From the NCBI GenBank assembly GCA_017608345.1, contig JAFCGA010000002.1, positions 1 through 64,000 of the forward strand: a stretch of 64,000 nucleotides of DNA, given 5' to 3'. The number at the start of each line of letters is the position of its first letter. Positions within the stretch are counted from its first letter, which is position 1. The DNA is from Candidatus Pacearchaeota archaeon. Lineage in GTDB: Archaea > Nanobdellota > Nanobdellia > UBA10117 > JAFCGA01. The notes beneath the pieces are model-generated. The model saw nothing but the letters and a program-made list of their open reading frames with translations. It ran no database searches and was not told where the DNA came from. Position numbers and translations under genes: made by a program. Below, in pieces: positions 1-64,000 of this stretch.

Positions 1-632
1 CAATGCATAACTTTATGAAAATTAAAACTAAAAACACCAATATCACCAATAGTTCCGGTGTATTTCCCATTGTAAATGGCATTTGGTGCTTGAGCATTAT
101 CTTCTATTATAACTAAATTATGTTCTTCAGCTATTTTTTTAAGTTCATCGTAATCAGCAGAGTGTCCAAATAGATTAACTGCGATAATTGCTTTGGTTCT
201 AGGTGTTATTTTTTTTCTAACATCTTCAGGAGAAATACAGAATGTTTTTTCATCTATATCAGCGAATATAGGAATTCCATTATTCATTAAAACTGCAGCC
301 GTAGTGGCAGTCATTGTATATGGCGGAACAATAACCTCATCTCCCGGACCAATGCCTATTGAATTAACCGCTCCGTGTAATGCAGTTGTTGCTGAATTAA
401 AACTAACAGCATGTTTTACTTTATACTGACGTTTAAAATTTGTTTCAAGCTGTTTTACGTATTTTCCACCTAAAAAGTACTCATTCCAGCAACCTTCAAA
501 ATCTGATAAAATTCCAGTTTCCATTACTTTCATAACAGCTCTTTTTTCTTCTTGACCAATATCATTATTCATAGGATATGGCTTTTCTAAAACAGGTTTT
601 CCACCTAAAATTGCTAATTTTTCTTTTCCCAT
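1..632 (-). CDS. DegT/DnrJ/EryC1/StrS aminotransferase, N-terminal part (runs off window start)
   Basis: Reverse strand reads MGKEKLAILGGKPVLEKPYPMNNDIG...HAVSFNSATTALHGAVNSIGIGPGDEVIVPPYTMTATTAAVL...IIEDNAQAPNA; start ATG at 632; continues beyond base 1. Confidence 0.9.
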   Translation of the reverse strand, partial: MGKEKLAILGGKPVLEKPYPMNNDIGQEEKRAVMKVMETGILSDFEGCWNEYFLGGKYVKQLETNFKRQYKVKHAVSFNSATTALHGAVNSIGIGPGDEVIVPPYTMTATTAAVLMNNGIPIFADIDEKTFCISPEDVRKKITPRTKAIIAVNLFGHSADYDELKKIAEEHNLVIIEDNAQAPNAIYNGKYTGTIGDIGVFSFNFHKVMH

Positions 633-1684
633 TTTTTAAATTCACCAATGATTTTTGGTAATTTAATATCCTCCCTTAAATATTCTTGTTTTAATGGAAT
701 ATAAATTCTTTTACCTTTATTCTGTGCTGAGACAATCGAAGCGGTGATTGCCTCAAGTGCTTTATAGGCATCCTCCCCCGCAGAAATTGGTTTTTTATTT
801 GTTTCTATGCATTGTATAATATCAGAGATCGCTCTTACAAAGTGATCGCGCGGAAGTTTTTCTGACAAAGGAATTTCTGATTTATTTATTAAGAGCGGAC
901 CTAGTTCGTGCTCTTCCTTCAAAAAATAACGATAATCATATTCGTTCATATGTTTATCGATCAAGTCAAATCTAGCTTTTGCTCCTAGTAAGTCCATCTC
1001 AAAAATAGAAAAATTATTTGAAGCGCAAGAAAGGATAGATCCTTTTAAACCAGATTTAAATTTAATTAAGATATCAAGATCTAACTCAGAATCATAGTTA
1101 CTAAAGTCTGCTTGAATCCAAGCTATATCTCCAAAATGAAATCTCAATATGTCGAATAAATGAGATCCGCTATTAATTATTCCCCCACTATACCAGAAAG
1201 TTAATTTCTGAATATCTCCGATAAGGTAGAAGAGCCGCTCTTTGATTAGCTCATGGATTCGATCATATCTTCTTTGATGATTAATCACTAAAATAATATT
1301 ATTTTCTTCACATAATCTGATTAGATTTCTAGCGTCAATTAAGTTATTTGTAATTGGTTTTTCACAAAAAATAGCTTTAGGCTTTTTAATTTCTATAATT
1401 TGTCTAACTATTTTGTAATGAGTCTCATAAGGAGTTGCGACGCTGATAATATCAAGCTCATGATTTTCTAGCAGGTCTTTTATAGTCGTGTAATAATTAT
1501 TAACTTTCCAGCATTTAGCACAAGAAATTAGCGCTGTTTTGTTGATGTCACAAATAGCTGTGACTTCTGTTTGAGGGTGTTTTTTATAACCACCTAGATG
1601 AGTGAGAGCAAATTCTTTGGCATATTTGTCATAATTACTAGCAATATTACCACAACCAACTACACCGACTTTATAGATCTTCAT
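614..1684 (-). CDS. Gfo/Idh/MocA-family oxidoreductase
   Basis: N-terminal GVVGCGNIASNYD Rossmann motif and CEKPITNN motif. Confidence 0.9.
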   Translation of the reverse strand: MKIYKVGVVGCGNIASNYDKYAKEFALTHLGGYKKHPQTEVTAICDINKTALISCAKCWKVNNYYTTIKDLLENHELDIISVATPYETHYKIVRQIIEIKKPKAIFCEKPITNNLIDARNLIRLCEENNIILVINHQRRYDRIHELIKERLFYLIGDIQKLTFWYSGGIINSGSHLFDILRFHFGDIAWIQADFSNYDSELDLDILIKFKSGLKGSILSCASNNFSIFEMDLLGAKARFDLIDKHMNEYDYRYFLKEEHELGPLLINKSEIPLSEKLPRDHFVRAISDIIQCIETNKKPISAGEDAYKALEAITASIVSAQNKGKRIYIPLKQEYLREDIKLPKIIGEFKKWEKKN

Positions 1685-1685
1685 T

Positions 1686-2252
1686 TTAGATGTCTTTATA
1701 TATAGTATCTTTTAGTTTTTGATACTCTTCTTTGAGTATACTCATAAAAATAGCATTATAATATTTGTTATTTCTGTAAATTTCATCCCTCCAAGTCCCT
1801 TCTTTAACAAATCCTGCCTTGGAATAAGAAGCTTCAGCGCCTTTGTTTTTTTCATTATACCCCAGTCTAATTTTGTGAAGATTTAAATTTTCAAAAGCGT
1901 ATTTTACTAATAATTTGAGTACTTCTGTACCAATCCCTTTCTTCCAGAACTCTTTTTCCCCAATTATAATTCTAAATTCTGCAGAACGTTTCTGAAAATC
2001 AAATTCATATAAACCTGCTATCCCGATCTCTTTATTTGTTTTCTTGTCGTAGATGATAAAAACTATATCGTTTTTCTTAAGTATCTCATCATATATTTTT
2101 GAGAAGGTTTCTTTATTACTGGGCTTGAGCCCAGTCTCTAAATAATGACAAACTTCCTGGTCGTTGGCCCATTTATAAACTAATGTGAGAAAATCTTCTC
2201 TTTCTATCCCTCCTAGATAGCATTTGTTACTTTTTAAAAAGAAACTTTTCAT
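1686..2252 (-). CDS. GNAT-family N-acetyltransferase (RimJ/PseH-like)
   Basis: FWKKGIGTEVLKLLVKYAFENLNLHKIRLGYNEKNKGAEASYSKAGFVKEG pattern. Confidence 0.85.
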   Translation of the reverse strand: MKSFFLKSNKCYLGGIEREDFLTLVYKWANDQEVCHYLETGLKPSNKETFSKIYDEILKKNDIVFIIYDKKTNKEIGIAGLYEFDFQKRSAEFRIIIGEKEFWKKGIGTEVLKLLVKYAFENLNLHKIRLGYNEKNKGAEASYSKAGFVKEGTWRDEIYRNNKYYNAIFMSILKEEYQKLKDTIYKDI

Positions 2253-2381
2253 TTAACCACTGAAGTATTACAATTTAAATATGTTTATAAATATTTGGGT
2301 TTAAGGGTTTGTCCAGAATAATGCGCAGCATGATTCTGACATAAGATCTAATAATCCTACTTATTCTCTCTAAATTATGAA

Positions 2382-2545
2382 TTAGTATGCGCTCCGCCAT
2401 TTCCCGTTCAGGTAGTGTATTAGTCTATTTTTATTCTTAGGTTTCATAAGAAGATCAAGATAGGCCTTTTTATCTAAGTACTGCCTAAGTCGTCTGAAAT
2501 ATTTCAGTTTTGTATAGCCGTTTAGTATGATTTCTTCTGCACCTT
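2382..2545 (-). pseudogene. Short reading frame without canonical start (C-terminal gene remnant or non-AUG small ORF)
   Basis: Minus-strand frame AEEIILNGYTKLKYFRRLRQYLDKKAYLDLLMKPKNKNRLIHYLNGKWRSAY*. Confidence 0.35.
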
Positions 2546-2608
2546 ACAAAAATATACATATGATCGATAGTTTTAAATAAATTACCGTTAGCAGAGAGCT
2601 AGAGGATA

Positions 2609-4378
2609 ATGGGAAAATTCTATCTCACAAATACACACAAGTTTGATAAATCCGCATCAAGAGTTATAGCTTCATCAGGATTCGAAAAAAATAAAAAGAT
2701 TTCAATAAATAAAATAGTCCTTAATGTTTTCAAGAAAAAATTAATTAATCACGAGAATTTTTTTATAGATAGGAATAAGAATTTTGTCGCTGTAAATGGG
2801 ACTTTAATTTATAAAGAAGAGTTAGGTAAAGCCGGATTGAGAAACTTATTAAAAGAGTTCAATGATAAAAATATTTCCGAAATTAGAGAGAATTCAATTG
2901 GTCATTATGTAATAATAATTAAGAAGAATGAGCAAATAAGCGTTTTTTGCGATAAATACGGGCTATATAAAGTATATTATTTCATTGATGAAGATAGATT
3001 CATAATTTCTAATTCTTATTTTAGTATTGTAGAAGCTATCGAGAACAGAGAATTAGATTTATTTGCCTTGTTTGAAGAAGTTATTAATGAAGGATGCATC
3101 GGAAGAGAAAATGTATTCAATGGGATGTATCGCTTATTTGGTAATGAAGTATTAGAAATAAACTGCAGCAAAAATACAATAAAAGTAAGTCGGCTTGAAT
3201 ATGAACGGTATCCAAAATTATTCAGAAAGAACTTTGATAATGCAGTGAGAGATTATGCTCATAAGGTAAAATATGTTCTTAGTGTACTCTCTAAGAATTT
3301 TAAAAATAACGCCATATTACTTACTGCTGGACTAGATACAAGAACTGTACTTGCGGGTTTAAATAGTGTCAATATGCAGTATAAGATGATGTATGGAATA
3401 AGTAAAAATCCAAATCAAATAACAGATAAAGAAGACTTAGAAGCAGTTAAATTGTTTTCTGATAAATATTCAAAAGAGTTATATTTAATGGACTGGAATG
3501 ATCCTTGTGGACCCCGCGAGATTCCTGATGAATTATTTTATAAGCTGGATAAGGGGATAGGGCTAATTAGTTTTACTAAAAGCTTCTTAGCAGAATTGGA
3601 AGGTAAAATTCCGAATTATCCAGATTTATTTTTTGATGGATTGTTTGGAGAAACATTGAAAACTCGTAGATGGTTAGAAGTTCAGCTGTTCAAGAAAAGA
3701 ATAAGTTTTAAGAATTTAGTTAAACGATATAGCTTGTCTTATGATTTATTAAGACTGTTTAAGGACAAGACGGTCAAGAAAGAGTATATAGACTTCCGAG
3801 TAAGGAAGTTAAATACCCTCGCAAGAGAATTCAAGATAAATCTTAAGAATAATAAATTCGATTCAGATACATTTAATGAAGTTCGCCAAATTATCGCGAG
3901 AGTAACAGATAATCATGCGCTAAATATCCAGAATGATTTCGCATTTTCATTGAGTGTAATCGGAGATTTAAGTTTATATGAGCAGAGTTTTAATCTTCCA
4001 TTTAAATTTAGAAAGGACTGTAAATTTCAAGCAAAATTAATTAAGACGCTGGATAGATCTACTCTTGACGTTCCGATCTTTACGCATCAAAGCCCTCGAA
4101 GAATAGATAAAAAATATAATTTAGTTAAAAGAAGAATAACTCTCTGGGAATTCTTTGGATTAAATTTTCTTATGCCTAGTCGAAGATTATTAACTATTTT
4201 TAAGAAATTATCTGGGAGAAAAAGGATGGAGGAGAAGTATTACGCGCAATATATTAATATACTAAAAAAAGATCCCATCTTTTCTCGCTATTTTAATTTA
4301 AATAAAATAGAAAATCTTCAACTATTGGATCGAATGTATACTTATAGTGTTATGCTAAGAAAATATTATTACTCTTAG
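2609..4378 (+). CDS. Asparagine synthetase-like protein lacking the N-terminal Cys nucleophile
   Basis: PP-loop-like LLTAGLDTRTVLAGL; Ntn-like N-terminal half starts MGKFY rather than MC. Confidence 0.7.
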   Translation: MGKFYLTNTHKFDKSASRVIASSGFEKNKKISINKIVLNVFKKKLINHENFFIDRNKNFVAVNGTLIYKEELGKAGLRNLLKEFNDKNISEIRENSIGHYVIIIKKNEQISVFCDKYGLYKVYYFIDEDRFIISNSYFSIVEAIENRELDLFALFEEVINEGCIGRENVFNGMYRLFGNEVLEINCSKNTIKVSRLEYERYPKLFRKNFDNAVRDYAHKVKYVLSVLSKNFKNNAILLTAGLDTRTVLAGLNSVNMQYKMMYGISKNPNQITDKEDLEAVKLFSDKYSKELYLMDWNDPCGPREIPDELFYKLDKGIGLISFTKSFLAELEGKIPNYPDLFFDGLFGETLKTRRWLEVQLFKKRISFKNLVKRYSLSYDLLRLFKDKTVKKEYIDFRVRKLNTLAREFKINLKNNKFDSDTFNEVRQIIARVTDNHALNIQNDFAFSLSVIGDLSLYEQSFNLPFKFRKDCKFQAKLIKTLDRSTLDVPIFTHQSPRRIDKKYNLVKRRITLWEFFGLNFLMPSRRLLTIFKKLSGRKRMEEKYYAQYINILKKDPIFSRYFNLNKIENLQLLDRMYTYSVMLRKYYYS

Positions 4379-4379
4379 A

Positions 4380-4523
4380 ATGGTAAATATGAAAATAATT
4401 TATGCTTGTAATTTCGATTTAGGAACGCCCGGAAATATTGTATTTAGAATTTTTCATGTTGCTAGAGAAGCTTATCGAAGAGATATTACTAAGGGAGAAG
4501 CAATACATTGGGAAAAGATATAG
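4380..4523 (+). pseudogene. Glycosyltransferase N-terminal fragment
   Basis: MKIIYACNFDLGTPGNIVFRIFHVAREAYRR aligns with the start of the intact GT at 6458 (MKVVLIANSDLGKHGNIGFRTFTVAKEAYKR), then stops. Confidence 0.75.
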
Positions 4524-5392
4524 CTATAATCGGTGTAGGACGGTTTGGAACCAAACTCCTAGAACGGTTTAATCTGTTCGGAAATGTTACTTTTCTATGT
4601 GGAAGAAGACTAGCTCCCGAATTGATGGTTTTGGGCCAGAAATATGGCATACAAATAAGCACTAATTATCAAGAAATACTCGATCAAATAGATCTTGCAG
4701 TAATTGCTACTCCTGCAAATACGCATTATTCTATTGTGAAAGATTGCTTGCTAAACAATAAACATATATTTGTTGAGAAGCCATTATATACTAATTTAGC
4801 TGAAGCGAAAGAATGCTTGGATTTAGCTAAAAAGAAAAATCTTACTCTCTATGTGGATGATGTTTTCTTGTATAGGAATGAGTACCAGGAATTAAAGGCC
4901 AGACTCTCTGGCGAGATTGATACTATTCGATTTATCTGGAGAAAATATGGCTCCTTCAAGGAGTCTATTCTTAATAATTTACTGTACCACGATCTGTATC
5001 TGTTAACAGATTTGTTAGGCAAAAATAAAATACATGATTTTGAAGTTATTAACTGTTCAAGTCCACTCGAGGAAGAGCGAATCGATATTTTAGAGTTTAA
5101 GTTTCGATATGGTAAAACTGCAGTCAAGTGTGAATATAATCGCGCTTACTCTGGTGAGAGCGAGAAAGAGATTAAATTAATCCTTGATTCGAGAGAGACC
5201 ATTACGTGGAATAATAACGATATCTTTGTGGGAGATACAAAGATAGACTTAGAAGTGAGCGACGCATTAGATACTATGCTTTCACGTTTCTTAAATGACG
5301 AAGTAAATTATGCTAGAAATCATCTCCTTGCATTAAATAGTATAGCGCTTCTAGAAGACATAAGTATTAAAATCGGTAGTAAAAGGATTTGA
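4508..5392 (+). CDS. Gfo/Idh/MocA-family oxidoreductase
   Basis: IAIIGVGRFGTKLL...VIATPANTHYSIV...HIFVEKPL; TTG start. Confidence 0.85.
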   Translation: MGKDIAIIGVGRFGTKLLERFNLFGNVTFLCGRRLAPELMVLGQKYGIQISTNYQEILDQIDLAVIATPANTHYSIVKDCLLNNKHIFVEKPLYTNLAEAKECLDLAKKKNLTLYVDDVFLYRNEYQELKARLSGEIDTIRFIWRKYGSFKESILNNLLYHDLYLLTDLLGKNKIHDFEVINCSSPLEEERIDILEFKFRYGKTAVKCEYNRAYSGESEKEIKLILDSRETITWNNNDIFVGDTKIDLEVSDALDTMLSRFLNDEVNYARNHLLALNSIALLEDISIKIGSKRI

Positions 5393-5396
5393 AACA

Positions 5397-6458
5397 ATGA
5401 AAATTGCAGTTGTTGGGGCAGGAATTTTTGGAACAACCATCGCATGGATGTTAGGAAAGAATGGATTCTCAGTTGATCTATATGAAAAGAGGGAAGGTAT
5501 TCTATTGGCGGCTTCAGGAATAAATCAGTATAGACTTCATAGAGGGTATCATTATCCCCGAAGTAAGGAAACAATGTTAACTTGCTTACATGGTGAGAGA
5601 GAATTCGCTCAAATATACACTGAAGCCATCCTTGATGAGGAGATTGAGCATTTTTATTGTGTGGCGAGTAAAGGTAGCTTCTTGACTCCAGAACAATGTA
5701 TGCGAATATGGAACGAAGTCGGTTTGAGGTACACCCTGTCTCCGCTAGATATAATAAATCCTAGTAGAATCTCTGCTTCTTTCAAGGTATCGGAGTATTT
5801 GTTTGATCCTGAAGCATTAAAGAAGCTTTGTCGATTTAAACTTGAAAAATATAATATTAATGTATTATTAAACACTGAGTTTCGAGAGAGTAATTTCTCA
5901 GAATATGATTTAGTGGTTATATCTACCTATTCTATCAATAATTCGTTACTTAGTAAATTTCCAAATGTACAGCGAGACTTCCAATTTGAAATCTGTGAGA
6001 AGTTAACGCTTAAACTTCCAGAGAAATATAATAAAAAAAGTGTTGTTGTTATTGACGGTCCGTTTATGTGTATAGATCCTTTTGGGAGAACAGGAAATTT
6101 CGCGATGGGTAATGTAGTACATGCGATACATACTCAAAATATCGGGAAACTACCGGAAATACCAGAGCGGTTTAAAGGCTTGCTAAATAGCGGCGTAGTT
6201 AGAAATCCTCCCATTACTAATTATGAGAAATTCATTAATTCAGCTAAGGAGTTCTTTCCAGGAATCGAGGATGCGGAGCATATCGGATCAATGTTTACTA
6301 TCCGAACAGTTTTGCCTTACCATGAGCATGATGATGCACGCCCTACAATCGTAGAACAAGTAAGTGATAAAATAGTAACTGTTTTCTCTGGTAAAATTCC
6401 CACCTGCATAGATGCAGCTAATCAAGTTTTACGTATAGCTAAAGAGGTGCATAATTGA
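5397..6458 (+). CDS. FAD-dependent oxidoreductase (DAO family)
   Basis: N-terminal KIAVVGAGIFGTTIAWMLGKNGFSVDLYEKR dinucleotide-binding motif. Confidence 0.85.
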   Translation: MKIAVVGAGIFGTTIAWMLGKNGFSVDLYEKREGILLAASGINQYRLHRGYHYPRSKETMLTCLHGEREFAQIYTEAILDEEIEHFYCVASKGSFLTPEQCMRIWNEVGLRYTLSPLDIINPSRISASFKVSEYLFDPEALKKLCRFKLEKYNINVLLNTEFRESNFSEYDLVVISTYSINNSLLSKFPNVQRDFQFEICEKLTLKLPEKYNKKSVVVIDGPFMCIDPFGRTGNFAMGNVVHAIHTQNIGKLPEIPERFKGLLNSGVVRNPPITNYEKFINSAKEFFPGIEDAEHIGSMFTIRTVLPYHEHDDARPTIVEQVSDKIVTVFSGKIPTCIDAANQVLRIAKEVHN

Positions 6459-7609
6459 TGAAAGTAGTACTTATTGCTAATTCTGATCTAGGAAAACACG
6501 GAAATATCGGCTTTAGAACGTTCACGGTTGCTAAGGAAGCTTACAAACGAGGTTACTTGGATAGGATTATTGTTCGCGGGAACAAGCAGAATATAATTCC
6601 AAAGAAGTATATTAGATATTTATTTCCGGGGCATAGAGTTATTAATTTAATGATAAATTTTTTAAGTATATATACGCTCCCTAAGGTTGAGGGGTTCTTC
6701 AACGCTCTTAATATAAACTTATTTGATGCGTTTTGTAAGAGAAGGATTAAGAACTGTAGTATTTTACATATTTATGCTGATTGTAAGAAAACAATTAGAC
6801 GGTCTCATAAGTTGGGTAATATAACAATTTATGATTCTCAAATGGCTCATTATGCAGAAGCCCCATCGAATAAAGCTAGGAAGGAGCTAGTTGCTAAAGA
6901 AGTTTATGATATAATTAAATACGCAGATTATATTGTATGTTCTTCTGACTTTGTGACTGAAACTTATCTTAAGCACAAGGTACCTAGAGAGAAATTAATA
7001 AGCTTACCCTTTGGAGTAGATCTAGATAAATTTACTAATCTCAAGAAAAAAAACGAGAAGGTTTTTAGGTGTTTATATGTTGGTGTTCTCTCTAAAAGAA
7101 AAGGGATTGAATATTTATTAAATGCATGGGAGCAATTGAATTTAAATAATTCAGAATTGGTATTTTGTGGTAGGTGGGAATCAAATATCCGAAATTTGCT
7201 TAATAAATATCGAAATAGTAAAACAATAAAATTTAAGGGATTTGTTAATCCGGTTGAAGAATACCAAAAAGCAGATATATTTGTTTTCCCTTCCTTATTT
7301 GAGAGTTCCGCAAAAGCACAGTATGAAGCTATGGCTTCGGGTTTACCGATAATAACTACTACTAATGCGGGCGCACCATTTAAAAATAAATCCGCAGGAT
7401 TTATTGTCCCAATAAGAAACTCAAATGCAATAGCCGAGAAAATACGAATTCTGTATGAAGATAAGCGTCTGCGTGATAGAATGGGTCAGAAGGGGCGAGA
7501 AATAGCTGAAACTTTATCCTGGGAGAACTATGGGAAGAGAATGAATGATATTTATGAAAAGATAAAGATTTCAGGATCGAAAGCCTTTAAAAGAAGTGGT
7601 AGTAACTGA
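6455..7609 (+). CDS. Glycosyltransferase family 4
   Basis: LYVGVLSKRKGIEYLLNAW...ADIFVFPSLFESSAKAQYEAMASGLPIITTTNAG. Confidence 0.92.
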   Translation: MMKVVLIANSDLGKHGNIGFRTFTVAKEAYKRGYLDRIIVRGNKQNIIPKKYIRYLFPGHRVINLMINFLSIYTLPKVEGFFNALNINLFDAFCKRRIKNCSILHIYADCKKTIRRSHKLGNITIYDSQMAHYAEAPSNKARKELVAKEVYDIIKYADYIVCSSDFVTETYLKHKVPREKLISLPFGVDLDKFTNLKKKNEKVFRCLYVGVLSKRKGIEYLLNAWEQLNLNNSELVFCGRWESNIRNLLNKYRNSKTIKFKGFVNPVEEYQKADIFVFPSLFESSAKAQYEAMASGLPIITTTNAGAPFKNKSAGFIVPIRNSNAIAEKIRILYEDKRLRDRMGQKGREIAETLSWENYGKRMNDIYEKIKISGSKAFKRSGSN

Positions 7610-7630
7610 TCTGAATAAATTTAATATAAA

Positions 7631-8542
7631 ATGTCTAATTCTTTGAAAAATAAAAGTTCTGAAAGTAAGATTGTGCGTGGTAATATCGCTCGTAGCCCAA
7701 TAGTGGAATTTTTAAGATTATTACCCAATAAACTCTTAACAAAGTTTGGATATAAAGTAAGCACACTTATTAATCGAATATCTGTAGAAGATTACATTAG
7801 CTTATACGGTAAAAAAGCTGTTGATGAAAGAAGATTTTATAATATCGGTTCTGGAACATTTAGGCATATTGCCTGGACAAACATTGATCATAAGACCGAT
7901 TGGTATAAAGATAATGTTGTAGATATTGATGTTGATTTATTGGCAAATAAGCCCATTCCACTCGAAAATTCTTCGGCTTATGCGATTTATACCGCCCATA
8001 CGATTGAGCACATAACCGATAAGAGTGCAGAAAATATGTTTAGTGAGGTTTATCGGATACTGAAAAAGAAGGGTTATTTTAGAGTTGTAGTTCCAGATAT
8101 AGACCTAACTTATCGAGCATATAAAGAAAGTGACAAATATTATTTCTACTGGAGAAATGAGCCGGGGTGGAAAGGTGTATCTATTCCTCAGTTATTTTTA
8201 GCTTTCTTCGCTAGTCAAACATCTATGAGTCCAATGAATAAGAATATTAATACCAAGAAAATTACTGATGCTGAACTAGCGCGAATATTCAAAGAAAAAG
8301 CTTATGAAGATGCTCTGAATTATTGTTGTTCTTTTTGTAAGGTAGCTATCCAAAAAATAAGAGCAGGTGATCATATGAATTGGTGGAATGAAAAGAAGCT
8401 TATCTCTAAGCTAAAGAGAGCTGGGTTTAAAAGCGTATACAAGTCCGGATATGGCCAAAGTTTTTGTCCAATACTCACAGATACAAACTATTTTGATAAC
8501 ACTAAGCCAAGAATTAGTTTGCATATTGAGGCGAGAAAATGA
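7631..8542 (+). CDS. SAM-dependent methyltransferase-like
   Basis: FYNIGSGTFRH...YTAHTIEHITDKSAENMFSEVYRILKKKGYFRVVVPDID. Confidence 0.75.
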   Translation: MSNSLKNKSSESKIVRGNIARSPIVEFLRLLPNKLLTKFGYKVSTLINRISVEDYISLYGKKAVDERRFYNIGSGTFRHIAWTNIDHKTDWYKDNVVDIDVDLLANKPIPLENSSAYAIYTAHTIEHITDKSAENMFSEVYRILKKKGYFRVVVPDIDLTYRAYKESDKYYFYWRNEPGWKGVSIPQLFLAFFASQTSMSPMNKNINTKKITDAELARIFKEKAYEDALNYCCSFCKVAIQKIRAGDHMNWWNEKKLISKLKRAGFKSVYKSGYGQSFCPILTDTNYFDNTKPRISLHIEARK

Positions 8543-8574
8543 TGAACTTAGATTAGAAACCGAGGAAGAAGTTA

Positions 8575-9861
8575 GTGCAAGTCTGCGATTTAGGCGGTGA
8601 GCCAACAGGCGGAAACCTAACTGAGTTGAGATATACTATGCAAAAACCCTACGGGAAGGATATTATCTTGGAGAAATGCCAGTCTGCGAGTGCGAGAAGT
8701 ACTTTAGCTGTACGTATAGGGGAAAAAATGAAAGAATCAGCGAGATGGAGTAAAATAATACCTATCAAAGCAAAAAGCCAACAGAAAGAGGTATGGCAGT
8801 ACAACAGTTCGGAAGGGACAGAGAATTATAACGTTGATGTTAGGCTTGGAAAGCCGTTAGATTTTCTAGCGTTTAAATCTAAACGGATGGGAGCGTTCAA
8901 AGCAGACCTATTAGCTATAAGTAAATCTAGGAAAGATGTATTTAAAAACAAGAAGAACTTAGAGCACGTAAAGTTCTGTCCAGTTTGCGGATACGATACT
9001 GAGTCTTCTATCGAAGCAGTTAATATATATAATGCTATATATAGACAATGCTCTAATTGCGCACATTATTTTGTAGTTAATAGACCATCACCATCTTTCT
9101 TGGAATCATTCTATTCCGAAGATGAACAATATCAAGGTCCATATACAGATAAGAATGAAATAAACATTAGGGTTTTGAACATAGTCGCTCCTAAGCTAGA
9201 TTGGGTAATTAAGCAATTCAAAAGAGTTTATGGAAGAGAACCAAAGTCAATCTTAGACGTAGGTACAGGAAGCGGTCATTTTGTTCATCTATGCCGGGAA
9301 AGAGGATTAAAAGCTGATGGCGTGGAATTAAGCAAGACAGGTATAGAATTCTGCAAGAATAACTTTAACATAGAACTGTTCAACGTGGATTTCATATCGG
9401 AATGGTCTAAGTTCCGTGATTATGATATTATATGCTTCTGGGGAGTTCTTGAACACGTACCATATCCCTGTGAGTTATTGAGCGCAGCTTCGATGGCTCT
9501 ATCTGGGAAGGAAGGGCTAGTCATTGCTGAAGTGCCAAGATGGGATTCCATTAGCACAGCCGTTCAAGAAGTGTTTTCAGATTCCATCACTAGACACCTT
9601 GATCCATTAGGACACATAAGCTGTTTTACAGATACATCCTTAGCTACACTCTTTAGAGATAGCGGATTTGATATTACTGCAGCATGGTATTTTGGGATGG
9701 ATGCCTATGAATGGAGTATTCAACTATCAAATCTATTTGGTAAAAATAAAGTAAACAAGAAGATGAAAGAGCTAATGCCTATATTTCAGCAGACTCTAGA
9801 CAAAGCCAAGTTATCTGATGAAGTAGTTATAGTCGGAAAGCCTTCGGAGAAAGCAGAATGA
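8575..9861 (+). CDS. Class I SAM methyltransferase with zinc-ribbon segment
   Basis: FCPVCGYDTESS..YRQCSNCAHYFVV followed by SILDVGTGSGHFVHLCRERGLKADGVELS; GTG start. Confidence 0.85.
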   Translation: MQVCDLGGEPTGGNLTELRYTMQKPYGKDIILEKCQSASARSTLAVRIGEKMKESARWSKIIPIKAKSQQKEVWQYNSSEGTENYNVDVRLGKPLDFLAFKSKRMGAFKADLLAISKSRKDVFKNKKNLEHVKFCPVCGYDTESSIEAVNIYNAIYRQCSNCAHYFVVNRPSPSFLESFYSEDEQYQGPYTDKNEINIRVLNIVAPKLDWVIKQFKRVYGREPKSILDVGTGSGHFVHLCRERGLKADGVELSKTGIEFCKNNFNIELFNVDFISEWSKFRDYDIICFWGVLEHVPYPCELLSAASMALSGKEGLVIAEVPRWDSISTAVQEVFSDSITRHLDPLGHISCFTDTSLATLFRDSGFDITAAWYFGMDAYEWSIQLSNLFGKNKVNKKMKELMPIFQQTLDKAKLSDEVVIVGKPSEKAE

Positions 9862-9907
9862 AACCAGAGCCACTAAATGATAAAGAACTATCTGTTATTA
9901 AAACATC

Positions 9908-11419
9908 TTAAATTTTGATTTCATCGCGCCGTATTAATCGGATCAGCTCGTTATAATCAATAACTTTCCATAGTATCCCAATTAATAAATATATTGCTCC
10001 TACGATCAAGCTAATTATTATCATTTTAACATAAACTTGCAGATAAATAATTTTCAGTAAGAAGTATACTCCAAAAAAGAGGAACACGTTTAGAATTATA
10101 ATTTTCCACCAGTTTTTATAAGCGATAGCATAGTTTCGATGTATAATAAGCAAACTTAATATAAACATGATCAGGAAACAGAAACTTGTAGCTAAGGCTG
10201 CTCCGATTATTCCTAAATCGAATAACTTAATTCCGAATAACTGTTTTGGGATAAGTATTGTATTAAGTATTATATTTAAGATTACACCAATGTAAACTAT
10301 AAGTGCTACTTTCTTAACTTTACCCAGACCTTGAAGCGTAGCGAAGTTAATTAATGTAAAGCTCTTAAAAAAGAAACCAATGATTAGTATCTTTAACGCC
10401 ATTGATGCTAAAATAAATTCTTTCCCGAAGGCTAAGGATAAGATATCTTGCGCAAAAAAAAGAAAGATTATCGTCAGCGGGAGGACTAAAAAGAGACCTA
10501 AGTTATAAATTGCTTTTAGTATTGTGGATATCATTTTTTTATCCCCCAAATGTTTCAATTTAGAAATTGTTGGAAATAGATATGATCTTAAGGGGGTCAT
10601 GAATAGCAAAGTAAGTGAAGCTGCAGGTAAAGCAGCTTCGTATAAACCAACCATTTTAACTCCTTTGAAAATAGTTAGCATAAATACATCTATCCTACTT
10701 AAGATAAAAAAAGCAGTCGCACTAAGAAAAACCATAGAAGCATATTTACTTATTGGCTTGAAGTAACTCTCTTTTGTTTTAGCGCTTCTAAAGACTAATG
10801 GGTAATTGATTATCGCTAGTGCAGAATAAATAGCAGATATGATCAAATAACTTACAACCCAGATTATTGAAAATGCTATTAATAAATTCTCCTTAAAAAA
10901 AACGAGAGCGATCGAAGAAGCAATCAGAACAAGTACCAATCGGATAGGGTTCATTGAGGCATAGAATCTTTCATTATTAACGCCTATAAAAAAATATACT
11001 ATAATCTTGTAGGATATATTAAATAAGAACAGTAGCGTAAAGAGTGGAATAATCAGTATCGCTGCAGATGTATGAAAATATTGACTTGCTAGGAAGTTCT
11101 TAAGTAAGAGAATTATAGATATAATAATTACTGATAACAGGAGATGTATTAGAAATACTTGAATAACAGACCGCTTTATTAGAGAATATTTTTCGCTGTG
11201 AAAGAGCTTAGGTATGTAATGCGCAAGACTACTTCCTAATCCAAGATCTATAAATATGCTAATAAGCGCTACGAAATTAATCATAGCATAAAACAGACCA
11301 TAATCTTCAACCCCCAATGTCCTCGAAAAGAGAATTCTTAATAGGAACGTAAATGGCATAACTAGCAATTCAAAAGCCGCAACAGTAAGTAAACCTTTAA
11401 ATAATCGTTTCTTGTCCAT
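9908..11419 (-). CDS. Polysaccharide flippase (MATE/Wzx-like)
   Basis: About 500 aa multi-TM protein, RILFSRTLGVEDYGLFYAMINFVALISIFIDLGLGSSLAHYIPK. Confidence 0.9.
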   Translation of the reverse strand: MDKKRLFKGLLTVAAFELLVMPFTFLLRILFSRTLGVEDYGLFYAMINFVALISIFIDLGLGSSLAHYIPKLFHSEKYSLIKRSVIQVFLIHLLLSVIIISIILLLKNFLASQYFHTSAAILIIPLFTLLFLFNISYKIIVYFFIGVNNERFYASMNPIRLVLVLIASSIALVFFKENLLIAFSIIWVVSYLIISAIYSALAIINYPLVFRSAKTKESYFKPISKYASMVFLSATAFFILSRIDVFMLTIFKGVKMVGLYEAALPAASLTLLFMTPLRSYLFPTISKLKHLGDKKMISTILKAIYNLGLFLVLPLTIIFLFFAQDILSLAFGKEFILASMALKILIIGFFFKSFTLINFATLQGLGKVKKVALIVYIGVILNIILNTILIPKQLFGIKLFDLGIIGAALATSFCFLIMFILSLLIIHRNYAIAYKNWWKIIILNVFLFFGVYFLLKIIYLQVYVKMIIISLIVGAIYLLIGILWKVIDYNELIRLIRRDEIKI

Positions 11420-11423
11420 TTTA

Positions 11424-12728
11424 TTAGAAAAGACGATTCTTATTAATTACGTCTTTAATTATGGTTTTTATTTTATCCTCTTCGGTCTCCTTGAATTTAT
11501 TTAGTAATTTGGCTTTGAGGTATTTAATATGCTCCTGATAATTTTTGTTTTTGATTAAATTATCTTTTTCTAACTCGTTTCTCTTTAGTTCATAAAACTC
11601 TTCTTGGAAGTTACTTAGTATTAATTTGTAGTTCTTTAATCTTGCACCAATCAGGTGATTTTTCTTATCAATTGTTTCAAAGTATATAATTTCGCCCTTT
11701 CTTTTAAAAATCGATCTCCCCTCCCAGTCGTCTGGCGGTTCTATACCTAATAATGCTAGAATAGTTGGGGAAACGTCAATTAGAGAAACTAGCTTATGAG
11801 TGTTAGTCTTTTTATTAACGTTTAAAAAAATTAAAGGAACTCTCAGATTAATGTCATATAACTTAGAACAGTGTCCAAAATCGCCATACTCGTAAAATTC
11901 TTCACCATGATCTGACGTAATGATCAAGAGCGTATTTTTGTAAATCTTAATTTCTCGAAGAAAACAAACTAATTTTTTGATTTGATCATCTAAGTAATTA
12001 ATTTCGGCATCATACAGTTTGATAAGATCTTTCACTTCATATTTAGTAAGTGGCTTATCTATTCTAGTCTTATCTAGTTTATAGTTTAATTCGTGCATTC
12101 GACTTCTAGAGATATTTGAGAATTTCTTTCTATGTCTCTTATCTGGTAGAAAAGGAGCATGTACATCCATATAATGTAACCAAAGAAAGAATTTTTTATC
12201 TTTATTCTTTTTTATCCAGTCTATAGCATCAGATGTTTGCTTTTCTCCTAGGGTCCAAGGAATACTTTTGTTTACGGTAAGGTGCGAATAAATACGGATG
12301 ATTAAGTCATAGATCTTCTTACCTTCTAGCATTTTAGCTATTTTATCTTTAATATTTCTTCGAGTTGTGCGATATTTTTTAAAAGTCAAATAATCTTCAA
12401 AAAAATCAAAACCTTTGTTATAACCATAGTGCCGAGAAACGAAAGGATTTGAATGTATCGCTGCAGTTCTGTATCCGTTATCCTTTAATACTTCTGAGAT
12501 CAATAACATATTTTTACTTAGAAAACTGGCGTCCTTATTTTTAGCAGCGTAATTTGCTGCTAATATCGAAATAAACGAACATATAGTCCCTGGAGCGTTT
12601 GAGAAAGCGTTAGTAAATCGAAGACCGTTTAGGCTATCCATAAACGGAGTTGTTTTCTTCTCGTAACCGTAACAACTGAGATGATCTGCTCTCAGAGAAT
12701 CAATCGTTATAAGAATTACGTTCTTCAT
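11424..12728 (-). CDS. Sulfatase / alkaline phosphatase superfamily protein
   Basis: NVILITIDSLRADHLSCYGYEKKTTPFMDSL...LLIITSDHGEEFYEYGDFGHCSKLYD. Confidence 0.9.
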   Translation of the reverse strand: MKNVILITIDSLRADHLSCYGYEKKTTPFMDSLNGLRFTNAFSNAPGTICSFISILAANYAAKNKDASFLSKNMLLISEVLKDNGYRTAAIHSNPFVSRHYGYNKGFDFFEDYLTFKKYRTTRRNIKDKIAKMLEGKKIYDLIIRIYSHLTVNKSIPWTLGEKQTSDAIDWIKKNKDKKFFLWLHYMDVHAPFLPDKRHRKKFSNISRSRMHELNYKLDKTRIDKPLTKYEVKDLIKLYDAEINYLDDQIKKLVCFLREIKIYKNTLLIITSDHGEEFYEYGDFGHCSKLYDINLRVPLIFLNVNKKTNTHKLVSLIDVSPTILALLGIEPPDDWEGRSIFKRKGEIIYFETIDKKNHLIGARLKNYKLILSNFQEEFYELKRNELEKDNLIKNKNYQEHIKYLKAKLLNKFKETEEDKIKTIIKDVINKNRLF

Positions 12729-13016
12729 TTTATTTGTTTAGGAAAGTTAATGTAAGTCTCCGACTTGATTTGGTCTTATTTCGTTTCTTTCTCACCGTTT
12801 TTTATAAGTACTGGGAGTAATTGCTTATTTGTAATCATCAAGTTTTCGTTCATTCTTATTTTAAAGTGTTTTGGAATTATGTTCGCTCATCGAACGTTTC
12901 ATTATATCTTCTCGCAATCGGAAGATTGGGCTGTCTTTTTTACTTTTTCGCAGAGGGTTGTTCTGATAGATTAATAATATGCTGAATTATAGTATTTATA
13001 TTCTCACAATAAGTCA

Positions 13017-13715
13017 TTAATAATCTGAAAGTTCTTCCGCCTTTTTTAAGTCTTCTGGAAAATCGATATCAACAAAGAGCACGTTCTTTCCAATATCATA
13101 CGCAGATACTACCTCACCTCGTTTAATAAGTCTGGAGAGTGATTCAATCAACGTGCTATTAATCGTCTGCTTTGACATATTCTCTAACGCCGCAATTAAT
13201 TTTTTAGCTCCCCGATCAGAAAGCTTTGCAATCCCGATAAACTCACCGTTTTCCCCAAACATATGCTCCTTACTAATCTCTACAATAACTCCTTCCGTTT
13301 CAACAACTTTTTCAGCCTCTTCTCTAAATCCATCTTTTTTTATAGCCAGACAAATATCTCCTTCTTGTTTCAATAAATTATCAACGATCTTTGAATCAAA
13401 TAAAATATCCGAGTAGAGAAAGATAAATCCTTCTCGCAGCTCTTCTTTTGCAATCCAAAGCGCCATACTCATATTTGATACTGCATAGAAAGGATTAAAC
13501 ACTCCTTTAATTTTCAAAATGTTACACTGTGTCTGAACTTTATCGGCAAGATATCCCGTAATAACTACAATCTCTTTTATTCCTGCGGCGCGTAAAAATT
13601 CTACTTGATGCTCAAGGATTGTTTTACTTCCAACTTTAAGCAAGCACTGTGGAGTATCTTTTGTTAAAGGTAATAATCTTGTTGCTTTTCTTGAGGCAAG
13701 TATAATTGCTTTCAT
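13017..13715 (-). CDS. Nucleotidyltransferase (LicC/sugar-1-P type)
   Basis: MKAIILASRKATRLLPLTKDTPQCLLKVGSKTILEHQVEFLRAAGIKEIVVITGY. Confidence 0.8.
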   Translation of the reverse strand: MKAIILASRKATRLLPLTKDTPQCLLKVGSKTILEHQVEFLRAAGIKEIVVITGYLADKVQTQCNILKIKGVFNPFYAVSNMSMALWIAKEELREGFIFLYSDILFDSKIVDNLLKQEGDICLAIKKDGFREEAEKVVETEGVIVEISKEHMFGENGEFIGIAKLSDRGAKKLIAALENMSKQTINSTLIESLSRLIKRGEVVSAYDIGKNVLFVDIDFPEDLKKAEELSDY

Positions 13716-13820
13716 TGTAAATCGTTGGTCAAATCGCATAAATAGATTTGCAATTCCAAAAATCTACTTAATCGATTTTTGGTTATATTAATCTTGTATG
13801 ATTATAAGATTTAAATTTGA

Positions 13821-14624
13821 TTAGTCTACAGACTCTATTCTGATGAGTTTTTTTCTTATGTATGCGCTGAGTCTATCAATTCCAACAACCATTAGCACCA
13901 TTATGATTAAGATCGTTAAGACTTCTCTGTTCTTAAAGAGACGCATACTAGTTAATAATTCCATTCCAATTCCGCCTGCACCAACCAGTCCTAATACCGT
14001 AGCTGCTCTGAAATTATTTTCAAGATAATAAAGGAAATAATTAGCGAACAAAGGTTTTACTTGGGGAAAAATACCTCGTGCAATAACTTGAATCTTAGTT
14101 GCGCCCGTTGAAATAATTGCTTTTATTTGTTCAGGATCTACTGTTTCAATTGCTTCAGAGAAATATCTTCCTAGCGCACCGGTAACATGTGCTGCAAGAG
14201 CCAGAATTCCTGGAAAAGGACCTAATCCAACCATTGCAACAAATATCAAACCCCATACAATTTCATTTATTCCTCTGCACGCATCGAAAAAAGTTCTTAC
14301 ACTATGATAAATAAATTTGTTCGGCATGATATTTCTCGCAGCTAGGAAAGACAAAGGCAGGGCAATAAGTGCTCCAATTCCAGAACCAACAATCGCCATC
14401 TGTAAGGTTTCAACTGTTTTCAAAAGAAACCTGCCCAGGTGCGTTATATCTGGAGGAAACATTCGTCTTACAAAATCAATCATATATGGAATTCCTTTAA
14501 CGAAGGTAGTAGGACTTGCACCTGTTCCGCTAATTGCCCAATAATATATTATAACAATAAGGAGACCGAGGAGTAAACTCTTGTACTTTTTTCTTAAGCC
14601 GCGTAATATTTTTTTTAATCGCAT
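13821..14624 (-). CDS. phnE: Phosphonate ABC transporter permease PhnE-like
   Basis: GLGPFPGILALAAHVTGALGRYFSEAIETVDPEQIKAIISTGATKIQVIARGIFPQVKP; start placed at internal Met just after phnC. Confidence 0.88.
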   Translation of the reverse strand: MRLKKILRGLRKKYKSLLLGLLIVIIYYWAISGTGASPTTFVKGIPYMIDFVRRMFPPDITHLGRFLLKTVETLQMAIVGSGIGALIALPLSFLAARNIMPNKFIYHSVRTFFDACRGINEIVWGLIFVAMVGLGPFPGILALAAHVTGALGRYFSEAIETVDPEQIKAIISTGATKIQVIARGIFPQVKPLFANYFLYYLENNFRAATVLGLVGAGGIGMELLTSMRLFKNREVLTILIIMVLMVVGIDRLSAYIRKKLIRIESVD

Positions 14625-14625
14625 A

Positions 14626-15399
14626 TTAGAATCCAGTTTTACCGTACATATACCAATCTCTAGTCGCGCCATAAATATCTACAATGTCTTTTTCAGTAAG
14701 CTCCTTCGGTGTACCGTCGAATACGATTTCTCCATCTCGTACGCCTATGATTCTTGAACCATATTTTTTAGCAAAATCAAGAAAATGTAAGCTAGTAACT
14801 AATGTAATCTTTTTTTCAGTACAAATTTTCTTTAGCAGATCCATGACTTCTTTCATCAGCTTGGGATCTAAACTCGATACAGGTTCATCCGCTAGGATTA
14901 TGCTTGGCTTTTGTGATAGTGCTCGAGCAATTGCAACTCTTTGCTTCTGGCCGCCACTAAGATTAGCAATTCTCTCATTTTCATACTCTTGCAATCCTAC
15001 TCTTGCAATATTTTCTCTTGCAATCAAATAATCTTCTCTGGAGAACCGACCCAACAACGTGTTGAATGCGCTATTATATTTTAGACGTCCATTTAATACA
15101 TTCTTCATTACTGTTTCACGCTCAAGAAGATTGAAATTCTGAAAAATCATCCCAATCTTGCCCCTTATCCGTGCAGCTTTCTTAAGAGAACAATTCAGTA
15201 TTTCTTCATTCTGGATGAGGATTTTACCGGACTCCGGCTCGATTAATCGATTAATGCATTTAAGGAGCGTTGATTTGCCAGAACCACTAGATCCGATGAT
15301 TACTACACTTTCTCCTTTTTTTATGTGCAGAGAGATGTTTTTAACTGCTGCATCCTCGCGGTTTTTGTAAGTATGGCTGAGGTTTTTTATTTTTATCAT
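14626..15399 (-). CDS. phnC: Phosphonate ABC transporter ATP-binding protein PhnC-like
   Basis: Walker A GSSGSGKSTLL, signature LSGGQKQRVAIARAL, Walker B IILADEP. Confidence 0.9.
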   Translation of the reverse strand: MIKIKNLSHTYKNREDAAVKNISLHIKKGESVVIIGSSGSGKSTLLKCINRLIEPESGKILIQNEEILNCSLKKAARIRGKIGMIFQNFNLLERETVMKNVLNGRLKYNSAFNTLLGRFSREDYLIARENIARVGLQEYENERIANLSGGQKQRVAIARALSQKPSIILADEPVSSLDPKLMKEVMDLLKKICTEKKITLVTSLHFLDFAKKYGSRIIGVRDGEIVFDGTPKELTEKDIVDIYGATRDWYMYGKTGF

Positions 15400-15426
15400 A
15401 ATAATATAAAATAAGAAAAAGAAAGA

Positions 15427-16350
15427 CTACTTATTAGCAGCCTCTGCGCTTGTTACATCCATGCCAAGTATTTTTGCAGTTTCTCTAATTACATCATAGT
15501 CGCTATCAGAAACTTTTTGGTAGTTGGAAATCCCTCCCCATCCGTCAACTTTATGGATGGTCTGCTGGTCCATTTCAACCAAAATAGTCTGTATCTTTTG
15601 TTTTAGTTCTGCAGGCAGGTCTCCTCTTACAACTATTGGCGATCCAGGTATCGGCTCTGATTCATGTAATATTATATTAACTTCAGGATCTATCTCACCT
15701 TCTTTAATCATTCGAGCATATACATTGTCTCCACTCGCGCCCGCGTCGACCTTGCCATTTGCAATAGCGTATTGAACTGCGTTATGGGTTCCTGCGTAGT
15801 AACTAGTGCTAAAGTCATTGTCCGGATCTATTTCATTTTCAAGCAACATCTTTCTAGGAATAAGGTTTCCTGACGTTGAGGCAGGATCTACAAAAGCAAA
15901 GGTTTTTCCTTTTAGATCTTCTAGCGTCTCAATCCCACTGTCTGCATTCACGATAATCAATGATTTATATGTTGCACTACCTGTGCTTTCTTTTACGCCA
16001 TTAACAATTGCTTCTGCATTTGCAACATTAGCTGCAATAACATATGAAAATGGTCCAAACCACGCCATGTCAATATGTTTTGCTCGCATTGCTTCAATCG
16101 CAGCAGTATAATCAGATGTAACTTGTATCTCAACGGGAATTCCTAACTTTTCAGATAAGTATTCCTTAACGGGTTCATAATTTCTTAGCATCTCGTCAGC
16201 GTCATCCGCAGGAATTAATCCCATACGCAAGACGGTAATTTCTTCTTCATTAACATCTGTTCCACTAGTAAATTTATTTAGGCCAAAGTTTACTAGTATA
16301 AATGCTAATAGTAAAAGAAAGCCAATTTTCCAAATATTCAATCGTTTCAT
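15427..16350 (-). CDS. phnD: Phosphonate/phosphite ABC substrate-binding protein PhnD-like
   Basis: LRMGLIPADDADEMLRNYEPVKEYLSEKLGIPVEIQVTSDYTAAIEAMRAKHIDMAWFGPFSYVIA. Confidence 0.9.
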   Translation of the reverse strand: MKRLNIWKIGFLLLLAFILVNFGLNKFTSGTDVNEEEITVLRMGLIPADDADEMLRNYEPVKEYLSEKLGIPVEIQVTSDYTAAIEAMRAKHIDMAWFGPFSYVIAANVANAEAIVNGVKESTGSATYKSLIIVNADSGIETLEDLKGKTFAFVDPASTSGNLIPRKMLLENEIDPDNDFSTSYYAGTHNAVQYAIANGKVDAGASGDNVYARMIKEGEIDPEVNIILHESEPIPGSPIVVRGDLPAELKQKIQTILVEMDQQTIHKVDGWGGISNYQKVSDSDYDVIRETAKILGMDVTSAEAANK

Positions 16351-17123
16351 TTCATTACCTTTATCCGTCGGTTAATCAGTAACTTGATTCCGAGAGTATC
16401 AGTATCTATCTTATTTATTTGATTGATAAAAACATCTTTAGCGAATTTATATTCTTCAGGGAAATCGATTTCCATCCAATCTTCTCCTGACACAAGCTCA
16501 TATTTTACTGCTATTCCACTTTCTGCTATAATTGTGATTAAATCCCTTACGTTCTTGAATTGTATTGCATCAGAATCTTTTAGGAATTGGATGTTTTCTT
16601 TGAATTGCTTGGAACCCTGTTTGTTCATTTTTATTATCCCAGCGAATTCTCCATTAGATTCTTCATTAGGCAATTCTTTACTACATACAATTATTTTATC
16701 ATATTTAATCTTCACTTTTTCAGACTCGTCATCGACAGCCTTTTCACTAACTAAGCAAACTATATCACTTTTTTCGCTAGCAACGATTTTTTTCAAGGCC
16801 CTTTCTGAGAAGATAGAATCAGCATACATAAACAATATTTCGCTATTAAATTCATCCAAAGCAAAATATAATGAGTCCAGCATACCTTCTTGTGTATAGA
16901 GCGGTTCTCTTAAATATCTAACAGAATCTCCAAATTTCTTTTTAATATCTTCTGATCGATATCCAACAACAAGTAAAATATCCTCAACGCCATTCTTTTT
17001 GAGAAGTCTTATTGATCTGCCTAATATAGTTTCATCTTCAATAGGTAGCAAACATTTAATGGTACCATTTGTAGACTCGCCCATCCGAAAATTCATGCCG
17101 CCAGCCAATATTATGGCTTTCAC
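16347..17123 (-). CDS. Nucleotidyltransferase (LicC/PntC-like)
   Basis: MKAIILAGGMNFRMGES...IKCLLPIEDETILGRSIRLLKKNGVEDILLVVGY; 4-bp overlap with phnD. Confidence 0.78.
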   Translation of the reverse strand: MKAIILAGGMNFRMGESTNGTIKCLLPIEDETILGRSIRLLKKNGVEDILLVVGYRSEDIKKKFGDSVRYLREPLYTQEGMLDSLYFALDEFNSEILFMYADSIFSERALKKIVASEKSDIVCLVSEKAVDDESEKVKIKYDKIIVCSKELPNEESNGEFAGIIKMNKQGSKQFKENIQFLKDSDAIQFKNVRDLITIIAESGIAVKYELVSGEDWMEIDFPEEYKFAKDVFINQINKIDTDTLGIKLLINRRIKVMK

Positions 17124-18247
17124 CCGATTACCTCCGGGCAGATCTTAATTAATTCGCTAAACAATTTTTCAGCAATTTCTGGTTTTAATTCCACTACGTT
17201 ACAATTTTCTTCAGGATCTTTGTTTAACTCATAGAGCTCCTTTTTACCTGTTTTAATATTATATATCAACTTCCAATCATTTGTTCTGACTGCTTTTAAT
17301 AAAGGTTTTTTCTTTGTTGGATATGGTTTAACTAATCCAGCTCCTTCTGAAAAAGCTATTCTGCTATCTGATTCATGATCCATTAATTTCATTAAAGATT
17401 TTCCTTGGGGTTTTATATATCCTGCACTAATCGGTATACGCAGGATATCTAGAATTGTTGGTAGGATATCAATCGTTCTACCCATCTTTTCGATATTTCT
17501 AAAAGGAAATATTTCTGGCTGAACAAAGAGCGAGAAAGTTCTTAAGGTGTAATCATAACAATAACGCCCATATCCTATCTCTCCGATTTTATCGCCAACG
17601 CTAGCTCCATGATCTGACATAATAAGGATAATTGTATCCTTAAACAAATTCAATTCTTCACAAGTTTCGAATATCTTACCTAGATACTCATCACTTTGTT
17701 TTATATATTTATCATAATTCTCAAGGTTCTTATCTTTATTTTTGAAATAGTTTTTATCAAAATCATCATACTTTTTTAGAACTGTCTCCACCAATCCAGT
17801 ATGTATATTACTATAATGTAAATATAAGAAGAAATTACCTTTCTTTTTAGCATCCTTTATCATTTTTCGATGTCTATCTGCCAGATTATCTCTTTTCTCA
17901 TCGTGAATTGATAATTTGTCAAATCCTTGCTTGGGAACAACAATCTCGTTTATCGTATCGCCAAATGTGTTAAAACCAGCTTCTTTAAGGTATTGTGCAA
18001 GGGTCTTGCAAGACTCTTTTCTAAATAATGCACTACCAAAATAGTTGTAAGCGCCATTAATGTTCCCATAAATTCCAGTAAAACTAGCATGCATTGACGT
18101 AACTGTTTGAGTACCATACGTTATAATTTTTGAGAAGAGTGTCCCTTTTTGGGCCCACATCTGGAAATTCTTTTGATCCTTGATACGATCATACCTAGCA
18201 CCATCCACTACAATTAAAAGTACGTTGTATTTACTTTTTCTTGTCAT
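17120..18247 (-). CDS. Sulfatase / alkaline phosphatase superfamily protein
   Basis: YNVLLIVVDGARYDRI...DTIILIMSDHGASVGDKIGEIGYGRYCYDYTLRTFSLF; 4-bp overlap with 16347..17123. Confidence 0.85.
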   Translation of the reverse strand: MTRKSKYNVLLIVVDGARYDRIKDQKNFQMWAQKGTLFSKIITYGTQTVTSMHASFTGIYGNINGAYNYFGSALFRKESCKTLAQYLKEAGFNTFGDTINEIVVPKQGFDKLSIHDEKRDNLADRHRKMIKDAKKKGNFFLYLHYSNIHTGLVETVLKKYDDFDKNYFKNKDKNLENYDKYIKQSDEYLGKIFETCEELNLFKDTIILIMSDHGASVGDKIGEIGYGRYCYDYTLRTFSLFVQPEIFPFRNIEKMGRTIDILPTILDILRIPISAGYIKPQGKSLMKLMDHESDSRIAFSEGAGLVKPYPTKKKPLLKAVRTNDWKLIYNIKTGKKELYELNKDPEENCNVVELKPEIAEKLFSELIKICPEVIG

Positions 18248-18312
18248 TAAATATAATTATATATAATTACTTTAAAAAGATTGTGAAACTTCTGCATTAT
18301 ACTTAAAACAAT

Positions 18313-18525
18313 CTAAAGATAGCCTAACCTTTTTAATCTATTCTTTATCTCATTTTCCACTTTTTTATCAAGAATACCTTCATTTGGTCCAGATAAAATC
18401 TGCCTTAGGATAAAAGTGACATATGCCGAAGCGGAATGTATTCCTGTACCTTCTATATTTTGTTTAATAGCTTCGACTAAGGGTGTGGGGAGAGAAACGG
18501 TAGTAAACTTACTCTTTTTTTTCAT
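18313..18525 (-). CDS. Small ribbon-helix-helix-like protein
   Basis: TTVSLPTPLVEAIKQNIEGTGIHSASAYVTFILRQIL...EIKNRLKRLGYL. Confidence 0.55.
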   Translation of the reverse strand: MKKKSKFTTVSLPTPLVEAIKQNIEGTGIHSASAYVTFILRQILSGPNEGILDKKVENEIKNRLKRLGYL

Positions 18526-18647
18526 TCGTATTATTATATATATTTTATCTTATTAAGCTTTCGAAAGATTACTCTTTTTATATCTAAGGATAGCTCAGAA
18601 CTGTATAAAAAATACGGTTATCTAAACTATATTACTAAATATTGCAA

Positions 18648-18741
18648 GGAACTATAAGGTTAAATCTGCGTGCTATGCTTGCGGTTTGCAAATACTTTCC
18701 GCCCTATAAATAGTTCTTTTTGTTATGCGGATTTATAGTCC
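18648..18741. ncRNA. Candidate structured RNA or leader between divergent small RHH-like genes
   Basis: Left arm GG(A)ACTATAA..AATCTGCGT pairs with ATGCGGATTTATAGTCC; alternative partner ATAGTTC at 18710-18716. Confidence 0.35.
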
Positions 18742-18910
18742 TAACGATTTTAAACTATTTCAGAGCAATGTCTTACAGTAGAAGCAGGTCTAGGAGTTGG
18801 GGAGGGAGTAAGTACGGAGCACGGTTCCACACACAATAAACTTTATATTTGGCAAAATTATCTAGCGTAGATAACACAATCTTTTTAAAAGTTTACTCGA
18901 GAATAACTTA

Positions 18911-19129
18911 TTGATAATAATGAAAGTGGATATAGATAAGAATATAATACGGGCGCTTCAGGAACGCGTTAATGTAAGTAAGGACTACAATAATGTTGAC
19001 CAGTATATAAACTATATCTTGGAGCAGATAGTTGATAGATTTAAAGAACAAGAAGTTGAGAACGCTATTGATCCTGCTGAGCAAAAAAAGATAGAGCAGC
19101 AACTAAAACGCCTCGGATATGAGAAATGA
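18911..19129 (+). CDS. Small RHH-like protein with LKRLGY C-terminus
   Basis: Same -LKRLGY- C-terminal motif as 18313..18525; about 70 aa. Confidence 0.5.
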   Translation: MIIMKVDIDKNIIRALQERVNVSKDYNNVDQYINYILEQIVDRFKEQEVENAIDPAEQKKIEQQLKRLGYEK

Positions 19130-19180
19130 ATAAGCTCTCTTTGAATCGATCGCGGCCGAGTTGCATTAGCTTAAGCGCAG

Positions 19181-21232
19181 TTATTTAACACTAAATAAGA
19201 ATTCTGATTGAGTATTATACACTAGTTCGAAATTATCAGATGCACTTATTTCTTGCAATCTCTGATTCGTTAGATTCACATCAAATTTATGTTTAGCTAC
19301 GCAGCTTGCGCCCAAAACTACATACTCCATCTCATTTCTTTTCAGAAATTGATAGTTATCTTCAATACTTTTATTTAGCGCTGTCCTAAAGTAAGCAGTT
19401 TCTGAGTTCTCAGATAATTCTTCATTCGCCCAAGTCATAGGATGCATATCATACCCATATAATGTAGATGGTTGATGACATAGCGGATAGACGTGAGAAT
19501 CCTTAGGAATTATATCTCCATCTCTCAGTTCCACATAAAATTTCTGTGATTCTGGAATAAAGATTTGATGTTCCGGCCAGACTGCGGTGTTGTGCCAGTA
19601 TTTCTGCGCGAAGGAAGTAGGGATTACTAATATAACTACTGCAATTATGAATATCGCCGTTAGGTGCTGTTTCTTGATTAGTTTGGCTAGTCCTACAACA
19701 GCAAACCCGATTATAAGCGAAGCTGGAATTGCGAAGAACGTCCACATCCTAAATGGGAGATACATTACTGAATGATACACACCTAGAATTATAATTAGAG
19801 AAAAGATCACCCAAATAAGCGTTGTGCTAATCCAAAAGTTTTCTTTTTCGAATAATTTCTTGTAACTTAATAGGATAAATATAATTCCTATTGTAAAAAG
19901 GCTCATCAGAATAATTCCTACTCCAATCGGATTGTTAGTCATATTCCCTTTCTGAGCAACGAAGAAATCAGCAAGAGTATATGCTCTTGTTCCGGATCCC
20001 TTTAGGTTTATGAGTTTCTTAGACGGTAAAATCAAAATTAGAGCTACTGTACCTAAGACAATAAGGAATAGTATTTGCTTAATGTTCTTGATTTGTAATC
20101 CTCTTTTGATGTGCTTAAACCAGAATTTATTTATAGCTAATAATACTACTAGGCTCGCAATAATTACTATTGATATCCCCAAAATAAGTGGGTTAAATAT
20201 TATCTTATGTATTAGTTTAAATATAAAATTAAGTCCACCAGACTGAGCTACAGGGTTAAAGAAAAGATCGCTATGTTGAATGTATATGGGAATATAATAC
20301 AGTAAAGAAAGTATAAAACCGCCGAATAATGAAAGTATAAGCTTAATGTTTAGATCTTCGTGCACAAAAATATAATTTATATAGTATATTCCAAGAAGCA
20401 TTAGTATCGTAACTGCAGTATTAACATGATTTATCAGAACTGAGGCGAATACTAAAGCAAGAATATATTTCCATTTGTTATTATTCCGCATAGCCACTAA
20501 GCAATAGAGCAAGACCGGAAATAGAGCCATATTGAAGTTTAGAGAAAACACAAAGTGCCCAACCCAGCACGGAATTGCAAACAGAGCAAAGGTTGAAACA
20601 ATTGCTATATCTTCGTTCTCCGTAAATCGCTTGGCAAAGTAATAGAAAAACAATAAGGATAAAGAGATAATTAGTGCATTAAAGAACTTCATTGTCCAGT
20701 ATATAGAATCATTAGTCTGATGCAGAACGCCCATTAAGATTTGATAGCCTTGTGTGTATGGCTCAGCGTAGTGAGAGTATTGAAATGGCGTTGAGAAAGT
20801 CTTTTCTTCTGCAATGTATTTGGAAGCAAGAGAATAACCATAAGGGTCACCATCTTCTAGCCAAGGATATACAAAAGATCCATGAATATACATATAAGCA
20901 GTTACAGCAAACATTATCAAAAGCAAGATAGAATATATTTGCTGTTTAGTTATTTTAGAAAAACTGAACTTAGGAAAGGACAAAACTTCTTTTTTTCTAA
21001 AATAGGCTGCTGCTGAAAAGATTGTGATCGCAATAATTAAATATATTTTCCAATCTAAAGGAATATGCAATAGATTAAGAATTACTCCGAGAAATGTAAA
21101 TATTGCTATACCAATTCCTAGCCGCATAACTAATTTTTCTAAGAAATCCGCTTTCCAGTCTTTTATAATGAGATCAGTTAAGAATCCAAGACCAATTGTT
21201 ACAATTAAGAAATATATTACGCTAGTCCACAT
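19181..21232 (-). CDS. Large multi-TM protein, oligosaccharyltransferase/GT39-like
   Basis: Many TM helices plus YPWLEDGDPYGYSLASKYIAEEKTF luminal motif. Confidence 0.6.
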   Translation of the reverse strand: MWTSVIYFLIVTIGLGFLTDLIIKDWKADFLEKLVMRLGIGIAIFTFLGVILNLLHIPLDWKIYLIIAITIFSAAAYFRKKEVLSFPKFSFSKITKQQIYSILLLIMFAVTAYMYIHGSFVYPWLEDGDPYGYSLASKYIAEEKTFSTPFQYSHYAEPYTQGYQILMGVLHQTNDSIYWTMKFFNALIISLSLLFFYYFAKRFTENEDIAIVSTFALFAIPCWVGHFVFSLNFNMALFPVLLYCLVAMRNNNKWKYILALVFASVLINHVNTAVTILMLLGIYYINYIFVHEDLNIKLILSLFGGFILSLLYYIPIYIQHSDLFFNPVAQSGGLNFIFKLIHKIIFNPLILGISIVIIASLVVLLAINKFWFKHIKRGLQIKNIKQILFLIVLGTVALILILPSKKLINLKGSGTRAYTLADFFVAQKGNMTNNPIGVGIILMSLFTIGIIFILLSYKKLFEKENFWISTTLIWVIFSLIIILGVYHSVMYLPFRMWTFFAIPASLIIGFAVVGLAKLIKKQHLTAIFIIAVVILVIPTSFAQKYWHNTAVWPEHQIFIPESQKFYVELRDGDIIPKDSHVYPLCHQPSTLYGYDMHPMTWANEELSENSETAYFRTALNKSIEDNYQFLKRNEMEYVVLGASCVAKHKFDVNLTNQRLQEISASDNFELVYNTQSEFLFSVK

Positions 21233-21318
21233 CTTTACCGGAATGAAAGCTATTCTTAAATAATTTGCTATGTTTTATAGCAGATATTCTTAAATAACTT
21301 TGTGATGAAGCTACTGAA

Positions 21319-22194
21319 ATGAAACAATTAAAGATAGGAATTCTTGGTACTGGAAGATGGGGAAGAAATCATGTGCGGGGCTTAACCACATTAGGACAGG
21401 AAGTTTACATTTACGATAAGAATTCTGAGCAGATGGAGAAAGTAGCTCAGGAATTTAATTGTAAAACAGCAAGTTCTATAGAAGAAATATTTAGTATATG
21501 TGATGCTGTTACAGTTGTAACGCCGAGTAACACACACTACGAAATTGTTAAATCTTGTCTGAATGCCGGGAAACATGTTTTAGTAGAGAAGCCACTTGCA
21601 CTTAATTCTAAACACGTAAGAGAATTGCTCGAACTCGCGATGGATAGAAAGTTAATCCTTGCGACAGGACATGTCTTTAGGTTTACAGATACTGTAAGAG
21701 AATTAGAGCAGATGTTTAGAATTCGTTATAAAAATATAAAATATATATCTATGCGCTTTTTGAATACTCTCGGGCCGCGGTCAGATTCAAATGTACTCTT
21801 TAATTTAGCGATCCACCTTTTTGATATTCTGGATATGATTGTCCATGAAGACCCAGAAATAATACAATGCCAATACAACGAATATTTTGGTTCGATTATT
21901 CTTAAGTATAAAAAAATAATAGCGCATCTAGAAGTTGCGTGTAATCACCAACACAAATTTAGAGATATGTATGTGCTTGGTACAGATGAAGCTGGAGAAC
22001 ACTTAGGAAATTATTATAATTTGACAGAGTCCGATAGGGAGCCGTTGTTGGAAGAGCTTCGGGCGTTTTGTTATGCAGTACAAACCAAGACTTTTCCTTC
22101 GAATGCTGCACGTATCGGATACTTTGGAGTTAAGTTGTGCGAACTTGCGCAAAAGTCTTGTGAAGAAAATAAGGCTGTGGAAGTGGAGCTATAA
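21319..22194 (+). CDS. Gfo/Idh/MocA dehydrogenase (WlbA/WbpB-like)
   Basis: IGILGTGRWGRNHVRGL...HVLVEKPLALN. Confidence 0.8.
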   Translation: MKQLKIGILGTGRWGRNHVRGLTTLGQEVYIYDKNSEQMEKVAQEFNCKTASSIEEIFSICDAVTVVTPSNTHYEIVKSCLNAGKHVLVEKPLALNSKHVRELLELAMDRKLILATGHVFRFTDTVRELEQMFRIRYKNIKYISMRFLNTLGPRSDSNVLFNLAIHLFDILDMIVHEDPEIIQCQYNEYFGSIILKYKKIIAHLEVACNHQHKFRDMYVLGTDEAGEHLGNYYNLTESDREPLLEELRAFCYAVQTKTFPSNAARIGYFGVKLCELAQKSCEENKAVEVEL

Positions 22195-22230
22195 CGGAGT
22201 TCTTAAAAGGATTTCTGTATATATTTTTCT

Positions 22231-22926
22231 ATGACCTTGGAGAGTGTAATGCAAATAATTGAGAATAGCGAGATTGGCAAGAACAAGCAGATAGGTAATT
22301 TCATTCAAATCTATGACTGTAAAATCGGAGACAACTCTGAGATTAAGGATTTTGTTAAGCTTCGAGCATGTAAAATTGGGAATAATTTAATGGTTGGAGA
22401 TTTCGTTGATCTAAGTAATACAACTCTTGGGAATGACAATGAAGTCTGGAAGTCAGCATCTCTTAATAACTGTAAAATCGGAGATAGAACTAAAATTTTT
22501 AAATTTGCAAATCTTTATGGATGTAAACTTGGGTATGATGGCAAAATCGGGTCCTATGTAGAAGTCCAGAGTGATGTGAAGATAGGTAATAATGTAACTG
22601 TTTCATCACATTCTTTTATCTGTTCTCTTGTTACTATTGAAGATGATGTCTGGATGGGGCACGGAATTATGACAGTTAATGATCTCCTTCCTCCTTCTAG
22701 AAAGAGAACTGGAACAACTGATTATTGGCTACCTACTTTGATCAAGAAAGGTGCTGTTATTGGAAGCGGCGCTAAACTTCTTCCAGTAATCATTGGAGAA
22801 AATGCTGTAGTTGGAGCAGGCTCCGTGGTTATTAAAGATGTTCCCCCTAATGAACTTTGGGCAGGAGTTCCTGCTAAATATATAAGGCCTGCTGATGAGT
22901 TGGCTAGGAAGATCTATAAACAGTAG
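22231..22926 (+). CDS. Left-handed beta-helix acyltransferase (WlbB/WbpD-like)
   Basis: Repeated hexapeptides (IGDRTKI, IGNNVTV) and GAGSVVIKDVPPNELWAGVPAKYIRP. Confidence 0.88.
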   Translation: MTLESVMQIIENSEIGKNKQIGNFIQIYDCKIGDNSEIKDFVKLRACKIGNNLMVGDFVDLSNTTLGNDNEVWKSASLNNCKIGDRTKIFKFANLYGCKLGYDGKIGSYVEVQSDVKIGNNVTVSSHSFICSLVTIEDDVWMGHGIMTVNDLLPPSRKRTGTTDYWLPTLIKKGAVIGSGAKLLPVIIGENAVVGAGSVVIKDVPPNELWAGVPAKYIRPADELARKIYKQ

Positions 22927-22959
22927 AATTTCTCTAAATCTTCTGCTAGGATGTCTGTT

Positions 22960-23862
22960 CTAAATAACTATCAGAATAACGCCAAGAACGAGTAGAAGCG
23001 TCCCGATTAGTATTGTTAAGAAATTCTCTTTCTCTTTTAGAATAAAAAAGGCGAATATTACTGTAAATATGGCTGAGGCTCGCTTTAATGCAATTATATA
23101 TGCAGTATGAGTTAGAGAGATTCCAAACATCTGTGTTGCAATAACTAAAAAGTTTAGAATAACTAGGACTAGCAATCCCTTGATATTATTCTTCAGTGTT
23201 TCTTTTAGCTTTGGTAAGAAGGAAGATTTTTCTTTAAGTAGAAGATAAATGAAAAAGAACACGATTGCGAAATAGCTGTACAGAAGGATTCTAGAAATTG
23301 CATTGGATGCATTGATAGCTGCTTTGTCAACAACAGAACTGAGCCCCCAAAAGATTGCAAGAAAGAACATTAGCCGCGCGCCTTTATTTGTAAATATTTT
23401 AGCAAAAGGTGCCAATAATTTAGAATATCTGACTTCTGAAGTATTAATTGATTTCTCAATATTTAGAACATAAGTTCCAATTACTAAGATAATTACTCCG
23501 AAGATACCATAGCGATTTGGGTATTCCTGCACCCAAAACATTGCTATTACCAAAGTAAACAGCGGGCTTAAGGATAAGAGAGGGATCGTTTTTGAAACAG
23601 ACCCATATTTTAAGCCAGACATGTAGAGGATCCCCCCGATAACAATCATAACTCCGATGATTACCATTAGAAGAAGAGACTCTGAAGTTATAATGAGCTT
23701 GTCCCAGAAGAAGAAAAGAAGTGGTGTAGTTAAAATAGCTGTAAATAACAGCTTCGCGAAGGCAATATATTGCGGATCAGCTTTATCAACTATTTTCTTG
23801 CTTACAATATGAGAAATTGCAAAGAAAACTGCACAAAGTAATCCTAAGATAAGCCATAGCAT
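22960..23862 (-). CDS. EamA/DMT-family transporter
   Basis: About 10 TM helices, AISHIVSKKIV...ILKEKENFLTILIGTLLLVLGVILIV. Confidence 0.85.
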   Translation of the reverse strand: MLWLILGLLCAVFFAISHIVSKKIVDKADPQYIAFAKLLFTAILTTPLLFFFWDKLIITSESLLLMVIIGVMIVIGGILYMSGLKYGSVSKTIPLLSLSPLFTLVIAMFWVQEYPNRYGIFGVIILVIGTYVLNIEKSINTSEVRYSKLLAPFAKIFTNKGARLMFFLAIFWGLSSVVDKAAINASNAISRILLYSYFAIVFFFIYLLLKEKSSFLPKLKETLKNNIKGLLVLVILNFLVIATQMFGISLTHTAYIIALKRASAIFTVIFAFFILKEKENFLTILIGTLLLVLGVILIVI

Positions 23863-23966
23863 GTCTTATACTGCTTCGTTAAGAATTTAAAACCTTTGTA
23901 ATTTCCAGTTAAGACTATGCGCAGGTTCTTGTTAACATGAATTCTTGCAAGAAGCATCAGTTATGT

Positions 23967-24344
23967 TTACTTAAAAAATGAACCTAAAATAAGATCTAAT
24001 AGCCTATCTCTCACGTTCTTTCTCATATAATAATTCGCACTGCATGTCTCGGGCTTTAGATCACGTATATGCCTAGTTAAGACATAATCTGCGCCAATTT
24101 CATTACCATACCTTATAGCATCATGTTCAGGACACGCACCATGAATTCCACGCTCAGTGCTAAACGTCTCAGAGCAAACTAATAATAAATCCTTGAGAGT
24201 AAGTATTTCTCCAGTGTCCTTAAAAATTAGACTAGTACTGCTGCCTCCCCAGTTAGAGTCATAATAAGTTGTTTCTGATTTAACAAACTTCTCAACATGA
24301 TATTCTCTACCATTTCTCTTTAAGCGCTGTATCTCTAGTTCCAT
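23967..24344 (-). CDS. Hypothetical protein
   Basis: MELEIQRLKRNGREYHVEKF...; divergent from 24399 gene; likely start at internal Met. Confidence 0.5.
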   Translation of the reverse strand: MELEIQRLKRNGREYHVEKFVKSETTYYDSNWGGSSTSLIFKDTGEILTLKDLLLVCSETFSTERGIHGACPEHDAIRYGNEIGADYVLTRHIRDLKPETCSANYYMRKNVRDRLLDLILGSFFK

Positions 24345-24398
24345 ACAGTAGTAACAATAAATAAACTTAAAAGATTTTCTAACTAACCTTTCAAGAAG

Positions 24399-25280
24399 AT
24401 GAAAGCCGGAAGGGAAATTATAATTTGTGACAATCACGAACCAATTTCTTTAGATAATGTGATTATTAACATTTCTCACGAAAAACCTATTCTTCCAGAA
24501 GATGTTGAGGATAGAGTAAAGGCTAATTGGGTAAGGTTCAAAGAATCACGGTCTAATGCGGTAGACAATGAAGTAGCATACTTAGTTGAGTATAGCTATT
24601 CGGAGGGAACAGTAACTGCGGAAGTCTTTACTGCTGGCTTCAGCTACAACCAATATCTAAACAGAAGTGATATTGAAATGAAAGATTCTAGGGCAGGTTT
24701 ATATGAGCCACTTGCATCGTGGATGCTTGCAGTATGTGACAATGGAAATTATGCCTTGTTTGGTCACCGGAAAGATTATGGTAACAAAAGAGTATCTGCG
24801 TTCGGAGGATTTACGAGTCAGGTAGATATAGTTGGTGACAAAATAAATACAGAACAGTTCGTACAGCGAATACTAACGAACGAAATGAAAGATATGTCCT
24901 CGTCAATTGTAGGTGTATCTATGATTGGTCTTAATTATTATCCAAAAGTTGGCCCGAAAGGATTTGATGGAGTATATGTAGCAGAATTAGAAGGTAAGCC
25001 AGAGGAATTACAGACGCATTTCAGCGAATGTGATCAGTTCTCAACAAAGCTGATTTCCGTAAGAACAGATCCCAAGAGTTTAATCAAATTCCTCGAGCAT
25101 GAGCATTGGCATCCGACTAGATCCTGTGTTGCTGGCGTATTTAGTTACATTGGTTCGAGATACGGAAGGGATGAACTAAATGCTGCACTGTCAAGTTACT
25201 CTGGTAGAGATAAGATCCATGTCGTTGAAACTCCTTTTATTGGTAGCGTAGCGGATCAACTTGCGAGCATTAGTACATAA
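24399..25280 (+). CDS. Hypothetical protein, possibly NUDIX-fold
   Basis: Intact 293-aa ORF; weak NUDIX-like segment; truncated paralogue at 33453. Confidence 0.6.
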   Translation: MKAGREIIICDNHEPISLDNVIINISHEKPILPEDVEDRVKANWVRFKESRSNAVDNEVAYLVEYSYSEGTVTAEVFTAGFSYNQYLNRSDIEMKDSRAGLYEPLASWMLAVCDNGNYALFGHRKDYGNKRVSAFGGFTSQVDIVGDKINTEQFVQRILTNEMKDMSSSIVGVSMIGLNYYPKVGPKGFDGVYVAELEGKPEELQTHFSECDQFSTKLISVRTDPKSLIKFLEHEHWHPTRSCVAGVFSYIGSRYGRDELNAALSSYSGRDKIHVVETPFIGSVADQLASIST

Positions 25281-25329
25281 AATATATAAATACATATAAA
25301 ACGCACCCTCTCGCTAAATGTTGTAATAT

Positions 25330-26448
25330 ATGAAAATCCCCTTAGTAGATCTTAAAGCACAATATCTTAGCATAAAACCAGAAATAGATTCTGCTATTCA
25401 GGAAATTCTAGATAATACTTCTTTCATTATGGGTGAGCCAGTTAAGAAATTTGAAGAGAACCTAGCTAAATTCTGTGAGTGTAAGCAAGCGATAGGTGTA
25501 AGTAGTGGTTCTTCAGCTCTGTTTCTAGCATTAAAAGCTTATGGTATCAAAGAAGGAGATGAAGTAATAACTGTTCCAAATAGCTTTATCGCAACAGCAG
25601 AAGCAATTGTTCAGTGCGGTGCTAAGCCAGTCTTTGTTGATGTTGACGAGAAAACAATGTTGATTGATACAACAAAAATAGAAGAGAAAATAACTCCTAA
25701 AACAAAAGCAATAATTCCCGTACATATTTACGGACAAATATGTGATATGGATCCGATAATTGAAATAGCTAAGAAACACAATCTGATTATTTTGGAGGAT
25801 GCTGCGCAAGCGATCGGTGCGGAGTATAAGAATAGAAAATTGCCAATTCATGAAACAGCAATATTTAGTTTTTTCCCAGCAAAAAATCTAGGCGCGTATG
25901 GCGATGGAGGTGCAGTTATTACACATAATTCAGAAATTGCTAATAAGGTTTCTAAATTACGGGATCACGGTAGGATTAGCAAATACGAAAGCGGAATAGT
26001 TGGTTATGGCGAACGATTAGATGCTCTGCAGGCAGCAATATTAGATGTTAAACTCAAGCATCTTGAAGAATGGACTAGCAAACGGAGAGAAAATGCTTTT
26101 AAATATAATGACTTGCTTAAAGATGTAAAATCTATTGAAATTCCTTTTGAAGAATCATACTCCAAGCATGTTTATTATGTATATGTAATAAGGACGAAGA
26201 AGAGAACAGAGTTAATGAAATACTTAAAAGAAAAGGAAATATTTACTGGAATCTATTATCCAATTCCTTTGCACATACAACCTGCTCTCAGCTTCTTATC
26301 GTATAAAGAAGGAGACTTTCCAGTTGCGGAAAAAGTTGCTAAGGAGATATTATCCTTCCCCGTCTATCCGGAATTAAGTAAAATTAGAGTTGATTATATT
26401 ACCGATAATATAATAAATTTTTATAAAATACCGATAGCGGATGTCTGA
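25330..26448 (+). CDS. DegT/DnrJ/EryC1 aminotransferase (WlbC/WbpE-like)
   Basis: IPLVDLKAQYLSIKPEID...EDAAQAIGAEY...FFPAKNLGAYGDGGAV. Confidence 0.93.
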   Translation: MKIPLVDLKAQYLSIKPEIDSAIQEILDNTSFIMGEPVKKFEENLAKFCECKQAIGVSSGSSALFLALKAYGIKEGDEVITVPNSFIATAEAIVQCGAKPVFVDVDEKTMLIDTTKIEEKITPKTKAIIPVHIYGQICDMDPIIEIAKKHNLIILEDAAQAIGAEYKNRKLPIHETAIFSFFPAKNLGAYGDGGAVITHNSEIANKVSKLRDHGRISKYESGIVGYGERLDALQAAILDVKLKHLEEWTSKRRENAFKYNDLLKDVKSIEIPFEESYSKHVYYVYVIRTKKRTELMKYLKEKEIFTGIYYPIPLHIQPALSFLSYKEGDFPVAEKVAKEILSFPVYPELSKIRVDYITDNIINFYKIPIADV

Positions 26449-27172
26449 GATGGTTTACAATAAAAAGGAGAAAATAAAGAAGTACTATGAGGATGAAGCA
26501 GATATTTATGATTACACACATGGAGCAGGCATGTATGGTGCTCAGAGAGGTATTGAGAAATACTACTTCAAATTCTTTAAACAGTATATTAAACCGGGGG
26601 CGAAAGTACTAGAGGTTGGTTGTGGGACGGGAGTATTTACTCAAGCCCTGATGCGAATAAGTAAATCAATTATTTCTTCAGACATCTCAGATAATATGCT
26701 TCAGGAAGCTAAAAAAAGAAATCCTGGAGTTAAATTTAAGATAGCAGATATTGAAGATTTGCCGTTTGAGGATGAAAAGTTTGATTTTGTAGTTGCGGTC
26801 AATTCGTTTTCATATGTTCCGGATAAGAAGAAAGGAATTGCTGAGATTAAGAGAGTATTAAAGAAGAACGGAAAATTTCTACTAGTTGATATGAACTTAC
26901 TGTGTCCTGCATATTATTTTACTAATTTGCTGAAGATTCGACAGAGAAAAATCTGGTTTAGCACTATTATGGACAGCAATCGGTTTTATTTATCAAATCT
27001 ACTAAAAGATAATCAATTTAAAGTTATTAAGATATATGAAGGTAATCTTGTGCCACATCGAGCTACTAAGAAAAACGTTAAATTCTATCTTCCGTTAGAG
27101 TATCTCTTAAAAATATTCCCTTTCTTTAATATTATTACTATGCGAATTTTCGTTGTTGGAGAGAAGGAATGA
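26441..27172 (+). CDS. Class I SAM methyltransferase
   Basis: GAKVLEVGCGTGVFTQAL...DLPFEDEKFDFVVAVNSFSYVPDK. Confidence 0.9.
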   Translation: MSEMVYNKKEKIKKYYEDEADIYDYTHGAGMYGAQRGIEKYYFKFFKQYIKPGAKVLEVGCGTGVFTQALMRISKSIISSDISDNMLQEAKKRNPGVKFKIADIEDLPFEDEKFDFVVAVNSFSYVPDKKKGIAEIKRVLKKNGKFLLVDMNLLCPAYYFTNLLKIRQRKIWFSTIMDSNRFYLSNLLKDNQFKVIKIYEGNLVPHRATKKNVKFYLPLEYLLKIFPFFNIITMRIFVVGEKE

Positions 27173-28263
27173 AACGAATTATAGATTATGACGTATTTGA
27201 GCGTTTTTACGGAGTTAAATTAGATAATAAGTCTGACGAAATATCCGCCCTTGCTAATCTAGCTAAGTTTATATTATCTGAAGAATATCTCCCAAAAACC
27301 GCCCCCCTTCTTTCAAAAATCCCCATTTTTCATCCACATATGATCCCGCCACGAATGAGAAGTTATATATCTGGATTAATCGCAAAATCCAAGAAAAGTG
27401 TTAGTACCTTCCCACGATTTCCATATGATTTCAGTGTAGATCATTTAAGAAAAATCGTAAAAGAAAAATATTGTTCAGCATCAAAAATAGAACCATTTTG
27501 GCCAAATAATAAGCGCTTCGCGATCATTATAACGCATGATGTTGATACAGACTATATTTTTAAGAATGCGGATATACTTAAGTCTTTTATATCTATAGAA
27601 GAAAAATATGGGTTTCGATCTGCTTGGTATATTGTTACAAATAAGTATCCATTAAACCACAGTACCTTGAAAATGCTAATTAAAAGAGGTCATGAAATTG
27701 GATTTCATGGAGATACACATGATTATAGACTTCCTTTTCTAAAAAAGGAAAAAATCAAGGAGCGATTAGATAAATGTAAACCATTCTTAGATAAGTATAA
27801 CGTCAAAGGTGGGAGGTCTCCATTATTTCTCCGCAATCCTACGTTTTTTTCAGTCTTAGAGGAGTATATATCTTACGATACATCTTGCCATGATTCTACG
27901 CTTGGAGCTCTTTCCGGTATGAATGAAGGATGCTGCTCTTGCTTCCCTTTCTTTATAAGTAATCTTTTAGAAATTCCGACCACTTTGCCTGAATCTTACT
28001 TTCTGAAGAAGCTCGGAGTTCAAAAGGAAGAGATACCTAAAATTCAAGAAGATAGATTAGAAGCAATTAGAGAACTCGGAGGAGTAGCGCATTATCTTGT
28101 TCATCCCGAGCCGCAGATAAGTGCTAATAAAGAGCATCTTGCGGATTATGAGCGGTTTTTAGAGAAATGCAGTAAATATAAAGATGCATGGGTGACTTTG
28201 CCCAGTGAATTGAATGCCTGGTGGCGTAAAAGAGATGAGAAAATAAAACGTCTAATTGGGTAG
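27169..28263 (+). CDS. Polysaccharide deacetylase-like
   Basis: FAIIITHDVDTDY...MLIKRGHEIGFHGDTHDYRLPF. Confidence 0.85.
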   Translation: MKRIIDYDVFERFYGVKLDNKSDEISALANLAKFILSEEYLPKTAPLLSKIPIFHPHMIPPRMRSYISGLIAKSKKSVSTFPRFPYDFSVDHLRKIVKEKYCSASKIEPFWPNNKRFAIIITHDVDTDYIFKNADILKSFISIEEKYGFRSAWYIVTNKYPLNHSTLKMLIKRGHEIGFHGDTHDYRLPFLKKEKIKERLDKCKPFLDKYNVKGGRSPLFLRNPTFFSVLEEYISYDTSCHDSTLGALSGMNEGCCSCFPFFISNLLEIPTTLPESYFLKKLGVQKEEIPKIQEDRLEAIRELGGVAHYLVHPEPQISANKEHLADYERFLEKCSKYKDAWVTLPSELNAWWRKRDEKIKRLIG

Positions 28264-28273
28264 TGATTAAAGA

Positions 28274-29686
28274 ATGAATATTGTACTAATATACCCTGAA
28301 TTTACTGATATATATGGTAGATATCGATTTGCAGCAAGAGTGACTGTAGTATATCCGCCGTTAGGATTGATGTACTTGGCAGCTTCTCTAGAGCGAGACA
28401 ACCATAAGGTCACGATAATAGATACCGAAGTAGAAGGATTAACAAAATCAGAGATTATCAAAGAAGTTCTACGCAAAAAGCCAGATATCGTCGGAATTAC
28501 TTCAACTACACCACTTCACCATAAAGCTATCGAGTTATTTCATCGCATAAAGCAAGGCGATTCTTCGATAAAAACAATTGCTGGCGGTCCGCATCCTACA
28601 GCTCTCCCTATGGAGACTTTACGAGAGTGCAAAGATATTGATATAATAGTTATTGGCGAGGCAGAGGAGACTATTCGAGAAATATGCTCTGGAAAGCAGT
28701 TATCTAAAATAAGTGGAATTTGTTTTAGAAGCGAGGGTAAAATTAAACTGACAAGGAGAAGAAGCCTGATCGCTGATTTAGATTCTATTCCGCTTCCAGC
28801 GAGACATCTAGTAAAAAATGAGAAATACTTATGGAGTGTTCCAAAAAAAGGAATCATACCTGTAACGCCAATAATGACTACGCGAGGATGTCCGTATAAA
28901 TGCGTTTTCTGTTCTCAACTGGTGATTTTTGGAAGGTCTATGCGGCATCGTTCAGTAGAAAATATTGTTCAGGAAATTGATGAAATTGTAAATAACTATA
29001 AAATAAAGCATCTTGTATTCTATGATGATACTCTTGGACTTAATAAAAAACTTACTTATGAACTTATAGCTGCGATAAAGAGAGAGAAACTTGATTTTAC
29101 TTTTGAAGGAATGACTCGAGTTAATATAATCAGCAGAGAATTACTCGAGAAATTAAAGAGCATAGGTTTGAATAGACTATCTTTTGGAGTAGAAAGCGGT
29201 AATCAGCGTATCCTAGACGCTGCTAAGAAAGGCATAACTTTAGAACAGATAAGGAAAGCATATGTGCTAACTAGTGAATTTGACATTGAAACACGGATGT
29301 CAATTGTTTTGGGGCTCCCATTTGAGACAAAGAAGACAATAGAGAATACAATAAAGTTTATGAAATCTTTAAAGTGTTATCAAGCATATGTTAATATTGG
29401 TACACCATTTCCAGGTACAGAATATTATGATATGGCGGTTAAGGGTTATGGCGGTATAAAGCTATTAACAAATGATTGGCGAGAGTTCAGACGATGGGGA
29501 AATGCTGTAATAGAAGTTAATGATCTTACTCGAGCGGATCTCATAAAATACCAAAAAAGAGCTCTTATGAGTTTTTATATGACTCCGAAACGGATAGCAT
29601 ATAATTTAAAAAGAGCGGGTGTTAGAGCAGCATGGGTTAATGGGAGGAGTGCAATTAAAAGCTTGTTATTATCAAAGAATAATTGA
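28274..29686 (+). CDS. B12-binding-domain radical SAM protein
   Basis: B12-like N-terminus plus TTRGCPYKCVFCSQ [4Fe-4S] CxxxCxxC motif. Confidence 0.92.
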   Translation: MNIVLIYPEFTDIYGRYRFAARVTVVYPPLGLMYLAASLERDNHKVTIIDTEVEGLTKSEIIKEVLRKKPDIVGITSTTPLHHKAIELFHRIKQGDSSIKTIAGGPHPTALPMETLRECKDIDIIVIGEAEETIREICSGKQLSKISGICFRSEGKIKLTRRRSLIADLDSIPLPARHLVKNEKYLWSVPKKGIIPVTPIMTTRGCPYKCVFCSQLVIFGRSMRHRSVENIVQEIDEIVNNYKIKHLVFYDDTLGLNKKLTYELIAAIKREKLDFTFEGMTRVNIISRELLEKLKSIGLNRLSFGVESGNQRILDAAKKGITLEQIRKAYVLTSEFDIETRMSIVLGLPFETKKTIENTIKFMKSLKCYQAYVNIGTPFPGTEYYDMAVKGYGGIKLLTNDWREFRRWGNAVIEVNDLTRADLIKYQKRALMSFYMTPKRIAYNLKRAGVRAAWVNGRSAIKSLLLSKNN

Positions 29687-30303
29687 TGAAAACTTTCAAC
29701 GAATCTCCATTCAGTAATCTCCCTAATTATATAAGTTATTATTATCAAATAAATTTAATACCTAAAAAAATAAGCTCAATTTTAGAAATAGGCATAGGGA
29801 ATAAATTTGTAAGTTCGCAACTTAGAAAACTAGGTAAAATAGTTACTACTTTAGACGTTGATAGAAAATTAAAACCAGATATTATTGCGAATGTTAATGC
29901 TATTGGGTTAAAAGACAGATCCTTCGATTGTGTGATTTGTTATGAGGTACTCGAGCATTTACCATTAAGTATGTTCGAAACTTGCTTAAACGAGCTGAGA
30001 AGAATAAGTAGGAAATACCTAATAATCTCGCTTCCTTTTTCTGGTTTTGCGGCAGGTTTGTATCTAAAACTTCCGTTGAGAGGTGGAGGAAGAATATTTA
30101 GAATTCCACTCCCTTTTTTTTCTCGTCCGGAAAAGCTAGTAAAGAAATTCAAAATAGCTCATTATTGGGCCATTGGAGAAGGGAAGATTTCTAGAAATTT
30201 CACCCGTAAGAGATTAAAAGGGTGTGGTTTTAAAGTAATGAAAGAGTTATCTCCTGTTTTGAATAGCCACCATATTTTTTGGGTCTTAAGAAAAGTAAAA
30301 TGA
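29683..30303 (+). CDS. Class I SAM methyltransferase
   Basis: ISSILEIGIGNKFVSSQLRK...FDCVICYEVLEHLP. Confidence 0.85.
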   Translation: MMKTFNESPFSNLPNYISYYYQINLIPKKISSILEIGIGNKFVSSQLRKLGKIVTTLDVDRKLKPDIIANVNAIGLKDRSFDCVICYEVLEHLPLSMFETCLNELRRISRKYLIISLPFSGFAAGLYLKLPLRGGGRIFRIPLPFFSRPEKLVKKFKIAHYWAIGEGKISRNFTRKRLKGCGFKVMKELSPVLNSHHIFWVLRKVK

Positions 30304-31208
30304 GAACCAAGGTTAAGACCATATTAAAAATTACTTTTAGCTTTTCTTTGTTGTTTATTTTATATTATAAGATTGGTTTTGTTAAAGTAAGCCAAACAAT
30401 TAGGACATTAGATTTAAAATATATTCCACTAATTATCTTAATTTATATTACTATACACGTAATAAATGCGATCGCACTAAAAATATTTTTTCATCCAGTA
30501 AAAAAAATTAAATTTAGGAACATGATAAAATATTATCTAAGTAGTTTTGCTGTAAGTTTAATAATTCCCGGGAAATTGGGGGAACTCTCTATTGCATATT
30601 TCCTAAAAAAAGAAGATATCAGTATCGGAGTTTCAGGCGCAGTAGCTATAATTGATAAAATAATAACCTTGATTATTTGGTCGATATTCTGCGTAATAGG
30701 CTTGCTTAGTTTTTTTGAATTAAGAGCCTCAATTAAGGCTATTTTAATTTTAATAAGTGTTATAATAATATTAATATTTTCTATATCTTCTGAAACTTCT
30801 CGGCGTATAGTCAAAAAATATATTTTAAAAAGCTATTCTCAAAAATTTAAAGGTTTTTCAAAAACGTTAAAGCGATATGTCCGATATCATAAAAAATATA
30901 TAATATTAAATTTAGGGCTTACTGTAGTTAAATTATCTTTGGGTGCACTATTTGCTTACTTTCTTCTAATCGCTACTAGAAATTATCTAGATTTACTTAC
31001 CATTATGATAATAGTCTCAATCGTTAGTATTATCTCATTGATCCCCATCGCTATAAATGGTATCGGTGTAAAAGAAACTTTGGGAATTTTTATGTATGGG
31101 CTAGTTGGGATTCCAGGAAATGTAGTATTGACGATATATATACTAGGACTCGTACTGGCTTATCTATCTGGCATAATAATCTTCCTTTTTGTTAGAAACA
31201 AGAATTAA
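30300..31208 (+). CDS. Lysylphosphatidylglycerol synthase-TM / UPF0104-like membrane protein
   Basis: Multi-TM, SSFAVSLIIPGKLGELSIAYFLKKEDISIGVSGAVAIIDKI. Confidence 0.8.
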   Translation: MRTKVKTILKITFSFSLLFILYYKIGFVKVSQTIRTLDLKYIPLIILIYITIHVINAIALKIFFHPVKKIKFRNMIKYYLSSFAVSLIIPGKLGELSIAYFLKKEDISIGVSGAVAIIDKIITLIIWSIFCVIGLLSFFELRASIKAILILISVIIILIFSISSETSRRIVKKYILKSYSQKFKGFSKTLKRYVRYHKKYIILNLGLTVVKLSLGALFAYFLLIATRNYLDLLTIMIIVSIVSIISLIPIAINGIGVKETLGIFMYGLVGIPGNVVLTIYILGLVLAYLSGIIIFLFVRNKN

Positions 31209-31435
31209 TGAATCTATTCTACTATTATTTTTATTAGGTCTATGAACGCTATAATAAACTAGAACCAGCATTAATTCTTATACTCTCAAAGAAAATCTAT
31301 TTTCTGAGTAGATTTAGATTATATCTTATCTCTGTAAGTTTTTCTAATATGTTAACTATAAAGTATGCACGCGATGAATTTTAAGATTTCGTTATACTAT
31401 AGAATTTAGTCCAAGGCAGCTATGTATTCTTTTAA

Positions 31436-32971
31436 CTAGCTCATCCCTTTTGTCTTACTATATCCTAACTGCCACAATCTAAGATCAAGTGGCGCATTAA
31501 AAAATCTCAGTTTCCACCGTATTTTTGCTAAAATATTAAAAAATCTGTTAAATATGACTATCGGATAAACCATCAAAGGGGTTCCGAATTTCGCTATTTT
31601 TTGTTTGTAGCTCCATTGATCTAACAATTGATTTATAAACATTATTCTCGCACACACGTTGATACCTTCATATTTTGATTTTAATTTTTTATTTATCCAT
31701 GTGATATTCCGTTTATCATTAAATCCCCATTCTTTAGTCCAATCTTCCAATTTTTCAGGAAGTTTGTAGTGGTATTTTTCGATTAACAGATTGGTAAGAC
31801 TGTTTCTTGGAAAAGGTGTGAAGATAAACAAACCATTTATCCTAGCATTTTTATCTATTGTTTTTATTTTGTCATATACATCAAGGGTTCTATTTAATTC
31901 ACTTTCAGTTTCAGATGGGAAACCCATCATTAAACTTAGCAACACAATAAATCCATTTTTTTTCAATATTTTAACTGAATCGACTATTTGTTTTACTGTT
32001 ATATCTTTTGTAATTAAATTAAGAATTCTATCATCTCCAGATTCTGCTCCGAACGCTAATTCCTTAAAATTGGCTTTTTTTAAAAGTCGGAAGAAACTTG
32101 TTGTATATCTCACAAGATAGTCGCATCTGACCATAGCATAGAATTCAACATCCCACCTCTTTTTTATAATTAAATTACATATATCTTCGATTCTTTTTCT
32201 ATCTACAAAAAAATTTGAGTCAAGAAAAACTATTCTTTTCGGATGAAATGTTTTAATAATTTTATCTAATTCTTCAACTACGATTTTTGGACTTTTACCA
32301 ACCCATTTTCTTCCATAATTACATTCATTACTGCAAAAACCACACCTATGGGGGCAACCTTTACTAGATACGTATCCAAATCGATAGTATGCTCCCAAAT
32401 AATTTTTTTTAATATTGAGGAGGTGATAAGGAAGATCTACAGATTTATTTATATCTCTAAGGGGTCTATCTGACGTGCTTATTATTTTTCCATTTTTATC
32501 TTTAAAAGATAGCCCTTTAATTTTTTTTATACTTTTATCTTTTTCTATCGAATGTATTATTTCGATTATGGTTTCTTCCCCTTCTCCCTTAACAACAATA
32601 TCTACATTCTGATTTGCTGCTGTTTGTTCGGGCATGGAAGAAGGATGTGGACCACCCCATATTATTTTTAATCCCGGATTTATTTTCCGAATATGCTTTG
32701 AAACCTCTAAGGCGTATTTTATTTGTTCACCGGACATGGTTGTAATTCCGACACAAATAAAATCGTCTAGATTTTTCAGATTCGTCTTATAATTTTTGAT
32801 TCTGCAATCAAAAATCACCGGCTCATATCCATGCTCAAGAAGAGGTTTTGCTATAAATAATAAATATAACGGTAAATTGACATCTTTAATTCCATATTTG
32901 GCAGGCATTACTAATAGAACTTTTTTCTTTTTTTCTTTTTTCAAATTTAATTTTTCTAGCATTTTAACCAA
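31436..32971 (-). CDS. B12-binding-domain radical SAM protein
   Basis: VSSKGCPHRCGFCSNECNYGRKW, IWGGPHPSSMPEQ. Confidence 0.92.
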   Translation of the reverse strand: MVKMLEKLNLKKEKKKKVLLVMPAKYGIKDVNLPLYLLFIAKPLLEHGYEPVIFDCRIKNYKTNLKNLDDFICVGITTMSGEQIKYALEVSKHIRKINPGLKIIWGGPHPSSMPEQTAANQNVDIVVKGEGEETIIEIIHSIEKDKSIKKIKGLSFKDKNGKIISTSDRPLRDINKSVDLPYHLLNIKKNYLGAYYRFGYVSSKGCPHRCGFCSNECNYGRKWVGKSPKIVVEELDKIIKTFHPKRIVFLDSNFFVDRKRIEDICNLIIKKRWDVEFYAMVRCDYLVRYTTSFFRLLKKANFKELAFGAESGDDRILNLITKDITVKQIVDSVKILKKNGFIVLLSLMMGFPSETESELNRTLDVYDKIKTIDKNARINGLFIFTPFPRNSLTNLLIEKYHYKLPEKLEDWTKEWGFNDKRNITWINKKLKSKYEGINVCARIMFINQLLDQWSYKQKIAKFGTPLMVYPIVIFNRFFNILAKIRWKLRFFNAPLDLRLWQLGYSKTKGMS

Positions 32972-32974
32972 ATG

Positions 32975-33290
32975 ATTTTTTTACCGTCTTGTATGTTGCT
33001 TCTATTTGTATTGCATTCTCATCGCGCGAGAATTTATTTTCTACCCGCGATTTTAAATTTTTCTCTGAGTCTAGTGTTAGATAATAAAGTGTCAACTTTC
33101 TTAGCAATATCTTATTCGCCCTTTAGTTTTATATGTAGGGAACACCAACAGAGATTTGTGGATCTTGGCGTATAATCTCTTCTTGTTTTTCAATTATCTG
33201 CAGTCCCACTGCCTTTTGATTTGATTAAAAGCAAACTCCTAGCCATAGCTTCTACTAATACAACATCCAAACCACGCAACTTTTAATAAG
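32975..33290 (-). pseudogene. Decayed GT4 glycosyltransferase C-terminal remnant
   Basis: Broken frames match VVLIEAMACGLP and DEYDIAEKVDLLLSDSKLREKFKI of the intact GT at 34284..35474. Confidence 0.75.
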
Positions 33291-33452
33291 CATATAAATC
33301 TAATATTATATATTTCTGAGAGCGCTGACGTAGCGAGGGGATTAGTTCTCGTTCTTCAGGTTGTTCTCCTTTTCTCTTCCGGAATATTATATCTCCCTTA
33401 CTACTCTGGGACAAATAAACTTAAAAGATTTTCTAACTAATATCTTTAGAAC

Positions 33453-33503
33453 ATGAAATCCGGAATAGAAAGTATAATTTGTAATAATCCTGAGCTATTT
33501 TGA
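33453..33503 (+). pseudogene. Truncated paralogue of the 24399 gene (leader plus first 16 codons)
   Basis: MKSGIESIICNNPELF* vs MKAGREIIICDNHEPI; leader AAATAAACTTAAAAGATTTTCTAACTAA shared. Confidence 0.75.
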
Positions 33504-33513
33504 CTTTCTGACT

Positions 33514-34287
33514 TTATTCGTTTTTATATAATATCCATATGAATGATGGCGTTAAGAAAGATATTTGGTTTAATAGCTTTACTGGAAATTTTGTTATTAT
33601 TATTTTTGGATTAATCATATCCGTAGCACAGAATCTACTCGGATCTTTGATAATTTTTGAGAAATAATCATGTATTTCGAAATTATTCAGTAGTTTTTTC
33701 AACCGCCAATAGGATAAAGGAGTTTCATAATACTCTTTTTTGTTTATTAATATCCGAATATAAATGTTAGCTAATGGCTTAGGGATCCAGCTTAAAAAAG
33801 GAAGATAGTAATGACCTTCTATAATTTTGTATTTATTTGGGCCTCCAAAGTAGCACACACCACCTTTTTTTAAAACACGATATATTTCGGAGAAAAGTTG
33901 CTTACGGTTAGGAACGTGTTCATATGTGTGAGAACTTATCACTACGTCGAAAGATTCATCTTCAAAAGAAAGATGCATAGCATCATCATATTTATAGATT
34001 ATGTTTCTTTTCGAATAGTTTTTCCTTGCAATAGATAGTGATTGTTTATCAATATCTATAGCTATAACTTTCTTAAAGTTTTCTGCTATAACTTGAGCAA
34101 TAATTCCGCCAGAGCAGCCGATATCTAAGCAAGTTAGTTTTTTTGGATCCTTTTCAGTTTTGGACAAAAAATCTAATAAGACAGCACATATTTTGTTGCC
34201 CTTTATTCTCTTTCTGTCTTTATCTAGCACTCGTGAGAGTATCTTCGAGAAATTCTGCTGATAATGCAGTCCATTTTTTTTACTCAT
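33514..34287 (-). CDS. Class I SAM methyltransferase
   Basis: KKLTCLDIGCSGGIIAQVIAENFKKVIAIDID...SFDVVISSHTYEHVPN. Confidence 0.9.
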   Translation of the reverse strand: MSKKNGLHYQQNFSKILSRVLDKDRKRIKGNKICAVLLDFLSKTEKDPKKLTCLDIGCSGGIIAQVIAENFKKVIAIDIDKQSLSIARKNYSKRNIIYKYDDAMHLSFEDESFDVVISSHTYEHVPNRKQLFSEIYRVLKKGGVCYFGGPNKYKIIEGHYYLPFLSWIPKPLANIYIRILINKKEYYETPLSYWRLKKLLNNFEIHDYFSKIIKDPSRFCATDMINPKIIITKFPVKLLNQISFLTPSFIWILYKNE

Positions 34288-35474
34288 TTTTTAATCGCAT
34301 TGATATATATTTCCTCAACGTTTTCTGCGGATTTGTCCCAGGAGAATTTTTTCTTAACTGTGTTTGGACCATTAATCTTAAATTTTTCTCTAAGTTTAGA
34401 ATCTGATAATAATAAATCTACTTTCTCAGCAATATCATATTCGTCTTTCGGTTGTATATATAATCCATTTTCAAAATCTGTGATAATATCTACGATCCCC
34501 CCCTCTTTTGATCCAATTATAGGTAATCCGCAAGCCATTGCTTCGATTAATACAACACCCAAGGTTTCAGTTTCTCCTTTCGAGTCGATTATTGAGGGGA
34601 GGATAAATAAATCTGAAGAACGATATAGTGGAGGAAGATCTTGTCTTAGAATTACTCCAATAAATTTAACTTTATCAAGGAAGCCTAGTCTATGAATTAG
34701 TTTTTTTAATTTCTCTTCTTCTGAACCCCATCCACCAATAATTATAGTAACCTTGTGTTTTTTTAGTATAAGTTGCAGAGCTCTCAGTAAATAAATTAAC
34801 CCTTTCTTTTCAACTAGTCTCCCAACAAATAAAATGATCCTATCTTGTTTAGGTATATTATAAATCCCGTGAAGATCTATTGTTTTTACGCTAAGATTAA
34901 ACTGATTTATGTCTACTGAAGATGGAGACACAATATATTTTGGTACCTGCGTTATAGCTTCTGCTTTATTTTTAAGATAAGAACTGACACAGATTACATA
35001 TTCGCAGTTATTAAGAATGAATTTGTTTAAGAATAATGAGAATTTATTTTTGACTACTAATCCTCTTAAGGTCATTATTAATGGTTTTTTGATTATTTTT
35101 TTTACTAAGACTCCAACTAACGCAGCTACAGTAGTATGTGCATGTATTAAATCGCATCTTCTTGCTATCCTCAAACCAGTAAAAAAGAAAGAAATTAAAA
35201 AAAAAGGCATACTTAATTTAGCAATAGGATCTCTAATATTTTCAGCCATACCTTCGCGGTAAGCTAATTTCTCTAGCGACTCTGGGAACATATATCTGAA
35301 TCTAAATATTCTTACCGAATCAACCACTTCTTTAGTTTTAACCCCGCAGTCATGTGGTGTTATAACATAAACTAGATGATTTTTCGCTATTCTTTTTGCT
35401 AATTCATATGCTGGAAGGTGGTACATGTCTCCCTTAAATCTTGGGAAAGAAGGGGATAATACACAGATTTTCAT
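34284..35474 (-). CDS. Glycosyltransferase family 4
   Basis: ILFVGRLVEKKGLIYLLRAL...SDLFILPSIIDSKGETETLGVVLIEAMACGLPIIGSKEGG. Confidence 0.95.
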   Translation of the reverse strand: MKICVLSPSFPRFKGDMYHLPAYELAKRIAKNHLVYVITPHDCGVKTKEVVDSVRIFRFRYMFPESLEKLAYREGMAENIRDPIAKLSMPFFLISFFFTGLRIARRCDLIHAHTTVAALVGVLVKKIIKKPLIMTLRGLVVKNKFSLFLNKFILNNCEYVICVSSYLKNKAEAITQVPKYIVSPSSVDINQFNLSVKTIDLHGIYNIPKQDRIILFVGRLVEKKGLIYLLRALQLILKKHKVTIIIGGWGSEEEKLKKLIHRLGFLDKVKFIGVILRQDLPPLYRSSDLFILPSIIDSKGETETLGVVLIEAMACGLPIIGSKEGGIVDIITDFENGLYIQPKDEYDIAEKVDLLLSDSKLREKFKINGPNTVKKKFSWDKSAENVEEIYINAIKK

Positions 35475-35479
35475 TTTTA

Positions 35480-36433
35480 TTATGGTTGTAATTTCTTATT
35501 TTGTTCCATATCAAATAATATCGCGAATAATAGTGATTGAAATCCAAGGATAATTAGCAAGACGCTTAATAAGACTTGGTTACCTGAAACAGAACCAGAT
35601 AATCCTCTGATTCCAATATATGCTGCTAATAGTGTTCCTACTGGAAGCAGAGTTAATCCCATAAGGTAAAATAATACTAACGGATGAAAATCTTGAAAGA
35701 AGTATTTCATCTTAAGGCGCCAGAAAAACATTCTCATCATTCTTGGTAATACTCTTAAAATATATCTACCTATTTTTATTTGGGATTGCCTTTCTCCCTT
35801 GAGATATATGGCTCTCCGGGGTACGTCTTTAATTCTAAGGTTATGGACATTGAATACAACTAACCAATCACCCACATAACCATAGCCTTTCCAAGCTTTT
35901 GACCAATCAATTCTTTCTATTGCTTCTTTAGTTATTGCAGTATATCCATCTTGAGTATCAAATATTTTCCAGTAGCCAGAGGCCATTTTAGCTATAAAAC
36001 TTAGCGAGGAATTCCCGAAGAATCTTTTAAAGGGCATGTCTGTATAAGCATTACCGCCCATTAAGAATCTGTTTCCTTTTATATAGTCTGCTTCGCCGTT
36101 AACTATTGGTTCTAAGAAATTCGGGAGATCTTTCAAATCCATTTGGTAATCTCCGCCAATTACCACCGCAATATCATATTTATCTTTGGCTGCTTTTTTA
36201 TACCCTGTAATTATCGCTTGACCTACGCCTCTATTCTTGCGGTGCCGTATGCATTCGATTCGCTTGTCTTTCTTCATGCATCGTCTGACAACTACAGGCA
36301 TATTATCTGTACTACAATCATCAATAACATAGACATGATCAATTGTTTTTGGAACATGCTCCAGAGTAGGCTTGATTAATTTCTGCTCATTATACGCCGG
36401 AATTACTAATGCTATTTTCTTCTTTTTGTACAT
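35480..36433 (-). CDS. Glycosyltransferase family 2 (DPM1/GtrB-like) with C-terminal TM
   Basis: KIALVIPAYNEQKLIKPTLE...VYVIDDCSTDNM...GGDYQMD. Confidence 0.93.
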   Translation of the reverse strand: MYKKKKIALVIPAYNEQKLIKPTLEHVPKTIDHVYVIDDCSTDNMPVVVRRCMKKDKRIECIRHRKNRGVGQAIITGYKKAAKDKYDIAVVIGGDYQMDLKDLPNFLEPIVNGEADYIKGNRFLMGGNAYTDMPFKRFFGNSSLSFIAKMASGYWKIFDTQDGYTAITKEAIERIDWSKAWKGYGYVGDWLVVFNVHNLRIKDVPRRAIYLKGERQSQIKIGRYILRVLPRMMRMFFWRLKMKYFFQDFHPLVLFYLMGLTLLPVGTLLAAYIGIRGLSGSVSGNQVLLSVLLIILGFQSLLFAILFDMEQNKKLQP

Positions 36434-36472
36434 TATACGTCTAGACGTTAGGATATCTATTTAATAATCTTT

Positions 36473-37420
36473 TTATTTCTCTCGTTTATATTGCTCAATC
36501 TGCTTCCTCAGCCCTTCTTCCAAGCTAGTAGTAGGTTTAAACCCAACAAGTTTCGTTAGCTTATCTGTATCTGCGAAGGTATGTTGTACATCTTCCACGG
36601 GCTTCTTTTGAAAGGTTAGTCTAGCTTTTTTATTGAGCAATCTTTCAATTATCTCAATGACTTCAAGGGCCGTAGCGCTATTGCTATTATCGCCGCCAAT
36701 GTTGAATATCTCAAAGCCAGTCTTTTTCGTAGTAATAGCAATCATTGCATCAATCACATCCTTAACATAAGTATATGTCCGAGTCATGTCTTTCCCAGAA
36801 CCAAATACAGTTACAGCTTCATCGTTTATTATTTGTCTTATCCATTTTGAGAATGCCATCTCGGGTCTTTGTCGCGGACCAAATACAGTAAAGAATCTTA
36901 GACAAACTAAAGGCGTCCCGAATTTTTTATTATATGCGTAGCAGAGCTTTTCAGTAGCAAGTTTAGTAATTCCATAAGTTGATAGCGGCCACGAATCTCT
37001 TTCCCATGAATCAGATAAGGGCATGGTCGTTTCATCGCCATAAATAGAAGATGAACTTGCTACTATAACTTGTCTAGGTCTTATTTCTTTTGATAAATTT
37101 AGTATTTGCTGTGTAGCACGCAGATTTCTATCAATATATTTATTAAAGTCTTCTCCCCAGCCACCCTTTACTCCTGGCTGCGCTGCAAGATGATGGATTA
37201 CGTCTATTTCGTTACTGTCAAAATCCTCTCTGCTGATATCCACTATATCTTTTCTAATTAACTTGAATTTTGGATTATTAACAACGTTAGATATATTTCT
37301 CTCTTTCAATTCTTTTGGATAATAATCAGTAAAACAATCTATTCCAATCACTTCGCGATCTCTTGCAAGAAGCGCTTCGGTTAAGTGCGATCCGATGAAT
37401 CTAGCGCATCCAGTTACAAT
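36473..37420 (-). CDS. NAD-dependent nucleotide-sugar epimerase; likely ATT start (ORF track begins at 37351)
   Basis: Reading upstream gives IVTGCARFIGSHLTEALLARDREVIGIDCFTDYYPK; SDR body SSSSIYGD..PLSTYGITKLATEKL. Confidence 0.8.
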   Translation of the reverse strand: MVTGCARFIGSHLTEALLARDREVIGIDCFTDYYPKELKERNISNVVNNPKFKLIRKDIVDISREDFDSNEIDVIHHLAAQPGVKGGWGEDFNKYIDRNLRATQQILNLSKEIRPRQVIVASSSSIYGDETTMPLSDSWERDSWPLSTYGITKLATEKLCYAYNKKFGTPLVCLRFFTVFGPRQRPEMAFSKWIRQIINDEAVTVFGSGKDMTRTYTYVKDVIDAMIAITTKKTGFEIFNIGGDNSNSATALEVIEIIERLLNKKARLTFQKKPVEDVQHTFADTDKLTKLVGFKPTTSLEEGLRKQIEQYKREK

Positions 37421-37471
37421 GTCCCTTCTAAATAGCCAATAACTAAAACATAAAAGCCTTGTTCTGCGGGA

Positions 37472-37732
37472 TCAAACAAGATCTTCGTCGCCAATAACCA
37501 CAAAATCACCAATTGCAATAACGGCGGAGAAAGGAATTAAATGACCGCCTTCCTTGTCTTTTTCTAAATCTAATTGATTTGCATAAGGCGTGGCTCCGCG
37601 TAGAGTAAGATAAATGAGCTCTCCGGTTCGAGATTCAAATACGATATCCCCAACTTCTCCGAATTTCTTTCCTGCTTTAGAAACAATTATCTTTCCGATA
37701 ATCTGCCTTGAGAGTCGCTTATCTTCAGCCAT
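37472..37732 (-). CDS. PRC-barrel domain protein
   Basis: SRQIIGKIIVSKAGKKFGEVGDIVFESRTGELIYLTL...LIPFSAVIAIGDFVVI. Confidence 0.85.
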   Translation of the reverse strand: MAEDKRLSRQIIGKIIVSKAGKKFGEVGDIVFESRTGELIYLTLRGATPYANQLDLEKDKEGGHLIPFSAVIAIGDFVVIGDEDLV

Positions 37733-37997
37733 ATTGCCTTATATCAGCACATTGTAATAAATACTTTTCTATAACGAAAACAATACGTTAAATACTTTTC
37801 GCTATCTATTCAATCTCAAGAGCTTGAATATATTCTCGAGTAATTCAATAGTACTACTTTTTGATTAGAATTATCTTATTGGACATATCTTCGGGGCGAT
37901 TAAACTACGATTTTAGGTGAATCGGAGAGCGATTAAGCATACTGTGCTAGGTTCGACTATATAAAAGTATATTAGTAGTAATTTTAGCTTCATAATT

Positions 37998-38528
37998 ATG
38001 GCTGATGAGAAGGAAAGCTTTGCTGAGGAGATTAAAGTAGAAACTACTGAGAAACCTGCAGCGACTCCTCCTGAAGAGAATAGCAAGAAAGAAGAAACAG
38101 AACCCGTTGCTTCGGTTCCGGAAGAAACTAAATCCGCAGAGCCCGCTGTTGAGTCCAAGAGTAACGAAGATAAACCTGAACCTACTTCGGTAGTAGAATC
38201 TAAACCTCCCGCTTCAACTGAGCGACTTCGGCGACTCCCTGCAGAGCTAGTTAAAATCAAGGACTTGCGCGCCGGCATGAAGCGAGTTTGTGTAGCTGGA
38301 ACAGTTATTAGTAAGAATACAGATCTCTACTCTTTTATGATTGATGATGGTGAAGCCAAAGTATTGGTTCTAATGAATGATGTTGATCGGTTTCAGAAGA
38401 TTGAAATTAGCCAGTTTGTTAGAGCATTTGCAAAAATTTGGGGCGAAGGTGATGAAATAGAGCTACAGGCAGATGTAGTTCAGGATTTCTCGAAAATCGA
38501 TAAGGAACTGTACCAAAAGATTTTCTGA
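37998..38528 (+). CDS. OB-fold (RPA-like) protein with acidic/Pro-rich N-terminus
   Basis: VKIKDLRAGMKRVCVAGTVISKNTDLYSFMIDDGEAKVLVLMNDVDRFQKIEISQFVRAFAKIW. Confidence 0.75.
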   Translation: MADEKESFAEEIKVETTEKPAATPPEENSKKEETEPVASVPEETKSAEPAVESKSNEDKPEPTSVVESKPPASTERLRRLPAELVKIKDLRAGMKRVCVAGTVISKNTDLYSFMIDDGEAKVLVLMNDVDRFQKIEISQFVRAFAKIWGEGDEIELQADVVQDFSKIDKELYQKIF

Positions 38529-38599
38529 TTGTCTAACGAAGTTAAAGCTATTTCAAAGATAGATAAAGATTTATATATGAAGATGTTTTAGGTGTTAGT

Positions 38600-38728
38600 A
38601 TGAAATTTGGAAAGAAAGGCGGAATGATGATGTTTGGCATCGGCTCTGTTATCGGAGCGTTAATTTTCGGTATAGTTATTGGAATTGTTATCATGTATGC
38701 ATACCAAGCCGGCATGTTGCCTTTCTGA
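38600..38728 (+). CDS. Small single-TM protein, 42 aa (absent from ORF track)
   Basis: MKFGKKGGMMMFGIGSVIGALIFGIVIGIVIMYAYQAGMLPF; preceded by GGTG. Confidence 0.6.
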   Translation: MKFGKKGGMMMFGIGSVIGALIFGIVIGIVIMYAYQAGMLPF

Positions 38729-38733
38729 TTTTA

Positions 38734-39258
38734 ATGATTCGGGTTGAGAAAGCTGAACTTAGAGACTCTGAAGAGATTGGTAAATTATTCTTTGAAGTTT
38801 TTAGTCCAATATACCAAAAATTGTTTAAATATCATTTAAAGGAATCAACTAGCAGCGCTATTTCAAGATTGTATATTTCTAACGCAGATATGTTTATAGC
38901 GAAAGATAAAAACAAAATTGTTGGATTTGCCAGCTCTGTAAAATCTATATTTTCATTGTGGAAAAATCCAATTAATATAGTATTGCCTTCGAGGTATCTG
39001 TTTATTGCGCCAGTACGTTTAAGAGATTTTGGCAAACCTTTATTTTTAACGCTAGGTGTTGATGAATCTTATCGAGGAAGAGGAATCGGCGTACAGCTTA
39101 CTAATCGAATAGAAAAGAACTCGAAGGAACAGGGCGTAGTGGAGTTATTTGCGCAGATTCATTTGAAAAACGAACTCAGTAAAAAGCTTTTAATAAATAC
39201 TGGATGGTCTCTTGCAGCAAAGCAAGGATTTTTATTGCTTTTTAAGAAAAAGCTATAG
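38734..39258 (+). CDS. GNAT-family N-acetyltransferase
   Basis: LTLGVDESYRGRGIGVQLTNRIEK. Confidence 0.85.
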   Translation: MIRVEKAELRDSEEIGKLFFEVFSPIYQKLFKYHLKESTSSAISRLYISNADMFIAKDKNKIVGFASSVKSIFSLWKNPINIVLPSRYLFIAPVRLRDFGKPLFLTLGVDESYRGRGIGVQLTNRIEKNSKEQGVVELFAQIHLKNELSKKLLINTGWSLAAKQGFLLLFKKKL

Positions 39259-39280
39259 ATGATGAGCAGCTATTCTAAAC

Positions 39281-40066
39281 TTATGACTTTCCGCACCCCT
39301 TGCATAATAGGCAGCTAGTGCTATGTAGCTTATCTGTAGTTCTGATATTTCCAATTATTTTATTTATTTTTGCGCAACAGTAAGCAATATCGCCATTGGG
39401 CAAGATTCCTGGTCCGGAGAATGCAGTGCTAGGTAATTGCCAGAACTGAACGGCGAACCTAATCTGTAGAAGCGGATTTATCCTAAATCTTTGTACAGAT
39501 GCCCAGATTTTAAGTGCGTCTTTAAATTTAAGGCACATTTCGGGCTTTGCTTTTCCAATCGGAATTACTCTGCCAAGCATAAACTTCTTTACTTGCGGAT
39601 AAAAATATTTGATAATTTTCTTAGGCTCGTTTTTATTTAATTTTCCAAGAGCTGTTACGATTACTACTCGCTTTGATTTACCAACTTTCTCTAGGTTTTC
39701 TATCCCGCGTACAGTCTTTTTGAAGGAACCTTTTCCACGGATGCTATCGTTTACTTCTTCAAGTCCGTCGATAGATATGTTAATAACATCCGCATTTAGC
39801 TTTTTTGCAACACTTTTTGTAATTAGCGTTCCGTTTGTGCATAATTCTACTATTTTTCGTTTTGATTTGCAATAGTCAATTGCGCGAAAAATATCTTTGT
39901 ATAGCAATGTCTCACCGCCAGTTAATGCAACCCAGTAAGGCTTATATTTATTAATTGAATATACAAAATCCTCAAAGCTAAGGGTTTGAGTTAGACCCAC
40001 AGGAGTGCAGCACCAAATACACTTTAAATTACAACGACCGGTTAGTCCGATAACTAATTTATACAT
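39281..40066 (-). CDS. Radical SAM protein (SPASM-like C-terminus)
   Basis: IGLTGRCNLKCIWCCTPVG...ALTGGETLLYKDI...CSTCLLCKGCGKS-like Cys cluster. Confidence 0.9.
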   Translation of the reverse strand: MYKLVIGLTGRCNLKCIWCCTPVGLTQTLSFEDFVYSINKYKPYWVALTGGETLLYKDIFRAIDYCKSKRKIVELCTNGTLITKSVAKKLNADVINISIDGLEEVNDSIRGKGSFKKTVRGIENLEKVGKSKRVVIVTALGKLNKNEPKKIIKYFYPQVKKFMLGRVIPIGKAKPEMCLKFKDALKIWASVQRFRINPLLQIRFAVQFWQLPSTAFSGPGILPNGDIAYCCAKINKIIGNIRTTDKLHSTSCLLCKGCGKS

Positions 40067-40148
40067 GATGCTTTCTTGAATTCCTTTACTCTTATTCTTT
40101 TTGTTTTCTACACACTCAAAAACGTTATAAATTAGTTCTTGTTAAGTT

Positions 40149-40910
40149 GTGACAGTGAGTACCGTGTTTAAATTAAAACTAGATGATCCGAAGATTCTGA
40201 GCGGAAGCTTGTCGATTATATCAGATTTTATTACTGAGGCAACTTTTGCCATAACTAAAGATAGTATGGGCCTGATAGCAATGGATCCGTCTAACATATC
40301 AATGGTTATTTTGAATCTTCTTTCGTCAGCGTTTATTGAATATACAGTTGATTCTGATGAAGAAATAACAATTAATCTAGATATTCTTAATCAGGCACTG
40401 AAGCGTGCAAAATCTGGAGAAATTCTGACGCTGTCCAAAGAGAAGAATCAGCTAGAAATTACTGTAACTGGTAAATCTACGAAGAAATTTCATATTCCTC
40501 TACTTGAAAAAGAGAGCAGGGACAAGAAAATTCCTTCCCTTGAATTTAATACAGCTCTTGAATTGGACGCTAAAGAATTTAGAGAGTACATAGATGATGC
40601 AAGCATTGCCGGAGACGCGCTCACATTTAATGCTGTTGGAAATAAATTTAATTTGTCTGCAGGCGATACAGGCAGAAAAGCGAGCATTGAACTGAAAGAA
40701 GGAAGTGATGCTTTAATTAAACTCGAAATCAAAGAGCTTTCTAAATCTATCTATTCTGCAGAGTATTTGAAAAAGATGGCGAAGGCGTCTTCTCTAGCAG
40801 ATACAGTTCTTGTTCAGTTCAGCAAAGATTACCCTCTGCGCCTCGATTTCAAAGCACTAAACAAGATGCAGATGAGCTTTATATTAGCACCGAGAATTGA
40901 AAACAAATAG
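40149..40910 (+). CDS. pcn: DNA polymerase sliding clamp PCNA
   Basis: LIAMDPSNISMVILNLLSSAF...C-terminal YPLRLDFKALNKMQMSFILAPRIENK. Confidence 0.92.
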   Translation: MTVSTVFKLKLDDPKILSGSLSIISDFITEATFAITKDSMGLIAMDPSNISMVILNLLSSAFIEYTVDSDEEITINLDILNQALKRAKSGEILTLSKEKNQLEITVTGKSTKKFHIPLLEKESRDKKIPSLEFNTALELDAKEFREYIDDASIAGDALTFNAVGNKFNLSAGDTGRKASIELKEGSDALIKLEIKELSKSIYSAEYLKKMAKASSLADTVLVQFSKDYPLRLDFKALNKMQMSFILAPRIENK

Positions 40911-41057
40911 AAACTCCTTTAGAATTTCTATAATTCTTGCAAATATTCATTTGGTTTAGCAAGAACAAATAATAATCACTGCATGATGATAACCATCTAA
41001 CTAAAAACAGCCTACGGAACCGAATAACTTATAAAGGAGTAGTGTACTGTGTTTTTA

Positions 41058-41119
41058 GGTGAGATTCACCAGCTTTTGGTTAACAGAAGTTGGATTGAAC
41101 CCGCTGGTTTAATTTCACC
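41058..41119 (+). promoter_or_regulatory. Structured 5' leader upstream of MC1 gene
   Basis: Nested pairings GGTGA/TCACC, ACCAGC/GCTGGT and GGTT/AACC; TATA-like CTTATAAAGG about 25 bp upstream. Confidence 0.45.
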
Positions 41120-41140
41120 AACATTGAGAGGAAATAAGAA

Positions 41141-41431
41141 ATGGTAAAAAAGAGAAGAAGAACGACCGGAAGTGTAAGGTACTTTGTACTGCAGTCTAGT
41201 GGAAAAGATACATCCCATGTCTTTACAGGAAGACAGCCACGACAAGCAGCTTTGAAAGCAGCTACTCGAGGATTCACGAGCATTACTCTTCGAGAGCGCG
41301 GAAGAAAGAAGCTTCACATATTCAGTGGTAGCCGAAAGAAAGTTGGCGCTCCAGCAAACGCACCTGCTTGGATGCCAAGATCTATCTGGAAGGCAAACGT
41401 ACGAAAGAAGGGTATCAAACACCTTAAGTAA
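41141..41431 (+). CDS. Archaeal chromatin protein MC1 family
   Basis: HVFTGRQPRQAALKAATRGFTSITLRERGRKKLHIFSGSRKKVGAPANAPAWMP. Confidence 0.93.
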   Translation: MVKKRRRTTGSVRYFVLQSSGKDTSHVFTGRQPRQAALKAATRGFTSITLRERGRKKLHIFSGSRKKVGAPANAPAWMPRSIWKANVRKKGIKHLK

Positions 41432-41460
41432 TTTTTTAGAGAGGGTTTTTCCCTCGATTC

Positions 41461-42210
41461 TTATTTATTTTTTTGTAGTGCAAATACCCAGAATTTAGAA
41501 TCTTCTTTTGGTTCTGTGAATTGATAATTATCATATGCTCCGATAAGTTCGAAATTAGTTTGAGCAATAATTTCTTTTAATTCTTCTAGGGTATATGTTT
41601 TTATTAAGTTCTGTTCTTGGAATTCCCTTTCCTTAATCTTAGCTAATAATGTAACATATACTAAGGAGTGATCTTGCTCATCAAATTTTATAATCCATTT
41701 ATATTTTAGTCCATTAACTTTAGTAAACTCAGAACACTTAGCGAATTTCCGTTCGTAGTCAATTCTTGGTTTGACATCGAAAATAAAAATACCCTCGATA
41801 TTTAGCTGCTGATAAACTTCATTTAGGAAGCATATAAATTCCTCGCGGCGCAATATATGCGCCGTAGAAAAATCTAAACAAATTGCTGAATCAAACTTGT
41901 CAGCAAGCACTATATTATAAAAAGATTGGTTAAATAATTTAATATCCAGTTGATGCTTCTTGATTTTCTCTTCTGCAATGTTTAACATATTTTTTGAGAG
42001 GTCTATTCCCGTGACTCTGATTCCGTCTTTTGCGTATAATCTTGCATTATTGCAAGTTCCACATGCTAGATCCAATAATGAATTCGGAATAACGCCTTGC
42101 TGCCGCCAAATTTCTTCTATGAACGCCTTCCATTCGCTATATTTTGAGTATTTCTGTACTTTATCATAAAATTTGCTAAATAGTTCATACTGCTCGGATG
42201 TCTTAATCAT
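41461..42210 (-). CDS. Class I SAM methyltransferase
   Basis: SLLDLACGTCNNARLYAKDGIRVTGIDLSKNML. Confidence 0.9.
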   Translation of the reverse strand: MIKTSEQYELFSKFYDKVQKYSKYSEWKAFIEEIWRQQGVIPNSLLDLACGTCNNARLYAKDGIRVTGIDLSKNMLNIAEEKIKKHQLDIKLFNQSFYNIVLADKFDSAICLDFSTAHILRREEFICFLNEVYQQLNIEGIFIFDVKPRIDYERKFAKCSEFTKVNGLKYKWIIKFDEQDHSLVYVTLLAKIKEREFQEQNLIKTYTLEELKEIIAQTNFELIGAYDNYQFTEPKEDSKFWVFALQKNK

Positions 42211-42253
42211 GCTTCGAACAAGTCAAGAAAGGTTTTAAAATATTTATAGAATT

Positions 42254-42418
42254 AAGAGTATTCTCGCCAAGTAGCCATTTTCTTTTCCAGACAGGAACTA
42301 GTTCCTGTTGGCCAAGAGAATCTGCGATTCTCTCTGGCTTTGCGAAAGAAAAGAAACTAGGCATCTAAAGAAAAGAAAGCATATTGTTCGCTTCGCTCAA
42401 GAGTATTCTCGCCAAGTA
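42254..42418. mobile_element. Double-hairpin element E1 flanked by 20-bp direct repeats
   Basis: AAGAGTATTCTCGCCAAGTA at 42254-42273 and 42399-42418; double hairpin at 42287-42337. Confidence 0.65.
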
Positions 42419-42726
42419 TGTTTACACTTAGTGCATCTAAAAAATTCTGTCTCGGGCTCGTCAGATGCGCGAGTTTGCAAGGACCAATGGTAGGCTTTGC
42501 TGTTACCGCATTTTTCGCAAGGCTCTTCCAAGCTAATTGTCGCTAGAGTCTGTTCTTCACCTTCTGAAACTCCTTCACCCTTTTGCTCATTAAACATCTT
42601 CTCAGAAACTTTGATTCTGGCATGTTTCGTAGAGATTTTTTCATTACAGCGAGGGCATTTTACTACTTGCTTTCCATTCTCTGTTGCCGGTACAAGTATG
42701 CTCCCGCATTTATCACAAAAATTCAT
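42397..42726 (-). CDS. Transcription factor S (TFIIS/RPB9-like)
   Basis: MNFCDKCGSILVPA..KCPRC and C-terminal CEKCGNSKAYHWSLQTRASDEPETEFFRCTKCKHTWREYS. Confidence 0.95.
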   Translation of the reverse strand: MNFCDKCGSILVPATENGKQVVKCPRCNEKISTKHARIKVSEKMFNEQKGEGVSEGEEQTLATISLEEPCEKCGNSKAYHWSLQTRASDEPETEFFRCTKCKHTWREYS

Positions 42727-42805
42727 TCTGGCTCTTTCCGAGGAACGATTAATATTTAATACTTTCTAATTCAAACCCGCTAAAACTACTTTTTCTTTCT
42801 TGCAA

Positions 42806-42957
42806 CCAAGCGAACTCCGTTCGCGTGGCCAAGAGAAAGCTCGCTTTCTCTCTGGAGAAAGAAAATCTATGCTACCAAGCGGAATGAAATTCCGCGTGGC
42901 CAAGAGAAATCGAAGATTTCTCTCTGGAAAGAAAGAAGCATATTACTCACTGCGCTC
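42806..42957. repeat. Two tandem double-hairpin units (E2a, E2b) with AAGAAAGAAGCATATTACT..CGCTC tail
   Basis: CCAAGCGAACtccGTTCGCGTGGCCAAGAGAAAGCtcGCTTTCTCTCTGG and CCAAGCGGAATgaaATTCCGCGTGGCCAAGAGAAATCgaaGATTTCTCTCTGG. Confidence 0.8.
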
Positions 42958-43002
42958 GAAAATAAGCAATATTCTTAAAAACGCGCAAAGTAAGTATATT
43001 CT

Positions 43003-43899
43003 ATGCCAACGAATGTATCTGTTTATTATCTCAAGGCGGAGATGGGCTATCATGAAGCTAAGACTACGCAGGAAAAGCTCAAGGCTCTTAAGCACATGCT
43101 TTCTTTATCTCCTGGGCACAAAGGTGCTGAGAAGCTTAGAAAAGATATTAAAGAAAAAATAAGAAAATTAAAATATCTGAAGGAGAAGGAAAGAAAGCAA
43201 GTTAAGCGTTCTGGGCATTCGATAACTGTTAAGAAAGAAGGCGCAGCGCAGATTGTTTTTGTGGGGATTCCTAACTCTGGCAAATCGACTCTGCTTTCTA
43301 AATTATCTGGCAAATCTATTAAAATAGCAGAATATCCCTTTACTACAAAACTACCTGCTGTAAAAATGATTCCTTTTGGGGGAATTAAATTGCAAGGCGT
43401 TGAAATTCCAGCGCTTTACGAAAAAATCGAGGAAAATTCCCGCGGTCGCCAGATGCTAGCTATAATCCGAACCGCAGATTTCATAGTAGTTGTTGCAAAA
43501 GAGCGGAAGTATTTGCAGCCAGCAAAAGATATTCTAGCAGAAGTTGGAATTTACCTCGGAGCTAAAACGAAATACAGAGATGGATTTATCGAACATATTC
43601 CTTCCCTCGATGTTGTCGGAAAAGACTTTGATAATAAGAACTTGGTAAAGAAGATTTGGCTAAAGCAAGGAAAGATACGCGTTCAGACAAAAGCTCGCGG
43701 ACAGAAAGCTGCTAAGAAGCCGGTTATTTTGAAAGAAAGGGGAACAGTTGAGCAGCTAGCTAAAATAGTCCATAAAGATTTTATTAAGAAATTTCGGTAC
43801 GCTAAAGTCTGGGGTCCTTCTGCTCACTTTCCGGGCGAGAAAGTTGGCTTTGAGCATAAGTTGAAGGATAGGGACGTTGTTGAGTTGTTTATGAAATAA
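43003..43899 (+). CDS. DRG/Obg-family GTPase with TGS domain
   Basis: IVFVGIPNSGKSTLLSKLSGKSIKIAEYPFTTKLPAVKMIPFGGIKLQGVEIPALYE; C-terminal TGS-like WGPSAHFPGEKVGFEHKLKDRDVVELFMK. Confidence 0.9.
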   Translation: MPTNVSVYYLKAEMGYHEAKTTQEKLKALKHMLSLSPGHKGAEKLRKDIKEKIRKLKYLKEKERKQVKRSGHSITVKKEGAAQIVFVGIPNSGKSTLLSKLSGKSIKIAEYPFTTKLPAVKMIPFGGIKLQGVEIPALYEKIEENSRGRQMLAIIRTADFIVVVAKERKYLQPAKDILAEVGIYLGAKTKYRDGFIEHIPSLDVVGKDFDNKNLVKKIWLKQGKIRVQTKARGQKAAKKPVILKERGTVEQLAKIVHKDFIKKFRYAKVWGPSAHFPGEKVGFEHKLKDRDVVELFMK

Positions 43900-44395
43900 G
43901 ATATTTCTTTAATCGACGGATATGAAAATATTTCGCAGCATCATTTACTTCGAGAATCTTATCAAGTGAAAATGCCTTTGAAAAATCTCGCAGTTCATTA
44001 ATCTTATTGCGAGTCTTTCGTTTTTCTTTTATCTTCCCTCTGCGATTGAATCTAGCAATTCGCTGTTCTTTCCAAGCAGCTAGGACTTCTTGTTCTAATT
44101 GTTTCTTTAGATATGCTGATTTGTGAACTCCATATTGATTGAGATGATGTGCTTCGCATAGCGTTACTAAGTTCTTCGAGCTATGAACAAAATCTCGTTC
44201 AAAATATTTTACTTCAGTTGTGCGAGGGATTACGTGATGGACATTAAAATAAAACTCGAGAGATTCGTAACCCGCTACTCGACGAGCGTGTTTATTCCTA
44301 ACGCCGCAAGCTTGACAAGCGTACTTATCTTTTTCTCTTTGAGCATCTCTTATTTCTGCCCAGTTCTTAGGAAGTGGTTCATCTCCATAAGCCAT
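43889..44395 (-). CDS. HNH endonuclease-like protein
   Basis: CQACGVRNKHARR...FNVHHVIPRTTEV...NLVTLCEAHH. Confidence 0.85.
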   Translation of the reverse strand: MAYGDEPLPKNWAEIRDAQREKDKYACQACGVRNKHARRVAGYESLEFYFNVHHVIPRTTEVKYFERDFVHSSKNLVTLCEAHHLNQYGVHKSAYLKKQLEQEVLAAWKEQRIARFNRRGKIKEKRKTRNKINELRDFSKAFSLDKILEVNDAAKYFHIRRLKKYLIS

Positions 44396-44443
44396 ACGAA
44401 TATTACAAGCGTAAACTAATAAAAAGGATCGATTATCTGAAGT

Positions 44444-44893
44444 TTAGTCTATTATGTGAAAAATAGCAACTAAGGCCTCTGTTTTGTCCGCCTTGACTTC
44501 ATCGATGAACTCATATCCAAATAGAATTAAGTGATTGACATACTTAGGATCATACACAATAACTCCCTTTGATCTTTCAGTAGTTCTTCTTCTACGATGC
44601 CGATTAAACCATGTTTCATCGTAAAGATAAGTAAGATGCTCTGATTTTACATCAAGATTACTATACTTAAAGTCTATATCAGACTTAGGATCTCTGTCAG
44701 TTCCTGTTTTTTTAACAAGTTCAAATTGCCGCTCATCAAAGAAGCGATATAGTAACTGCGAGTTATAAAGATTTGAAACCTTCAATTTTTCTATAACTTG
44801 TTCTTGAAGACTGCCTATGCCTCTATTGGCATCTTCTTCTTTTATTTCAAATATATTCCTGTGATATAAGATTAGTTCAAGCTCAGGTGTCAT
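44444..44893 (-). CDS. Hypothetical protein
   Basis: Intact 149-aa ORF, no recognised motif. Confidence 0.5.
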   Translation of the reverse strand: MTPELELILYHRNIFEIKEEDANRGIGSLQEQVIEKLKVSNLYNSQLLYRFFDERQFELVKKTGTDRDPKSDIDFKYSNLDVKSEHLTYLYDETWFNRHRRRRTTERSKGVIVYDPKYVNHLILFGYEFIDEVKADKTEALVAIFHIID

Positions 44894-44954
44894 GTATTAC
44901 TCTTTAAAAGTTGTTTTAAAAACGTTTTGATTATAATAAGCTCTCAGTATAGTG

Positions 44955-45515
44955 TTATTTCTTCTCGAGCCCAACTAAATAAACCTCTTTGCTCTCCTTC
45001 CTAGAACTCTCCGGCTTAAATTTCTTAACCTCAGCAAACACTTTTTTCATCTTTCTAACTAATTCATTAGTCTCAGCACCTTCGAAGACCTTAACAACAA
45101 AAGCCCCATTTTTTCTTAAGAATTTCTGAGCAATTTCAAGGGCAATCTCAGCTAGAATTTCAGATTTTCCTTGGTCTAACTTACGAATCCCTGATGTTGA
45201 TGGTGCCATATCTGAGAGAACTACATTAAACTTGCCTCTTAACTTCTCAAGACATGTATCTTTAGTCAGATCACAAACAATTGATTTAACATTTTTAATT
45301 TCAGAAATTGATTTTAGATCTACTGCTATCCCTTTTGCTCCTAATTTCGAGCAGACTTGCGACCAAGAACCCGGCGCTGCTCCGAGATCTAGAACTTTGT
45401 ATCCTCTTTTAATTATTCTGTATTTCTTGTTTATTTCTAAAAGTTTGTAAGCTGCTCTAGATCGATAGCCTTCTGTTTTGGCTTTCTGGAAGTAGGAATC
45501 TTTTCGATTATACAT
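44955..45515 (-). CDS. rlmE: FtsJ/RlmE-type rRNA 2'-O-methyltransferase
   Basis: YFQKAKTEGYRSRAAYKLLEINKKYRIIKRGYKVLDLGAAPGSWSQV...VVLSDMAPSTSG. Confidence 0.95.
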   Translation of the reverse strand: MYNRKDSYFQKAKTEGYRSRAAYKLLEINKKYRIIKRGYKVLDLGAAPGSWSQVCSKLGAKGIAVDLKSISEIKNVKSIVCDLTKDTCLEKLRGKFNVVLSDMAPSTSGIRKLDQGKSEILAEIALEIAQKFLRKNGAFVVKVFEGAETNELVRKMKKVFAEVKKFKPESSRKESKEVYLVGLEKK

Positions 45516-46065
45516 CTTTTAATCCTTCAACAAATTTCCTGCAGAGTTCGTAATCTTTCTTAATCATCTTTCGAGACGTATCAAATTGCAGCTCCGAGAA
45601 AAAGTTTAGTAGCTTGTTAAGCGTTTTGATTATGAATTCATAAGATGTATTTTCTTTATACCTGTGTGCAATCGCTCGGGCAATACCTGCTGGCGTAAGT
45701 AGCCACATCTTATCCGCATCGTGTAATATCTTTCCTTCGAGTGAGGGCCTCTTAATTGTTTTAATAATTGAATGTGTATGACACATTATTGCTAGCTTAA
45801 CTTGCTCAATCTTCTTTGAAGGGTAGCCTTCTTTCTTCAGAAACTTTTCAGCAAGCTTTGCAGAATCTTCTGTATGGAATTTCTTACCCCGAGAAAAATC
45901 AATATCATGCAAGCGAGCAGCAATTTCCAAAATCTCCAGATCTGCTTCGAGAAGTTTTCCTAATTTCAGAGCGTGTTTTGTAACAAACTCATTATGAATC
46001 CAATTATATTCATCGTTATCATATTTGCTTTTTACGAATTTGTTAACCTTGGAAATGATTGTCAT
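45508..46065 (-). CDS. HD-domain phosphohydrolase
   Basis: EIAARLHDIDFSRGKKFHTEDSAKLAEKFL. Confidence 0.85.
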   Translation of the reverse strand: MTIISKVNKFVKSKYDNDEYNWIHNEFVTKHALKLGKLLEADLEILEIAARLHDIDFSRGKKFHTEDSAKLAEKFLKKEGYPSKKIEQVKLAIMCHTHSIIKTIKRPSLEGKILHDADKMWLLTPAGIARAIAHRYKENTSYEFIIKTLNKLLNFFSELQFDTSRKMIKKDYELCRKFVEGLKDV

Positions 46066-46112
46066 AGTAAAATATATTAGTTCAGATGTTAAAAGCTTAA
46101 TTATTCGGTGAT

Positions 46113-46493
46113 ATTATCGGAGGCAAACCAAAAGGATCAAACGCTGAACGGCAGCTAGTCAGTTTTTTCTGGGACACCGGAGAATGGTCTGCGCTAAGAA
46201 TTGCTGGCTCAGGTAGAATGAATTATCCTAGTCCAGATGTGCTAGCTAGCAACGGCGATAAGATATTAGCTATTGAATGCAAAGCTACAAAAAAAGAGCA
46301 CCAGTATTTTGATAAAGAACAGATAAACCAGCTAGTTCAATTCTCTGAAATGTTCGGCGCCGCACCGCTAATTGCTATTAAGTTTTCCTCAAAATGGAAT
46401 TTTTACGGATTGGCAGATTTAAAGCAAACTCCGTCTGGGCGGTTTGTGATAAAGAAGAACGCTGAAGGGAAGCCTTTTTCACAAATATTATAA
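46113..46493 (+). CDS. hjc: Holliday junction resolvase Hjc with ATT/ATC start (ORF track starts at 46218)
   Basis: IIGGKPKGSNAERQLVSFFWDTGEWSALRIAGSGR...PDVLASNGDKILAIECKATKKEHQY; no ATG/GTG/TTG after the upstream in-frame TAA at 46098. Confidence 0.82.
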   Translation: MIGGKPKGSNAERQLVSFFWDTGEWSALRIAGSGRMNYPSPDVLASNGDKILAIECKATKKEHQYFDKEQINQLVQFSEMFGAAPLIAIKFSSKWNFYGLADLKQTPSGRFVIKKNAEGKPFSQIL

Positions 46494-46515
46494 GCTCTCC
46501 TACTAACTGCAAAAC

Positions 46516-47235
46516 ATGTTTATTCAACTCCCGTCGATAAGTAATATCCTTATTTTTACACCAATCTTTTTTGCAGGAATTCTAGCTCTCGGAGCTTTTT
46601 CTGGCTGGTTAAAACTAAAGAAACGGATTAACACCGGGCATACAAGAAAACTATTTCATGTCGGAGTTTTCACTGCGGCTGCAATAGTCGGATTATTCTT
46701 TGGCTTTAAAGCAACACTGATCTTCGGAGGAGCAGCTGGAATTTATACGCTTTTAGCAATTCTTCTGGGAGACGGAAATCTTCTTTATGAGGGAATTGCT
46801 AGAGAAAAAGACAAGCCACATAGGACGCTTTACATAATAATTCCTTTTTTTGCAACAGCTATCGGAGGATTAGCTAGCAATTATTTCTTCAGCGCCTTTG
46901 CAGTTGCGGGATATTTGGTTGCTGGCTGGGGAGATGCAGCTGGCGAGATATTTGGAACTTGGTTTGGGAAGCACAAGTACTGCGTGCCAAGCATACTTAA
47001 GAAAGTGAAATGTCAGCGATCCATCGAAGGCAGCTTAGCGGTTTTCGTAATGACTTTTTTAATAATCGCAGTTTATATTTACAAAATAATGTCAATTAAA
47101 ACTTATTATATTTTTATTGTTGCGCTTGTCGCGGCAGCAGCAACAGCGATTATAGAAGCGATTTCACCTCACGGAGTAGATAATTTTACAACTCAGATCG
47201 CAGCAACAGCTGTTTGTTATTTTATGTTAATCTAG
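46516..47235 (+). CDS. CTP-transferase/dolichol kinase-like membrane protein
   Basis: GHTRKLFHVGVFTAAAIV...GWGDAAGEIFGTWFGKHKY. Confidence 0.8.
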   Translation: MFIQLPSISNILIFTPIFFAGILALGAFSGWLKLKKRINTGHTRKLFHVGVFTAAAIVGLFFGFKATLIFGGAAGIYTLLAILLGDGNLLYEGIAREKDKPHRTLYIIIPFFATAIGGLASNYFFSAFAVAGYLVAGWGDAAGEIFGTWFGKHKYCVPSILKKVKCQRSIEGSLAVFVMTFLIIAVYIYKIMSIKTYYIFIVALVAAAATAIIEAISPHGVDNFTTQIAATAVCYFMLI

Positions 47236-47694
47236 ATCAATCTGAGTAGTTTCTTTGCGAGTTTTAAGTGCTATGAACACGTCGATATCTGCGACCCCGT
47301 CAATCAAAGAAATCTTATGAGTTAGCTTATGTATATCTGCGATTGTTGGTGCCTTGATCTTTACAATGAGATCATAAGTTCCTTGTAGGACATGACACTC
47401 CTGCACATGATCCATTCGCGAGACTTGAATAGATATTCCTTCAGAACCCAGAGAGGTATTTGAGACTTTCTTAGCATCGATTAGAACAAAGGCGGTTATG
47501 TAGCTACCCAGATATTCATCATTTAGCACTGCTCTAAATGCTTTTATTATGCCTTCTTTCTTGTATTTCTTAAGGCGATTGTGGATAGTAGACATAGGCA
47601 CTCGAGTATGGTCAGAAAGAGTTCTGATTTTCTGAGAGCAATCTTTTTGTAGCTCTGCTAGCAATTTCTTATCCAGTTTATCGATTTTTTTCAT
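47227..47694 (-). CDS. Lrp/AsnC-family transcriptional regulator
   Basis: LDKKLLAELQKDCSQKIRTLSDHTRVPMSTIHNRLKKYKKEGII. Confidence 0.93.
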   Translation of the reverse strand: MKKIDKLDKKLLAELQKDCSQKIRTLSDHTRVPMSTIHNRLKKYKKEGIIKAFRAVLNDEYLGSYITAFVLIDAKKVSNTSLGSEGISIQVSRMDHVQECHVLQGTYDLIVKIKAPTIADIHKLTHKISLIDGVADIDVFIALKTRKETTQIDLD

Positions 47695-47831
47695 AGTATT
47701 AAAAAGAATGGATATATTCTTAAAGTTTCCGGAAATTTTCCAATATATCGTCGGTCTTTGGTTATTTTTATCAAAATTTTATGAATTACCTTATAAGATT
47801 TGCTTTTTTACAAACTATTAGGTGATAAATA

Positions 47832-50444
47832 ATGAAATGGTTTTCCTCAGATCAGCAGTCGTCTTCAGAACAGCGAAGAAAGAATCTCCTAAAGCGAGCA
47901 CTTAGACTTACGAAAAAAGAAGATATAGATAGATTAGGTAAGCCGTTGCTAGAGGCTTACTCTAATTGGAGGTATAGAGATCCGAGAATTTTTAGGTTAA
48001 TAATTGAGAACCCGAATGCAAGGCATCTTGAGGAAGCAGCGATTAATATGGTTCAAGATAGCGGCTCTGAGACAGGGTATTATGCAGTAAAAGAATATAT
48101 TTCTCCACGTAATGAATACTATAAATATGCCGTTCGTCTGTTAATGCGAATAGCTCAGAATCAGCAGAATAAATCGAATATATACTATGATGCTAGCGGA
48201 TTAATAATCGAGAATAAATTAACGGATGAAGATTCTCAAAAGTTAATCGCTCGCATGATGCATAAGCCTTCTAAAGATATCGCGATAAAATTAAAACGAA
48301 TATGGAAAAAACGGCCAGAGTTAAGAGAAACCTTAGATTCTAAAGTAAGAAAAGAGTTGGGAATTATAGCACGGTTCGGTACATGCACCGCTGGTGATAT
48401 TGAACTTATCAAGTTTTATTTAGAAAATAATATTTTCTCTGAAGATGTTGTTCTTCCAAAACTAATGTATTTGGCGCGGAAAACTGAAGAGGAGACTTTA
48501 AAATTCAAAGTACTTGAGTTTTTTAATATGGCGGATTCAAAGAGGCATACTTGTGAATACGCTGATGAATTAATCGGCTTAGCAGTTAAAGGATTAGATG
48601 ATCACTTTGAGACTAGCTCAAAGTTTCTTAAAAAAGCACTTAGAGATACTCCTTATGCTACACTAGACAAGCTTAGCGATTTGAGTTACTCTAATACTAA
48701 TTCTAAGGCGCATTTTCTGCATGAGACTGCGGAGGAGTTTAGTTTACCTGAGCTGAAGAATATAGCATATAATTATCTCTCTAAACGAGCGGAGAGTGCA
48801 GCTGCAGAACTATTTACAGATTCGCGAAGAGCTAAGATTAAGGAACTTATAGCAATTAATAATCTCAGTCAAGAATATTTATCTGTAGATATCTTAAAAC
48901 AAGTATTTGGTGTTTTAATTGAGGATACAGATGCAGCAATGAGAGCAGATGCAGCGGAATTATTAGGTACTGTAGGCGGACAGTATCCTGAAAAAGTGCT
49001 TGGTATAGATCATTTAGTATATTATTTAATTGAGAATCTTGATGATCGTTCGTACGATGTCTGTGCTAAGGCAGCAGAGGCAATAGGAAAAATTGGAGCA
49101 GCAAATCCTTCAGCAGTAGCTGAAGCTATCCCGAGATTGGCTGCTGTCAGAGAGCGAGATTCTGGTTTCAATAAGTGTGCCCTACTTGCTTTAGAGAGGA
49201 TAGCAAGCTCAAATGCAGCGCTAGTAGCTCCACATCTCGATGATATTATTGAGACCTTAGATAAGCAATATACTTCTATTGAGAAGGAGTATTATGAGGT
49301 TGACTCGCGTAAAAGAAGGTTCAGGTCAATGCTAAGCAGTGCGTGCAAAATCACTAAGTCCATAACTGAAGGTGGGCTAGAAGAACATGTTCTAAACATT
49401 TCGCAGGTTTTTCCAACTCTTGAGAAATATCACGAGGAGATGAAGCAAAATGAATTGAATCCAGTTTTAACAGAAACGCGGTTACGCTTAACAGAAAGAT
49501 TACCACCTTCACCTTCAACAAAAGTAACGGCCGTTAAAGTTTCAGATAAAGCGGTGTGTACAGAAGAGATTAGTGATGAACTTCCTGAACCAGAAGAGTT
49601 GTTAAAAGAAGTACCGCTTTGCTCTGGCGCTATAGCTGTTAAGACTGGCGTCGGTTATCGCGGCGGAACAGTAAATTATAAGGTTAAGATAGAGAATAAT
49701 ACACCTCATCCAATTAATGATCTAAGAATTCTTCCACTGATGGGAGATGAACAGTTATTCTCAATAAATAAGGGCGTGGGAAGGATTAGCTTGTTAAAAC
49801 CCGGAGAGTCCAAGACCTCTGAGTTTATACTTCGCCCAACTGGTGAATGTGGGAATATTGAAATTCTTGCACAAGTAACCTATTACGATGCACAGCAAGG
49901 AGAATACCTTGTAATTAGCAGCGATGCAAAGAAGACAGCCATAACTTGCCCATTAATTAAGTCAAAGCCGATAAGTGCAGAAGTATGGGACGAATATGTC
50001 AATTCATTGTTACTATATTCTGAAGATACAAGTGCAATAGCTGTCCCTTGTGATACTTTATCTAGCAAGATATCTGAAGCAGTGCGGTCTTCGCTAAATC
50101 TAAGCCTCATTTTTAGTGATACGAATTTGCTTGGACAATACGAGCGAAAACTGACTCAGAAGTTCTACGGAGAAGGTATTAAGGGGCTTCGGTATGCAGT
50201 GCAAGTTGATGTTATCGGTACTGGCGAGAACTCCCGTGTCGCGGTTAAAGCTTTTGCAGAGAACGAACAAGCTCTGGCTGGCTTTTACCATAAATTGCTT
50301 GATGAAATAGATAAGGAAGTTGAAGGTCTTAAAGATAGAATTAATGTGAATATATATAATATTCAAGATTCAGTGATTATGAGAAGTAATCTCGGTTCAG
50401 GAAGCCCGATAAAATTAGAAGGCTCGATTGTGATTGGTTCATAA
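47832..50444 (+). CDS. Large HEAT-repeat protein with C-terminal beta-sandwich-like region
   Basis: 870 aa; alpha-solenoid segments; YKVKIENNTPHPINDLRILPLMG...LKPGESKTSEFILRPTGECGNIEILAQVTYYD. Confidence 0.75.
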   Translation: MKWFSSDQQSSSEQRRKNLLKRALRLTKKEDIDRLGKPLLEAYSNWRYRDPRIFRLIIENPNARHLEEAAINMVQDSGSETGYYAVKEYISPRNEYYKYAVRLLMRIAQNQQNKSNIYYDASGLIIENKLTDEDSQKLIARMMHKPSKDIAIKLKRIWKKRPELRETLDSKVRKELGIIARFGTCTAGDIELIKFYLENNIFSEDVVLPKLMYLARKTEEETLKFKVLEFFNMADSKRHTCEYADELIGLAVKGLDDHFETSSKFLKKALRDTPYATLDKLSDLSYSNTNSKAHFLHETAEEFSLPELKNIAYNYLSKRAESAAAELFTDSRRAKIKELIAINNLSQEYLSVDILKQVFGVLIEDTDAAMRADAAELLGTVGGQYPEKVLGIDHLVYYLIENLDDRSYDVCAKAAEAIGKIGAANPSAVAEAIPRLAAVRERDSGFNKCALLALERIASSNAALVAPHLDDIIETLDKQYTSIEKEYYEVDSRKRRFRSMLSSACKITKSITEGGLEEHVLNISQVFPTLEKYHEEMKQNELNPVLTETRLRLTERLPPSPSTKVTAVKVSDKAVCTEEISDELPEPEELLKEVPLCSGAIAVKTGVGYRGGTVNYKVKIENNTPHPINDLRILPLMGDEQLFSINKGVGRISLLKPGESKTSEFILRPTGECGNIEILAQVTYYDAQQGEYLVISSDAKKTAITCPLIKSKPISAEVWDEYVNSLLLYSEDTSAIAVPCDTLSSKISEAVRSSLNLSLIFSDTNLLGQYERKLTQKFYGEGIKGLRYAVQVDVIGTGENSRVAVKAFAENEQALAGFYHKLLDEIDKEVEGLKDRINVNIYNIQDSVIMRSNLGSGSPIKLEGSIVIGS

Positions 50445-50475
50445 GTATTTTAAGCTTCCATACTTATATTTATTT

Positions 50476-51156
50476 ATGAAACTAGCAGCACTTATCAGCG
50501 GAGGAAAAGACTCACTCTACGCAGCATACTTAGCTTCAAAAGAGCATGAACTCTCTTGCTTTATAGCAATCAAATCAAAAAATCCAGAATCTTACATGTT
50601 TCATGTTCCGAATATAGATTTAGTTAAGCTGCAAGCTAAATCCGCTAGAATTCCCTTAATTTTCAAAACAACAAAAGGCGAGAAGGAAAAGGAGCTTAAG
50701 GATCTTAAAATAGCAATTAAAGAAGCTAAAAAGAAATACAAAATTAAAGGGATTGTTTCAGGAGCCTTATTTTCAAAATATCAGCGATCTAGAATTGATA
50801 AGTTAGCTGAAGAATTAAAACTCGAATCACTTTCTCCACTTTGGAAAAAAGTCCCGCAAGAACAATGGAAAGAAATGTTCAAAGAAAAATTCAAAGTAAT
50901 AATTTCAGCAGTCGCGGCAGGCGGTTTAGGTCCGGAATGGTTAGGGAAAGAAATAAACAGAAAGACCTTCAATCAGTTGTTGAATTTACATAATACTTGC
51001 TATGTCTGTACGGGTGGCGAAGGTGGAGAATTCGAAACTTTGGTCTTAGATTGTCCGCTATTCAATGAAAAATTAAAGATAATTTCCTCGAAAAAGCACT
51101 GGGATGGACAAGCTGGTTACTTAGCAGCAAAAGCAAAGCTAATTCCGAAGTCTTAA
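50476..51156 (+). CDS. dph6: Diphthine-ammonia ligase (Dph6-like)
   Basis: MKLAALISGGKDSLYAAYLASKEHEL...GGEGGEFETLVLDCPLF. Confidence 0.93.
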   Translation: MKLAALISGGKDSLYAAYLASKEHELSCFIAIKSKNPESYMFHVPNIDLVKLQAKSARIPLIFKTTKGEKEKELKDLKIAIKEAKKKYKIKGIVSGALFSKYQRSRIDKLAEELKLESLSPLWKKVPQEQWKEMFKEKFKVIISAVAAGGLGPEWLGKEINRKTFNQLLNLHNTCYVCTGGEGGEFETLVLDCPLFNEKLKIISSKKHWDGQAGYLAAKAKLIPKS

Positions 51157-51180
51157 AAGTTTTTAGCCCTTGAACGTAGC

Positions 51181-52449
51181 ATGCCTTGGGCAACAGAAAT
51201 ACTTGATGCAGTTTATAACCGTCACATTGGGCTTAATGAGCTTGAATATGAGATCGTTAAAAGCCCTAGCTATCAGCGACTCAATCGCGTACGCCAACTC
51301 GGACTTACAACTATTCTAGTCTATCCTAATGCAGATCATACGCGATTTGCACACCCGCTTGGCGTTATGCATTTAGTTGGCGGCGTAACTGGTAGCAAAT
51401 ATTTGAATCTTTCGTCAGAGACTAGACAGTTCTTGAGAATTGCTGCTGAAGATCATGATCTCGGTCATGGACCATTTTCGCATCAGAGCGAGGCAGTATT
51501 TGCAGCTGTATCTGGGAAAGACCATGAAGAAATACTTCCGGATATCCTTAAGGAAGAGCAGGCAGATTTGCTAGCGGATCATGGGATTGATTATAAGAAG
51601 GTCGCAGCAGTTGCACGGGGGGAACTAATGGATTATTCTGAGCTAATTCGCGGTCATTTTGATTTGGATTATTTAGATTGCTTAAAACGGGATCAGTATT
51701 TTACTGGCGCGAGATACGGAGTCCATAATTTTTCATATTTAGTATCTGTAATTCAGTTCTATGAAGATGATGCAGGTATCCAAAGACTTGCAATTAAGGA
51801 AAAAGGCAGAGTCGCATTAGAACATTTCTTTGAGGCGAAGTCGCATATGTTTGAAACAGTCTACTTTCATCATACAAATCGGATCGCTGATAAAATGCTT
51901 ACTCGTGCGTTAGAAGAGTTAGTTTTATCCAAGTATGACCCGAAATCTTATGTTGCAACGGCGCGCAGATTTGACGACGCGCAGATGCAGGTTGCTCTCG
52001 AGAATGAAGGCGGACTAACGTCTGAGTTAATGCGCGGAATATTAGATAGAAAGCTGTTGAAACAGGCTAAGGGATTATACCTATCTAAGCCACAAGTGGA
52101 TGCGTTAGACTCGGAATTATTTTCTAGCTTGGAGCGAATAAGAGAAGCGAACAAAATCCGTGAAGTTGAAACTCGACTAGCAGATAAATTTGGAATTGAT
52201 GAGGGATATATTCTTCTCGATATACCTTCGCCGCCGGAGAGAGATATTTCTGATGAATCTGTAACGTCTGATGAGCTATGTTTTGTTATGGATGATGGAT
52301 CACGTAAGCCAATTACAGAAGTTTCATCTGTGTTGAAGTTCTTAAAAGAAAATACTTGGTCTAATTGGAGATTTGGTGTTTATGTTCCTGAAACACACAG
52401 AAATAATATTGCTGTAGATTCAGTTGTTAGAATATTAAGCGGTTACTAA
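51181..52449 (+). CDS. HD phosphohydrolase (dNTPase/SAMHD1-like)
   Basis: LNRVRQLGLTTILVYPNADHTRFAHPLGVMHLVG...AAEDHDLGHGPFSHQSE. Confidence 0.92.
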   Translation: MPWATEILDAVYNRHIGLNELEYEIVKSPSYQRLNRVRQLGLTTILVYPNADHTRFAHPLGVMHLVGGVTGSKYLNLSSETRQFLRIAAEDHDLGHGPFSHQSEAVFAAVSGKDHEEILPDILKEEQADLLADHGIDYKKVAAVARGELMDYSELIRGHFDLDYLDCLKRDQYFTGARYGVHNFSYLVSVIQFYEDDAGIQRLAIKEKGRVALEHFFEAKSHMFETVYFHHTNRIADKMLTRALEELVLSKYDPKSYVATARRFDDAQMQVALENEGGLTSELMRGILDRKLLKQAKGLYLSKPQVDALDSELFSSLERIREANKIREVETRLADKFGIDEGYILLDIPSPPERDISDESVTSDELCFVMDDGSRKPITEVSSVLKFLKENTWSNWRFGVYVPETHRNNIAVDSVVRILSGY

Positions 52450-52450
52450 T

Positions 52451-52537
52451 TAGCCTTTTAGAAAACCAGAGAGAAATCTTCGATTTCTCTTGGCCAAGCG
52501 GAATGTTATTCCGCTCTGGAGGCTAGCGAAAAGAAGA
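52451..52537. repeat. Double-hairpin element E3 between convergent genes
   Basis: CCAGAGAGAAATCttcGATTTCTCTTGGCCAAGCGGAATgttATTCCGCTCTGG, flanked by CCTTTTAGAAAA and GGCTAGCGAAAAGAAGATA. Confidence 0.8.
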
Positions 52538-52540
52538 TAA

Positions 52541-52900
52541 CTATAATGCCTGGAGTTCTTTAGTTATTTTGTCTATTTTTTCTTCTTTATCTGGACCGAT
52601 TCCCAAACAAGTCATTGTGCCGGGTTTGAGTTCTGTGTGACCAGCGTCGGTGATTAAAGCGGATATTAAGTTAGCTTGCTTAGCTTTTTTATCAAAGTCT
52701 AAAAGCTCTTTTTTGTCAGCAACTCTGAGAACAACTTTCTTAGCGCCTTCTCGTCTCCAAGATTGTAGGAGCTTCTTATCTTTCTTTAGAACTTTGAGAG
52801 CTGATTCTAGTGAAGCGTGACTGCATTGCGCTGCAGTCTTACCTTTAGACATTTTAATATCTGCGCGGATGAGAATTACTTGTTTGAAGTCCATAATCAA
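52541..52900 (-). CDS. pth2: Peptidyl-tRNA hydrolase 2
   Basis: KGKTAAQCSHASLESAL...DAGHTELKPGTMTCLGIGPDKEEKIDKIT. Confidence 0.96.
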   Translation of the reverse strand: MIMDFKQVILIRADIKMSKGKTAAQCSHASLESALKVLKKDKKLLQSWRREGAKKVVLRVADKKELLDFDKKAKQANLISALITDAGHTELKPGTMTCLGIGPDKEEKIDKITKELQAL

Positions 52901-52925
52901 TAGAAGGGAGAGAAGTATTTAATGC

Positions 52926-53489
52926 TTACTCTAAATTGAAATAAGGATAAAGTGGATGGAATTTTCGTGCTTCTGGAGGAATATCATTAATTTCGTGAGG
53001 TAGAACAATCCATCTATCCGCGTCCACGTCTTCCAGGTGATAATCTGGTCTCAGATCAGGGAATTTATTATTACCTGGCTTAAAATAGAGAACAGCGGAT
53101 CGTATCTCTGTAGCGCCCAACGATGCCAATTTAGATATTATTGTAATTAGCGTATTGCCTGTGTCCCAGAGATCTTCGCCAATTAATATTTTCTTTCCAG
53201 CAACATCAAGTCGGTCTAATCCATGCAATTCTGCTTCGCCAGTAGCTTGCTGACCATCATAACCAATCGAATAAATAAAGTCAAAAGGGATCTTTGAACC
53301 ATATAATCGAAATACTTCGGGCAGAACTAATCCTGGAACTGCGCCGCCGCGCATAACTCCAATAATCCCTTCTGGTTGAAAATCAGACGCGATAACTTTC
53401 CTAGCTAGCAGTATAGAATCTGTATAAATTTTATTCGGAGTAATAAATAAATATTTTTGATTATTAATTGTTATATAATCTAGTCCCAT
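52926..53489 (-). CDS. Phosphoribosyltransferase
   Basis: PEGIIGVMRGGAVPGLVL...KILIGEDLWDTGNTL. Confidence 0.9.
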   Translation of the reverse strand: MGLDYITINNQKYLFITPNKIYTDSILLARKVIASDFQPEGIIGVMRGGAVPGLVLPEVFRLYGSKIPFDFIYSIGYDGQQATGEAELHGLDRLDVAGKKILIGEDLWDTGNTLITIISKLASLGATEIRSAVLYFKPGNNKFPDLRPDYHLEDVDADRWIVLPHEINDIPPEARKFHPLYPYFNLE

Positions 53490-53527
53490 TTAATGGAATG
53501 GTTGAGGAAATATTAATACTTTTGTAT

Positions 53528-54490
53528 CTATATCAGAACAATATCCGTCTTAATAGCTAATCCGCGTTTAGCCTTCATTATTTGATGAAAAGTCATAGCA
53601 CCTTTTCCAACTGCGCAGAGCTTATTCTTCTGATCAAATATTGCTACCCACACACCTTTTCTAATTCCTGAAGTTAATCTAATTATTCCCGGAACAAATA
53701 TTGGCGAGCCGTGCTTTAATCGCGGAAGCACATTATCATCTATCCAGATCTTTTCTAAATACTGGACAGAATCTTCAATTGGTCTTATGATCTTGCGAAT
53801 GTGCTTTTCATCTCGGGTTTTCATAAACTCCCGATAGCTTTTTCTAAGATCTTCCAAAGAAATAACTTCTTTTTCAGTAAAGGATCCGCTCGCTATTCTG
53901 CGGAGCCGCCACATGCTAGCTCCTACTCCGAGATGCTCACCAATATCATGGCAGAGCTTTCGAATATACGTTCCATGCTGGCATTTTACTCTAAAGTATA
54001 TCTTGTTGTTAGTTTCTGCACTTTCCGGAACCATTGCTAAAAGGTCCTTGCTAGCTTCTTTTTTCTCAAGTATTGTTAGGAAATGTACGCGACGCTTCCG
54101 CAATACTCTTTTCACCGCAGAGATCTTCGGCGGCATCTGCTCAATCACACCCGTGAACTTCTTGAAAGCTTTCTTCAAATCCTCGTCCGAGACCTCGCTA
54201 TGGATTTTCATAATCCCTTCGTAAGTTTTGTCTGCTTCAGAAAGAACGCCCGTTAGCTTAGTTGCTTTATTTAGAACGAGAGTTAGCACTCCAGTTACTA
54301 ACGGATCTAAGGTTCCAATATGGCCAGCATGAGCTACTTCTAAGGCTCGCTTAACTCGCTGAATAACATATTTGCACTTGGGTCCCATCGGCTTATCTAA
54401 AACAATAACTCCCTGTGCGAAGAGCTCATCGAGATCTCTCTTGTAAGGTGTTTTATTTATTTTGAGATTATTGCGAGTTAGGACTTTCAT
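53528..54490 (-). CDS. cbf5: tRNA/rRNA pseudouridine synthase Cbf5-like (TruB family) with PUA
   Basis: GVIVLDKPMGPKCKYVIQRVKRALEVAHAGHIGTLDPLVTGVLTLVLNKATKL. Confidence 0.93.
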   Translation of the reverse strand: MKVLTRNNLKINKTPYKRDLDELFAQGVIVLDKPMGPKCKYVIQRVKRALEVAHAGHIGTLDPLVTGVLTLVLNKATKLTGVLSEADKTYEGIMKIHSEVSDEDLKKAFKKFTGVIEQMPPKISAVKRVLRKRRVHFLTILEKKEASKDLLAMVPESAETNNKIYFRVKCQHGTYIRKLCHDIGEHLGVGASMWRLRRIASGSFTEKEVISLEDLRKSYREFMKTRDEKHIRKIIRPIEDSVQYLEKIWIDDNVLPRLKHGSPIFVPGIIRLTSGIRKGVWVAIFDQKNKLCAVGKGAMTFHQIMKAKRGLAIKTDIVLI

Positions 54491-54563
54491 AAAAGAATAA
54501 CTTAGAGAAACTATTAAGAGCTTACTATTCTGCGAATTAGTGCTAGCAGCACCTCGAGCAGTC

Positions 54564-55082
54564 TTACTCAAGGTGTGCTAGTAGCGTGTCTACTCTTTCT
54601 TTTGGTGTTCCAGTAGGGATCCTGATCGGTTCGTGTCCGAGGGTTTTATAGACTTGTTCCAGCTTTCTTTCTAGTTCTAGTGCTTCGGTTTGGTCTTCGT
54701 GTCTCATCTCGTTTGTTTCTGTGCTTCCCATGTTTTCTATCAGGAAGACCTTTGTTATTCCTTCGAGTCCAGTAGCTGCCGTTATCCGCTCGTAGATCGG
54801 GGTTCTTAGCGGTGCGTATGCTAATCCGTCCGGTACGTCTCGGTCGAGGAAGACTCTCTCTGCATTCGGGTGCACTCTTGCGTTTCTTTGCAGTTGGATT
54901 CGCAGGATCTCGTCCTGGAAGTCAGGTTCCATCCAGGGCTCTTTTGTTCCGTTAGCTTGCTTTAGCTCGATATAGTCTTGCGCAACTTCTTTTACTATGT
55001 GCTCGCCGTGCCAGATTTCCAGAGCTTTTAGGACTGTGCTCTTCCCGCATCCGGGTCCGCCAGTGATTGCGTATCGTTCCAT
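54564..55082 (-). CDS. P-loop AAA-type NTPase
   Basis: ITGGPGCGKSTVLKALE...RVFLDRDVPDGLAY. Confidence 0.85.
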   Translation of the reverse strand: MERYAITGGPGCGKSTVLKALEIWHGEHIVKEVAQDYIELKQANGTKEPWMEPDFQDEILRIQLQRNARVHPNAERVFLDRDVPDGLAYAPLRTPIYERITAATGLEGITKVFLIENMGSTETNEMRHEDQTEALELERKLEQVYKTLGHEPIRIPTGTPKERVDTLLAHLE

Positions 55083-55191
55083 TACTTTTTACCTCCTATC
55101 CTAGTCTAGCTTTCTGCTAGCTACTTTTAGCTCAAAACGCGGATCTAAGAAGGTTTGTTGTAAATTTATTGACAACATTTATAAATGACTG

Positions 55192-55920
55192 TTGATTAGC
55201 AATCTTATGACAAGTATTGAAAAAACACTACACTGGATCGGGCTTAGCAAGAATGAATCAAAATTATATTTGGTTATGCTTAGAGAGGGCTCTGCTAAAG
55301 CAGGAAGGATTGCTAAGCTAGCGCAACTAAATAGAACTTCAACTTACGAAGCCCTGCGTAGTTTATTAGATAAGGGCTTAGCGGGTTATGTGGTAAAAGA
55401 AAACCATAAATGGTTCAACGCTGTGAATCCTAAACGGTTAGTAGAATATGTTGATGAAAAGAAAAAGGAAGCAAAGAAAATCTTGCCCGAGCTTGAAGAA
55501 AGATATTCTATACCTAAAGAAAAGAATGACGTAACTCTATATTATGGTAAAAAGGGCGTAAAGTCTGTATTAATGGATATCATACGAGATAAAAAACCAA
55601 ATAGTGTCCTGGACTCGGAAGTCAAGCTTGCTGAGAGATTGCCTTATTTTCAACCACAGTTTAAACGCGGAATTGAAAAAGCAAAGATTCCAATTCGTCA
55701 TATTACGCGCAGAGGAGTTACTGTAAGCCCGACAAGGACAACCACCGTTCGTTACTTGAATTTTAAAACTAAATCACCTGTTGCTACTAATATCTATGGT
55801 GATAAGATAGCCATCATTATCTGGAGCGAGACTCCAGAAGCAGTCATAATTAAAAATAAACTAGCTGCTGAAGCCTATCGAGAGTACTTTGAGAAGTTAT
55901 GGAAGCTATCTAAACCGTAA
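55192..55920 (+). CDS. TrmB-family transcriptional regulator
   Basis: LHWIGLSKNESKLYLVMLREGSAKAGRIAKLAQLNRTSTYEALRSLLDKGLAGYV. Confidence 0.9.
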   Translation: MISNLMTSIEKTLHWIGLSKNESKLYLVMLREGSAKAGRIAKLAQLNRTSTYEALRSLLDKGLAGYVVKENHKWFNAVNPKRLVEYVDEKKKEAKKILPELEERYSIPKEKNDVTLYYGKKGVKSVLMDIIRDKKPNSVLDSEVKLAERLPYFQPQFKRGIEKAKIPIRHITRRGVTVSPTRTTTVRYLNFKTKSPVATNIYGDKIAIIIWSETPEAVIIKNKLAAEAYREYFEKLWKLSKP

Positions 55921-57642
55921 TTATTTTGGTAATTTAGCTATACCTAGCTCCCAAAGTGCATCTTTAGAAACTTCATCTGGAGATGCCATCATTGGATCTT
56001 CAGCAGCCTTGTTTTTTGGAAATGCCATGACTTCTCGGATTGAGTCTTCTCCAGCTAGCAAAGCTACAAATCTATCTAGTCCAAGAGCAATTCCTCCATG
56101 CGGCGGAGCACCATATTTGAATGCATTTAGCAAGAATCCGAACTTTCTCTCAGCATCTTTTTTGCTAATTTTCAGAGCGTCAAATACTTTAGACTGCAGC
56201 TCTGCATTATGAATTCTTATTGAGCCGCCACCTAGCTCAGTTCCGTTCAGAACGAGATCATACGCGCGAGAAAGTACTTTTTCGGGCATAGTTTTCATAT
56301 ATTTAACATGCTCAGGATTTGGCTGCGTAAACGGATGATGCGAAGCTACCCATCTCTTTTCCTCCTCTTTCCATTCAAACATTGGAAATTCTGTAACCCA
56401 TAGCAATTTCCAGACGCCTGGTTTGATTAATTTCAGCTGTTTAGCAAGAGTTATTCTTACTTGCCCTAATGGAGTGCTTCCGCGAGAATATTCCTCTTCA
56501 GATGCAAGCAGAATTAGATCTTTTTCTTTCGCCTTTAATGATTTTCTTAGCTTCGAAATACTTGCTGAAGAAACTTTAATTTCAGAAGGCTTTCCCAGTC
56601 GTTTGTATACTTGTAATTTACTTCCTTTTAGGACATACAATCCTTTTGCCTTGTAAGTCTGAGCTGTTGCAGCTAGCTCATGCAAATCCGCTTCAGATAG
56701 CTGTTTATCTACCACAATTGCTTTTACTCTTTTTTCTTTAATTGCAGGCTCAATTGCTGAAGCAGGCTGTAATTCATAGCCGAACCTTATGTCGGGTTTA
56801 TCTGAGCCAAAGCGGCGCATAGCTTCTTCATATTTCATTTGAGGAAGCGGTGTTTTGATTTTAACATCCATTGCTTCTTTGAAAACATTTGCCACGGATT
56901 CTTCAGTACATTTATAGACCATTTCTTCATCTGCAAACGATAGCTCAACGTCTAATTGAGTAAATTCTATCTGTCTGTCTGAGCGCATATCTTCATCTCT
57001 AAAACAACGAGCTATCTGAAAGTACTTTTCCATTCCTGCAACCATTAATAGCTGCTTAAAAATCTGCGGAGATTGCGGCAACGCATAGAATTTTCCCTTT
57101 TGAACTCTGCTAGGAATCAAAAAATCCCTAGCTCCTTCTGGTGTGCTTTTAGCAATGCATGGCGTTTCAATTTCTAAAAAGCCTTGCTTATCAAAGTAAT
57201 CTCGGATAGCCTTGATTATTTTATGTCGCAAGATCATATTATTCTTCATTCGCAGCTTTCTGAGATCTAAAAAGCGGTATTTGAGTCTTGTTTCTTCTTC
57301 AGCAGCGCCTTCTGCTAGTTCCATTGGCAGCGGATTCGCTTTATTTAGAACCTCTAACTTAGTGATTTTGATTTCTTTCTTGAATGCTCTTGATTTACTA
57401 TCCTTAACTTCGCCTTCAATAGCTAAAACAGATTCTCTGCTAATTGATTTTATCTTTTTAAGATCTTTGAATTCTTTTGTAGCAACTAACTGCGCTAGTC
57501 CTTCACGATCTCTTAGAATTATGAAAGCTAGCTTGCCTAGGAACTTGACGTCTTGCGCCCATCCTGCTAGGACGACTGTTTTTCCGCTCTTTAATTCTTG
57601 AGTGCTTATTCTTTTATTTAAGTTAATTGCCATCATTTTCAC
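55921..57642 (-). CDS. aspS: Aspartyl-tRNA synthetase, bacterial type with GAD-like insertion
   Basis: 573 aa; RFGSDKPDIRFGYEL, insertion domain, PMFEWKEEEKRWVASHHPFTQP, GGIALGLDR. Confidence 0.95.
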   Translation of the reverse strand: MKMMAINLNKRISTQELKSGKTVVLAGWAQDVKFLGKLAFIILRDREGLAQLVATKEFKDLKKIKSISRESVLAIEGEVKDSKSRAFKKEIKITKLEVLNKANPLPMELAEGAAEEETRLKYRFLDLRKLRMKNNMILRHKIIKAIRDYFDKQGFLEIETPCIAKSTPEGARDFLIPSRVQKGKFYALPQSPQIFKQLLMVAGMEKYFQIARCFRDEDMRSDRQIEFTQLDVELSFADEEMVYKCTEESVANVFKEAMDVKIKTPLPQMKYEEAMRRFGSDKPDIRFGYELQPASAIEPAIKEKRVKAIVVDKQLSEADLHELAATAQTYKAKGLYVLKGSKLQVYKRLGKPSEIKVSSASISKLRKSLKAKEKDLILLASEEEYSRGSTPLGQVRITLAKQLKLIKPGVWKLLWVTEFPMFEWKEEEKRWVASHHPFTQPNPEHVKYMKTMPEKVLSRAYDLVLNGTELGGGSIRIHNAELQSKVFDALKISKKDAERKFGFLLNAFKYGAPPHGGIALGLDRFVALLAGEDSIREVMAFPKNKAAEDPMMASPDEVSKDALWELGIAKLPK

Positions 57643-57649
57643 CTTAGTA

Positions 57650-58162
57650 TTACTCCTTTATTATATTTGCTATCATTGGTTTTATTAATTCGATTAGCTC
57701 CTTACGATTTAATTCTAATCCTGCACGATGATCTCCTGAGCTAATATTAACTTTGAATTTTTCTTGCAGCTTTTTATCAAAAATAGTTAGCGGCTGCTGC
57801 TTAAGACTAATGGGCGCTATCGCTCCCTTTCGATACCCTAAAACTTCCTCAATCTGTTCTGGAGATGCGAAGCTAAGTCTTTTGCATTCAGCAACCCCTT
57901 GAACTTTTTTCAAATCTAGCTGCTGATCTCCGGGCAAACAAGCAAGAATATAAACTCCTTTTTTATCCCGGAGGAGCATACATTTAATCATCTCGCTAAT
58001 TGGAACTTTGCGTTCATTAGCAGCTTCCTCACATGTAAAAACTTGCTTAGAATGCGGTAAAAGTCTATACTTAATTTTCTTAGTATCTAAAAATTTAGTT
58101 AAAGAAGTTTTAAGAGGATTAGCTAGACAAGAATTCCTACACTGCTCAGTTTGAGTAGAGAT
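57650..58162 (-). CDS. YbaK/ProX-type aminoacyl-tRNA deacylase-like; apparent ATC start (ORF track starts at 57991)
   Basis: Upstream frame adds LTKFLDTKKIKYRLLPHSKQVFTCEEAANERKVPISEMIKCMLL; no canonical start after the in-frame TAG. Confidence 0.75.
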   Translation of the reverse strand: MSTQTEQCRNSCLANPLKTSLTKFLDTKKIKYRLLPHSKQVFTCEEAANERKVPISEMIKCMLLRDKKGVYILACLPGDQQLDLKKVQGVAECKRLSFASPEQIEEVLGYRKGAIAPISLKQQPLTIFDKKLQEKFKVNISSGDHRAGLELNRKELIELIKPMIANIIKE

Positions 58163-58221
58163 CTATTCTAACCACCGAATAAAGTGTTAAAACGAATGCT
58201 TATAAGATTTATGGTTTATTA

Positions 58222-58701
58222 ATGTGCATGGAAATCAGTGACATATTCTCAATATCCTATTCTTCTCCACCCGTCGTTATGGGTTTTCATACGGGTTCCG
58301 AACTGTTTATAGACGAAAAACGTAGAATGATTACTGGAAAGTCAGAGGAGTATAATCTCCCTGAGAACTTCGCTGAGGTGTTTATCGATAAGCGTGCTAG
58401 TACAGATAGTCGGGTTGTGTATAAACTTCTAGACGCTCCAAGTGCTAAGCTAACAGAAGCAATCCAGCAATTAGCAAATAAGCAAAATATGACTGCGAGC
58501 GAAATAAGCGGTCTGGGAGCTAAAATCGAAGAGTGGGAAGCTGGCGGATCAGCACGAGTAAAAATACCGCGTAAAGAGGATGAGCTAATACGAATTTTCA
58601 TAGAGAATCCCCGAACGTATACTCATTCTAAGGAATCTAATTATCCGGTTGTCTATCTCGGCACCAAGAGAGTAATTGCTTGCGCGCCGAAAATAGATTA
58701 A
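58222..58701 (+). CDS. Hypothetical protein
   Basis: 159-aa ORF, no recognised motif. Confidence 0.5.
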   Translation: MCMEISDIFSISYSSPPVVMGFHTGSELFIDEKRRMITGKSEEYNLPENFAEVFIDKRASTDSRVVYKLLDAPSAKLTEAIQQLANKQNMTASEISGLGAKIEEWEAGGSARVKIPRKEDELIRIFIENPRTYTHSKESNYPVVYLGTKRVIACAPKID

Positions 58702-58734
58702 TCTTATTTTTTGCCCAAATTCTAAAATAAAAAA

Positions 58735-59319
58735 TTAGTAATCAACTTCATTAGTGCGCGGATTATAGTAGAACCCAGCATTACTGCTCGCATATTTCTT
58801 CATCTGGCGACCTTCAGTATCATAGTAATAATCATAATTCACATCAATCCATTTCCATCCGGGCCAATACGAGTTAGAGATTTCATGGTCCCATGCGATT
58901 AATATTGCTATATTGCCATCTTTTTTAGCATACTTGTTTAAGTCTCTAAATGCTTCGGGCGTATTGTCGTAAATCTTATTGTTTAGCCAGTCAGTTAGAT
59001 CTATCCACGCGCTAACTTGTTCATTAACTTTCGCTTCGGGCAGATAATCGCGGATATATTCCGCTACGCCCGCAGTTGTTTTCGAAGCCCATGGAACATT
59101 AGTGATCTCGGTCTCTCCATGACTTAGATACACCCACATGCATTTATCATATGTTCTTTCATTAACGGTGCAAGATACAACACTTCCGGAATAAGTTACT
59201 CCTCCGCTAACTGAATTCTTCGGGGTCGCAAGGGGTATTATTACCATTACTGCTATGACAATACCCATTACTACAAAGAAGATTGTTTTACTGGTTGCTA
59301 ATTTTTTAGCTCCCGCCAT
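58735..59319 (-). CDS. Secreted or membrane-anchored hypothetical protein
   Basis: Single N-terminal TM, Trp/Tyr-rich C-terminal region. Confidence 0.6.
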   Translation of the reverse strand: MAGAKKLATSKTIFFVVMGIVIAVMVIIPLATPKNSVSGGVTYSGSVVSCTVNERTYDKCMWVYLSHGETEITNVPWASKTTAGVAEYIRDYLPEAKVNEQVSAWIDLTDWLNNKIYDNTPEAFRDLNKYAKKDGNIAILIAWDHEISNSYWPGWKWIDVNYDYYYDTEGRQMKKYASSNAGFYYNPRTNEVDY

Positions 59320-59353
59320 ACTTTAATTAATCTATTCCAGAATATAAACTTTA

Positions 59354-60001
59354 CTAGAAGTCACCTAAACTGACTTGCTCTTTCTTAGATTTCAGATTTT
59401 TAAATGTCGACCAGCTTTTCCTCAGAAACTTCTCATGCTCTGACTTGTAATGATTATCTAAAAACGACCGACAGATCGGATCAGATTGATAGCCAGAGCC
59501 AATTGGATATCCGATTTCTTTCTCAATCTCGCGAACAAGTCTATCTCGAGTGACTTTTGCTAAAATTGATGCAGCAGAGCAAACTGGATAATTGACATCA
59601 GCTTTATGTTCCGCAAGCACCTCTGTTCCGTTAGTAAGTCCGGAAATCACATCTCCGAATCTACTTGCTATTGGATCTGGTGAATCAATGATAACTTTGT
59701 CTGGCGATAATGCAGAAATAATTTCAGCAGCTTTGATAGCTTCTAATTGATTTAAATTTGTTCCAACTGCTTTCCGAGAATCAATTTCTTGCGGTTCAGT
59801 AATGTTTATTTCATGCGCATCTACAAGCGAAATGATTTGTTCAAATAGCTCCTCTCGCTTTTTAGGAGTCAGTAATTTAGAATCTTTAACCCCGAGGTTC
59901 TTTAATTTCTCGAGCTTATCTTCTGAGATAGCTACGCCTGCCATTACCATTGGGCCTATGACTGGTCCGCGCCCAGCTTCATCTATTCCGCAAATTATAA
60001 T
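59354..60001 (-). CDS. rnhB: Ribonuclease HII with apparent ATT start (ORF track starts at 59950)
   Basis: Upstream frame restores catalytic ICGIDEAGRGPVIGPMVMAG; GGTG precedes ATT; in-frame stop upstream with no ATG/GTG/TTG between. Confidence 0.93.
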   Translation of the reverse strand: MIICGIDEAGRGPVIGPMVMAGVAISEDKLEKLKNLGVKDSKLLTPKKREELFEQIISLVDAHEINITEPQEIDSRKAVGTNLNQLEAIKAAEIISALSPDKVIIDSPDPIASRFGDVISGLTNGTEVLAEHKADVNYPVCSAASILAKVTRDRLVREIEKEIGYPIGSGYQSDPICRSFLDNHYKSEHEKFLRKSWSTFKNLKSKKEQVSLGDF

Positions 60002-60731
60002 GCTTAATCACCTCAATTACTAATTTCTCTATTTCTTCTTTATCAAATGATGCCTCTTCTTTTCTTATTTTCTTAGTGAAGTAAGTCTCAATAAGCTTGT
60101 TTACTTTCTTATTTGGTGCACCTTTAAGTTTCTCAGAAGCTTGCTTTTGGATAACTATTTTTTCCATGAATTCCTGCGCATATTTCGGCAGATATGTTGT
60201 TGTTTTTTTATATTTCAATGGAGGTACGTTTCTGTATTTCTTCAAGTATTCCACGCAAGCTATTGCTCTCAGAACATAAACATATTTCTTAAGATTAACT
60301 TCGTCTTTGTTTCGTATATACTTCTCATAATTTTGTCTTGCTAAGCTTATGTAATGTTTCTTCAACGCGTGTCGAGAAAAATATTTCTTGAAGATCTCCC
60401 GAAATTTCTTTCGATACATCGAGTTGATATAAACTTGGTCGCTTTCTAGCCATTCAGATATAGATGGATTTGATTTTAATAGTAATGAAGCGAATTTCTT
60501 AATATCCCAGCTAACTATATCAATATCACCTTGCATAGTCTCTATCTGTGGCTTGATCAGCTTAATTCCGAGATACGCGTCAATAGAGCTGCAATGGATT
60601 GCTCTCACGTCATAATCTGAATCTTCAGACGCAAAACCCCAAGCTCGGCTTCCAGATTCAATAGCGAAGATAAATCTAATATTATGCTTCTCTTCGAGCT
60701 TTTTAAGTGAAGCGAGTATTTTCTCTTTCAT
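59979..60731 (-). CDS. Predicted nucleotidyltransferase (pol-beta superfamily, YcgL/RlaP-like)
   Basis: FAIESGSRAWGFASEDSDYDVRAIH...DIDIVSWDIKKFASLLLKSNPSISEWL. Confidence 0.88.
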   Translation of the reverse strand: MKEKILASLKKLEEKHNIRFIFAIESGSRAWGFASEDSDYDVRAIHCSSIDAYLGIKLIKPQIETMQGDIDIVSWDIKKFASLLLKSNPSISEWLESDQVYINSMYRKKFREIFKKYFSRHALKKHYISLARQNYEKYIRNKDEVNLKKYVYVLRAIACVEYLKKYRNVPPLKYKKTTTYLPKYAQEFMEKIVIQKQASEKLKGAPNKKVNKLIETYFTKKIRKEEASFDKEEIEKLVIEVIKHYNLRNR

Positions 60732-60770
60732 AAATAAAAGTAAAATAGTCTATTCAAAAAGCTTACTAAT

Positions 60771-61124
60771 CTACTCTGCTAGGTCTTTATTTTCCTCGAA
60801 CCATTTATATGCTAAATCAATCTGATTAAGATACTCTTTCTCTAAATCAACACCATAGTGATTTGCTAATCGAATTAGAATAAACAGGATATCAGACATT
60901 TCGTCTCCGAGTTTTTCCTTAGTTGTCTTGTATTCCTCTAGCTTATCTCGGTGCTTAATGTAATAGTTCTCAATCGACATCACGTATTTAGCTAATTCAC
61001 CTAATTGCTTTTGGAGTTCCATAACGCACGCTTCAGGTCCCCAGGGCTTTTTCTCATGCTTAGCGAATTCGCTATGTAATTTTAGTGTTTTTTCCTTAAT
61101 TTCATCAAAAGTTAAGCTTGCCAT
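60771..61124 (-). CDS. MazG-like nucleotide pyrophosphohydrolase
   Basis: LEEYKTTKEKLGDEMSDILFILIRLANHYGVDLEKEY. Confidence 0.85.
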   Translation of the reverse strand: MASLTFDEIKEKTLKLHSEFAKHEKKPWGPEACVMELQKQLGELAKYVMSIENYYIKHRDKLEEYKTTKEKLGDEMSDILFILIRLANHYGVDLEKEYLNQIDLAYKWFEENKDLAE

Positions 61125-61164
61125 GCTAGCGCTCAGGAGCTAATTCATAAAAAGATTATGGTGA

Positions 61165-62208
61165 TTATCGCCGCGTATGCACATCCCGTTGCGGGAAAGG
61201 AATTTCAATTCGTTCTTTCTTAAATCTTTCATGAATCGCTTTAATGAATTCATGGCGAACGGGGAATTTAGCTGAGCGATCTTTTACTTTAAGAATTGCA
61301 TTAAAATTAATGCTTGAATCGCCGAAATCAGTGTATCGAACTACTGGTTTGAATTCTGGATCACCACCGTCTACACGTTTAAGAACTTTTTTTGAAACAT
61401 CAATAACAACTTTTTCTACTTTTTCTAGATCCGCGTCGTAGCTTACACCAATCGGAATAGCGAATAGCATGCTAGAACGCGGAGCATTATAATTACGTAA
61501 AACTGCAGAGCTAATCTTTGAATTCGGAATAATTAAGTGATTATTATCCCACGTTTTTATTCTGGTGGTGCGCCATCCAATATCAGTTACGTGCCCTGAA
61601 ACTTTGTCATCTAGCTCGATAAAGTCTCCGATTCGGATTGGCCGATCAGTACTTAAGTAGATTGCAGAGAAGAAATTCTCTAGTGTTGGCTTGAGTGCTA
61701 ATGCAATTGCTATGCCCCCAATTCCTAGCCCTGCTAGCAGCGGAGTAATCTTAACACCGAAGCTCATTAAAATTAGCAAAATAGCTACTATAACAATTAT
61801 TGCGTTTATGACCTTACGCACGAAATTAAAGATCGTGCTATCTATTTTTTTCTTGAATTTATGCTGTAGCTCATCCGTGTACCATAAGAACAGCGCATGA
61901 ATTATTTTAGTAGTAAATAGCGCTCCAGTTAATATCCAAATTACATTGAATATTCGATCCAGGGGCAGGTTAAATATTACGAAAGAAGGATGAACTACGC
62001 GAAGCGCATAATAGAATCCACCAACGAGGAAGATTATCTTTAACGGCAAGCTTATATGTCGGATAAGAATATCATCCAGCTGTGTTTTAGTCTTACTCGA
62101 TAAGTGTTTTATCCATAGCAGTATTTTATTAAGAAATATCGATAATGTAAATACTGCTGCTAGAATTATAGTTGCTAGAACGTATTTGTTTGATAGTATG
62201 CTGAGCAT
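61165..62208 (-). CDS. Small-conductance mechanosensitive channel (MscS family)
   Basis: LAGLGIGGIAIALALKPTLENFFSAIYLSTDRPIRIGDFIELDDKVSGHVTDIGWRTTRI. Confidence 0.95.
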   Translation of the reverse strand: MLSILSNKYVLATIILAAVFTLSIFLNKILLWIKHLSSKTKTQLDDILIRHISLPLKIIFLVGGFYYALRVVHPSFVIFNLPLDRIFNVIWILTGALFTTKIIHALFLWYTDELQHKFKKKIDSTIFNFVRKVINAIIVIVAILLILMSFGVKITPLLAGLGIGGIAIALALKPTLENFFSAIYLSTDRPIRIGDFIELDDKVSGHVTDIGWRTTRIKTWDNNHLIIPNSKISSAVLRNYNAPRSSMLFAIPIGVSYDADLEKVEKVVIDVSKKVLKRVDGGDPEFKPVVRYTDFGDSSINFNAILKVKDRSAKFPVRHEFIKAIHERFKKERIEIPFPQRDVHTRR

Positions 62209-62249
62209 GGCAGTCTATTTTGATTCAAGTATAAAATAGTTACTAAAAG

Positions 62250-62474
62250 TAGCGCGGGTTAGATTTGAACTAACGACCTACGGGTCTCTCTAGCCTTTAT
62301 TTCGGAGCGAAAGTAAAGTAAAATGCTTCTCTTTCTTTCCCCAGGGTTTCTTTCTCTTCGCAAGAGAAAGAAAGGCTGTATGAGCCCGTCGGGCACCTTC
62401 TGCAACCAAAGCTGAGCTATCTTCTTTTCGCCAACCTTTTTTTAAAAGGTTGTTCCAGACTGCCCCACCGCGCT
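62250..62474 (-). tRNA. Initiator tRNA-Met (CAT) interrupted by two introns
   Basis: Spliced reading AGCGCGGTGGGGCAGTCTGGAAGGTGCCCGACGGGCTCATAACCCGTAGGTCGTTAGTTCAAATCTAACCCGCGCTA; A1:U72 and GGG:CCC anticodon stem; intron at 37/38 = 62286-62378; second intron in D-loop about 62400-62452. Confidence 0.88.
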
Positions 62475-62513
62475 AGTAAAAAGTCCGTGCAGCACTTTAA
62501 AAAAGCTTCGAAT

Positions 62514-63302
62514 TCACAAAAGTTTGATTCTTAAAAAACCGCCAACTGTTTCGAGATATTTTTTAGAAGTGTCCGCTAGCTCCGCATTTGTCAAGAGCAG
62601 GACAGGGGTCCGTTGTTCTAGAGCTTCAGCATATAATTCAACTAGCTCGCTCTTGCTAATCTTTCTCTTGTTTCGGATTCTAATTAAGAACTTGACAGCG
62701 CCGACCGCAGAAGGTACATTAACAAGTAGATCTGCGCTCCTCGATTTCTCTTCTTTTTCTAGTATTTCGATTTTATTTCTGACTAGCAGATTAATTGCAC
62801 GTTCGATGAAATTATCCCTGTCTTCTTCGTTTATATCTGGTTCAATTAGCAGAATTTCTTTTTTTTTAGCTTCTGGCGTTGGTAGCGGAATTTCAGACCT
62901 AGCTATTTTTATTTGAACGCGAGGTTGAATTGGCGGTTGAGGCGCTAGTTTTATTGTTTTAATTCTGGCTTCTTCTGTCTCGATTCTCTTCAGGCGGTTA
63001 TCAAACTCTTCCCGCTTTTTTGCTAGTTCTGGCGTGACATTAACTTTCTTGTCAGCATATATCCTAGCAGTTTTTTTAGCAGACAATCCAGAGATTTTGG
63101 CTTCGACTGCTGATTCCTGACCGGGTGCAAAGTAAATAAAGGACTCGCCTACCTTCTTTTGGCTTTTTCTTAGTACTCCTGTCTCAACCAACTCATCTAA
63201 GTATGCTTTTGTGAGGAAACTATTACTTCCTACTTTGCTAGATACTTCTACTGGCAAGGAAGGACCTTGGCTTCGAATAATACTAATTATCTTCTCGCGC
63301 AT
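62514..63302 (-). CDS. Hypothetical protein with winged-helix-like N-terminus
   Basis: MREKIISIIRSQGPSLPVEVSSKVGSNSFLTKAYLDELVETGVLRKSQKKV. Confidence 0.65.
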   Translation of the reverse strand: MREKIISIIRSQGPSLPVEVSSKVGSNSFLTKAYLDELVETGVLRKSQKKVGESFIYFAPGQESAVEAKISGLSAKKTARIYADKKVNVTPELAKKREEFDNRLKRIETEEARIKTIKLAPQPPIQPRVQIKIARSEIPLPTPEAKKKEILLIEPDINEEDRDNFIERAINLLVRNKIEILEKEEKSRSADLLVNVPSAVGAVKFLIRIRNKRKISKSELVELYAEALEQRTPVLLLTNAELADTSKKYLETVGGFLRIKLL

Positions 63303-63352
63303 AAGCTATAGTTTAAATTAGTCAATTTAAATAATTGTTTTGTGGAAACAAA

Positions 63353-64000
63353 TCAGATCTTTATTACGTGTGCGTGATCGACTCTACCTAGCAATGCTTC
63401 AGCTAATTTTATTCCACCAACAGCTTCAGGTATGATTACCAGATCTGCTCCCGCATGTTTAAATTTGGATATTAGTTCTGCATCCATAATTCTCGCAGCG
63501 ATTGTTAGCTTCGGATTAAGGTGTCTAGCAGTTATTACAAGCAGAAGATTCTTACCGTCATCTCCGAGCGAAGCAGTTAGCGATTTTGCCTGTTCTACTC
63601 CGACCGCAACTAATACTTCCTCATCGATAGGCCCAGTTTCATAAACATAGTGGCCTTTTCTCCGCAGTGCATTTATTACGTCAGATTCTTTTTCAATAAA
63701 TACTACCTTCTCTTTTTTCTCAGCTAATTTCTTACCAACATTTTTACCGACTCTTCCAGCCCCACAAATTATATGATGATTTTTCATTTTCTTCATTCGA
63801 TTCATACGTTTCACCCCGTGTAGATGTCTACCGATTTTTCCAGATATCGAGATATCTATTAGAATATAAAATATATAAAATATTAAAACAGATACAGCAA
63901 AGGATAGAGTCAAGTAGATTGATTTAAGCGCTAGTCCCGCAGCCATAAATTCGTCCCCGCTATGAGTAGCAAACGCTAGCGCAAATGAAATAGCCTCTCC
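63353..64000 (-). CDS. Cation:proton antiporter C-terminal part with TrkA-N domain (runs off window end)
   Basis: Frame continues upstream to window edge (GEAISFALAFATHSGDEFMAAGLALKS...); HHIICGAGRVGKNVGKKLAEKKEKVVFIEKE. Confidence 0.85.
   Translation of the reverse strand, partial: GEAISFALAFATHSGDEFMAAGLALKSIYLTLSFAVSVLIFYIFYILIDISISGKIGRHLHGVKRMNRMKKMKNHHIICGAGRVGKNVGKKLAEKKEKVVFIEKESDVINALRRKGHYVYETGPIDEEVLVAVGVEQAKSLTASLGDDGKNLLLVITARHLNPKLTIAARIMDAELISKFKHAGADLVIIPEAVGGIKLAEALLGRVDHAHVIKI

Follow-up and report, generated by a model that had tools for sequence, protein, structure and literature searches.

A double-hairpin element between two copies of the TFS gene end in a DPANN archaeon, a likely member of a mobile family

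The window (the whole stretch of DNA analysed, 64 kb of the 1.05 Mb source genome, G000) raises the question why the last codons of a gene for archaeal transcription factor S (TFS) stand twice, on either side of 125 bp that contain a double hairpin (DH), and what kind of sequence has come between them. The favoured answer, with a probability of roughly 0.6, is a recent insertion into the last TFS codons: the 125 bp would be one copy of a non-coding mobile element that occurs dispersed in this archaeal order.

The TFS gene end and the inserted element

The 20-mer AAGAGTATTCTCGCCAAGTA was identical on both sides of the 125 bp (Table 1), and the window had no other exact direct repeat of 20 bp, one unrelated 28-bp repeat aside. 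The latter (AAATAAACTTAAAAGATTTTCTAACTAA) occurred at 24359-24386 and 33413-33440, with a separation of 9 kb. As best ungapped match the TFS pair scored 20, and mismatched flanks of DH elements reached 13 at the 99th percentile. Both copies encoded WREYS, followed by TGA in the proximal and TAA in the distal copy; the exact repeat, this reading of it and the double hairpin in between had all been claimed in an earlier note on this DNA and were confirmed, the reading by translation. The C-terminus of TFS was complete, its TGA stop being contributed by the junction with the element. TFS of two relatives from the same order ended in WREYS-TAA and WREYS-TAG, so that of the two copies the distal one, WREYS-TAA, appears to be the older gene end.

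The double-hairpin element was real, but the description "palindromic element" in the earlier note was too narrow, since a pyrimidine arm, two purine arms, a linker and a third hairpin were also present. The DH usually formed part of a larger unit, ordered as GCCA, pyrimidine arm T, a loop (often with DH), purine arm A1, linker CTAGGCRTCY, purine arm A2 and third hairpin. The GCCA start was sharp in 11 copies (TFS and ten more) with unrelated left flanks. No ORF of 60 aa lay within the 125 bp; a 61-aa ORF (42308-42493) extended into TFS. Neither this insert nor the 144-bp insert of a relative described below encoded a homing endonuclease, and no pair of terminal inverted repeats enclosing the element was seen. 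Rfam, including its group I introns, gave no match above gathering score in the window, and in the element region the best match under relaxed thresholds had E 0.56. About 1.5 kb from the element, a 168-aa ORF (43889-44395, minus strand) matched HNH endonuclease (PF13391) with 20.6 bits, below the Pfam cut-off of 21.

Table 1. Coordinates of the element, the TFS gene, further DH copies and the intron-bearing tRNA gene in the window
Feature	Position	Strand	Basis or remark
Distal (displaced) copy of TFS 3' end, WREYS-TAA	42254-42273	minus	Exact repeat and translation
Inserted element, 125 bp, GCCA-first orientation, antisense to TFS	42274-42398	plus	Bounded by the 20-bp repeats; GCCA left end common to 11 copies
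Pyrimidine arm T, TTTTCTTTTCC	42278-42288	plus	
DH, CCAG-stem-TTGG CCA-stem-CTGG	42287-42337	plus	Covariance model R1, 72.3 bits
Purine arm A1, reverse complement of T	42344-42356	plus	
Linker CTAGGCATCT	42357-42366	plus	
Purine arm A2	42367-42379	plus	Mirror and direct copy of A1 tie, 9 versus 9
Third hairpin H3, start	42380-42398	plus	Extends further rightward in other copies
TFS, intact, 109 aa	42397-42726	minus	Zn_ribbon_TFIIS, 2.1e-17
Proximal 20-mer copy within TFS, WREYS-TGA	42399-42418	minus	Exact repeat and translation
Second DH copy, upstream of TFS	42806-42855	plus	Covariance model
Third DH copy, upstream of TFS	42875-42927	plus	Covariance model
Fourth DH copy	52466-52519	minus	Covariance model
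tRNA-Met(CAT) with two introns	62250-62474	minus	ARAGORN recognises the spliced form, not the unspliced
Anticodon-loop intron, 93 nt: T arm, A1, CCCTGGGG, A2; no DH	62286-62378	minus	12-nt mirror match against 8 direct
D-loop intron of tRNA-Met(CAT), 55 nt	62398-62452	minus	

Copies of the family and their folding

A pattern search of the source genome gave 19 half-units of the form TGGCCAAG..CTGG, and none with the reversed control. When the 165 bp that comprise the insert and both 20-mers served as BLAST query, 14 matches were obtained in this genome, and the long ones excluded the 20-mer; thus the duplicated sequence is not part of the repeat in other copies. Further copies had been expected to carry target duplications as well. 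The copies were found, but among the 11 listed GCCA copies a direct repeat was present at TFS and absent from the other ten, and target-site duplication as a general rule was dropped for this reason.

A covariance-model search of the source genome gave at least 25 distinct DH places from 50 strand matches, a lower bound with 150 of 772 candidates scored. DH matches at E <= 0.001 were present in 10 of the 18 genomes of the order. Among 234 genomes of the class, with E <= 1e-4 and stricter filters, 15 had DH matches, nine of them in the order and six, with weak matches, outside. Homologous units lay in convergent, divergent and co-directional gene gaps. At one place of the source genome (L200, G000:C14:33200-34300) a DH stood amid other repeated hairpins, with AATCTTTGATTTTTGGTTATAAACTTTCCG on either side. 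Judging by titles and the openings of abstracts, in a coverage that mostly leaves aside subscription journals, no published account of these elements was found.

In the alignment of the 13 copies then available, with three poorly aligning copies excluded, 269 of 271 cells were Watson-Crick; 11 pairs had two-sided changes and none a one-sided change. G-U pairs made up 23 of the 1198 pairs predicted by RNAfold in 52 distinct copies (11 of 479 in the source genome, 12 of 719 elsewhere). Because wobble pairs were so rare, an RNA-level function was not retained for the DH by itself; their rarity would fit a DNA fold, more than an RNA fold, as the thing selected or copied.

An intrastrand purine triplex requires a stem and a third arm that mirrors it. 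In 31 T-A1-A2 elements of the source genome (GCCA units, tRNA introns and others) A2 was a better mirror than direct copy of A1 in 21, a worse one in 3 and tied in 7; the corresponding numbers in 12 elements of relatives were 7, 1 and 4. When A2 was shuffled among elements, the observed mirror mean was reached in 0 of 2000 permutations in each set, related copies not being independent in these statistics. None of 300 shuffles reached the direct-copy score of A2 either, which is to be expected when arms are A-rich and alike. The T-A1-A2 unit may thus be taken as a predicted intrastrand-triplex design at the level of the family, for which the TFS copy with its tie is uninformative.

Insertion at gene ends and in tRNA genes

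The clearest case of insertion came from G007, whose TFS was interrupted at the same spot as in the source genome. Here TGGAGAAAGTATTAAAT was followed by 144 bp with a DH and then by GAGAAAGTATTAAAT again, an exact duplication of 15 bp. In G016 and G010, of the same genus as G007, the TFS site was empty, with a single copy followed by similar sequence. Empty sites, which the earlier note had advised looking for, were thus found for the equivalent insertion; for the source genome itself the searched set included no relative closer than the order, and no empty site was found. By the empty-site test the two TFS insertions were independent events. They had the same polarity, with the DH nearer the displaced copy. 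Insertion with flanking duplication and an intact TFS, as the earlier note had proposed, is well supported, and it is likely that what was inserted is a mobile element.

For 52 distinct DH elements the translated flanks on the two sides were compared, the maximum for mismatched flanks being 47 in 250 draws. Higher scores were obtained at L257, L264, L254, L189, L200, L175, L261 and L183. Two of these were excluded as non-coding (L200, repeated hairpins; L261, a short tandem repeat), and flank matches at L173 and L006 were excluded for their tRNA likeness. The 69-point match at L254 was due to a tandem TFS paralogue, and this locus was counted for its 15-bp repeat alone. Gene-end duplication was accepted for 7 of the 52 elements, the window TFS copy included, which was the single case within the source genome. 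The junction lay 8-14 nt from the DH in six of the seven loci, counted by inspection. The unit was antisense to the gene at 3' gene ends and sense at the gene described next.

At L257 (G007:C5:7500-8600) the first 40 codons of a gene, presumably aIF5B, stood on both sides of the element. The two copies differed mainly at synonymous sites (pS 0.71 against pN 0.11, Fisher 4e-10). Compared with G016, the displaced 5' fragment was 85% identical over 87 nt and the corresponding 87 nt of the intact gene 66%; a 33-nt core agreed between the copies at 32 of 33 positions, and the 110 nt after it were 98% identical to G016. The first 29 codons of the intact gene were altered at most synonymous sites relative to the displaced, native-like 5' fragment and to the compared relatives. 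Because the adjoining core was nearly the same in both copies, the idea that the displaced fragment acts as a guide RNA was dropped.

The gene at L189 in G016, which we take from its sequence to be XPF-like, had the same excess (pS 0.78 against pN 0.21, Fisher 1e-4). Its native end was judged by nucleotide identity: the displaced 3' end and the intact end were 84% and 71% identical to G007, and 74% and 73% to G010. At L175 the corresponding values were 81% and 67% to G010, and 64% and 69% to G002; synonymous differences exceeded the sites there. The Fisher tests cover aIF5B, the XPF-like gene and L183, and at the last the excess was not significant (0.20). L264 went in the opposite direction (65% for the displaced and 72% for the intact end, nucleotide identity to G016); its intact end was G010-like in protein and its upstream part 95% identical to G016. 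The displaced fragment was thus the more native end by identity in three of four loci (aIF5B, XPF-like and L175, not L264), and the exact duplicates at both TFS sites cannot tell native from replacement end. A search of 378 class genomes yielded no donor for the diverged ends of aIF5B and the XPF-like gene. Outside G007 the aIF5B end was matched there at 77-85% over 54-93 nt at best, besides one 26-nt match of 96%. The target duplication of the earlier note therefore needs qualifying for several relatives, where the duplicate is a diverged, apparently imported gene end and not a plain target-site duplication.

Units of the same design were also present in tRNA genes. Four tRNAs, none of which was found unspliced, became recognisable to ARAGORN when their inserts were removed: tRNA-Met(CAT) of the window, missed by both ARAGORN and Rfam on the unspliced window; tRNA-Ile of G007, with inserts of 207 nt (with DH) and 152 nt; tRNA-Asn of the source genome, with one of 140 nt (with DH); and a fourth with no isotype assigned, with inserts of 155 nt (with DH), 66 and 48 nt and inexact exon borders. 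In every tRNA insert read by eye the T arm came first in the sense strand, an orientation that would fit a need for splicing. ARAGORN gave almost nothing on the window and 22 loci, nor on nine loci with anticodon-loop introns allowed, because the tRNAs carry several introns; at the Rfam cut-off the source genome had only 14 tRNA matches. This is a warning for annotation, as the insert-bearing tRNA genes of the window and of three other loci were missed by ARAGORN until the inserts were removed. Many tRNA genes of the order seem to have two or three introns, several with DH (L205, L212, L195 and L196 in the source genome; L173 and L187 in G007).

Archaeal tRNAs can have several introns at non-canonical sites, and similar introns occur in different tRNAs. 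Archaeal tRNA introns with apparent transposition were reportedly described by Fujishima in 2010. Such introns are known from Thermoproteales (PMC3293823); unlike the introns described there, the T-A1-A2 design of the present archaea was found between protein genes as well.

Explanations and known systems

The family of copies, the fixed left end, the exact 20-mer, the G007 insertion with its empty sites and the loci where the element separates a displaced gene fragment from the intact gene count for a mobile element. Against it count the small share of elements with gene-end duplication (seven of 52), the lack of duplication in GCCA copies other than TFS, the non-significant excess at L183, the identities at L264 and the tie between mirror and direct copy at TFS. 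Similar insertions in relatives, some of them accompanied by a replaced gene end, speak for a mini mobile element of a poorly known type.

How it might move and be tolerated can be put forward tentatively. The element would move as folded single-stranded DNA, made up of the DH and the three-strand arm, which is a guess, and insertions would be tolerated only if the gene is rescued: in protein genes through a gene end that is duplicated or imported, in tRNA genes through splicing of related units in sense orientation. The whole picture, in which a non-coding DPANN mini-element spreads in this form, inserts at gene ends with its own replacement end that keeps the host gene working, and persists in sense tRNA copies as introns, is possible but has the odds against it. 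If true, it would be a homing-like element without a gene of its own, an archaeal, ORF-free parallel to the fungal mitochondrial elements that replace gene ends, and an inserted unit whose three arms co-vary as a triple helix would require; it would link mobile DNA to intron gain and give a concrete source for many tRNA introns of these archaea.

A MITE-like miniature transposon with a staggered cut would explain the 20-, 15- and about 33-bp repeats as target-site duplications, with a transposase or Cas1-like integrase encoded elsewhere and the diverged gene ends as a separate matter. The exact repeats at both TFS genes, the G007 one single in the empty sites of G016 and G010, the near-exact 33-nt repeat at aIF5B and the fixed left end speak for it. 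The explanation is rather unlikely all the same: the duplication varies in length and is lacking in ten GCCA copies, terminal inverted repeats were not seen, and a staggered cut does not produce gene ends with changes at most synonymous sites. In addition, Y1 transposase (RAYT, PF01797) was found in none of six DH-rich genomes (G000, G002, G007, G010, G014 and G016), which speaks against mobilisation by a REPIN/RAYT or IS200-type system of the same genome.

The imported or diverged gene ends adjoining the element, and the mixed G010-like and G016-like composition of L264, could also arise by passive hitch-hiking, in which static, immobile intergenic DNA is carried along by homologous recombination in the gene end and illegitimate joining on the other side. 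This is quite improbable, since it leaves unaccounted for the exact TFS repeats, one family at 25 or more places with a fixed end and the distance of 8-14 nt between junction and DH in six of seven loci, and since G007 TFS is a locus with an element-only insertion, an empty site and no imported sequence. Strong hairpins generally promote slippage, and the element lies downstream of a gene, as a structured terminator or RNA element would; local tandem duplication or slippage at such an immobile structure is nevertheless disfavoured as very improbable in view of the homologous units at unrelated places, in varied gene gaps and in tRNA introns, the scarcity of G-U pairs and the empty site at G007 TFS.

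The mobile element favoured here can be set beside several known systems. Double-hairpin elements of fungal and algal mitochondria consist of two adjacent hairpins, are dispersed and are thought to be mobile. The likeness is one of description; the archaeal elements are chromosomal and, unlike the mitochondrial ones, have a conserved CCA..TGGCCA..TGG frame within a unit of three arms. For the mobile ORFs of Glomus and Allomyces mitochondria, duplicated carboxy-termini are described, with a replacement gene end whose differences are mostly synonymous, displacement of the native end to behind the element, and inferred interspecies transfer (PMC3630166). The archaeal pattern is similar, and by identity three of the four loci would fit a replacement end with a displaced native one, but the fungal elements contain an ORF of several hundred bases for a homing endonuclease, whereas the archaeal inserts of 125-144 bp are ORF-free, lie in the chromosome, form folded DNA units and also occur at a 5' gene end (PMC3630166).

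REPINs are short, dispersed, non-coding units of paired hairpins, thought to move as single-stranded DNA with RAYT transposases (PMC3116915). Two inverted hairpin units per element are a shared trait; unlike REPINs as presented there, the archaeal family lacked Y1/RAYT in the six DH-rich genomes, had freely varying stems with fixed stem ends, and was associated with gene-end duplications (PMC3116915). In the 18 genomes of the order, PF01797 had any match in two and a match above cut-off in one. Bacterial intrastrand triplex motifs have a stem and a mirror third purine arm on one strand and are repeated, intergenic and linked to instability; the main motif of that study is G/C-rich and not tied to mobile elements (PMC4666352). 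The archaeal arms, in contrast, are A/T-rich, co-vary from copy to copy and occur both in an inserted unit and in tRNA introns.

Follow-up and report, generated by a model that had tools for sequence, protein, structure and literature searches.

A probable family of mobile double-hairpin palindromes in DPANN archaea, with copies in tRNA genes and in-frame insertions in conserved protein genes

To our knowledge, in-frame invasion of protein genes by selfish palindromes has been described mainly in Rickettsia and Wolbachia. The Rickettsia palindromic elements (RPE; WPE in Wolbachia) are short palindromes located in spacers and, in frame, in unrelated protein genes (PMC3767692; PMC10969869). Their hosts include tRNA synthetases and an epimerase, and the elements add a peptide to the host protein (PMC3767692; PMC10969869). 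Double-hairpin elements (DHE) of fungal mitochondria are paired hairpins similar in size to the element introduced here. They are described in PMC10085805, citing Paquin et al. 2000, as probably mobile and present in spacers and genes, and in the same paper as very GC-rich (above about 75%) and located in spacers and rRNA genes.

The archaeal element shares features with each of these systems. Like RPE, it is a dispersed palindrome that occurs in frame in protein genes, namely those of LeuRS, an epimerase, deoxyhypusine synthase (DHS), MetRS, a Dph2-like protein, and ribosomal protein uS3 (S3). However, RPE are 100-150 bp long and belong to Rickettsiales, whereas the archaeal element is 48-63 bp long (about 54 bp), and its strict pattern is seen only in DPANN, one chance-like bacterial match aside. 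It also differs from RPE in its two tandem hairpins with CCN/NGG ends, its precise A^A empty sites, its nesting in palindromes, and its presence in tRNA introns. With DHE as described there, it shares the arrangement of two adjacent stem-loops as one short mobile unit, here with empty sites. DHE are mitochondrial with a GC content above about 75%, whereas the archaeal element is chromosomal, has a GC content of 33-63%, and has copies in tRNA genes and in frame in ORFs. Host, size, and composition set the element apart from the descriptions of both, and it is not assigned to either family. Archaeal tRNA (BHB) introns that transpose are known from Thermoproteales and occupy unusual tRNA positions, including the T-loop. 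Insertions at such positions, the T-loop among them, are also found here, but the double hairpin is nested within the intron-like insert, occurs outside tRNA genes as well, and ends in CCN/NGG instead of splice sites. REP/BIME sequences moved by RAYT (Y1) are likewise imperfect, often paired hairpins with no obvious target duplication, but the archaeal element has no GTAG/CGTC tag, its main carriers have no Y1, and it inserts into ORFs and tRNA genes (REP definition in PMC3733652). A search of largely open-access literature for palindromic elements of DPANN genomes or of protein genes in archaea gave no description of the element.

Four copies are present in the window, the whole stretch of 64,000 nucleotides that was analysed (Table 1). 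The source genome (G000) comprises 1,046,156 bp in 15 contigs. The element consists of two tandem imperfect hairpins, CCN-AG-stem-CT-NGG, twice over. Each hairpin can be written as NNN-AG-stem-loop-stem'-CT-NNN, with an unpaired or mismatched base close to either outer end. In the window units, CCN-stem1-NGG abuts CCN-stem2-NGG, the stems pair perfectly over 6-9 bp, and a bulged base is located on the outer side of either hairpin (CCA-G-AG..CT-TGG, then CCA-AG..CT-C-TGG). Both AT-rich and GC-rich stems occur. The unit is almost identical to its reverse complement, and the covariance model matches it on both strands. All four units lie where the preliminary description had placed them. The interval 42806-42957, which it had flagged, does contain repeat units, but as two separate units plus flank. 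The opposite hairpin order that it had assigned to unit 4 is in fact the same element on the minus strand, which looked reversed owing to the near-self-complementarity of the unit. The strict pattern found nine copies in the source genome versus none for a reversed-pattern control, and covariance model R1 matched about 25 distinct places (best E 4e-16). The genome-wide search proposed earlier has thus yielded further copies, in the source genome and in related MAGs alike.

Table 1. Double-hairpin units and associated features in the window
Feature	Position	Strand	Remarks
Unit 1	42287..42337	+	hairpins 42287-42311 and 42312-42337; CM 67.4 bits
Unit 2	42806..42855	+	hairpins 42806-42828 and 42829-42855; CM 56.7 bits
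Unit 3	42875..42927	+	hairpins 42875-42899 and 42900-42927; CM 65 bits
Unit 4	52466..52519	-	CM 71.9 bits; between convergent HD-domain gene and PTH2
Unit 1 host palindrome, 5' part	42279..42286	+	TTTCTTTT^CTTTGCGAAAGAAAAGAAA, 12-bp arms after excision
Unit 1 host palindrome, 3' part	42338..42356	+	
Unit 2 host palindrome, 5' part	42791..42805	+	TTTTCTTTCTTGCAA^AGAAAGAAAA, 11-bp arms
Unit 2 host palindrome, 3' part	42856..42865	+	
Unit 4 host palindrome, one part	52451..52465	-	TAGCCT^TTTTCTAAAAGGCTA on minus strand, 9-bp arms
Unit 4 host palindrome, other part	52520..52525	-	
20-bp direct repeat, left copy	42254..42273	+	AAGAGTATTCTCGCCAAGTA; brackets 125-bp composite insert carrying unit 1
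20-bp direct repeat, right copy	42399..42418	+	overlaps 3' end of TFIIS/TFS-like ORF 42397-42726 (-), Pfam

Among relatives, the covariance model found about 24 copies in G007, 13 in G002, and fewer in G005, G010, G012, and G014-G018. A class-wide draw gave matches at E <= 1e-5 in 10 of 144 genomes, three of them outside the order. When the strict pattern was applied to one genome per species of 85,488 GTDB species, only MAGs of DPANN (Woesearchaeota/Nanoarchaeota) and one bacterial sequence matched. The bacterial match (L154) lacks palindromic arms and was treated as a chance hit. The viral contigs, phages, and plasmids that were searched gave no match.

Insertion of the unit is precise: the inserted DNA starts with CCN, ends with NGG, and lies between identical A (or T) bases, and the target is neither duplicated nor shortened. 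Three precise empty/filled pairs were found between sister genomes, with inserts of 54, 61, and 114 bp, and each insert has exact CCN..NGG ends and an A on either side. The 54-bp unit lies in an epimerase gene of G016 and is missing in G007 (site between gataa and aaaatag). The 61-bp unit (G007:C28:3003-3063; site between ggaa and aacc) and the 114-bp unit in leuS of G007 are both missing in G016. The latter is a double hairpin with a second double hairpin nested in a loop. None of the three empty sites has the fixed-length target site duplication that marks a transposase-borne MITE. The letters flanking the unit are identical in 51 of 62 clean copies, against 28.5 expected, at a symmetric A^A/T^T target.

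The unit often inserts into an existing palindrome, including one of its own kind. When the exact unit is cut out, a perfect host palindrome with arms of at least 10 bp is restored in 14 of the 62 copies. Controls gave 0.9 such copies for mismatched flanks and 6-9 for a single boundary shifted by one base. In the window, the restored arms are 12, 11, 6, and 9 bp at units 1 to 4, respectively. The outer arms were also considered as part of a T-shaped three-way junction. This was rejected, and the outer stem is better read as an interrupted host palindrome, because exact excision restores palindromes, the junction position varies, and sister genomes have empty sites.

The two sides of each stem change together, and the four window units have different yet still complementary stems. 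In the nine strict copies of the source genome, 16 cells carry two-sided changes and no cell a one-sided change. An alignment of 119 matches, which includes many copies on both strands, has 350 two-sided versus 12 one-sided stem changes. The observed covariation was reached by none of 500 shuffles of this alignment, and it collapsed in slid controls. The compensatory changes reported in the preliminary description are thus borne out. Direct counting of arm pairs gave 718 A-T and 447 G-C (about 1,165 Watson-Crick), 2 G.T, and 4 A.C. RNA under selection is expected to tolerate G-U more than A-C. Since G.T is as rare as A.C, the palindrome appears to be kept as DNA, not as RNA.

These counts bear on the possibility that the unit is a structured RNA whose outer stem and hairpins 1 and 2 meet in a junction of three or four arms, maintained because the transcript is under selection. 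It could be, for example, an archaeal tRNA intron or BHB-spliced module with additional copies between genes. Such an RNA would account for the covarying stems, for the joint variation of the outer complementary arms, and for the four source-genome copies that lie in tRNA genes within intron-like inserts. It would, however, be expected to covary through G-U intermediates and to show strand asymmetry, whereas G.T is no commoner than A.C and the unit matches on both strands. In addition, the junction falls at varying places within the outer palindrome, the unit is cleanly missing in sister genomes, and many copies are located in ORFs and spacers. A search of Rfam gave no match in the window. We consider a structured RNA unlikely. 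The earlier proposal of selection on, or palindrome-preserving spread of, a folded element is supported in its second part: precise empty sites, nested insertion, and patchy copies speak for spread, and the rarity of G.T, the equivalence of the strands, and the in-frame ORF copies speak against selection on a folded RNA.

Copies occupy spacers and tRNA genes, and in relatives they also interrupt conserved protein genes without breaking the frame. When the inserted region is excised in the source genome, ARAGORN restores tRNA-Asn(GTT), tRNA-Gly(TCC), and tRNA-Glu(CTC), whereas none of eight control sites matched. A tRNA-Ala(GGC) gene at C1:91041 is restored once three insertions are removed, although the boundaries were scanned and other anticodons also appear among the many joins. 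The junctions resemble archaeal intron positions in the T-loop (between GTTCAAA and ATC), and the inserts are presumably spliced out. About 5-45 nt of the tRNA insertion separate the CCN..NGG unit from the insertion's edge, so that the unit's ends are not the exon-intron junctions, as those of a BHB intron would be. The tRNA genes of the lineage look unusually intron-rich. In the tRNA-Ala(GGC) gene of C1 (L057, 1464-1814), the three insertions are in the D-loop, anticodon, and T-loop, and a tRNA-Ile-like neighbour of tRNA-Asn at C2:97059 also seems to have D-loop and anticodon insertions.

LeuRS, the epimerase, DHS, MetRS, the Dph2-like protein, uS3, and a tyrosine recombinase were identified by Pfam and PDB as hosts of in-frame copies. 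In G007, LeuRS holds two in-frame copies, SufS one near its start, and a short CARDB protein one. In-frame copies are also present in MetRS and the Dph2-like protein of G129, uS3 of G017, and a tyrosine recombinase of G018. The insert in DHS of G005 corresponds exactly to an 18-residue gap in the PDB alignment, and in the G016 epimerase the PDB match ends before the insert and resumes after it. Peptides from many ORF copies have a common pattern (GPRK..FSR). Outside the source genome, the length is a multiple of 3 in 32 of 38 units, a bias not shared by single hairpins, with a p-value (1.4e-10) that overstates the evidence because the copies are related to one another. In the source genome, 11 of 24 units have such a length, the bias is not significant, and no in-frame copy was confirmed inside any ORF. 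On average, 4.7 of the 6 frames are open per unit (62 units) versus 3.4 in palindrome-preserving shuffles.

Archaea splice BHB introns, and the same element sits inside tRNA introns. The ORF copies could thus be mRNA introns that are cut out by the archaeal splicing endonuclease and leave the protein sequence unaffected. We find this improbable, as the ORF copies are stop-free, have lengths in multiples of 3, and in many cases have a common peptide and frame, none of which splicing needs.

The preliminary description pointed to a REP-type or Y1/HUH route, in which the palindromes would resemble REP/BIME and be moved by a Y1 HUH transposase (RAYT or IS200/IS605). Paired imperfect hairpins, insertion without target duplication, and spread without a gene of its own are all features that the element has in common with such palindromes. 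In a profile search, however, Y1_Tnp (PF01797) was absent from G000, G002, G007, G010, G014, and G016, which are 68-88% complete; as most carriers are incomplete MAGs, absence of an enzyme is not proof. The sole carrier with Y1 among the relatives searched is G018, which has one weak element match. None of 62 copies has the GTAG/CGTC tag within 8 nt outside either end, the A^A/T^T target is symmetric and not a one-sided tetranucleotide, and copies are inserted in ORFs, whereas REPs are extragenic. This route has little probability. Other candidate enzymes do not track the element either. Among 18 genomes of the order, reverse transcriptase is found in G007 only, with matches at C17:4699-5310 and C26:5949-6566. 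Serine recombinase is missing from the main carriers, save one sub-threshold match in G010, and Xer-type tyrosine recombinases are present in nearly all genomes, carriers or not. Intrinsic terminators, or replication or cruciform regulatory signals with conserved positions, would fit the stable hairpins and the location of unit 4 between convergent genes, but are highly improbable, as copy positions differ between sister genomes, copies lie within tRNAs and ORFs, and a T-run is not required.

The units are very probably copies of a short DNA element that is mobile but non-autonomous and consists of two imperfect hairpins in tandem. The best reading is a new archaeal family of mobile double-hairpin palindromes that works like RPE and the fungal mitochondrial DHE. 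Movement would occur via a folded single strand (or cruciform), with the enzyme supplied in trans. This putative enzyme would recognise the paired hairpins with their bulges and join them at A^A/T^T. Stem identity may be upheld at the DNA level, by copying or by hairpin-templated correction, while the arms diverge jointly between copies. Tolerance by the host probably explains how the element persists in a compact genome: the tRNA copies would be removed with the larger intron-like insertions that contain them, and the ORF copies, being stop-free multiples of 3, would only add a short peptide (often ..GPRK..FSR..). More tentatively, and with somewhat less than even confidence, we suggest a new class of archaeal mobile element, which moves as a folded single strand, is read by a putative enzyme through its paired bulged hairpins, and is joined without a scar at A^A. 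Through frame preservation, it may have given essential proteins (DHS, ribosomal protein S3, and tRNA synthetases) additional peptides, and it may also have enlarged tRNA introns across one DPANN class. A separate family in tiny-genome archaea would suggest that the in-frame palindrome lifestyle arose more than once, and the element may help to explain how certain unusual tRNA introns of archaea, and additional loops of essential proteins, originated. Because empty and filled versions of a site can be compared precisely across sister species, both the choice of target and the mechanism are open to direct tests.

Some copies are part of larger arrangements. The perfect 20-bp repeat around unit 1 looks as if the end of the TFIIS/TFS-like gene had been duplicated on arrival of the 125-bp insert. 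Direct repeats of 11-30 bp surround other copies (e.g., 30 bp at G000:C14:33705), and in infB of G007 a 119-bp duplication flanks a copy. These long repeats were considered as target duplications of the unit and rejected; they belong to separate, larger events, because the clean empty sites have no duplication. Given such composite inserts with flanking repeats, other insertion or duplication processes also act. Four copies of G000 (C2:42287, C4:54156, C10:44014, and C1:38685) have in common a longer composite that includes a motif similar to CTAGGCRTCYAAA, followed usually by GCATATT and often by a GC-rich quasi-palindrome, which may be a larger repeat itself. An upstream motif close to GAAAGCCACGAARTTGKTTACTTTCCTCGTGTYTC is common to three others (C2:135198, C5:29667, and C11:23212). 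The window also contains a free palindrome with 12-bp arms, TTTCTTTCTCTTCGCAAGAGAAAGAAA (62347-62373), which resembles the host palindromes and is unoccupied.
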